Shown: one piece after another, positions 1-35,086 of the stretch
How positions within the stretch are numbered: the stretch's first letter is position 1
How the letters are laid out: each line of letters starts with the position of its first letter
NCBI GenBank assembly: GCA_013911135.1
Contig: JACERO010000077.1
Span: 1-35,086, forward strand
Direction: 5' to 3'
Source of the DNA: Candidatus Nitrosopumilus sp.
GTDB lineage: Archaea > Thermoproteota > Nitrososphaeria > Nitrososphaerales > Nitrosopumilaceae
DNA: 35,086 nucleotides
The notes under the pieces: generated by a model
What the model saw: the letters and a program-made list of their open reading frames with translations, nothing else
Databases searched by the model: none
Told to the model about the DNA's origin: nothing
Translations under genes and position numbers: made by a program

Positions 1-2
1 GG

Positions 3-32
3 TATCAAATGAGTTGTGATTCACATTTGATA
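3..32. repeat. Short inverted repeat at the left edge
   Basis: Nine-base perfect arms (tatcaaatg at 3-11, catttgata at 24-32) surround a 12-base loop. It lies downstream of the minus-strand membrane-protein remnant, so it could form a 3'-end hairpin, but no T-tract can be seen because the window ends here. The ten-base word ggtatcaaat at 1-10 recurs at 127-136. No function is assigned. Confidence 0.3.
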
Positions 33-99
33 AAATGATACACTATCATCAAGCTTTTTCTATCGGAATAATTTGATTGAATAATTGATAGTTTCTGAT

Positions 100-758
100 C
101 TAATTTGAGTTACTTTCCCATCTACTGGTATCAAATACAAAGCTAGAATATGAAATAATTAGGCTTACAAAAATATTAAGTAATAATAAAAGTAAAACTC
201 CTTTGTAGAAATAATCATTTAACAAGTTCAGTTTTTGTTTATAAAAAATTATTGTTGAGATTGAAAATAACACTACAGCAATAATTTCATAAGGTCTTTT
301 GATAAAAAAATCAATTATAAGAAATGGCAGTGGTTGAATTAACGAGAGAGTAGTTATTACTCCAGCAATTCCTGAAAGTAAACTTAGATAAATCACGATC
401 TCTTTAGATGAGGGTTTTTGTTTTTTTGAAATTTCTGATATTTTACCAAATTTTAAAACTGCAATTACCATAACAAAACCCATTACAATTCTTCCAGCAA
501 CCCATGTCTGCGGAATAAAGTATGCTTCAAATGTAGACTGCCCTAAATTAAAAAAGGAAAAAATCCGTGAAGTCCATCAATAATTACTGCCGCAAAAAAC
601 CCTAATCCAAGAAAAAATGAAAATTTATCACGTACTGCAAAACCTCGAATAATACAATAAACTGAAACAACACTTGCTAGTATTACTGAAAATATTTCAA
701 GGTAAAAATGATCAGTTCCAGATATGAGCAACAAGTTGGGATCAATTGAAACATACAT
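100..758 (-). pseudogene. MASE3-like membrane sensor domain protein, frameshifted
   Basis: Two adjacent reading frames form one protein. The upstream part (758-543) has two hydrophobic helices and the motif DGLHGFFPF, then stops at 543-545. Reading the next frame from about 549 gives NLGQSTFEAYFIPQTWVAGR, running straight into the second part (483-100), which has about five more membrane segments. The order 'LGLGF..DGLH....F.PQTWvagR' matches the MASE3 family of membrane sensor domains, where LH and the Q-x-W-x-A-x-R stretch are typical. Adding one base in the A-run at 550-555 restores a protein of about 220 residues. No kinase, cyclase or PAS domain follows, so even repaired it is an orphan sensor-like domain. 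The true N-terminus is unclear: the frame stays open upstream to a stop at 819-821, with no ATG, GTG or TTG before 758. It is either a recent pseudogene or a sequencing indel in a homopolymer. Confidence 0.6.
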
Positions 759-921
759 TGGAAATGATAAAATAAAAATTGGAATAATGAAATATTTTAA
801 AATTGAATTCTTAGATTTTTATAATTTGAATTCGGATTCAACAACTTTTACCAACAAAGCTGGGATCTCACTTACATTATATAAGAAATTATGAGCTATA
901 AAAAAACAGATAAAGTAACTT

Positions 922-1071
922 GTGATTGAAAAAATAAGTGATTGCATTCTTGAAATTATTCAAGATCTGCAATCCAAATTAGATGAACAAGGACAACTTA
1001 TCAAATTAGTATTTGTAATTACAATTCTTATCTCAATGACCACTATGATTTGTTTATCCACTATTCATTGA
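922..1071 (+). CDS. Possible 49-aa single-span membrane peptide
   Basis: A GTG-started frame encodes an amphipathic, charged N-terminal half (EKISDCILEIIQDLQSKLDE) followed by one hydrophobic span (LIKLVFVITILISMTTMICL) and ends at 1071. The pattern of a short acidic coiled helix plus one transmembrane segment is what many small archaeal membrane proteins look like. A TATA-like tataaaaaa at 897-905 lies about 20-25 bases before the GTG, consistent with a leaderless transcript. The end overlaps the convergent rnp4 gene by 7 bases. I do not recognise a family. It could be chance coding, because the region is otherwise non-genic. Confidence 0.4.
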   Translation: MIEKISDCILEIIQDLQSKLDEQGQLIKLVFVITILISMTTMICLSTIH

Positions 1072-1340
1072 GGTATTATCTTACGATAAATATGCCCACA
1101 CAAATAACAAGAAATTCTGATCGACTTGACAGATGCTCTTCCTAGCCGGATTCTAGAATTAATTCCAGGCGCAATAAATGACTTGCATTTTTTGCAAAAA
1201 ACCATCCTAAGATCATATGGCATTCGAATTTTATGTCTACTGCTAATTCGGCGAGCAAGAAAAGCTTGACGCTGAGAAAGTTCAGGATTTATTTTTGCAT
1301 TAGTAATTGCGTTTTCAATAAGAATTTGCATTCTCTCCAT
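1065..1340 (-). CDS. rnp4: Ribonuclease P protein component 4 (Rpr2/Rpp21 family)
   Basis: Protein subunit of archaeal RNase P, which removes 5' leaders from pre-tRNA. The 91-residue product has an N-terminal helical region followed by a basic stretch (ARRISSRHKIRMPYDLR) and a zinc ribbon with CKKC at residues 49-52 and CYLC at 78-81, the arrangement of the Rpr2/Rpp21 family. The frame extends upstream to 1448, but that part overlaps the tRNA-Gly gene and carries no family sequence, so I take the ATG at 1340 (a second ATG lies at 1331). It sits 78 bases downstream of tRNA-Gly on the same strand, with nep1 before that. Family assignment is firm; the exact start is inferred. Confidence 0.9.
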   Translation of the reverse strand: MERMQILIENAITNAKINPELSQRQAFLARRISSRHKIRMPYDLRMVFCKKCKSFIAPGINSRIRLGRASVKSIRISCYLCGHIYRKIIPQ

Positions 1341-1418
1341 TGCAATTTTTCGAACTGCAGGTTTCACAATTATTTCTAAAAACACACCTAAAAATTGGTT
1401 CTCATTATTATGAAAAAA

Positions 1419-1492
1419 TGCAGTCAGCGGGATTCGAACCCGCGTCACAGGGTTGGAAACCCCGAATACTAACCAGACTATACTATGACTGC
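1419..1492 (-). tRNA. tRNA-Gly (anticodon TCC)
   Basis: The complementary strand folds into a full cloverleaf: a perfect 7-bp acceptor GCAGTCA/TGACTGC, D-arm with GG in the loop, anticodon stem CGGGG/CCCTG around loop TTTCCAA (anticodon TCC), variable loop TGAC, and T-arm GCGGG-TTCGAAT-CCCGC. The discriminator is A (1419) and CCA is not encoded. There is no intron. A T-run follows the 3' end. It starts 22 bases after the nep1 stop and lies before rnp4, so it may be cut out of a longer transcript. Confidence 0.97.
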
Positions 1493-1514
1493 AACAGAAT
1501 GCAGATTTTACTTC

Positions 1515-2183
1515 CTACATAAAAATGGTTTTTTCGTACTCATAGAGAATCCTAGCAACTACAACATGACCCTCAAAGGATTCATTGCCAATGGAATACA
1601 GAGTACTTAGTTTTTTTTCAATTGAATCAGAAAAATTTCCTTTTTGGAATCCTCCAAGCACAATACATGTATCATCTGAAATCTCTGCTGCAATTTTTTC
1701 ATATGAGTTTAGTGTACCTTTAGTTGAAAAACCAATTACTTTTGATGGATTGATTTCATCTAGTAACTCTGAAAATGTTTTTTCCTTAATCTCAAGTAAT
1801 ACATCATTATTTGCTATAATTTTTTTTTCTTGATACAGTTTTTCAATTAAACCTTCAAATCTGTGATATGATTTTGGTACATGAACATTCTGACCAAAAT
1901 ATATCACTTTATCATCAATTGTATGAACAAAAAGTTTCATTTTATTTTGAAGATATAATGGAATTGTAGTAGATTCAAGTATTGAAAAGTGTACTAGATC
2001 TGGTCGACCTCTTTTCATTTCATTTTTAATTCCTTTCATAGCTGCAAAATGCCAAGAATTATCTAGTAAAATTTCTGATGTACATTTTCCAAGTTTTCTT
2101 GCATGGGAAACAACTGATGGATGATATTTTAATTCAGATGGAACAAGTTCTAATGCAGATTCAGATAAAATTAAGGAAATCAT
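1515..2183 (-). CDS. nep1: rRNA small-subunit pseudouridine methyltransferase Nep1
   Basis: SPOUT-class, SAM-dependent enzyme that N1-methylates a pseudouridine in 16S rRNA during small-subunit assembly (Emg1/Nep1 family). Family signatures are visible: RGRPDLVHF at residues 58-66, the IPLYLQN...LFVHTID stretch that follows, VPKSYHRFEGLIEKL at 102-116, and a glycine-rich cofactor loop VLGGFQKGNF near 175-184 followed by the GHVVVARILYEYE C-terminus. At 222 residues it has the usual archaeal length. The ATG at 2181-2183 lies one base after the stop of the upstream glycosidase-like gene, so the two are probably cotranscribed and translationally coupled. Confidence 0.93.
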   Translation of the reverse strand: MISLILSESALELVPSELKYHPSVVSHARKLGKCTSEILLDNSWHFAAMKGIKNEMKRGRPDLVHFSILESTTIPLYLQNKMKLFVHTIDDKVIYFGQNVHVPKSYHRFEGLIEKLYQEKKIIANNDVLLEIKEKTFSELLDEINPSKVIGFSTKGTLNSYEKIAAEISDDTCIVLGGFQKGNFSDSIEKKLSTLYSIGNESFEGHVVVARILYEYEKTIFM

Positions 2184-2184
2184 T

Positions 2185-3300
2185 TTAGTTGATCATTGCA
2201 ATTTGTTTTTTAAATTCATTCCATCCAGATTTTGGATTACCATTTACATCAACAAGACCAGCATTACAAACATAATAGTTTAGTCTTTCAATAACGTATT
2301 CACTACTACCTAATCCAGAACCACCTCCAACACTAACACTTCCTTCAATTTCTTGTTGCTCTGTTACACAAGTGTCCTCTGGTTTATCATATTGCCTATA
2401 CCATGTTAAAAATTCAATCTCAGACTCATTTTCTGAATAAAACTTGAATAATTTATCCAAGAAATCTTTCTGAGAAGCAATATTTCCACCTACAAAATCT
2501 GATGTACTCCAGCTAATCTCAAAAAACCCAACTTTTTTGTTTGGTACAATTTCAAATACTTTTTTTAAATCTTCTTTGGCTTCTTGAGGAGTCTTTACAA
2601 TATCATTTAGAGTGTCAACTGGAAAGTATGAAAATGCAACAAAATCACCAATTGCTAAATCACTAACAATATGTGCCAAATCTTTATTCAACACTTGATG
2701 TAATGCAAACGAATTTCCAAATTTTACATCAGGATACTTTTCTTTTATTTTCTCATAAACTCCAGAAAATAGCTCTTTGTATATAGGAATATTTTGTTCA
2801 TAGTAACGAAATTGAGATTCTGTCTCACCACCAATAATTACAGTATCTATGATATTATATCGTGAAAGAATTGCATCAAGAACATTTACGAGTCTTTCTT
2901 CTCCAAGAGAGTTTAGAGATGGTTTTCCAATCCAATTAGGAAATGGACCTAGTGTTTCTCCATTAATTACAGAAAAAAAGAGTGTTACTTTGAGATTATT
3001 TTTTTCATTTAATCCAAACATTACATCTGATTGTTGCCAATCAAATTCCCCACGTACAGGCTCAACTATATTCCAAAAAAGATAGACATTACTTCTTCCA
3101 ATTCCAGTTTTTGAGGCTTCAGAATAGATTTGATCTAATTCTTGTAAGGTTATAGATTGATGTGGAGAATTAATTACAAGACCAATTTTTTCATTAGTTT
3201 TTTGACTAGTAATTTCTGAACTTGGTAAACTCAAAACTGTAGCTGCTATTGCAATAACTATTACTAGACCTACAATTACGCCTAGAATCTTCATATTCAT
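2185..3300 (-). CDS. Membrane-anchored glycoside-hydrolase-like TIM-barrel protein
   Basis: A 371-residue protein with an N-terminal hydrophobic anchor or signal (about residues 4-25), so the rest should face outside. The body resembles clan-A glycosidases: YLFWNIVEPVRGEFDW at 73-88 is the familiar strand-2 motif of GH5/GH35/GH42-type barrels, IGGETE at 156-161 offers an acid/base glutamate, and FFEISWS at 259-265 offers a candidate nucleophile (E261) at the end of a later strand. The tail contains a Gly/Ser-rich linker (GSVSVGGGSGLGSS) and two Cys (in DTCV and YVCN) that may form a disulfide. Start codons ATG at 3300 or 3294 are both possible. Substrate is unknown; glycan or S-layer turnover is only a guess. 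It is unexpectedly joined to nep1. Confidence 0.65.
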   Translation of the reverse strand: MNMKILGVIVGLVIVIAIAATVLSLPSSEITSQKTNEKIGLVINSPHQSITLQELDQIYSEASKTGIGRSNVYLFWNIVEPVRGEFDWQQSDVMFGLNEKNNLKVTLFFSVINGETLGPFPNWIGKPSLNSLGEERLVNVLDAILSRYNIIDTVIIGGETESQFRYYEQNIPIYKELFSGVYEKIKEKYPDVKFGNSFALHQVLNKDLAHIVSDLAIGDFVAFSYFPVDTLNDIVKTPQEAKEDLKKVFEIVPNKKVGFFEISWSTSDFVGGNIASQKDFLDKLFKFYSENESEIEFLTWYRQYDKPEDTCVTEQQEIEGSVSVGGGSGLGSSEYVIERLNYYVCNAGLVDVNGNPKSGWNEFKKQIAMIN

Positions 3301-3346
3301 ACTGATTGGAAAAGAAAAGAAAGTAAAAAAGTTGTGATTCTATTAT

Positions 3347-5998
3347 TTATCCAGAAGTACAACCGCTGTATCCACAATCAATGCAGATACTACAACCTTC
3401 TACAAAGACTAGGTTGTTTTTGCATGTTAGACATAAACGATCTTCTGAAATCTCTTCTTGTATTACAGGTTCAGCTTTAAGATCATTCTCATGAACTTTA
3501 ATTGCAAGTGCAGCATTAACTTGTGATTTAATGTATGGATTTGTGATATTTGCTGTTACATAACCAGTAACGTACTCAGTTGGTGTAACCTCAAATGTTT
3601 TTTGCGCGTTTTCACTTGTCATATGAAGTACCTGCTTGTGTCGAGAACCGTCACGATAAACTGTAATTCCTTTTAGTCCTAATTCATGTGCTAACAGATA
3701 TGCAGATTTTACATCTTCTGCGGTAACATCATATGGCATGTTAATTGTTTTGGCAATTGCATTTCCAATCCAGTCTTGCCATACTCCTTGAGCCATAAGA
3801 TGATCAGCCCAATGAATATCCATTGCTGTTACGAAAACATCTTGCATCCATTGTGGAATTTCATCTAGTCCTTTCAATGAACCATAGTTGTCTGCAATCT
3901 TTGCAAGAATTTCATCGCTATATAGGCCATTTTCTTTTAAGACTTCTTCAACAATCTTGTTTGTATAAAAGAATCTTCCAACAGTAACTCTCTTTTCAAA
4001 CACAAGAGCAAATGCAGGTTCCATTCCGTTTGAACAATCTGCAATCATAGAAAGTGTACCAGTTGGAGCAACTGTGGTAGCCAAGACATGTCTAATACCA
4101 TGTATTTTAATTTTCTCAATTAATGCATCCCATTCATAGGAGTGAGATTCTTTAGGTTTTTCATAGTATCCAGATATAGGAATCTTTCCTTCAGGATATT
4201 CTGTCTTTGAGCAAAGTGGGAATTCACCACGAGATTTAGCAAGTGCAACACTTTCTTCCATTGAATAGTATGTTAGAGCTTCAGCTAGTTTGGATTGAAG
4301 TTCATATCCTTCTTTGGAGTTGTATGGAATTCTTAGTTTGTATAATAGATCAGCAACACCCATCACTCCAAGTCCAATTCTTCTAGACTCTTTTGATGCT
4401 ACATTGATTTCTTCAACTGGATAGTGATTTACATCAATAATATTATCCAGGAATTTTGTTGTCTTTCTAATTATTTCTTCATATCTTTGCCAATCAAATT
4501 CATAAGTTCCATCGGCTTGTCTCTTGACAAAATTAACCAAATTGATAGAACCAAGGTTACATGATTCGTATGGATAGAGACTTTGTTCACCACAAGGATT
4601 TGTTGCTCTTAGTGGTGCTTGTCTGGCTTTAGCAAATACATTGTATTTGTTAATTTGATCAAAGAAGATCAATCCAGGTTCTCCACTTCTCCATGCAGAT
4701 AGTGCAATCAGATCAATTAGTTGATGTGAATTAATTTCTTTAACTGGTTTGTTGTCACGTGGGCTACGTAAGACATAGTTGCCATCATCAGTGTTAACAA
4801 GTGAATTCCAAAAGTCTTCCCAAATACCAACACTTACGTTGAAATTTTCTAAAACACCTGGTTCTGTTTTATTTGTGATGAATTTTTCAACATTAGGATG
4901 CCATGCTTCAATGATTCCCATGTTTGCACCACGTCTTTTCCCCCCTTGTTTGACAACTTCAGTCACAGTATTGATGATATTCATGAAGGATACTGGCCCT
5001 GATGCAACACCAGATGTTGATGCTACAATATCACCTTCCTCACGAAGATCAGAGTAGTTTATTCCAACTCCACCGCCTGATTTGAAGATTAATGCTGCAT
5101 CAGAAGTTGTTTTCATGATTCGTTCCATGTCATCTCCCATACCAAGTACAAAGCATGCAGAAAGTTGTCCCAATCTTCCACCGGCATTCATCATTGTTGG
5201 TGAATTTGGTAGAAAGTCTTGCGAGGTCATCATCTCAAAATATTCAGTTATCTTATCTGAATAATCATCAAGTTTCTTTGCTGCAAGTAATGTCAAAAGA
5301 TCTTTGAAGCTAATCTTCATCTGACCTTTGTTTGCAAGTGTTACATAGTGATTTATCAAAGATCTGAAATGCCATTTGTTGAGATAATAATCTCTAACTT
5401 TGAATTTATAGTCAAATACATCTAGTTTTTCAAGATAAGATTTTGCTTCATCTATATCTTGTTGAGTATTTCCTGCTTTGTCAAATACTTGTGAATCATA
5501 TAGAATATCACCAACTCCTACTAGAATTGCAACTCTTTCAAACATTTGAGTTGGAGATTCAATAATCTCATTTTTTCCATTTCTAAAAAGATATCTTGAT
5601 GCTAGTACTCTCAAGCAGTTCAAATCAAATTTTTTAGAAACTGGATCAAGAGACTTTAGATTCAAGACTCTCTTTTTTTCATCTCTTAATTTTCTTCTCT
5701 CGTGTCTGTAAACTATGTATGCTTTTGCTATATCGCTATTACCGCTATCAATTAAAGTTGATTCTACAATATCCTGAATATCTTCAACAGTAGGCGTTCT
5801 AGAACTAGTAAATCCTTGTTCTACTAATTTGTCAACTACGCTATTTGCTAGTTGATCGGCTAGGCCACGATCGGCTTTAGAGGTGGCTGCTAATGCCCTG
5901 AATATAGCATTTGAAATTTTATCTTTATTGAAATTCGTTACTGCGCCACTACGCTTACGGATCTCATGGATAGTATTTTCTATTTGTGAATTGTCCAA
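3347..5998 (-). CDS. nrdJ: Adenosylcobalamin-dependent ribonucleotide reductase, class II
   Basis: Makes deoxyribonucleotides using a B12-generated radical, with no oxygen requirement. The 883-residue chain starts with an ATP-cone (about residues 12-105, KRSGAVTNFNKDKISNAI...), the allosteric nucleotide site. The reductase barrel follows, with redox cysteine C282 (SACFVLGM), the SGGGVGINYS loop at 307-316, the catalytic motif NPCGEQ at 467-472 (thiyl C469, E471), the redox partner C480 (SCNLGSINL), and the ATTVAPTGTLS phosphate-binding loop. The last 30 residues form a zinc ribbon (CLTC...CIDCG) and end in an extra Cys likely to shuttle electrons. Start is TTG at 5998, supported by GGGGAG seven bases upstream and by absence of an upstream ATG. 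It lies directly downstream of the HTH/ATP-cone/NrdD-like gene. Confidence 0.96.
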   Translation of the reverse strand: MDNSQIENTIHEIRKRSGAVTNFNKDKISNAIFRALAATSKADRGLADQLANSVVDKLVEQGFTSSRTPTVEDIQDIVESTLIDSGNSDIAKAYIVYRHERRKLRDEKKRVLNLKSLDPVSKKFDLNCLRVLASRYLFRNGKNEIIESPTQMFERVAILVGVGDILYDSQVFDKAGNTQQDIDEAKSYLEKLDVFDYKFKVRDYYLNKWHFRSLINHYVTLANKGQMKISFKDLLTLLAAKKLDDYSDKITEYFEMMTSQDFLPNSPTMMNAGGRLGQLSACFVLGMGDDMERIMKTTSDAALIFKSGGGVGINYSDLREEGDIVASTSGVASGPVSFMNIINTVTEVVKQGGKRRGANMGIIEAWHPNVEKFITNKTEPGVLENFNVSVGIWEDFWNSLVNTDDGNYVLRSPRDNKPVKEINSHQLIDLIALSAWRSGEPGLIFFDQINKYNVFAKARQAPLRATNPCGEQSLYPYESCNLGSINLVNFVKRQADGTYEFDWQRYEEIIRKTTKFLDNIIDVNHYPVEEINVASKESRRIGLGVMGVADLLYKLRIPYNSKEGYELQSKLAEALTYYSMEESVALAKSRGEFPLCSKTEYPEGKIPISGYYEKPKESHSYEWDALIEKIKIHGIRHVLATTVAPTGTLSMIADCSNGMEPAFALVFEKRVTVGRFFYTNKIVEEVLKENGLYSDEILAKIADNYGSLKGLDEIPQWMQDVFVTAMDIHWADHLMAQGVWQDWIGNAIAKTINMPYDVTAEDVKSAYLLAHELGLKGITVYRDGSRHKQVLHMTSENAQKTFEVTPTEYVTGYVTANITNPYIKSQVNAALAIKVHENDLKAEPVIQEEISEDRLCLTCKNNLVFVEGCSICIDCGYSGCTSG

Positions 5999-6045
5999 TT
6001 ATAATCTCCCCGTAGGTGTTATGATAGATATGGGTATAAATGATT
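5999..6045 (-). promoter_or_regulatory. nrdJ promoter and Shine-Dalgarno site
   Basis: On the minus strand CATTTATAC (complement of gtataaatg, 6034-6042) is a good TATA box. The purine-rich GGGGAG (complement of 6006-6011) stands seven bases before the TTG start at 5998. The rest of the 203-base gap (6046-6201) is A+T-rich with three copies of tgatc at about 6132, 6151 and 6172; I see no gene there. Confidence 0.6.
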
Positions 6046-6201
6046 CTGCAATTTTTTCTTAAAGCTCGTTCAATAATATTGACACAGCTAATATAAAGTT
6101 CATATTGAAAAAACTTTAACAATGAAAGCAATGATCGCCACATCTAAAACTGATCAAAAAGTTTTGAAAAATGATCGTAACTAGTTTTTCATTTACGAAT
6201 T

Positions 6202-8328
6202 TCAGATAATGTATGGTGACTTACACTTTGGACACTTGTCTTCAAATGGTTCATCTTTAAAACCACACTCACCACATATTGCAATTTTCTTAACAGGTTT
6301 AAAAGAAGAGACAAGCGTAGATGCTTTCTCAATTGATTTTTTGATTTCATCAACCTTTGCATCTTTGTCAATTTTCAATGTTACAAATAATCCTCCATTA
6401 AGTAATTTTGAGAACTTGGTACACTCAGTAATAGGCTCACTTTTGTTGGTATAGTCACCAATTTCAGAGGCGTTAATCATCACTCCTTCAGAATAGGAAT
6501 CACCATCCATTGAATTGAGAGCAGAATTCTTGCCATATTTCTCACCATCAAGAGTAGCAAAACGATATGAACCTTCAGTTTCAGTCATACAAATAGCCAC
6601 AGGATCACCTAATTCCTTGCCTTTTTTGGCTGCAACATCAACTGCGGTTTCAATAACTTTGTGAAGAATATTACGTCCTTCTTTGTTGTCTTTGAATCCA
6701 AGTATGTTAAAGACTGATTCTTTAAGTCCTACCAAGTTTACAACAAGAGAAACAGAACTTCTTTGCATGTATTGAGTATTCTTTGCAAGAATTGGATTAA
6801 GTCCTCTTCTAGTAAGATCTGAAATGTCTTTCTTTCTTAATGCCATTGAAGATAACGCAGGTTTCATTAGTAATGCAAGTCTTGCTCTAAAGTAAGTTTC
6901 ATCTTTGTTTGATTCAAATGCAAGTCTTGGAAGATTTATAGAAATAGATTGCAGTGTTATTGAAAGTGGGCCTGTATTCTTTACAGATCCATTTGTTACA
7001 CCATTACTAGACGTTTGACCTTGAGCAAACATTACTTTTCCACCAAGTGAAATTATTTCTGATACTGATTCTGAGACATCAGTTATCTTTCCTTTGTCAT
7101 GATCTATTATCAGACCAATTTTTGGGACTGGTGTTATCTTCGTATAATTTTTGTATGCGGTAATAATTGAATTAATTATTTTTGTATCAGTTCCCAACTG
7201 TAATCGAATTGAGATATTAGTACTTTTTTTGGTGTATTGGGAAGATGTTGATGCAGTTGCAAATGCATTAGTTAGTTTTTGTTCAAGTTCTGGAAGAGAC
7301 TTTGAATGTTTTGAAAACACCTGAACTAGCCCATCAAGCACAATTTCTTGTGAAGCTTCTTTGGAAAGAAGAGAAATTATGATAGATAATGAGCTTGTAA
7401 TCTCATCAAGTTGTTTTGATGCAGGAATTCTTGATACGTCAAGATATTTCCCACCAAGATCAATTCCATCTTCAATCAATTCTTTAACATTAACAAATAT
7501 TGTATCAGGAATCATGGACCAGATTCCAGGATTGGTAACATGCAAGTCTCCAGAAAGATGAGAATCTGCAACATCTTTTGGTAGGATATTAGTAAGTAAA
7601 TGTTCAGCAAATACTCTCTGTCCGGTGTTAAACAATAGGCCTTCAGCACCGTTATTCACATTATCCAAGTTGGAAATCATCTCCTGAACATCAAAAACAG
7701 GCAAACCTAGGCGTGCTAGTTTGTTTCTATATTCCTCGTGGCCATGCTCTAATAGAACAGAATTTACCAGTTCTCTGATAAGTGAGCCTGTTAGATAGGT
7801 AGTCTGATATTTGTAAATTCTATTTTCAACTTCTTCAGTAATTTTTTGTGCTAATTCTAATGGAAGACTTCCTTCACGTACTAGTGATTGAATAATTTTA
7901 TGAGAATTGAATTCTTCAATGGATTCATGTGATGTTCTAACATACATTTTTCCACTTTCAATAATTGATCTTTCTTCAATTTGTCTTGCCAAGCTCAAAA
8001 CTAGTTTTCCAAGATTTGTAATAGTATAGCGTCTTTCAGATTTGTTAAGTGCAACAAGGGATTGTCTTAGTAGTTTTCTCAAGTGATATGCAAATTTACC
8101 ACTTTCTTTTTTGGACTTGAATCCAGCCAGGGATTTTAATTCAGAGTAAGTTAATGGGCCCTTAGAATTTAGGATTCGGAGGATATCAATTCTATTTGGA
8201 CTTGCCATAACAGAGAAGATCATTCTGACACGTTTTGATGTAGACTGTAAAATTCCACTTCTCTTTAGTTCTGGTTCTGAATCGGAATCTAAGTTAGAAT
8301 CTAAATCTAATTCTTCTTCTAATTCCAT
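6202..8328 (-). CDS. Winged-helix / ATP-cone / degenerate NrdD fusion, putative nucleotide-sensing regulator
   Basis: A 708-residue protein with three parts. Residues 1-22 are acidic. Residues 31-113 form an ArsR-like winged helix (MASPNRIDILRIL..., FAYHLRKL..., YTITNLGKLV). Residues 128-205 are an ATP-cone (VRTSHESIEEFNSHKIIQSL, then GSLIRELVNSVLLEHGHEE). The remaining 500 residues follow anaerobic ribonucleotide reductase NrdD: VADSHLSGDLHVTNP at 253-267, TEGSYRFATLD, and a terminal zinc ribbon C685/C688...C699/C702. It cannot be a working NrdD: the paired active-site Cys after the GDLH motif are missing, and the chain ends at the zinc ribbon with no glycyl-radical RxxGY loop. No activase gene is nearby. 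The gene lies 203 bases upstream of nrdJ on the same strand. I infer a dATP/ATP-responsive DNA-binding regulator; the regulated target is unproven. Confidence 0.75.
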   Translation of the reverse strand: MELEEELDLDSNLDSDSEPELKRSGILQSTSKRVRMIFSVMASPNRIDILRILNSKGPLTYSELKSLAGFKSKKESGKFAYHLRKLLRQSLVALNKSERRYTITNLGKLVLSLARQIEERSIIESGKMYVRTSHESIEEFNSHKIIQSLVREGSLPLELAQKITEEVENRIYKYQTTYLTGSLIRELVNSVLLEHGHEEYRNKLARLGLPVFDVQEMISNLDNVNNGAEGLLFNTGQRVFAEHLLTNILPKDVADSHLSGDLHVTNPGIWSMIPDTIFVNVKELIEDGIDLGGKYLDVSRIPASKQLDEITSSLSIIISLLSKEASQEIVLDGLVQVFSKHSKSLPELEQKLTNAFATASTSSQYTKKSTNISIRLQLGTDTKIINSIITAYKNYTKITPVPKIGLIIDHDKGKITDVSESVSEIISLGGKVMFAQGQTSSNGVTNGSVKNTGPLSITLQSISINLPRLAFESNKDETYFRARLALLMKPALSSMALRKKDISDLTRRGLNPILAKNTQYMQRSSVSLVVNLVGLKESVFNILGFKDNKEGRNILHKVIETAVDVAAKKGKELGDPVAICMTETEGSYRFATLDGEKYGKNSALNSMDGDSYSEGVMINASEIGDYTNKSEPITECTKFSKLLNGGLFVTLKIDKDAKVDEIKKSIEKASTLVSSFKPVKKIAICGECGFKDEPFEDKCPKCKSPYII

Positions 8329-8483
8329 GCATTTTTTTTAATCAAGAGGTAAATAAGACTTATGACTGCATCAATTCAGACAATTTTTGATCAGATTTGT
8401 TGTTAACAGACAAAGATTTCTAATTTTAAAGATCTAATTTTTTAAAAAATAGAAAAATGATTATGTCAAGAGATCTTTTAGGA

Positions 8484-8645
8484 TCAGTTTTCTTTGACGT
8501 CAAGTGAAAACTCGGATGTAGAAAGTTTCTGTCCACATGATGGACACTTACCATTATATGGGTTCATTACATCTTTTAAGGATTTTAACATCTTCATGTT
8601 TGTAATCTTTTCTCCACATTTACCACATGTAACTTCTACAGACAT
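8484..8645 (-). CDS. Small zinc-ribbon protein (53 aa)
   Basis: ATG at 8645 opens a 53-residue frame ending TGA at 8484. The protein begins MSVEVTCGKCGEKI and has a second pair in GKCPSCGQKL, so CxxC-x23-CxxC forms a complete zinc ribbon, with a lysine-rich helical linker (MKMLKSLKDVMNPY). The four cysteines in ribbon spacing make this far more credible than the overlapping plus-strand frame. No catalytic domain is present; such ribbons often act as adaptors in transcription, translation or protein complexes, but I cannot name this one. It stands alone between the reductase regulator and the DUF35/thiolase pair. Confidence 0.75.
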   Translation of the reverse strand: MSVEVTCGKCGEKITNMKMLKSLKDVMNPYNGKCPSCGQKLSTSEFSLDVKEN

Positions 8646-8715
8646 GAAAATGATCACTTATGCAAAATTATTAAGAATCGATTTTGATTTTTTTTAATAA
8701 TTCAAGCAAATTATT

Positions 8716-9081
8716 TTACTGTTTTTCAATGATGATTCCACGATCATCAAAACCTGTTATTTTGGCTTTTGTTCCAACTGGTAGATCTTCAGGGGTAGCA
8801 ATTCCTGCCATAAATCCAGAAATTCTCAAATGTGTATCATCTAGTTGAAGTACGACAAAGGCATATGGAGTATATTTTTCAAAGCCTGCAGGAGCGACAG
8901 TAATTATGGTATAAGTAGCAATTGTGCCTACACCATCTAAAAGGACATCCTCAAATCCTTTGCTGCCACATTTTAGGCAATAATAGGCTGTAGATAAATG
9001 AAGATAGCCACAGTCAGTACATTTGTGAGTTAGGAGTTTGCCTACTTTAGCATTTTCTATAAGTTGCTCTTCAACAGACAT
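8716..9081 (-). CDS. DUF35 acyl-CoA-associated OB-fold protein with zinc ribbon
   Basis: A 121-residue protein with an N-terminal rubredoxin-like zinc ribbon (KCTDCGYLHL...YYCLKCGSKGF, about residues 21-43) followed by an OB-fold (GVGTIATYTIITVAPAGFE...PYAFVVLQLDD...). This is the DUF35/YdgS-type architecture that, in archaea, sits in a complex with thiolases and channels CoA intermediates; in methanogens it bridges thiolase and HMG-CoA synthase. The frame is open to 9132, but the ATG at 9081 gives the usual N-terminus and lies one base after the thiolase stop, so the pair should be translationally coupled. No HMG-CoA synthase gene is adjacent here. Confidence 0.92.
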   Translation of the reverse strand: MSVEEQLIENAKVGKLLTHKCTDCGYLHLSTAYYCLKCGSKGFEDVLLDGVGTIATYTIITVAPAGFEKYTPYAFVVLQLDDTHLRISGFMAGIATPEDLPVGTKAKITGFDDRGIIIEKQ

Positions 9082-9082
9082 T

Positions 9083-10246
9083 TTACACACTTTGAAACAC
9101 ATGAACAGCACAACTTGCACCAGTTGCACCAAAGTTATGAGTTAAACCAATTTTTGCATCGTTAACAGTTCTTTGATCAGCATTTCCGGTAAGTTGATCA
9201 AATACTTCTACTACTTGTCCAACACCTGTGGCTCCAATTGGATGTCCTTTTGATTTAAGACCACCTGAGGGATTAATTGAAATATCAGAATTTAATTTTG
9301 TTTTATCTTCACGAATGGCTTCAACACCTTTTCCTTTTTCAAAGAATCCCAAGTCTTCAGTATCAACTATTTCTGCAATTGTAAAGCAATCGTGTACTTC
9401 AGCAAAGTCTATATCTCTTGCCGTAATGCCTGCCATTTTGTATGCAGCTTCTGCTGCAATTTTTGTACTTGGAATTGTTGTTAGATGTTCACGTCCTTGC
9501 AATGCAGCAGGTGATCCACCTCTCCCAGAACCAATTACTTCAATGTAATCACCACCATTTTCTTTTGCAAACTTTTCAGAACAAAGAATTACAGAACTTG
9601 CACCATCAGAGAATGGACAACAATCATAAAGTTTGAGAGGACTTGCAACTACTGGAGAATTCATTACATCATCAATTGTAATTTTCTTTTGCATGTGAGC
9701 TTTTGGATTAAGTACACCGTTATCATGATTCTTTACTGCAACTTTTGCAAAGTCTTCTTCAGTTGCATCAAACTCTGTCAAGTAAGCTCTTGCCATTGAT
9801 GCAAACAATCCTGGAAATGATGCACCAGCTTGACCTTCATAAAAAAAGTCTGAACAATATGCAAAGTAAGTTGTTGTCCATTCAGTTCCTGTGTGAGTTA
9901 CTTTTTCAACACCAGTCACTAAAAGACAATCATAAAATCCGGCTGCAACATTTGCATACGCCTCTCTAAAAGATACAGAGCCGCTTCCACATGCAGACTC
10001 TATTGTCAATGATGGTTTATCTGGAATTCCTAATCTGCTCATTAAGACAGGACCAAGATGTACTTGCTTATCTGCAACTCCAAAGACGTTTGAAATGTAG
10101 GATGCTTTGATATCTTTTGGAACAATTCCTGCACTTTCTATGGCTGAAACTGATGCTTGAGTAGTGATATCGGCTATACTATCAGCCAATTTACCATATT
10201 TGGTACTACCAGCACCAAGAACACAAACCTTTTCCACTAATGTCAC
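9083..10246 (-). CDS. Thiolase (acetyl-CoA C-acetyltransferase, SCP-x type)
   Basis: Condenses or cleaves acyl-CoA thioesters. The 387-residue chain has the nucleophilic Cys in ESACGSGS (C86), the HDCFTIAE motif, the GHPIGATGVGQV loop with the catalytic His, and GATGASCAVHVF at the C-terminus. The archaeal SCP-x type pairs with DUF35, as here. Possible roles are acetoacetyl-CoA formation for mevalonate or acetoacetyl-CoA cleavage in the thaumarchaeal 3-hydroxypropionate/4-hydroxybutyrate cycle; sequence alone does not decide. The first possible start is GTG at 10246, but GTG at 10237 (giving MEKVCVLGAG) lies about 26 bases from a TATA box at 10260-10268 and is the better start for a leaderless transcript. 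Confidence 0.92.
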   Translation of the reverse strand: MTLVEKVCVLGAGSTKYGKLADSIADITTQASVSAIESAGIVPKDIKASYISNVFGVADKQVHLGPVLMSRLGIPDKPSLTIESACGSGSVSFREAYANVAAGFYDCLLVTGVEKVTHTGTEWTTTYFAYCSDFFYEGQAGASFPGLFASMARAYLTEFDATEEDFAKVAVKNHDNGVLNPKAHMQKKITIDDVMNSPVVASPLKLYDCCPFSDGASSVILCSEKFAKENGGDYIEVIGSGRGGSPAALQGREHLTTIPSTKIAAEAAYKMAGITARDIDFAEVHDCFTIAEIVDTEDLGFFEKGKGVEAIREDKTKLNSDISINPSGGLKSKGHPIGATGVGQVVEVFDQLTGNADQRTVNDAKIGLTHNFGATGASCAVHVFQSV

Positions 10247-10290
10247 TGACCCAAGTCCCTATAAAAATTGTTTTAGTAAATTTATCATGA
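10237..10290. promoter_or_regulatory. Single TATA element serving two divergent genes
   Basis: The intergenic space holds one clear TATA word, tataaaaat at 10260-10268. Its centre is about 23-26 bases from the ATG/ATG at 10287/10290 on plus and about 26 bases from the GTG at 10237 on minus. Both genes could thus be leaderless and driven from the same element read in opposite directions. Confidence 0.45.
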
Positions 10291-10757
10291 TGTCACCAAA
10301 GAAGAAAAAAATTCAAATTGTTGAGATAAAAAAAACCATAATGAGACATGTAGCAAAAACTACAAAGTCACAAACTAGCATCTTCAAAAAAGAAATTATT
10401 CAATACTTTGATAGTAATGGATTCCTATCTTGGTCTGCAAAAGAGAAAAAATACATGATTCTAGGAACCAATGCTCCAAAAAAAGGGCTGGTACAATGTC
10501 CTCAGTGTAAACTTGGAGAGTTAATGGTTATTAGATCACCAACAACAAGAAAACGATTCATGGGCTGTTCAAACTATTATGGAGGATGCAAAGCATCATC
10601 ACCATTATTACAAAAAGCAAAACTTAGAGCAACAAAGAAACCTTGTGATGTATGCAAATGGCCAATGATAATTTTTCGTTATTCACGAAATCAAAAATGG
10701 ACTAAACAATGTTCAAACTTTAATTGTGAAAGTAGAAAGTCTAAGCCTTCAAAGTAG
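10287..10757 (+). CDS. Topoisomerase-type zinc-finger protein
   Basis: A 156-residue basic protein. Residues 1-70 are lysine-rich (MMSPKKKKIQIVEIKKT) and end in FLSWSAKEKKYMILG. The second half has two zinc fingers like those at the C-terminus of bacterial topoisomerase I: QCPQCKLGELMVIRS...RFMGCSNYYGGCKAS, then PCDVCKWPMIIF...KQCSNFNC. No topoisomerase catalytic domain is present, so this is a stand-alone nucleic-acid-binding protein. The frame is open from 10164, but that part overlaps the thiolase gene, and the ATG at 10287 fits the TATA box. Its end overlaps the convergent nitrilase gene by 17 bases. Confidence 0.85.
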   Translation: MMSPKKKKIQIVEIKKTIMRHVAKTTKSQTSIFKKEIIQYFDSNGFLSWSAKEKKYMILGTNAPKKGLVQCPQCKLGELMVIRSPTTRKRFMGCSNYYGGCKASSPLLQKAKLRATKKPCDVCKWPMIIFRYSRNQKWTKQCSNFNCESRKSKPSK

Positions 10758-11547
10758 GATAGATATCTATTCTTCTGTTTTTAAGTAATGGTAAAACTTT
10801 TCTTGTTTGTTTTACTTTATTCAGATCAATGTTAACAAAGTCTATACTTTGTTTCTTTTTCATGTCAAGTAAAATTTTTCCATAGGGATCAACTACTAAA
10901 CTTCTTCCACAGTAAATGTTCCCAACTTGATCAGGTGCAATTACATAACATCCATTTTCAATTGCTCGTGTTTTGTTTATTGTAATCCAATGTTCTTCTT
11001 TCATGTTACCTTTTACCCAAGCAGAAGGTGCAACTAAAACTTCAGATCCTGCAACAGCAAGTGCTCTTGCTATCTCTGGAAATCTTAAATCATAACAAAT
11101 CATCATACCAATTTTTCCAAGAGATGTTTTTACAGGCTTTTCAATCTTAGAACCTGAAACCATTTTATCTGATTCTCTAAATCCCAATGCATCATAGAGA
11201 TGAATTTTCCTATAAGTTGAGATTACTTTACCTGACTTGTCAATTACAAAAGAAGTATCATATACACGATCTTTTTTTCTACTCTTTTCATAAAATGTGC
11301 CTATAACTTGAATATGATTTGTTTTTGCAGCTTTTGCAATCGTCGTAACAAAATTTCCATTAATTGTTTCAGCCAAGCTTGCAAGTTGTTTTGCAGTTTG
11401 AGAAGAATTTGTGTAGAACATCATAAATTCTGGAAATGCACATAATGTTGCATTTTCTGAAGATGCTTTTGAAATATATGTAATAATTTTTTTTAGATTA
11501 GCTTCTTTTTTAGTTGACACTTTGAATTGAACAACTCCAACTTTCAT
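10741..11547 (-). CDS. Carbon-nitrogen hydrolase (Nit/omega-amidase-like nitrilase superfamily)
   Basis: Hydrolyses non-peptide C-N bonds using a Glu-Lys-Cys triad. All three are visible in their family contexts: E40 in CAFPEFMMF, K114 in YRKIHLYDA, and C151 in MICYDLRFPEIAR. The 268-residue length and the IHLYD and CYDLRFPE signatures place it with the Nit1/Nit2 branch, whose members hydrolyse deaminated glutathione or alpha-keto acid amides such as alpha-ketoglutaramate. The exact substrate is not evident. Start ATG at 11547 gives the usual MKVGVVQ N-terminus. Confidence 0.9.
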   Translation of the reverse strand: MKVGVVQFKVSTKKEANLKKIITYISKASSENATLCAFPEFMMFYTNSSQTAKQLASLAETINGNFVTTIAKAAKTNHIQVIGTFYEKSRKKDRVYDTSFVIDKSGKVISTYRKIHLYDALGFRESDKMVSGSKIEKPVKTSLGKIGMMICYDLRFPEIARALAVAGSEVLVAPSAWVKGNMKEEHWITINKTRAIENGCYVIAPDQVGNIYCGRSLVVDPYGKILLDMKKKQSIDFVNIDLNKVKQTRKVLPLLKNRRIDIYPTLKA

Positions 11548-11702
11548 GTGATTGATTAGTCAAATGACAATAAAAGGATAAACTCGTTTACATTTTAGAA
11601 TTATTGTAAATAAGCACAAAAAATATCTTGATAATTGGATCTTAAGACCAGCAACGATTAGTTGTTTGGTGACAGTTCCAATTGAATTAAGTTTAAAAAA
11701 AT

Positions 11703-11710
11703 AGTATATA
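11703..11710 (+). promoter_or_regulatory. TATA box of candidate non-coding RNA
   Basis: The word agtatata follows an A-rich stretch (gtttaaaaaaat) that could serve as BRE context. About 25 bases downstream begins a stretch with no open frame that ends in a hairpin and T-run, so the promoter points at an RNA gene. The rest of the 374-base gap between the nitrilase and tautomerase genes (11548-11921) shows nothing else I can assign. Confidence 0.5.
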
Positions 11711-11731
11711 GATCGTACTGATGATTCCTAC

Positions 11732-11838
11732 TATTCTCTTTTAAATGAAATTTCTCAAATGATTAATGGTATTCCTAGAATAGTCATCTGCTAGTTTACT
11801 ACCGTCCAAGGATTGGGCAATTTGGCCCAATCTTTTTT
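11732..11838 (+). ncRNA. Candidate structured non-coding RNA (about 105 nt)
   Basis: This stretch lies between a TATA box (11703-11710) and a terminator-like hairpin (11811-11838). It holds no reading frame longer than a few codons in any plus frame. Its 5' end actattct (11730-11737) is perfectly complementary to agaatagt (11777-11784), giving an 8-bp closing helix around a 39-base loop. The word tgatga just upstream (11720-11725) resembles a C box, but I find no matching D box, so I do not call it a C/D RNA. It matches no RNA family I recognise; ends are estimated from the promoter and the T-run. Confidence 0.5.
11811..11838 (+). terminator. Strong hairpin with T-run
   Basis: gattgggc (11811-11818) and gcccaatc (11825-11832) form a perfect 8-bp stem with a six-base loop, followed at once by six T (11833-11838). 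On the minus strand no T-run follows the stem, so it works for plus-strand transcription only and cannot serve the minus-strand tautomerase gene. G+C-rich hairpins like this are rare in the surrounding A+T-rich spacers. Confidence 0.7.
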
Positions 11839-11921
11839 GTTAAAATAATAAAAAATCTAGATTTGTATCATACAAAGACGATTTTCTCGTACTATACACT
11901 AGAACACAAATAACCAGATAT

Positions 11922-12098
11922 TCACAACTGCTTCCCTGCTAAAAACCAATTTTCTTTAGGATTGTCTTCAAAAACAACAATTACATGATTTTCTTTTGTT
12001 TTGAGAATATCTACTGCTGACTTTGTGATTGCTTTTGCAAATTCATCTTTTTGTTCCTGTGTTCTACCAGGATACATTGATACTGTAATCAAGGGCAT
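11922..12098 (-). CDS. 4-oxalocrotonate tautomerase family protein (58 aa)
   Basis: ATG at 12098 opens a 58-residue frame ending TGA at 11922. It begins MPLITVSMYPGRTQEQK, so after Met removal Pro-1 is the catalytic base of the tautomerase superfamily. The expected pattern follows: helix DEFAKAITKSAVDIL, then strand NHVIVVFED and the tail PKENWFLAGK, which matches the 'v.v.i.e....nW..gG' ending of 4-OT subunits. The length is typical (about 60 residues, hexamer-forming). The substrate is unknown. It is 33 bases downstream of the rhomboid gene on the same strand. Confidence 0.88.
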   Translation of the reverse strand: MPLITVSMYPGRTQEQKDEFAKAITKSAVDILKTKENHVIVVFEDNPKENWFLAGKQL

Positions 12099-12131
12099 GA
12101 TAATTCCAAATAGATTCAGCGATTTATGTTT

Positions 12132-12908
12132 TCAATACTCTGATCTGTAACCATATCTTGTACCATACATAAAATCAGAACTGTGTGTTTTTTTGTAAAT
12201 GTAACCAGTTGCTAAACCAATCACAAATCCACCAATGTGAGCAAGATATGCAACTCCTCCACCTGCAATACCAAATCCTCCTATGAAGAATGGGAGTAAG
12301 TTCTGAAAGACCAACCAGAATGGTAAGAACCATCGAGCTTGAATGTGCATCATTCTCCAAAAGAATCCCATCATCAAGAAAGTCTGAATCCTTGCTTTTG
12401 GGAAAATTACAAGGTATGCTCCTAGCACTCCAGAAATTGCACCAGATGCGCCAACTGCAGGAATAACACTGCTTGGATCACCGAAGATGTGAACTAATCC
12501 TGAAGTCACTCCCCACATTAGATAAATTCCAAGAAATTTTGCTTTTCCAAACTTTTGTTCAATATTATCACCAAAGATCCACAAGAACCACATGTTACCA
12601 GCAAAGTGAAGCAAACCACCATGCATGAAAGTTGAACTAATCAAAGAAATGTATGGAGTACTAGGACATGAAATTCTAACAGGTCCTGCACCAAAGTCAA
12701 TTGTAGAAAAAGTTGCACCAGTCACACAATTTGGAACTGCTCCCCAATCATAAAACATTACAAATGTATTTTGGTTTGAAAAATCAAAAAACTGTCCAGT
12801 AATTGCTACTTCAATAAAAAATACAATTGCATTGGCAATAATTAATGCTATAGTTACTTTGGGTTTGAAACCTGGGGGATGCGGATTTTCATCACGTAAT
12901 GGAAACAT
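12132..12908 (-). CDS. Rhomboid-family intramembrane serine protease
   Basis: Cleaves membrane proteins within the bilayer. The 258-residue chain has about six transmembrane helices. Family landmarks are clear: MHGGLLHFAGNMWFLWIFGDNIE (residues 95-117, with the oxyanion His and Asn), the serine motif GASGAISG (153-160, nucleophile S155), and the catalytic His in AHIGGFVIG (H224). The N-terminus MFPLRDENPH is the common form for this rhomboid subgroup. A roughly 20-residue insertion between helices 1 and 2 has two Cys (C61, C81) outside the membrane. The natural substrate is unknown. Confidence 0.93.
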   Translation of the reverse strand: MFPLRDENPHPPGFKPKVTIALIIANAIVFFIEVAITGQFFDFSNQNTFVMFYDWGAVPNCVTGATFSTIDFGAGPVRISCPSTPYISLISSTFMHGGLLHFAGNMWFLWIFGDNIEQKFGKAKFLGIYLMWGVTSGLVHIFGDPSSVIPAVGASGAISGVLGAYLVIFPKARIQTFLMMGFFWRMMHIQARWFLPFWLVFQNLLPFFIGGFGIAGGGVAYLAHIGGFVIGLATGYIYKKTHSSDFMYGTRYGYRSEY

Positions 12909-12954
12909 TAGATGTTTAGATTTGATAAAAATCGTATAATAACATTATTCTATT

Positions 12955-13161
12955 CTATGTCCACTTAGTAGGATCTTTTTTACGAATTCGCTTTCCATCA
13001 ATTGTGATTTGATCTTTTTCTTCAAAGACAGTATGCCATTTCCCATTACTTGGAAAAATTTTATTCATTTCATCAACTTTGTCATTAGTTGGTGCTTTGT
13101 TCATCAAAGCACCCCATCTCATGTTTGGGACTTTGGGCATGATATCATTGATGTCTTTCAT
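12955..13161 (-). CDS. Small hypothetical protein (68 aa)
   Basis: A soluble, charged 68-residue protein beginning MKDINDIMPKVPNMRWGALMNKAPTND (shown in part here: PKVPNMRWGALMNKAP) and ending KRIRKKDPTKWT. It has no Cys, signal or membrane segment and I do not recognise a family. A good TATA-like ttttaaataaa (complement, about 13182-13193) lies some 25 bases before the ATG, supporting a real, leaderless gene. It has its own spacing on both sides, between the secreted repeat protein and the rhomboid gene. Confidence 0.65.
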   Translation of the reverse strand: MKDINDIMPKVPNMRWGALMNKAPTNDKVDEMNKIFPSNGKWHTVFEEKDQITIDGKRIRKKDPTKWT

Positions 13162-13194
13162 TACACTATCACTCTACAAAATTTATTTAAAAAC

Positions 13195-14916
13195 TTATGA
13201 TTGAATCCTTAAAATTCCTTCTTTGATCAAAAATTGAATTGCACTGATAAATTCATCATCCGAAGAGTTTCCATTTACCCAAACACCTGTAGTGAATTTA
13301 ATCCATGAGGGGATTTCAGAAGAGTCTCCATCAGAACCTTGGGCGGTTGGTGGAATTACAATAATTTTCTCTTCAATAAGGAACTTAATTGCGTTAATAA
13401 ATTCATCATTTGAAGAATTTCCATCTACCCAAATGCCCGTAGTAAATTTAATCCATGATGGAATTGCAGAAGGTGGTAATACTTCTAGTGGAGGTGATGT
13501 AGTGTTTGTGAGACTTGGTCCAATCTCAATAACTCCTGAACCAATGCCAGCATACTTTGCGTTATAGTCTAATCCTGTTCCATAAACTAGAATATCAATT
13601 CGGTATTGTCCTTGTGATGGAATACGGATTTTTTGAACATCAATTCCTTCTGTAGAAACAATACCAGGATTTAGAGGATCATCTCCGGAGAATCTTTCTA
13701 ATTCTTGTTCATTCTCATCAATAAATGAAATTGCATACCTAATGTCTTTAATTAGATCTCTGTTTTCATCAAAGAATGTTATTTCAAAAGGCACGTCATT
13801 ACCGGCACCATAATTTCCATCCCATGAAATATTCACAGTGGTTGGAACTTGTTCATAGTTTGTAGTATCAACAAGATAAAATTCAGTTGAACTTTTTGAT
13901 ACTTCACTAAGTGGAACTAGTTTCAAGTCCATCTTTGTGTTGTCATAATTACTTGGTCCCAATGCTTGATTAATTTTTTGTAATTCATTTTTTGTAATTA
14001 GGAAATGAACAATGTTGGTATCCTCATATGAATAAGGATCATTAAGTAATGCCCTTTGATCAATTTCTACACCATTAACATATCCTTTGAATTGTTTTCC
14101 TTCTGCATAAGGTGTAAATGATTTTGGAACTCTGACTTCTTCATGCACAACTTGTACCAAGTCGACATAATCTGGACTCCAATCAAATGGCATATCAAAA
14201 GAAATTGAATTGTCAGATTGATCAAATTTGAAATTATCAACTTCATCATAGTATGTTTTTATAACAACTGGAATTTCTTCAGCGTTTGCAGTCTGGAAAA
14301 AAAAGTCTTGTTCTTGTGCAATGCTAATAAAAGTATCATAAGTTAGTCTTTCTAGAAGTACAGTTCTTGGACTAGTAGCAGCTTCAATGTCAATGGTAAT
14401 TTTGTATAAACCACCTTTTACAAATATTGGACCCTGAATTGTTGCTCTTCCACAAGTATCTAAGTTATCATCAGTACATGCTGGTCCTTGTACGTATAGA
14501 GCTCCAGGAGCACTAACATGTTCAGAACCAAAATAATCTGTACAGTCTATTAGATTAAATTCATCACACCCAGATATTGGTTTTATTTTAACATCCAATC
14601 TTCCATCTGGGTCATAAAACAAATTTCTAGCTAAAAGTTCGCCACTTTGCCATAGTTCTACTCTGTATGTTACTTGATCAAGAGTCTCATCAGTTAATGT
14701 ATCGAAAAAACGTACTTGCATGTTAGCAGAACTAATGTCTCCTACTGTAATATCAGATGGACTTAGTTGTGTTCGTACAGTTACTTCCATGTCACCAAAC
14801 GTTAGAGGTGGTGCTTGATCTCCTCCAAGTCCATGTCCAAATGCATCTGGAAGAATAGCAGAAACGGTAAAAATACCAATAATCATAATGAATAGCGCAA
14901 ACTTGTTGTACAACAA
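13195..14916 (-). CDS. Secreted multidomain protein with two C-terminal 'PSWIKFTTG' repeats
   Basis: A 573-residue exported protein. The signal peptide covers about residues 1-26 and the mature protein starts near HGLGG. The body is beta-rich, with four Cys in residues 114-150 that may pair. The C-terminus has two near-identical 38-residue units starting at residues 485 and 535 ([29 protein letters not shown]), a repeat common in secreted Nitrosopumilus proteins. Residues 200-310 align with the product of 23293-24669 (e.g. FDMPFDWS versus [18 protein letters not shown] versus VVHVEVHFPK), so the two are paralogs; only that one has a PEFG tail. Start is TTG at 14916 (another TTG follows); a TATA box at about 14938-14947 supports it. 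Function unknown; a cell-surface role is likely. Confidence 0.8.
13198..13464 (-). repeat. Two tandem coding repeats, 150-base period
   Basis: Units begin at 13464 and 13314 and each encode about 38 residues (PSWIKFTTG...DEFI.AI.FLI). They are nearly identical at protein level but differ at several synonymous sites, so the duplication is not very recent. An acidic, Ser-rich linker (GSDGDSSE) separates them. Confidence 0.8.
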
Positions 14917-15026
14917 AAAAAATTATGTTAATTCCATATTTAAAGCTGGCACAGAATTTCTATGCGTGATAATTCTTTTTAGAAAAATAAAGGACAATTT
15001 TTATTTATCATACTAAAACATGAATT

Positions 15027-15839
15027 ATGAAATTTCTATTTGCATTGTTATTCATTCCACTTTTAATAATTCCAGCATATGCTGAATCTCAAACTTTACC
15101 AACAGATGCAGGAGCATTAGATGTGAAAATATCTTATGATGAAATTATTCCAGGTGAATTAAATAAAGTATTAATAGAATTTATCAACCCTGTATTAAAA
15201 AAAACTCAAGTACATATTGATTATACACTTAAAATTTCAAATGAAAGTGGGGAGATAATATTTACTACTCCTGAACCATTTGTACATACATCAGAAGGAT
15301 TTGGAAATATTCCTATTGAGCTTCCAGATGAAGGAGTATATTCTATGGACGTTAAAGTTGAAGGAATTTTATTTACTCCAATTCCACCAGAGACAGTTTC
15401 TTTTGTTATTACAGTAGGTGAGGCTCATGCACAACCTATTGAAACACCTGACAACGGAGAAAATGCTGGTTGTCTTATTGCAACTGCAACATTTGGTTCA
15501 GAGATGGCACCACAAGTACAACAATTAAGAGAACTTAGAGATAATACTATTTTATCAACAGAATCTGGAACTGCATTTATGGCTGGATTTAATCAATTCT
15601 ATTATTCATTTTCACCAATGATAGCTGATTTGGAACGTGAAAATCCTGTTTTCAAGGAAGTTGTAAAAATAACACTAACTCCAATGTTATCATCATTGTC
15701 TTTACTGAATTATGTTGACATTGATTCAGAACAAGAGATGTTAGGATATGGAATATCCCTAATTCTACTAAATATTGGAATGTATGCCGGAATTCCTGCA
15801 TTTGGAATTCTAAAGTTGTACCAATTTAGAAAAAATTAA
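15027..15839 (+). CDS. Secreted protein with CFI-box C-terminal domain
   Basis: A 270-residue protein with a signal peptide (residues 1-19, ending AYA/ES), a beta-sandwich-like domain (about 25-135), a short linker (PIETPDNGEN) and a C-terminal 'CFI-box' domain beginning GCLIATATFGSEMAPQVQQL and continuing LRELRD...YYSFSPMIADLERENP. That domain occurs at the ends of many exported archaeal and bacterial proteins. A final hydrophobic span (about 240-262) and RKN tail suggest membrane anchoring. TATA-like ttttattta (about 14998-15008) precedes the ATG by some 25 bases. Function is not known; location beside the cupredoxin gene suggests an envelope role. Confidence 0.8.
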   Translation: MKFLFALLFIPLLIIPAYAESQTLPTDAGALDVKISYDEIIPGELNKVLIEFINPVLKKTQVHIDYTLKISNESGEIIFTTPEPFVHTSEGFGNIPIELPDEGVYSMDVKVEGILFTPIPPETVSFVITVGEAHAQPIETPDNGENAGCLIATATFGSEMAPQVQQLRELRDNTILSTESGTAFMAGFNQFYYSFSPMIADLERENPVFKEVVKITLTPMLSSLSLLNYVDIDSEQEMLGYGISLILLNIGMYAGIPAFGILKLYQFRKN

Positions 15840-15895
15840 TGCTAATTCCAGAGTTCTAGTGAGGTTTTTATGTATCAATACAAGTAATTTGTACA

Positions 15896-16864
15896 ATGAA
15901 GACTAAAGCAATTTGCTCTTTCTTCGTACTATTTGCTATTGTAGCTGGAATAGGTGCAACAACCCCAGCTGCTTTTGCAGATCACACAGAAGTCGCAATT
16001 GAAACAGCAGATAATGATCTAGCTGCTCCAGGTTGTGTAGAAACTGAAGTAGGTTGTTACACTCCAAACACAACAACAATTGAAGTTGGTGGTGTTGTAA
16101 CAATGACAAACGCTGATGAAGCTGGAATACATACATTCACATCAGGAACAGTAGACGGTTTTGCCGCTACTGCAGATGGTACATTTGATTCCGGTATCCT
16201 ACAGTTTGGTGATTCTTTTGAATACACTGCAGATACTGCAGGTGAGTTTGATTACTACTGTATGCTTCATGTTTGGATGCAAGGTGTGCTCATAGTAGAA
16301 GAAGAACACATGGAAGAAGAAACCATGATGGAAGAGGAAGAAACCATGATGGAAGAGGAAGAAACCATGATGGAAGAGGAAGAAACCATGATGGAAGAGG
16401 AAGAAACCATGATGGAAGAAGAAACCATGATGGAAGAAGAAGTTATGGAAGAAGAAACCATGATGGAAGAAGACGCAGAGTTAATGGTAACAATTACCGA
16501 CTCAGCTGTAGAAGGTGGAACTCAAGTTAATCTTGAATTCAGCACAATACACGTCAACTATGAAATTATTGCAATGCAAAACGGTGAAGAGATCTTGAAA
16601 GAAGCTGCACACGCCATGGAAATGACTGGTGCAAGTCACATGATAAATGCTGTTGGATCTGATGAAAGTCCAATAGATATCGAAATAGTTTCTTTAGGTA
16701 TTGGCCCCCCAGGAGCTAATCAAGATTGGACTGGACCAACAGGTATGGTAGCAGAGAAGCAAGTTGTCCCAGAATTTGGTACAATTGCAATGATGATACT
16801 AGCTGTTGCAATCATAAGCATCGTAGCAGTAACTGCAAAATCTAGAGTCGTTCCAAGATTTTAG
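15896..16864 (+). CDS. Cupredoxin with Met/Glu repeat and PEFG-CTERM anchor
   Basis: A 322-residue exported blue-copper protein. Signal peptide 1-28; plastocyanin-like domain about 30-135 with type-1 copper ligands H79 (AGIHTF), C122, H125 and M128 (YYCMLHVWM). Next comes a low-complexity stretch (139-193) of EEEETMM units, then a beta domain (about 195-288), then the sorting signal VPEFGTIAMMILAVAI...RVVPRF (PEFG at 292-295, one membrane span, basic end). PEFG-CTERM is the thaumarchaeal signal thought to be processed by an archaeosortase. In ammonia-oxidising archaea such copper proteins are believed to carry electrons in place of cytochrome c. Promoter: TATA-like ttttatgta about 15865-15873. 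Confidence 0.92.
   Translation: MKTKAICSFFVLFAIVAGIGATTPAAFADHTEVAIETADNDLAAPGCVETEVGCYTPNTTTIEVGGVVTMTNADEAGIHTFTSGTVDGFAATADGTFDSGILQFGDSFEYTADTAGEFDYYCMLHVWMQGVLIVEEEHMEEETMMEEEETMMEEEETMMEEEETMMEEEETMMEEETMMEEEVMEEETMMEEDAELMVTITDSAVEGGTQVNLEFSTIHVNYEIIAMQNGEEILKEAAHAMEMTGASHMINAVGSDESPIDIEIVSLGIGPPGANQDWTGPTGMVAEKQVVPEFGTIAMMILAVAIISIVAVTAKSRVVPRF
16310..16471 (+). repeat. 21-base tandem repeat encoding EEEETMM
   Basis: Inside the cupredoxin gene, units of gaagaggaagaaaccatgatg repeat about five times, flanked by shorter 18-base versions lacking one Glu codon and a variant with a Val codon. The reading frame is kept throughout because all units are multiples of three. Long overlapping frames on both strands here are products of the repeat, not genes. 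Confidence 0.92.
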
Positions 16865-16877
16865 GAATTCCTCTTTT

Positions 16878-17516
16878 CTATTTTCTTTTTACTAAAGCAA
16901 TTATGGCTAAAATAATAGCTGCTGCTGCAATTGATAATCCAAATATTGCAAAGTCATATGCTTCTCCATCATTAGATGATATAGAAGTTTCACCAGATTT
17001 TAGTTTTGAAACATCTTGTTGTATAGATGAAATTGCATTTTTTAGAGCAGCTATATCAACAGTTCCTTTACTACTTGTAGGAGGAAAGTCTAAAACTGCA
17101 GTTGGTTCTACATCTTCAATTGGAATCTGTACATCAACAAGAGTTCCACTGATTTCTCCTTTCAAATCTATAGTGTAACTCCCAGTTTTAGTGGGAATTA
17201 TAGAGGAAAAATAGTAACCAGGTCTTGGATCTGAATTAATATCAATTTTTTTGGTAGCACCACCATACATAGCTATAGCCTCTAAATTTTTAAAGACATT
17301 AGTTACTCCTGTGTATGTTCCTTCATTTTCTCCAGATTCAGTAATTTTAAAGACAATATCATTTCGAATTCCCACAACAGGTGGTTCAACTTCCCAACCT
17401 ACTTCAATTTTGTATTCTCCGACTTCTACCGTATTATGTGCAAAAGATGGTACAATCACACCAATGGAAAACAATAATGCAATAAAGCCAAAAATTGCTA
17501 TCTTCACGACTAACAT
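16878..17516 (-). CDS. Exported, C-terminally anchored hypothetical protein
   Basis: A 212-residue protein with a signal peptide (about 1-26, mature start HNTVEVGEYK), a beta-rich extracytoplasmic domain (27-150), a helical stretch with coiled-coil character (DIAALKNAISSIQQDVSKL), and a C-terminal transmembrane span followed by KRK. The domain resembles periplasmic YtkA/FixH-like or CopC-neighbour proteins only loosely, so I do not name it. It is divergent from the CopC-CopD fusion (93 bases between starts) and convergent with the cupredoxin, which suggests a role in copper handling at the cell surface. Confidence 0.7.
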   Translation of the reverse strand: MLVVKIAIFGFIALLFSIGVIVPSFAHNTVEVGEYKIEVGWEVEPPVVGIRNDIVFKITESGENEGTYTGVTNVFKNLEAIAMYGGATKKIDINSDPRPGYYFSSIIPTKTGSYTIDLKGEISGTLVDVQIPIEDVEPTAVLDFPPTSSKGTVDIAALKNAISSIQQDVSKLKSGETSISSNDGEAYDFAIFGLSIAAAAIILAIIALVKRK

Positions 17517-17609
17517 AGAATGATTACATGTTATTATCTTTACGTGAATTGATACAAATTTTGAACATATGAAAACTGTTTAAATTATGAATGATGATCT
17601 GAAGATCAA

Positions 17610-20390
17610 ATGAGAAAGTTTCTGATAGTTTTACTAATTTTATCATCAATGTCTATTCCATTTGCAGCAGCACATCCATTTACAGAAGAAACTATTCCCA
17701 GCTTAACATCTAATACACTTACTGGTACTACGGAAGTAATTGTATTTTTTTCAGAACCAGTTGATATAGACTTTAGTGAAATTAAAGTATTTGATACTAA
17801 TGGAAATCAAATAGATAGTAAAGACACTAGTTACTATGATGGAGAGTTATCTCTTATTGTTACAACTTCTCCACTAGAAGATGGAGTATACACTGTATCA
17901 ACTAAAGTTCTCTCTAAAGTTGATGGACATCTAGTTCCAGATGCATTCTTGTTTGCAGTAGGAGATGTTGTAATTGATCCCTCTATGTTAGAATTAGAAA
18001 GACCATCAGAGATTGTATTTTTGCCTGAAGCCGGTGCAAGATTTCCTGGGCTTGTAGGTCAAACTATAGTATTAGGAGCAATAATTGCATCTTTAATCAT
18101 CTGGGGAACACAAAACAAACAGCTAATTAGAGAAGAATTAGACCAGATAGAATCATTCCATCATAGAAAATTCATGTCACTTACAGGAATTGGATTAGTT
18201 TTAATTTTTGTCTCTAATATTTTGATGATTGCAGTACAAAGTATTAGATTAGAGGTTTCTCCCATAGATGCAATTCAGACTGATTTTGGTACAATGTGGA
18301 TAATTAGGATGAGTATTACAGTAATTTTACTAGGAATCTGGTTTGGATTAGATAGAAAAAAAGTTCTATCAAAGAAAAATCAAATTCCAATGTTTATAGC
18401 TGCACTTGCATTAATTGGAACTTCAAGCTTAATTGGACACGGTGCAGCTAGTGGAGAAACACCAGCACTTGTTTTAGATTACATACATAATTTGGTTGCA
18501 GCAGTTTGGATAGGAGGTATTTTCTATTTTGTTTTCACATTACTTCCAACATTTTCTCAGCTAAAAGAAACAAATCGAGAAAAGATGAGTCTGGTGTTAA
18601 TTCCAAGATTCTCAATAGCATTCATCATTTCAGTAGGAGTTGTAATAATTACAGGGCCAACACTAATGTGGTTCTTAGAAAACGATGTAGGATTAATTAC
18701 TGAATCAATTTATGGTCAATTAATTATTTTAAAAATTTCAATTGCAGCAATTATGATTGGTTTAGGGGGATTCTTCCAGTTTAAAGTTCAAAAAAATGCT
18801 GAAAAGGATTTTTCATCAGGAAAAATTTCTGTTCATAAAAAACTAAAGAGATCACTCAAAGTTGATGCCGCACTAGGGATTATTATTCTGGGAGTAGTTG
18901 CATTGCTAACTAATGGAACATTACCAGCAGGTGAAATTCAGAAAGTTGATGCTCAAGAGATAGTTTATGGTTTTAAGACTCTAGAATTTACAGAAAATAC
19001 AAAATTTGATATTGATATTTTGCCATTTTCTAGTGGAACAAACACAATTCTAGTTAAAGTAAGTGACTTTGAGGAAAAACCTCTCTATGATTCAAACCAG
19101 ATTAAAGTAAAGATATCAAATCCATCAAAAAATATTTCACCAATTGAAGTTCCTATGGAAATGATCAAACAAGAAGAAGGCAAACCAACTGAGTTCCAAG
19201 GAGAATTAACATTTGGATTTTCTGGAGAGTGGCTAATAGAGATTGAAGCTCAAAGAACTGAAAATGCAAATGAGTCAAAATTGCTGAATCTACTTGTAAA
19301 ACCTAGACTAACAGACATTCAAACCCAAGTAATTGAGTATGAATTGCCAGAAGATGCAAAACCTCTTTTCCCATTGTATGATGGAAAGAATTCTATCTGG
19401 ATAAGTGATGCATCGGCTCCACGATTATGGCAATTTGCACTTGATACACAAGAATTTTCTTCGTATTCATTTGATGGACTTACTACAACATTTCTAACAC
19501 AAGACAATAAAGGAAAGATTTGGTTTACTGATACTCCAAGAAACCAGATTGGTTTCATTGATCTTGAAAGTAAAGAAATTACATTAAAAACAATTCCTGA
19601 ATTAGATCCAGTAATTTCACAAAACTCTCCACTTGGCATTCAAGCCGACTTTGATGGAAATATTTGGATTACAATAATTAACAAAGATAGAATTGTAAAA
19701 TATATACCAGAACTTGATGTGTTTGAAGAAATCAGACTAGAAACAGAATCATTACCATTTGCTTTAGCAGTTGATACAGATGGAAGGATTTGGTATACTG
19801 CAACTAATTCAGGCAAGATAGGATTCATTAATCCAAATGATAATGAATTAACTCAAATTTCAACTGAAACAGTTCTACAAGGTCCAGAAGCATTACTCTT
19901 TGATAGTGATGGAAATCTCTGGATTGCAGAGCATACAGGCTCGGCTATCACCAAATTCAATCCGGTTTTAGAGACATTTGAGAAAATTCCTGTTCCACAT
20001 AACGAAGCTTTACCATTTGGAATGACATTTGATAAATATGGAAACATTTGGTTTGCACAACACACAACAGATAATCTTGGAGCATATGATCCAGACAACA
20101 ACAATATGATAGAAATCCCAGTCCCATCTAATTCATCATTTATTCAATTCATGACATCAGATGGAAATGACAATGTATGGTTTGTTGAATGGCAATCAAA
20201 CAAAATTGGAACAGTAAAGATTACAGAGATTCCCATCATTGCATCACAAATACAAACAACAAATGATTATGAAATAAAATATACAGAATTAGCATCACCT
20301 CTAATTGCATTAGGAATAATTGCAACATCATTGTTTCATGTAAAAAGTATACAAGATAAAAGAAGATTAAATTCTTTGATTAATTCTTAG
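17610..20390 (+). CDS. CopC-CopD copper protein fused to a Vgb-like beta-propeller
   Basis: A 926-residue fusion. Signal peptide 1-21. CopC domain 22-118: cleavage after AAA leaves His22 as N-terminus, which with D105 and H107 (VDGH) recreates the Cu(II) site of CopC (N-terminal His, Asp, His). Then a CopD-type membrane domain (about 145-440, eight or so helices, with LDYIHNLVAAVWIGG). An extracytoplasmic domain follows (about 450-570). Next are six propeller strands of the virginiamycin B lyase type (DGNIWIT, DGRIWYT, DGNLWIA, YGNIWFA, NDNVWFV, KGKIWFT), then a C-terminal span. Role: copper sensing or transfer across the membrane. A TATA at about 17577-17586 precedes the ATG. The end overlaps the convergent znuB gene by 11 bases. 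Confidence 0.88.
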   Translation: MRKFLIVLLILSSMSIPFAAAHPFTEETIPSLTSNTLTGTTEVIVFFSEPVDIDFSEIKVFDTNGNQIDSKDTSYYDGELSLIVTTSPLEDGVYTVSTKVLSKVDGHLVPDAFLFAVGDVVIDPSMLELERPSEIVFLPEAGARFPGLVGQTIVLGAIIASLIIWGTQNKQLIREELDQIESFHHRKFMSLTGIGLVLIFVSNILMIAVQSIRLEVSPIDAIQTDFGTMWIIRMSITVILLGIWFGLDRKKVLSKKNQIPMFIAALALIGTSSLIGHGAASGETPALVLDYIHNLVAAVWIGGIFYFVFTLLPTFSQLKETNREKMSLVLIPRFSIAFIISVGVVIITGPTLMWFLENDVGLITESIYGQLIILKISIAAIMIGLGGFFQFKVQKNAEKDFSSGKISVHKKLKRSLKVDAALGIIILGVVALLTNGTLPAGEIQKVDAQEIVYGFKTLEFTENTKFDIDILPFSSGTNTILVKVSDFEEKPLYDSNQIKVKISNPSKNISPIEVPMEMIKQEEGKPTEFQGELTFGFSGEWLIEIEAQRTENANESKLLNLLVKPRLTDIQTQVIEYELPEDAKPLFPLYDGKNSIWISDASAPRLWQFALDTQEFSSYSFDGLTTTFLTQDNKGKIWFTDTPRNQIGFIDLESKEITLKTIPELDPVISQNSPLGIQADFDGNIWITIINKDRIVKYIPELDVFEEIRLETESLPFALAVDTDGRIWYTATNSGKIGFINPNDNELTQISTETVLQGPEALLFDSDGNLWIAEHTGSAITKFNPVLETFEKIPVPHNEALPFGMTFDKYGNIWFAQHTTDNLGAYDPDNNNMIEIPVPSNSSFIQFMTSDGNDNVWFVEWQSNKIGTVKITEIPIIASQIQTTNDYEIKYTELASPLIALGIIATSLFHVKSIQDKRRLNSLINS

Positions 20391-21198
20391 ATAATAATCC
20401 AGCTGATTTTATTACCATAGTTCCTGCAAGCAGACCAATTGACAACAAAACAATAGTTCCTGCAGGAGTAATATCAAAAACATAAGAAATTAGAATTCCT
20501 ACTACCACAGAGAAGACAGAAAAACTCATTGAAATTATTGCTGTTTGTTTGAAACCTTTGCCATACATAATTGCAGTTAGATTAGGAATCACAAACAAGG
20601 CTGAAATTAACAAAACACCTACAAGTTGAATTGATGTAACTACAGTTATTCCCGCCATAAACACAATTAAATAATTTATTTTTTCTACAGGAATTCCGCT
20701 AACTTTTGCCTGTTCTTCATTAAATGTAGAATAAAGAATTTGTCGATATAGTAACAAAATTACAATTAGAATTACTCCAGTTAATGATAAAATTAGTATA
20801 GTATCATCTACGCTAACAAGAAGAATACTTCCAAAGAGAAAACTAAAAATATCAATCGTAAAACCTCCTGAAAATCCAATAATTACGAGCCCAACTGCTA
20901 TTCCTGATGATAAAAGTACTGCAATTGATGCATCACCAGATATGTTGTATCTGTCTTTGATTTTTGTAATTATTAATGCACTAACTATTGAAACACCATA
21001 AGCAGTCCATAATGGATAAACACCTGCTAACAAACCTAATGCAATTCCACCAAATGATGAATGTGCAATTGCATCACCAAATAATGAATAACGTCTCAAA
21101 ACCAAAAACAATCCAACAACTGAACAAAGAATTGCTATTGCAATTCCAGAAATTAATGCTCTATGCATAAAACTGTAAGTTAGAATTTCTAAAGACAT
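20380..21198 (-). CDS. znuB: Metal ABC transporter permease (ZnuB/ABC-3 family)
   Basis: Membrane subunit of a zinc/manganese-type uptake ABC transporter. The 272-residue chain has about eight hydrophobic segments and family motifs: LVLRRYSLFGDAIAHSSFGGIALG near residues 32-55 and LLISALFVIPNLTAI near 196-210. Length is standard. It is the third gene of a three-gene operon, two bases after the ATPase gene. Metal specificity cannot be read from the permease. Confidence 0.92.
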   Translation of the reverse strand: MSLEILTYSFMHRALISGIAIAILCSVVGLFLVLRRYSLFGDAIAHSSFGGIALGLLAGVYPLWTAYGVSIVSALIITKIKDRYNISGDASIAVLLSSGIAVGLVIIGFSGGFTIDIFSFLFGSILLVSVDDTILILSLTGVILIVILLLYRQILYSTFNEEQAKVSGIPVEKINYLIVFMAGITVVTSIQLVGVLLISALFVIPNLTAIMYGKGFKQTAIISMSFSVFSVVVGILISYVFDITPAGTIVLLSIGLLAGTMVIKSAGLLSKN

Positions 21199-21200
21199 GA

Positions 21201-21923
21201 TTAATGATGATGCATATGTTCTTGCATCGAAGCCTCAGAATATTGCTTGATAAGTTTATCATTAGAAAAGAATTTTTCAGACTCACCATGGAAAAATAAT
21301 GTTCTGTTTAGACATGCTACATGATTTGCAAGTTGATTAACTGCATCCAAATCATGAGAAGACCAAATAATAGTAATTTTTTGTTTAGAATTTAATTCAC
21401 GGAGGATACTGTAGAATAATTCAATACTTTGTTGATCAATTCCGGTTACAGGTTCATCTAGAATCAAAATTTTTGGATTATTTACTAAAGCTTTTGCAAT
21501 AAAGACTCGTTGTTGCTGTCCTCCAGACAATTCACCAATTCTTCTATTACTTAGTTCATGTATCCATAATTGTTGTAAAATTTCATCAATTTTATTTTTA
21601 TCAGATTCATTTCTCAAACCCATGCTTACAACATCATTGACTGTAACTGGAAAATTTTTTTCAAAAATTGGTTTTTGTGGTACATATCCAATTTCTTTAA
21701 GATAATGTTTTGATTTTTTAATATTCTCACCAAAAAATTTGATAGTTCCTTTGTACTTTGTATTAAGTCCTAACATTGAATCAAAAAGGGTTGATTTGCC
21801 AGCACCATTAGGCCCAATTATGCCTAGAAAGTCTCCCTGATTAATCACAAAACTCACATCATCAAGCGCTTTAACATCAGGGTATTGAACTGTGAGATTG
21901 CTAATTTCAACTACTTTCAACAT
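21201..21923 (-). CDS. znuC: Metal ABC transporter ATP-binding protein (ZnuC-like)
   Basis: ATPase subunit of the same transporter, 240 residues. Walker A GPNGAGKST (about 37-45), signature LSGGQQQR, Walker B ILILDEP and switch His (SSHDLD) are all intact. The C-terminus ends in a His-rich tail, EHMHHH, which could bind the transported metal or sense it. Its start overlaps the end of the binding-protein gene by 7 bases, so translation is coupled. Confidence 0.93.
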   Translation of the reverse strand: MLKVVEISNLTVQYPDVKALDDVSFVINQGDFLGIIGPNGAGKSTLFDSMLGLNTKYKGTIKFFGENIKKSKHYLKEIGYVPQKPIFEKNFPVTVNDVVSMGLRNESDKNKIDEILQQLWIHELSNRRIGELSGGQQQRVFIAKALVNNPKILILDEPVTGIDQQSIELFYSILRELNSKQKITIIWSSHDLDAVNQLANHVACLNRTLFFHGESEKFFSNDKLIKQYSEASMQEHMHHH

Positions 21924-22834
21924 AATGCCTCTTCTAGATTGTTAAGATTTTTAGTCATTTTAGAAATGTAAGTTCCATCAGATGAAACTTCTAGTGGAGA
22001 TAAAATCAGAACTTTACCATCTAGTTCGTTTGCAATTACTTCAGATGTTCTAGTATTAACATTCTCTTCACTAAAAATTACTTTAATTTTTAATTCTTTG
22101 GCTGTAGAAATTACATTTTCTAATGTTTTTGCTGTGGCTTCTCCATGTGGATCATTTGATGAAATAATTGTATGTTGATTCAGATTATATTCATCTGCAA
22201 AATATGAAAATGCATCATGAAAAGCTACAAAATCATGATTACAATTAGATAACTCATTACGAATTTTTGAATCAAGTAATTCTAATTCTTCAATATAGTT
22301 TACTGCGTTAGATTGATAATATTGTTGATTTTTAGGATCTGAATTAGAAAAAGCATTTGCAATATTTTGTACTTGTATTTTTGCGTAAACAGGATTTAAC
22401 CATATATGTGGATCTCCAAAAGTACCGATGTGTTCTTGACCAATATTCTTATCTAAAATTCCATTACTGGTATCAACTATCACTCCTCGATAATTAGTTT
22501 CATCTAGATTATCAACCCAATTTTCAAAACCTATTCCATTGATAATTATTAAATCAGATTTTTGCATTCTTTGTACATCTTTAATAGTTGGTCTCCAATC
22601 ATGAGGTTCAACTCCAACTGGAACAAGTAAAGTAACATCTACTTTTTCTTGTCCAACATTTTGGGAAAATTCATGAAGTGCATAAAATGATGAGATCACT
22701 TGTAGTTTTGAATTATCAATTGTTGTAAATTGTTGATTTGAGTTAGTTCCATAAACAGCAATGGAGCTTAATGGAATTATTACTGCTATTGCAATTATTG
22801 CAAACTTGATTTGTATATTCACGGAACAGCTCAA
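21917..22834 (-). CDS. znuA: Metal ABC transporter substrate-binding protein (ZnuA-like)
   Basis: Cluster A-I extracytoplasmic metal-binding protein. The 305-residue chain has an N-terminal hydrophobic signal or anchor (about 9-28) and the three expected His ligands: H78 in VEPHDW, H143 in DPHIWLNP and H206 in AFHDAFSYF; an acidic fourth ligand is expected near the C-terminus. It lacks the long His-rich loop of some ZnuA proteins. The frame starts with TTG at 22834; GTG at 22822 is an alternative start just before NIQIKFAI. It is the first gene of znuA-znuC-znuB and is divergent from a NikR-type gene, so that regulator probably controls it. Confidence 0.9.
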   Translation of the reverse strand: MSCSVNIQIKFAIIAIAVIIPLSSIAVYGTNSNQQFTTIDNSKLQVISSFYALHEFSQNVGQEKVDVTLLVPVGVEPHDWRPTIKDVQRMQKSDLIIINGIGFENWVDNLDETNYRGVIVDTSNGILDKNIGQEHIGTFGDPHIWLNPVYAKIQVQNIANAFSNSDPKNQQYYQSNAVNYIEELELLDSKIRNELSNCNHDFVAFHDAFSYFADEYNLNQHTIISSNDPHGEATAKTLENVISTAKELKIKVIFSEENVNTRTSEVIANELDGKVLILSPLEVSSDGTYISKMTKNLNNLEEALC

Positions 22835-22837
22835 TGT

Positions 22838-22912
22838 ATATTATTAATAAATCTATAAAATCTTAATAACTTTAGCTGCTAAACTTATAAGATAATTAAT
22901 AACATTAGGCAT
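22838..22912. promoter_or_regulatory. Divergent promoter and operator between znuA and the NikR-like gene
   Basis: This gap holds a TATA-like tataaga word (22886-22892) about 25 bases before the plus-strand ATG, and ttttatagat (complement of 22851-22860) about 25 bases before the minus-strand TTG. Between them lies the inverted repeat tttagc-t-gctaaa (22871-22883), extendable to nine bases per arm with one mismatch. Binding there would block both promoters. Confidence 0.5.
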
Positions 22913-23296
22913 ATGCCAATAGTTTCAATCTCACTAAATGATGAGATTCTCTCAGAATTAGACAAATTACAATCATCTATGGGATTTTCAGGTAGATCTG
23001 AAGCTATCAGAGCAGGAATCAGAGCGTTTGTTTCTGAAGAAAAACAAAAGTCAGATTTAGCTGGAGATATTCATGCTATTCTTTTGGTTGTACACAATGA
23101 TGCGTTTGATCATGTCGTTTCAGGAATTACTCATAACTTTGAGGATCTAATTACAACGCATCTTCATAGTAAGATTGAGAAAGAAAAATGCATGGATCTC
23201 TTTGTTATGAATGGTGATGCAGAAAAAGTATCTGCAATGACAAAAGATTTTCAGATAAACAGGAACATGGATACTGTAAAGCTTGTTGCACTTTAG
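22913..23296 (+). CDS. NikR/CopG-family metal-responsive repressor
   Basis: A 127-residue regulator: ribbon-helix-helix DNA-binding domain (residues 1-45, VSISLNDEILSELDKL...GFSGRSEAIRAGIRAF) and a NikR-type ACT metal-sensing domain (about 52-127). Aligned without gaps on the E. coli NikR metal site from ITHNFEDL to EKEKC, H76, H87 and C95 are kept while the fourth nickel ligand H89 is Lys. An additional His precedes H87 by two. The gene is divergent from znuACB. I infer a repressor of that transporter, with metal choice (Ni, Zn or other) open. Its last 4 bases overlap the convergent gene. Confidence 0.88.
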   Translation: MPIVSISLNDEILSELDKLQSSMGFSGRSEAIRAGIRAFVSEEKQKSDLAGDIHAILLVVHNDAFDHVVSGITHNFEDLITTHLHSKIEKEKCMDLFVMNGDAEKVSAMTKDFQINRNMDTVKLVAL

Positions 23297-24669
23297 ATAC
23301 TAAATCTAAATGAATTTCTTCTAGTAACAAAAATTACAGCTGTTATTGAAATTATTAAAATAATTAGTGCAACAGTTCCAAATTCTGGTGCTACAACAAT
23401 TCCAAACTCAGTTTCTTGTCCAGTATTTCGAATGTTTTCAAATTTTATTATCATAGGACCTGTTTGATCTTCAGCAAATGTAAATTTTTCAAAGTCACCA
23501 CCAATTTGTGCTATTCCTGATGTGCGATAAATCTCCTTTCCATTTTGAATAATTACAAAGGTATAATCAGAATTTCTTAATGGTTCACTAGTTTGCCCAT
23601 CTCTAATAGTAAAAACAAAGTTTGTGTTAGTTCCTGGTTCTATCTCTACAGGATCCCATGAAAGATTTACTTTAAAATCCTCACTTTTTGTATATGCAAC
23701 TAAAGGCAACTCAAGTTTTTCTTCAGTAGATAATGTAAATACAATTTTTTCAGGTAATGGTTCACCTGGTTCTTTTATTTCATTTTTCAAAAATCTCAGA
23801 TGATCTTGCAACAAAACAAAATGAACTATTCTTTCATCTTCTTCTGTATAATCATCAATTGTTACTGAAGACTTGAATAGATCAATTCCATTTGCATTAC
23901 CTGAATAACTAGGAGTCAAAAATTCAGTGAAATCTTTTGGAAAATGAACTTCCACATGAACCACAGATACGTGAGACATTTGTTTTTCACTCCAATCAAA
24001 TGGTATTTCAAATATTATCTGTTTAGCCTCAGAATCATACTCGAAATTAGAAATTTTATCAAAATATGACTTTAAACTAAATTCCACATCTTGGTTTTCT
24101 GCATCTTTTTGAATGTAAGAGGTAGTCTCAATTACGCTCAAATCAGCATAATAAATTCCAGAATTTTCTATAATGTTAGTTGGTTCATCTATAGTTCTTA
24201 CCTCAATTTCAAAAGTATACAATCCACTTGAAGTAAAAAGTGGACCAGTAATTTCAATAGGATTAGATTCTGTTCCATGCCAAGCACCAAGTATAGAATC
24301 CTGTTCTCCATGAATCACAAAATTATCAAATCCTTGTTTTGAGGATATCTTAATTGGTAATACGCCATTATCCGTAAAAAAATAATTTCTAAAAATCATT
24401 TCATTGTAATGAAACAAACCAATTAGAAATGTGATATTTTTTACATTTTCTTTTGTTTCCTTTTCAGTTGCAGTAATTGTGATTTGCTCTTGTTCATTTT
24501 CAAGATACATCGGCATCTCAACTGTAATTGAGATTTCTTTTCCTTGTACATCTATTGAAGAAATGGTATCAATTCCTAACCCATGTCCATAAACACTACT
24601 TGCTGGAAACAACAAACACAAAACCATTGCAAATATTCCAAATTTTGTTAATAACAACATTATTTTCAT
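23293..24669 (-). CDS. Exported PEFG-CTERM surface protein, paralog of 13195-14916
   Basis: A 458-residue protein with a signal peptide (about 1-28, mature start HGLGIDT), beta-rich domains and a C-terminal sorting signal APEFGTVALIILIISITAV...RRNSFRFSI (PEFG, one span, basic tail). Similarity to the 573-residue protein runs over the N-terminal and middle parts: HGLG start, FEIPFDWS, VVHVEVHFPKDFT, IVHFVL. It lacks the PSWIKFTTG repeats; the paralog lacks the PEFG tail. So the two share a body but have different C-terminal attachment modules. It starts 10 bases after the LON-domain gene. Function unknown; a surface or S-layer-associated structural role is likely. Confidence 0.8.
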   Translation of the reverse strand: MKIMLLLTKFGIFAMVLCLLFPASSVYGHGLGIDTISSIDVQGKEISITVEMPMYLENEQEQITITATEKETKENVKNITFLIGLFHYNEMIFRNYFFTDNGVLPIKISSKQGFDNFVIHGEQDSILGAWHGTESNPIEITGPLFTSSGLYTFEIEVRTIDEPTNIIENSGIYYADLSVIETTSYIQKDAENQDVEFSLKSYFDKISNFEYDSEAKQIIFEIPFDWSEKQMSHVSVVHVEVHFPKDFTEFLTPSYSGNANGIDLFKSSVTIDDYTEEDERIVHFVLLQDHLRFLKNEIKEPGEPLPEKIVFTLSTEEKLELPLVAYTKSEDFKVNLSWDPVEIEPGTNTNFVFTIRDGQTSEPLRNSDYTFVIIQNGKEIYRTSGIAQIGGDFEKFTFAEDQTGPMIIKFENIRNTGQETEFGIVVAPEFGTVALIILIISITAVIFVTRRNSFRFSI

Positions 24670-24679
24670 TTCATCAGGA

Positions 24680-25390
24680 TTATTTTACTGTAAGTAATTC
24701 CTCAACTTTTTGAATCAAATCATTCATTGTTGTAACCTCCAAGATAGGTTGAAGATCATTTGGATCATTTGCACCAAGAGCAGACAATGAATAAATGTAA
24801 TCTATTGTAGGTGTGTCAGTAGTAAGATAGTATTGCTCTAAAACATGTTCTAATGTATGTGGTTCAACAACTTGAGGTAATGCTTGTGTAACAACTTTTT
24901 TTTTCCATAATTCAACTAGTTTTTCCCACTGGTCAAGTGAAATATTCTCATCAATTTCTGGAATCATTTCAACTTCAGCTTGAATGTACATTTTCTCTTC
25001 AGTTCCAACTTTCTCATGCATTTCAGACATTTCTTGATGTCCCTCTACTGAAAGTGGATCATAGTTTGTAGGTTGAGGAATTGATGGTGAAATAATTTTT
25101 TTAATTTTAAATGAGTTTCTTCCGATAGTCTCAATGTGTAATTGTAATCCATCAAGTTGAATGTCTTCACACTTTGTTATTTTGGCAATAGTTCCAACCA
25201 ATTTAGGAAAATTCCAACCATTTACAGAATTTTTTTCATCAATCAAACATACACCAAACTGACCATCACCTAGCATACAATCATCAACTAATTGCTTGTA
25301 ACGAGGCTCAAAGATTCGAAGTGGAAGTTCCTGTCTTGGAAATAAAACTAAATCTAAAGGAAATACTGGAATTACTTTTGTTTGAGTCAA
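24680..25390 (-). CDS. LON substrate-binding domain protein (no protease domain)
   Basis: A 236-residue protein made only of the N-terminal LON (La) domain: KVIPVFPLDLVLFPRQELPLRIFEPRYKQLVDDC opens it (shown in part: FPLDLVLFPRQELPLRIFEP), followed by FGVCLIDEK and a beta barrel, then a helical C-terminal part (residues 120-236). There is no AAA+ or Ser-Lys protease domain, so it is a stand-alone member like those in bacteria and plants, of uncertain function; substrate or adaptor binding is the usual guess. It starts with TTG at 25390 with no in-frame ATG nearby. Confidence 0.9.
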   Translation of the reverse strand: MTQTKVIPVFPLDLVLFPRQELPLRIFEPRYKQLVDDCMLGDGQFGVCLIDEKNSVNGWNFPKLVGTIAKITKCEDIQLDGLQLHIETIGRNSFKIKKIISPSIPQPTNYDPLSVEGHQEMSEMHEKVGTEEKMYIQAEVEMIPEIDENISLDQWEKLVELWKKKVVTQALPQVVEPHTLEHVLEQYYLTTDTPTIDYIYSLSALGANDPNDLQPILEVTTMNDLIQKVEELLTVK

Positions 25391-25443
25391 CTAATCATTA
25401 TTGAAATGTCTCTAGATATATGGAATACGAATTCTCAAATAAA

Positions 25444-26373
25444 TTAAAAACCGTTCTCATTAAGTATCAAACCTAATAGAGCTGCACGTGTATGCTTTCC
25501 ATATTCAGCTTGCTCAAAATATTTGGCATTTTTTGTTTTATCAACATCAGTTGAGATTTCATCTAATCGTGGAAGTGGATGTAAAATTATAGAGTCATCT
25601 TTCATTTGTTTTAATAAATCCAATCCCACTACATAGCTTCCTTTAACTTTGAGATATTCTTCTTCATCAGGGAATCTCTCCTTTTGGATTCTTGTTACAT
25701 AAAGAACATCAAGTTCATCAATATGTTCTTCAATATCAGTAGATTCTGTATAAGATAATCTCTTTTTGATTTCATAAACTGAATCAGATCGTATTCTAAG
25801 AGATTCTGGGGAAATTAAACGAACATCAACATCATAGTTTCCAAGTCCATACAACAAAGAATAAACAGTTCGTCCATACTTTAGATCACCAACAATTCCA
25901 ATTTTGAGACCATCAATCTTTTTCTTTTCTTTTTTAATTGTAAACAAATCTTGAATTGCTTGAGTTGGATGCTCTTCTGTACCACTACCCGCATTGATTA
26001 CAGGTTTGTCTGAAACTTCAGATGCAAATCTACTTGAACCATCCAAGGTGTGTCTCAATACTAGAATGTCAGAGTAAATTGACATTATTCGTACAGTATC
26101 AGCAAGACTTTCACCTTTTTGGGTAGAAGAAGAAGAAATATCAGAGATTCCTAACGAACTACCACCAACTGATGCCATAGCAGAATCAAAACTAAGACGA
26201 GTTCTAGTACTTGGCTCATAAAATAGATAAGCTAAAGTTTTTCCTTTACAAATCTCCCTTCGCTCTATTGGGTTTAGTTGCATCATCTTGTCTGTTGAGA
26301 CAAAGATTTTCTCTAGTTTTTCTTTATCAAATTCCTTAATTGAGATGATATCTTTTTGATAAAACTCGTTCAT
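25444..26373 (-). CDS. pyrB: Aspartate carbamoyltransferase, catalytic chain
   Basis: Joins carbamoyl phosphate and aspartate in the second step of pyrimidine synthesis. The 309-residue chain has the carbamoyl-phosphate loop STRTRLSFDSA, the HTLDGSSRFA region, the HPTQAIQDLFT motif and the HPLPRLDEIS loop for aspartate binding. Length is standard. It is divergent from pyrI with 41 bases between the start codons, while most archaea keep pyrB and pyrI in one operon. Confidence 0.97.
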   Translation of the reverse strand: MNEFYQKDIISIKEFDKEKLEKIFVSTDKMMQLNPIERREICKGKTLAYLFYEPSTRTRLSFDSAMASVGGSSLGISDISSSSTQKGESLADTVRIMSIYSDILVLRHTLDGSSRFASEVSDKPVINAGSGTEEHPTQAIQDLFTIKKEKKKIDGLKIGIVGDLKYGRTVYSLLYGLGNYDVDVRLISPESLRIRSDSVYEIKKRLSYTESTDIEEHIDELDVLYVTRIQKERFPDEEEYLKVKGSYVVGLDLLKQMKDDSIILHPLPRLDEISTDVDKTKNAKYFEQAEYGKHTRAALLGLILNENGF

Positions 26374-26414
26374 TCTTTCAATAATATATACAGGAGACTA
26401 TACAAAGTATTCTG
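26374..26414. promoter_or_regulatory. Shared pyrB-pyrI promoter region
   Basis: Only 41 bases separate the starts. ataatatatac (about 26381-26391) sits roughly 25-30 bases before the pyrI ATG. On the other strand ttgtatag (complement, about 26398-26405) is about 27 bases before the pyrB ATG. Each gene would be leaderless, and the two TATA boxes lie within each other's promoter, so expression is probably balanced from one point. Confidence 0.5.
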
Positions 26415-26876
26415 ATGGAACAGTCTGAACTTTTAGTTCGACGAATCAAGGAAGGGACTGTAATTGATCATATTGATGAAGGCAAGGGTCTTCAGGTCCT
26501 CAACACATTAAGAATTGATGGTAAAGATGGTAGTCTAATTACTATAGCTTTGAATGTTCCAAGTGGAAAATTCAAGAAAAAAGATATCATTAAAGTAGAA
26601 AATAAATTCCTAAAAGATGATGATACAAACAAACTTGCAGTCATTGTGCCAAAGGCAACAATTAACATCATCAAAAACTACAAGCTAGTTGAAAAGAGAA
26701 GGGTTGCTCTTCCAAATGAGATTGATAGAATCTTTCGTTGCTCAAATCCAGAATGTATCACAAACAGTACAGAACACATTGAATCAGTAATGGATGTTAT
26801 TGACAAAGATGGACAAGTACTCAAGTGTAGATATTGCGCAAGAGTACTAGACGTAAACCAGTTAAAATATAATTAA
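26415..26876 (+). CDS. pyrI: Aspartate carbamoyltransferase, regulatory chain
   Basis: Binds CTP/ATP and holds the catalytic trimers together. The 153-residue chain has an N-terminal allosteric domain (LLVRRIKEGTVIDHIDEGKGLQVL) and a C-terminal zinc domain with four Cys in the family spacing (CSNPEC...CRYC, residues about 112-141). The N-terminal Lys/Arg and IDHI residues used for nucleotide binding are kept. Confidence 0.96.
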   Translation: MEQSELLVRRIKEGTVIDHIDEGKGLQVLNTLRIDGKDGSLITIALNVPSGKFKKKDIIKVENKFLKDDDTNKLAVIVPKATINIIKNYKLVEKRRVALPNEIDRIFRCSNPECITNSTEHIESVMDVIDKDGQVLKCRYCARVLDVNQLKYN

Positions 26877-26909
26877 ATTTTAAAAATTTGAAAAAGATAT
26901 TGTTGTGGT

Positions 26910-27221
26910 TTATTGTCCTAAGATGATAAACATCATAACTATACCATAGATAGCAATTGATTCTACCATACCTACAAAGATGAATACTTTGGATTGTAAT
27001 GCAGGATTCTCACTAATTACTGCAAGACCTGCTGCACCTACTTGACCTAAACCAACACCGGCACCGCCTGCTGCAACACCAAATGCTATACCAGCGCCAA
27101 TTAGTTTGGAGCCATCACTCATGCCACCAGTGGATTCTTCTTGAGCATATGCTGCATCTGTAAGACCTGCAGCCACTAATGCAATGGCTGCTACTGATAA
27201 CAATAAAACAATAGGTTTCAT
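26910..27221 (-). CDS. atpK: A/V-type ATP synthase proteolipid subunit K, with signal-like leader
   Basis: Forms the membrane rotor ring. The 103-residue chain is one two-helix hairpin: helix 1 KLIGAGIAFGVAAGGAGVGLGQVGAAGLAV, then helix 2 FIFVGMVESIAIYGIVMMFI, with the ion-binding Glu in MVESIAIYG. Before the hairpin is a hydrophobic leader (MKPIVLLLSVAAIALVAAGL) ending AYAQEE, which looks like a cleavable signal peptide. The ring thus has one ion-binding site per hairpin. TATA-like tttaaatatgg about 25 bases upstream of the ATG suggests its own promoter in addition to the operon. Confidence 0.94.
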   Translation of the reverse strand: MKPIVLLLSVAAIALVAAGLTDAAYAQEESTGGMSDGSKLIGAGIAFGVAAGGAGVGLGQVGAAGLAVISENPALQSKVFIFVGMVESIAIYGIVMMFIILGQ

Positions 27222-27272
27222 CTGTCTGAATTTCTCATAATTCCATATTTAAATCATGATGATGTAATGGCA

Positions 27273-27404
27273 TTAAATTTGATCTAGTGTTTTCTTTTTG
27301 AATGAAGTTATATCATCTTTAATTGATTTTACAAAATTTTCATGATCATTATCTAATGTCTTTTTGGAAGTTTCGAGTAGTTTTTTGATTTCTTCTTTTG
27401 TCAT
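27273..27404 (-). CDS. 43-aa small protein between atpD and atpK
   Basis: The ATG (27402-27404) overlaps the atpD stop by the classic ATGA, so it is translationally coupled to atpD. The 43 residues (MTKEEIKKLLETSKKTLDND, then HENFVKSIKDDITSFKKKTLDQI) form one long charged helix with a hydrophobic stripe and no Cys, signal or membrane part. Its position inside the ATP synthase operon suggests a binding partner or stalk-associated peptide. It resembles, in style only, the coiled-coil peripheral stalk subunits such as H; I do not claim homology. Confidence 0.7.
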   Translation of the reverse strand: MTKEEIKKLLETSKKTLDNDHENFVKSIKDDITSFKKKTLDQI

Positions 27405-28036
27405 GATTTCCTATTTTGTATCTTTGCTTTAACTTTTTTTAACTTTGCGAATTCTTCTCTTTCTTTTTCTTCAAGAGCTTGAGCGATGAATCGAATATTA
27501 TGTTGATATTGTGGAATAATTACATTTTCAAGAGCATTTAACAATTTTTGTGTCTTTTCTAATGCTTTTGCAAGACTAAAGATAGAATTTTCATATTCTG
27601 CTGCTTTACAGATTTTTGGAAGTAGTTCTTTGATTTGTTTTGCTGCTCTATCAATTGAAGAATTTGTATCAGCAAATCCATAAGGCATTGATTTTGTATC
27701 TTTTTCAGTTACTGTAAGTGCTGGAATCTTTACATCAACTACTCTTCTTACATGAACATCTACTTGCATTACAGGTGGTGTGGATTCTGCAACAGAGTCA
27801 ACAGTGTCAGTTCCTAACGCCAAATATGCCTCATTTACTGACTTATAGATATCTTGTAAAGGATCCCAAATTCCACCTCTTGCTTTTGATGCTTCTACAA
27901 TCATTTCTTCAATGTTTTTTAAGAGAACTTTACGTTTATCATCTAAAATTTTTCGAACCATAGTAGCAACTTGGCTAGATTTTTTAAATTTTAAAAGTTC
28001 AATTTTTGTTGCAGAGACATTTTGTCCAAATGACAT
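27401..28036 (-). CDS. atpD: A/V-type ATP synthase subunit D
   Basis: Central rotor shaft of the A1 head. The 211-residue chain begins QNVSATKIELLKFKKSSQVA and has the long N- and C-terminal helices of the family; the C-terminus runs ALENVIIPQYQHNIRFIAQALEEKEREEFAKLKKVKAKI (shown in part: NVIIPQYQHNIRFI), which is the typical D-subunit signature. It starts 5 bases after atpB. Confidence 0.95.
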   Translation of the reverse strand: MSFGQNVSATKIELLKFKKSSQVATMVRKILDDKRKVLLKNIEEMIVEASKARGGIWDPLQDIYKSVNEAYLALGTDTVDSVAESTPPVMQVDVHVRRVVDVKIPALTVTEKDTKSMPYGFADTNSSIDRAAKQIKELLPKICKAAEYENSIFSLAKALEKTQKLLNALENVIIPQYQHNIRFIAQALEEKEREEFAKLKKVKAKIQNRKS

Positions 28037-28040
28037 TTTA

Positions 28041-29426
28041 TTATTTTCCCTTATAATATTGGTCTACGAATTTGTCTTTGATTTTAGTAATCTCATTCTT
28101 TGGTAGTTGAGAAACAATCTTCCATAAGATACCAAGTGTTTCTTCAATGGTTCTGTTCTCATCAGTTGCTTGTGAAAGGAATTCTTTTTCAAAAACATCA
28201 CCAACATCCATGTATTTCAGATCAATTTCAGTCAGTCCTGCTTTACCTACAATACCTGCTAGTGCTCTAACTTCTTGTGCTCTAGAATATGCATCATAAA
28301 CTTGATTAGCAACTTCACTATGATCTTCTCTGGTACTTCCTTCACCAATTCCGTCTTTCATCAGTCTACTAAGACTCATCAAAATATTGATTGGAGGGTA
28401 AATTCCTTGTCTGAACAAATCTCTGCCAACTACTACTTGTCCCTCGGTAATGTAACCAGTAAGGTCAGGGATTGGGTGAGTAATATCATCAGATGGCATT
28501 GATAAAATTGGAACTTGGGTAACACTTCCTTTCCTTCCCTGTAGTTTACCTGCTCTTTCATAGATTGTTGAGAGGTCAGTGTAAAGATAACCAGGATAAC
28601 CTTTTCTTCCAGGAACTTCTTCTCTTGCTGCACTAATCTCTCTTAATGCTTCTGCGTAGTTTGTCATGTCAGTCATTACAACTAGAACGTGTATTCCTAA
28701 ATCAAATGCCAAATATTCAGCGACAGTTAAAGCCACACGTGGAGTGATAATTCGTTCAATTGCAGGATCATCTGCTGTATTTAGAAATAGAACACTTCTC
28801 TTTAGTGCACCAGAATCTTCAAGACTTCGTCTGAAATATTCTGCTTCACTGTATTGCACACCAATTGCTGCAAAGACTACAGCAAAGTCATCTTGTGTTC
28901 CAACAACACTTGCTTGTCTTGCAATTTGTGCTGCTAAAAGGTTGTGAGACATTCCAGAGCCTGAAAAGATTGGAAGTTTTTGTCCTCTAACTAGAGTCAT
29001 CAATCCATCAATTACAGATACACCGGTTTGAATGAAGTCTTTTGGATATTCACGTTGTTCTGGATTCATTGGTTCGCCATTAATATCAACAAATTTATCA
29101 GCAATTGGATCTGGTAGTCCATCTTTTGGTCTACCTAGTCCATCAAAAACTCTACCAAGTACCTCTTTTGATACTGGCATTTCCATAACTTTACCTACAA
29201 ATTTAGCATTTGTTCCAGAGATAGATAGTCCAGTTGTTCCCTCAAAAACTTGAACGATTGCTTTACCGTTTCCTACTTCGAGAACTTTACCTAATCTTCT
29301 TTCTCCTTCATTAGTTTCAATTTCAACAAGTTCATCAAATGCTGCATTTTCAACATCATCTACAACTACCAATGGACCTTTGATTTCAGCAATTTTGCTG
29401 TATTGAACTCCGCCTTCTGTTGTCAA
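28041..29426 (-). CDS. atpB: A/V-type ATP synthase subunit B (non-catalytic)
   Basis: Partner of A in the hexameric head; binds nucleotide without a normal P-loop. At 461 residues it has [20 protein letters not shown] in place of Walker A, the [34 protein letters not shown] block and a C-terminal [15 protein letters not shown]. The start is TTG at 29426, overlapping the atpA stop (TTGA), so the two are coupled. Confidence 0.97.
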
Positions 29427-31201
29427 TTTGATACTTTAACTCCTGTAATAGATTTGAATTGTTCTTGCATTTCTTTTTCTAATTGATCAAGTTTTGGCAT
29501 TTCATCATCTTTGATATCCATTCTTGCTTTAAGAAGTGAAGGAATGATAGACATTGTTCGAATATCAACTAATGATGTACCTGCTTTGATTGCTTGCTGA
29601 CCTTGATTGTAAAAGTCAACTAATAGTTTCATTAGTTTAAACTGTTTTTCTGGACTACAAAAAGTATCTACATCATCAAATGAGTTTTGCTGTAAAAGAC
29701 CAATCTTAACCATTCTTGCAACTTCAAGAATTAGTTTTTCTTCATCAGGTAATGCTTCTGGACCTAAGAGTCTGACAATTTCTTTTAGTGTGTCTTCTCT
29801 TTGTAAAATTCCATATACTTCACTTCTTGTCTCAAACCAATCTTTATCGATATTTTCACTCCACCATTTAGCAATGTCAGCAAGATAACCAGAGTAACTA
29901 TTCATCCAGTTGATTGATGGATAGTGTCTAGAGTATGCAAGTTTTGCATCCAAAGCCCAAAAAGTTTTGATAAATCTCATTGTGTGGGTTGTAACTGGTT
30001 CTGTAAAGTCACCACCTGATGGAGATACGGCACCAATCAAAGTAACTGAACCATCACGATCTGGACTTCCAATTGCTCTAACACGACCTGCTCTTTCATA
30101 AAATTCTGCTAATCTTGATGCAAGATATGATGGATACCCTTCTTCTGCGGGCATCTCTTCTAATCTACCACTCATTTCTCTGAGTGATTCGGCCCATCTA
30201 CTTGTAGAGTCTGCTACAAGTACAACGTCTTTACCCATATCTCTGTAATATTCTGCAATTGTTACACCAGTGTAGATACTTGCTTCTCTTGCTGCTACTG
30301 GCATGTTACTAGTATTTGCAACAAGAACAGTTCTATCCATGAGTGGTTTTCCACTACGTGGATCTTTGAGGTGTGGGAATTCAACTAGAACTTCAGTCAT
30401 CTCGTTTCCTCGCTCACCGCAACCAATGTAAACAACAACTTGAGAATCAGCCCATTTTGCAATTTGGTGTAATGTAACAGTCTTTCCTGTTCCAAATGCT
30501 CCAGGAATTGAACCAGTTCCACCTTTTGCAATTGGGAAAAATGTGTCTATTACACGTTGTCCAGTTAATAATGGAACAGTAGGATCATAACGACTTTTGT
30601 ATGGTCTTGGTTTTCTTACAGGCCATTTATGATACATCTTAAGTGAAATAGTTTCTCCATCTTTCTCAGATGTAGCTATTTCAGTTTCTAAATCATAATC
30701 TCCTTCTGAAACGATATTTGTAATTTTTCCACCTTTGTGATCTGGTGGAATCATAATAGAGTGTTCAATAAGATCAGTTTCTTGTACAGTTCCAAGTACA
30801 TTTCCTCCAGTAACTTCATCACCAACACTAACAGTTGGTACAAAATGCCATTTTTTTGTCATATCAACTGGAGTAGTTACAATACCTCTTCCAATGAATG
30901 AACCAGATTGTTTTGATAGTTCTTTTAGAGGTCTTTGAATTCCATCATAAAGTTGTCCAATAATACCTGGACCTAACAAAACACTAAGTGGATTTCCAGT
31001 ACCAACAACAGGCTCACCGGGTTTTAATCCACTGGTTGATTCATAGACTTGAATAAATGCAACATCACCAGTTAATCTAATTACTTCACCAATTAATTTT
31101 GCATTACCAACAGATACAGTTTCATACATTTTTGCGTCAGACATACCATCTGCTCTAACGGCAGGACCACTTACCCAAACAATTTTACCTTGAGCTGCCA
31201 T
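29423..31201 (-). CDS. atpA: A/V-type ATP synthase subunit A (catalytic)
   Basis: Catalytic head subunit that makes ATP. From ATG 31201 the chain is 592 residues, beginning [17 protein letters not shown]. It has the P-loop GAFGTGKT, the A-specific 'non-homologous' insert ([15 protein letters not shown] region), the [17 protein letters not shown] motif and [24 protein letters not shown]. An upstream in-frame ATG at 31231 would add ten residues and overlap atpE; the ATG one base after the atpE stop is the better start. Confidence 0.97.
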
Positions 31202-31202
31202 T

Positions 31203-31802
31203 CTAATTTCCCACTCCGAATTTGGATGCAATTTCTTTCCTTATTAAAGGCTTCAAGCGTTCAATTCTTGTATCTATAGTATTATCAAATGTCATTGTAC
31301 CATCTTTTGATTTTATTATAACTCCACCAAGACAATCAATTGTATCAGATGATAATTCAGCTCCTGAGAATTTAGATAATGCAGATTGTACTACATCTTT
31401 GTCTTTAGCATTTGTAAAAACTGTAACTTCAGTTACACCTAAAATTTTAGTTGATTCATCTAACAAAGTATTAATAAGATTTGAGTAATCTCCACTTCGA
31501 TCAGCATTTGCTATTTGATCTAACGCTTTTGAAAAGACCTTGTCAACTCCTTCTTCTAATAACAAAAGTTGTTTGTTTCTAACTTCTAGTTCGGAACTAC
31601 CAATAATTTGTTTTTCAATTTTGTTTGCTTCTTTGTTTCCATCTGAAATAATTTTATCAAATCCCTGTTCGAGTTTTGGAAGTGAGTTATCTAATGTTTG
31701 TTTAGAATCTAAACTTGAATTTTCAAGATCTAGTAGAATTTCTTTTTCGGTTTTCTTGAGAATTTTGTCAATAGATTTTTCTAATGTAGAATTAGGTGCC
31801 AA
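31203..31802 (-). CDS. atpE: A/V-type ATP synthase subunit E
   Basis: Peripheral stalk subunit. The 199-residue chain has a long N-terminal coiled helix ([21 protein letters not shown]...) and the C-terminal globular domain ([31 protein letters not shown], shown in part: [17 protein letters not shown]), the E-family signature. Start is TTG at 31802; the frame has a stop a little upstream and no ATG. It is first in the minus-strand order E-A-B-D-x-K. Its usual partner H is not in the window. Confidence 0.94.
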
Positions 31803-31924
31803 TATGGGGTGGTCATTGGATAATAGATTTTAATGTTTGGGAGGAATTAAAATAATTCAAAAAAAATCATGTTTTCAATTTGAACTTAGAAAGATATTAT
31901 AGTGTAATAATTGTCGTGGGAAGT
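31803..31924. promoter_or_regulatory. Divergent atpE/atpI promoter region
   Basis: The spacing between the two divergent ATP synthase units has a TATA word atattatag at 31894-31902, whose distance favours a leaderless start at GTG 31925 for atpI, and attaaaatct (complement of about 31825-31834) some 25-28 bases before the atpE TTG. ATG at 31869 opens only a four-codon frame. Confidence 0.45.
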
Positions 31925-34027
31925 GTGACTGTTACAGAGCTTCTGATGGGCAGTGTTATACTTCCAAGAAATGAATCTCCAAAAGCAATATCACGTCTAG
32001 CCGAATTTGAATGGTTTCATAAAATGGAGATGGAAAATGAAACAGTTACTCCTGAAATAGATGATCTTCTTTTACGGGCACAAAAAACACACCAATTTGT
32101 TGAAGATGTGATCAAGGGATTGAATATTCCTCTACGAGTTGGCATTATGGAGATTCTTTTCAAAGGGACTGTAATTAAAAAGAAAAATTATGAAATTGAT
32201 GAGATCGAAAATTTGATTGCAGAACTAGAAAAAGTTCCAGATAGTATCACTAAAGCAGCAAAAGTATTAGAAGAGAAGTCGAAGATTAGTCACTCCCTTG
32301 AAGAATTCAAATCATTAAAAGAAACATTACAAGTTGTCAATAAACTAAAAGTTGACCTAAGTGGTTTTGGAGAGATGAATTATTTTTATACAAATCTATT
32401 TGTCATTAATACTTCAGATTTTGGAGAGATTGAACGATCATTAGAAGGCATACCAATTTTCAAATATGATTTAGAGTCTAAAGAAAAATCAGCTATAATA
32501 ATAATTTCTGATATTGATGACTCCGATAAAATTCTCAAAGTTATGCGAGCACTTAATTCTAATCCGTTTAGTATCCCTAAAGATATTCCTCAAATTCCAA
32601 GTGAAGCGTATTCTTTAGCAGAAGTAAAGATAAAGGAATTAACAGCACAACAAAAATCAATTTCAAAAGAATTAGCTTCCATCACAAAAAAAATTCGACG
32701 TGAAATTCTAATAATGCATGAAAATTCGTTTGTGGCAAAAGAAGTTCTTGAAATATTACGTAAACCAGGAGGTACAAAGAATTTTGCAGTTATTCAAGGA
32801 TATATCCCAAAGAAGATGGAGAAAAAATTCAAAGAAGTAACAAGTCAATGGACTTCAATTACTGAAGAAATAAAAGATGAAGAGGCACTTTCAGAACTTC
32901 CTGTTTATTTGGATAACCCAAAATGGGTTAGAACATATGAAGTAATTACTAGTAGTCAAGGAATCCCAAAGCGAGGAGAATTTGATCCTACATGGATGAT
33001 TGCACTCATGTGGCCTATATTTTATGGATTAATGTTTGCAGATTTAGGCCATGGATTATTGTTAATGGGCTTGGGTTTATTATTCAAATTCAAAGGACAA
33101 GGCACTCTATCAAGATGGGGAATGTTACTTGCAATGTCTGGTGGAGCAGGTGCACTAGCGGGAATTTTTCAGGGTGAAATATTTGGTTTTCACTTAGAAC
33201 ACTTTGCAGGATTTGAAGCGTTGTTACATGAAGGTGGGCCACTTCATTCAATTGAATGGTTGATTGGTTCTATCAGTGTAGCAGAATTAACATTTGATCA
33301 AGTAATCATGATTCTTAAAGTATCATTATTCTTAGGAGTTATTCATTTAGGTTGGGCTTTCCTTTTACGAATTCGTAACTTTGCAAAAAAGAAAGACAAA
33401 AGTGCATTGATCTTCGAAGCAATTCCTAATTTGTTCATGTGGTTAGGAGTTTTTGGAGTAATGATGGGAGCAATAGGTTCTGGATATGATGTCATGAACA
33501 TGTATTCGAAAATTCACACAGAAGCTGTTCCTTGGGTATCAGTACTTGTTGGAGAATGGGCAGTTGTATGGATAGTTGTTCGAGTTTCAATTATTATTAT
33601 TCTTGCATGTGTTGTATTGATGATAATTGGCGGAATAAAACATAACAAAAAACATCCAGAGGATGGTGGTGATATGGTAAGTGTAATCATGGAAGTCTTA
33701 CTTGGAAAGACCATTGAATGCCTGGCGCACTCGATTAGTTATGCGCGAATAGGAATTATGCTTCTAGTACATGCAGCTCTTTTGCTTACAGTTAATCAGG
33801 CCTATGAATCATTAGGAGGACTTAGCAATCCAATGTCTCTTGTACTAATTATTGGTGGACAAATAGGAATCATGATGATTGAAGGTTTGATTGTTTACAT
33901 CCAGTCTCTAAGGCTTCATCTCTATGAGTTCTTTACAAAATGGTATGATGGTGGTTCCCAACCATTCCAACAATTAGTTCCAGAAAGGGTTTACAATACA
34001 TATTCTTGGAAGAGTAAGAAAAAATAG
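31925..34027 (+). CDS. atpI: A/V-type ATP synthase subunit I (a-subunit)
   Basis: Membrane stator subunit that forms the ion path against the K ring. The chain is 700 residues from the GTG at 31925; TTG 31880 or GTG 31916 would lengthen it by 15 or 3 residues. The N-terminal half is soluble with coiled coils (ENLIAELEKVPDSITKAAKVLEEK); the C-terminal half has 7-8 membrane spans starting WMIALMWPIFYGLMFADLGHGLLL, the family signature, and includes ECLAHSISYARIGIMLLVHA and LRLHLYEFFTKWYDGG near the end. It is on the opposite strand to the rest, sharing a promoter region with atpE. Confidence 0.95.
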   Translation: MTVTELLMGSVILPRNESPKAISRLAEFEWFHKMEMENETVTPEIDDLLLRAQKTHQFVEDVIKGLNIPLRVGIMEILFKGTVIKKKNYEIDEIENLIAELEKVPDSITKAAKVLEEKSKISHSLEEFKSLKETLQVVNKLKVDLSGFGEMNYFYTNLFVINTSDFGEIERSLEGIPIFKYDLESKEKSAIIIISDIDDSDKILKVMRALNSNPFSIPKDIPQIPSEAYSLAEVKIKELTAQQKSISKELASITKKIRREILIMHENSFVAKEVLEILRKPGGTKNFAVIQGYIPKKMEKKFKEVTSQWTSITEEIKDEEALSELPVYLDNPKWVRTYEVITSSQGIPKRGEFDPTWMIALMWPIFYGLMFADLGHGLLLMGLGLLFKFKGQGTLSRWGMLLAMSGGAGALAGIFQGEIFGFHLEHFAGFEALLHEGGPLHSIEWLIGSISVAELTFDQVIMILKVSLFLGVIHLGWAFLLRIRNFAKKKDKSALIFEAIPNLFMWLGVFGVMMGAIGSGYDVMNMYSKIHTEAVPWVSVLVGEWAVVWIVVRVSIIIILACVVLMIIGGIKHNKKHPEDGGDMVSVIMEVLLGKTIECLAHSISYARIGIMLLVHAALLLTVNQAYESLGGLSNPMSLVLIIGGQIGIMMIEGLIVYIQSLRLHLYEFFTKWYDGGSQPFQQLVPERVYNTYSWKSKKK

Positions 34028-34047
34028 AAGTGGGAGATAGAAAGAAC

Positions 34048-34134
34048 ATGTCAAAAGAATTCATAATAACTATAATTCCTGCAGGAATTATGCTTGGATT
34101 CGCTATTTTTGGAATAACATTAGTTAGTCCATAG
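34048..34134 (+). CDS. 28-aa single-span membrane peptide after atpI
   Basis: ATG at 34048 opens a 28-residue frame (MSKEFIITIIPAGIMLGFAI, then FGITLVSP) ending TAG. It is nearly all one membrane helix with a charged N-terminus and a Pro-Ala-Gly kink. The purine-rich gggaga at 34032-34037 lies about ten bases upstream. It begins 20 bases after the atpI stop, so it is likely cotranscribed. Candidates are a small accessory subunit of the ion path or an assembly factor. I do not recognise the family. Confidence 0.6.
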   Translation: MSKEFIITIIPAGIMLGFAIFGITLVSP

Positions 34135-34167
34135 TTTGTTGTAATGCTTAGTGTTTGTTTTTTGTGA

Positions 34168-34944
34168 TTATTTTTCTACAGGTAGATCTAGTTTATTTCC
34201 CCATTCTCCCCAAGAACCTAGATACACACGAACATTGGTAAAACCAAGTTTCTTTAATGCAAGAAACGAGTTAGCAGCACGATAGGCTCCTTGGCAATAA
34301 GTCACTATTTTAGAGTCTTTTGGGATTTGGTAAAGTTTGGATAGTTCTTCATCTGATTTGAAAGTCCCATCATCATTGATGTTCATACTCCAATCAATAT
34401 TGACAGATTTTGGAATATGTCCTACTTGTGCTGCCCGTACAACAGTTCCATTAAACTCCCCATCAGATCTAGCATCAATGATCTTTAGCGTATCAATATT
34501 GTCTAAAATGTATTCATATCTGGAAATGATTTCAGGATTAATTTTTCCAGAAAATTTTGATGGTTGAAATGGATTGGGTTTTGTTTCAATTGATAGATTT
34601 TCTTTTTTCCATTTTTTCATGCCGCCATCTAATAGGGATACATTAGGATGTGAGAAATATTCTAGCATCCAAACACCTCTTGCAGCAAGCATGCCAGAAA
34701 CATTATCATAAAAAATAATTTTCTTTTCTGAGCTTACCCCAACAAATGAAAAAATCATCTCTGCTTGTTTGTTAAAATTTTGTATTCCTTCTTTTGTTGT
34801 ATCTATCCAATGAAATGCAAATAGATCTAAATTGACAGCACCTGGAATATGACCTTCAGAATATTCCTTGAAAGAACGAGTATCAATAATTAAAATATTT
34901 GAATTATTAATAATTGAATCAAGTTTAGTTGTAGAAATTAACAT
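34168..34944 (-). CDS. Thiosulfate/3-mercaptopyruvate sulfurtransferase (tandem rhodanese)
   Basis: Transfers sulfane sulfur. The 258-residue protein has two rhodanese domains. The N-terminal one (1-115) keeps ILIIDTRSFKEYSEGHIPGA but has Asp in place of the active Cys (IIFYDNVSG), so it is a structural partner. The C-terminal one has the catalytic loop TYCQGAYRAAN (C217) after KIIDARSDGEFNG. Two-domain enzymes with an active C-terminal half are the normal form. Loop CQGAYR differs from the CG(S/T)GVT of mercaptopyruvate enzymes and fits thiosulfate-type or an unassigned substrate. Convergent with the atpI-28aa unit. Confidence 0.92.
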   Translation of the reverse strand: MLISTTKLDSIINNSNILIIDTRSFKEYSEGHIPGAVNLDLFAFHWIDTTKEGIQNFNKQAEMIFSFVGVSSEKKIIFYDNVSGMLAARGVWMLEYFSHPNVSLLDGGMKKWKKENLSIETKPNPFQPSKFSGKINPEIISRYEYILDNIDTLKIIDARSDGEFNGTVVRAAQVGHIPKSVNIDWSMNINDDGTFKSDEELSKLYQIPKDSKIVTYCQGAYRAANSFLALKKLGFTNVRVYLGSWGEWGNKLDLPVEK

Positions 34945-35043
34945 GACTTTGGTGAATTGATCAAGAACTCATCCTAAAACAGATCATTTTGTAAACATTT
35001 GATGATAATACAGATCTAACAATGACATCTTCAAATCTTTTAC

Positions 35044-35086
35044 ATGATTCATAAAGAAATGTCAGATCTTCAATGGAGTACTATTG
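35044..35086 (+). CDS. Possible start of a next gene, cut by the window edge
   Basis: ATG at 35044, with another in-frame ATG at 35059, opens a frame that stays open to the end (MIHKEMSDLQWSTI). TATA-like words lie upstream (gataatac at about 35003-35010). Fourteen codons are too few to identify a product. The preceding stretch 34945-35043 shows nothing else. Confidence 0.25.
   Translation, partial: MIHKEMSDLQWSTI

Follow-up and report, generated by a model that had tools for sequence, protein, structure and literature searches.

A putative regulator of ribonucleotide reductase genes in Nitrososphaeria, apparently derived from a degenerate class III reductase

Introduction

How ribonucleotide reductase (RNR) is controlled determines dNTP levels and, through them, the rates of replication and mutation; bacteria possess the regulator NrdR. 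The Nitrososphaeria, a class that includes the ammonia-oxidising archaea, rank with the most abundant microbes in the ocean and in soils. According to three accounts (PMC9110341, PMC12176259, PMC12051234), NrdR occurs as nrdRJ in Streptomyces, controls RNR together with its own gene, and acts at helix-phased sites. NrdR becomes a DNA-binding tetramer when loaded with ATP plus dATP, and about three helical turns separate its boxes (PMC9110341). Few archaea have NrdR (PMC12176259); a table in PMC3019208 gives it, among archaea, for haloarchaea with a class I RNR. A second relevant system is the class III reductase NrdD itself, for which the roles of the NxN flap and the catalytic residues have been described (PMC11226230).

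Here we analyse a gene of Candidatus Nitrosopumilus sp. within contig JACERO010000077.1, all 35,086 nucleotides of which we refer to as the window. We think it likely that its product is a nucleotide-responsive transcription regulator dedicated to RNR supply, descended from a dead NrdD and acting on the reductase gene and probably on its own gene, and we refer to it as the regulator.

Results

Domains and fold of the regulator

The gene, the parts of its product, and its neighbour are located as follows.

Regulator gene: 6202..8328, minus strand, from the ATG at 8328 to the stop at 6202; 708 aa; winged helix, ATP-cone, inactive NrdD body and zinc ribbon
Winged helix (DUF7347/HTH_20), residues 37-111: 7996..8220, minus strand
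ATP-cone (Pfam), residues 128-200: 7729..7947, minus strand
NrdD-fold body, about residues 227-680: 6289..7650, minus strand; lacks the NxN flap, the beta-1 Cys (T276) and the finger-loop Cys pair (G443-V444)
Four-Cys zinc ribbon, C685, C688, C699 and C702: 6223..6276, minus strand; the expected glycyl-radical loop is missing after it
nrdJ, class II (B12-dependent) RNR with its own ATP-cone: 3347..5998, minus strand; TIGR02504 at 710.8 bits; predicted target

A first-pass annotation, made from the letters alone, had placed a gene at 6202-8328, and these coordinates stand, with the correction that it lies on the minus strand. It had also read the product as an ArsR-like winged helix, an ATP-cone and an NrdD-like body with a zinc ribbon, and Pfam matches above the curated cut-offs, together with a fold search, bear this out. 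The winged helix matches with E 2.8e-10, PF24038 scoring 40.7 bits (cut-off 27.6) and PF12840 32.5 bits (cut-off 27.0); the ATP-cone matches PF03477 with 34 bits (cut-off 25.8; E 4.5e-8); and the NRDD match has an E of 1.4e-25 for the protein, its best stretch being residues 453-704. No NCBIfam equivalog reaches its cut-off with the regulator protein, TIGR02487 scoring 82 bits against a cut-off of 326, and the family is thus unnamed in NCBIfam. We found no NRDD match in the window's genome besides the regulator and only two ATP-cones, one in the regulator and one in NrdJ; that of the regulator is closer to the archaeal NrdD ATP-cone than to the ATP-cone of the window's NrdJ.

An AlphaFold2 model of the regulator, built from the aligned sequences of 55 class members, has a mean pLDDT of 76 and a pTM of 0.73, with most of the body between 75 and 93. 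The structure prediction proposed in the first-pass annotation came out as expected there: in a Foldseek search of the PDB, the 36 best matches to the model are all class III RNR chains (best E 2.4e-22, TM 0.47-0.68, 10-17% identity). A viral fold library returned only known phage and virus reductases and nothing closer. As modelled, the regulator keeps the NrdD fold.

Loss of the catalytic residues

In the window protein the Cys that follows the GDLH motif is replaced by T276, the finger-loop Cys pair reads G443-V444, and the chain ends six residues past the last zinc Cys, so that there is no glycyl-radical loop; both the missing Cys and the missing loop had been noticed at first reading. To place these losses in the family we used a residue alignment of 116 family rows, in which the window protein is counted twice and some rows are near-copies, with seven true NrdDs. 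Every one of the true NrdDs has the NxN flap, both Cys of the finger-loop pair and the beta-1 Cys, and the radical Gly-Tyr is reached and kept in six of them, the seventh row being cut off. None of the 116 family rows has the beta-1 Cys (Thr stands there in 74) and none has the finger-loop Cys, the radical initiator (Gly instead in 110), while the first Asn of the NxN flap is missing in 115. The RVxGY radical motif is likewise found in none of the 116; two rows retain a Gly alone, and in most the tail is missing altogether. Nitrososphaeria members have their C-terminus just past the zinc ribbon, and members from other classes carry a degenerate tail in which the radical Gly has become Ala, Ser or Asn. 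All four zinc Cys are kept in about 109 of the 116 rows. The comparison of homologs for Cys and Gly loss that the first-pass annotation called for therefore came out in its favour, and we conclude that, as judged from these residues, the whole family is catalytically dead.

Distribution and origin

We searched the phylum for family members and found a regulator match in 194 of 200 Nitrososphaeria genomes, or about 190 when four weak ones (E above 1e-60) are left out. Three genomes of family f13 within this class (G002, G006, G017) have nrdJ and no regulator match, and represent natural cases of gene loss. Members with the same three domains, above or near the Pfam cut-offs, also occur in other classes of the phylum, which we suspect to be Bathyarchaeia and their relatives. 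Four of the members from these other classes (L071, L072, L092, L093) are shorter, at 539-654 aa, their reductase body having decayed further, and in three of them (L071, L072, L093) the zinc ribbon is gone.

Conservation is uneven along the chain. Residues 69-86 of the winged helix (G-F-K-S-K-K-E-S-G-K-F-A-Y-H-L-R-K-L) vary hardly or not at all among 55 class sequences, and the mean identity of the window protein within the class is 67% over residues 30-300 versus 43% in the C-terminal half. In a tree of 64 rows all 57 family rows fall in one clade (SH-aLRT 99), separate from the seven true NrdDs, including true NrdDs encoded in the same genomes. By this tree the family has a single origin, apart from true NrdD.

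Genomic neighbours

The first-pass annotation had the regulator gene immediately upstream of nrdJ, and this holds: nrdJ lies directly downstream on the same minus strand, with a gap of 203 bp. The linkage extends across Nitrososphaeria, where the gene is near-universal, nrdJ adjoining it in 77 of 80 named loci of GTDB species (the nrdJ-search hits of L187 and L210 being the regulator itself); the contig breaks off right after the regulator in the remaining three. Most often nrdJ follows on the same strand, and in L137-L139, L154 and L079-L081 the two are convergent. The adjacent reductase varies: in many loci it is 60-90% identical to the window's NrdJ and in others near 40%, and some types have no detected ATP-cone (the L051 type, with TSCPD, and the L054 type, with PF08471). 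In five loci from other classes (L055, L063, L065, L068, L097) the adjoining gene is of the NrdD type, with the radical motif intact in four of them and the fifth (L097) truncated in the stretch analysed. In other-class loci the regulator is also found convergent with pyrB, or beside pyrI or dcd, and in one case (L086) beside a NUDIX gene; families f12, f15 and f16 have no nrdJ in the stretch around it. No NrdR (TIGR00244) scores over the cut-off in any of 120 class genomes, and none matches in the window's genome. The NrdG activase (TIGR02491), whose presence would have counted against the first-pass annotation, is also without a match over the cut-off in 120 class genomes, the weak matches reaching at most 44.5 bits.

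Two further reading frames in the window deserve mention. Directly upstream of the regulator and on the same strand lies a 53-aa zinc-ribbon ORF (8484-8645, minus; CGKCG...CPSCG), the 3' end of which is conserved in Nitrosopumilaceae. Farther away is a 573-aa ORF (13195-14916, minus) that matches nothing in Pfam up to an E of 1.

Candidate operators

The regions before the two genes contain the following elements.

Regulator upstream region: 8329..8483, minus strand; GATC at 8389, 8431, 8472 and 8482, spaced 42, 41 and 10 bp
Conserved TATA-like CTTATTTA: 8350-8357, upstream of the regulator gene
Regulator-nrdJ intergenic region: 5999..6201, minus strand; GATC at 6133, 6152 and 6173, spaced 19 and 21 bp

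We examined the 200 bp before each gene at 41 loci, nearly all from Nitrosopumilaceae and related in sequence, and there GATC is the most over-represented tetramer both before the regulator (174 versus 38.6 expected) and before nrdJ (132 versus 34.1). Its density is 12.4/kb in the two promoter regions versus 3.8/kb elsewhere between genes in the same loci. The pairwise distances peak at 10-11, 19-21, 31-32, 40-42 and 60-61 bp, and at a period of 10.5 bp they give a mean cosine of 0.42, compared with -0.045 +- 0.040 when sites are placed at random (highest value in 1000 placements, 0.093). Phasing is best near 10.25 bp; in genus representatives the mean cosine is 0.58, and no other tetramer with enough pairs is phased as strongly as GATC. 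These statistics point to a candidate operator common to the regulator and nrdJ promoters in Nitrosopumilaceae.

GATC triplets spaced 9-12 bp are scarce, at zero to six per genome in 30 genomes, and in nine of the 30 (G174, G194, G191, G075, G044, G071, G049, G034, G018) one lies just upstream of the regulator. As a means of finding a wider regulon the triplets were set aside, the remaining hits being few and mixed and some of them inside genes. In genus g12 (L125, L127, L128) such an array is found before the gene of a TrmB-like regulator as well.

In Nitrososphaeraceae and their allies GATC is not enriched in the promoters (3.1 versus 3.8/kb). Since the recognition region of the winged helix is nonetheless conserved, GATC may serve another factor, and we put the chance that it is the regulator's own site at about even. 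In other lineages half-sites of the TTGAC type top the over-represented motifs. The density of TTGAY in the two target regions is 13.7 and 14.6/kb versus 6.5/kb in other intergenic sequence, and in further comparisons 10.5 and 14.7 versus 3.1/kb, and 10.3 and 11.0 versus 7.1/kb; this motif was chosen after looking, which makes it weaker evidence than GATC. The strict palindrome TTGAC-N4-6-GTCAA was rejected as a general operator, as it is missing from the locus in family f4.

Other conserved sequence is present in the regulator-nrdJ intergenic region. It contains CTTTTTGATCAGTTTT, which resembles TTTTTGATCAGATT upstream of the regulator in the opposite orientation relative to the genes, and a conserved TGTCAA...TTGA block. 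At about 6078-6110 (minus strand), upstream of nrdJ, a near-palindrome TATGAAGTTCATA is followed by a GTGTCAAT block, an arrangement conserved in Nitrosopumilaceae of which the window copy is TATGAACTTTATA; the near-palindrome could be a second operator. An Rfam scan of 5000-9500 gave no known RNA element at the gathering score.

Discussion

Proposed mechanism

The sequences, the model and the tree show that an archaeal class III reductase, an NrdD with an ATP-cone, was duplicated and gained an N-terminal winged helix. The ATP-cone, the NrdD fold and the zinc ribbon survive in the duplicate; both catalytic Cys are lost, as are the substrate flap and the glycyl-radical loop. From these domains we infer that the regulator binds both nucleotide and DNA. 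It is probably an NrdD-like dimer, in which the ATP-cone, perhaps together with remnants of the effector site at the dimer interface, would read ATP versus dATP. The nucleotide state would shift the winged helices, which are predicted to bind the statistically phased candidate sites before the regulator's own gene and before the reductase gene beside it: GATC in Nitrosopumilaceae and, over a wider range, perhaps TTGAY half-sites. If NrdR is a guide, the expected effect of high dATP would be to promote repression.

Alternative explanations

The protein might instead be a regulatory pseudoenzyme subunit, its dead NrdD body binding the neighbouring reductase to tune activity or oligomeric state. 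In that case the winged helix would make protein-protein contacts or form a dimer and would not bind DNA. Archaeal winged helices are able to make such contacts, and the regulator retains the whole RNR fold; moreover, ATP-cones are known to act on reductase proteins (PMC11226230). However, the neighbouring RNR switches among unlike class II types and the NrdD type, which a specific partnership would hardly survive, in other classes pyrB, pyrI or dcd often stands beside the regulator instead, and the recognition region of the winged helix is among the most invariant parts of the protein. That the regulator stays by nucleotide genes while the enzyme changes favours regulation over a fixed protein partner, and we consider a subunit role unlikely. 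The same neighbours could be taken to mean that it is a pyrimidine or general nucleotide regulator with its main targets elsewhere (pyrB, pyrI, dcd), the nrdJ linkage being just one local arrangement, and in many other-class genomes the neighbour is indeed pyrB or pyrI rather than an RNR. Convergent neighbours have no common promoter, so the pyrB adjacency is weak evidence for regulation, and against such a role stand the nearly total nrdJ linkage in Nitrososphaeria and the phased sites in both the regulator and nrdJ promoters; we think it quite improbable.

Retention of the NrdD fold and zinc ribbon might also be expected of a reductase that still works, by some unknown radical mechanism. With both catalytic Cys, the NxN flap and the RVxGY motif lost, no NrdG above the cut-off and a complete class II RNR next door, we rejected a working class III RNR and give this idea very little credence. 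Least credible of all is a decaying pseudogene: the catalytic residues are gone and a few members are broken (one internal stop in each of G151, G199 and G072), but open frames are intact at 40-90% identity over the whole class, the winged-helix core and zinc Cys are invariant, and the Cys-to-Gly swap is fixed in 110 of the 116 rows. This conservation contradicts the pseudogene reading, which we rejected.

Regulation of RNR supply by a nucleotide-responsive transcription factor is thus the reading we prefer. The findings suggest that these archaea have a switch, so far undescribed, by which reductase production is matched to nucleotide supply; a search of a collection of open-access papers found no report of an architecture combining winged helix, ATP-cone and dead NrdD. 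We lean towards the broader view that this is the first transcription factor made from a whole dead RNR, found throughout Nitrososphaeria and in further classes, staying beside a reductase gene that has been swapped, and reading the dNTP pool through the ATP-cone and the old effector site. If correct, a dedicated RNR regulator in Nitrososphaeria would fill the archaeal NrdR gap, and a dead enzyme would have been reused as a genetic sensor with an operator that is directly testable.

Comparison with known systems

Like NrdD (class III RNR; PF13597, TIGR02487), the regulator has an ATP-cone, a barrel fold and a four-Cys zinc ribbon; unlike NrdD, it has no catalytic Cys, NxN flap, glycyl-radical loop or NrdG above the cut-off, and carries an extra winged helix. 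With archaeal ArsR-like winged-helix regulators (DUF7347, HVO_A0261_N) it shares a winged helix with a G-K-F-A-Y-H-L recognition region, although in this family the domain is fused with an ATP-cone and a dead reductase.

The first-pass annotation had suggested a counterpart of NrdR, which is apt as an analogy and fails as homology of the DNA-binding part. Both proteins join an ATP-cone to a DNA-binding part and are encoded beside RNR genes, and the predicted control of RNR and of the regulator's own gene and the helix-phased candidate sites are also NrdR-like. The DNA-binding part of the regulator, however, is an N-terminal winged helix, whereas that of NrdR is an N-terminal zinc ribbon directly before the ATP-cone; the regulator's zinc ribbon is C-terminal and of the NrdD type. 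With its whole dead NrdD body the regulator is four to five times larger, its candidate sites are GATC or TTGAY rather than NrdR boxes, and the NrdR model TIGR00244 is absent from the NCBIfam matches of the protein. The best reading of these likenesses and differences is that the regulator would work like NrdR, by analogy, through a DNA-binding part that is not homologous.
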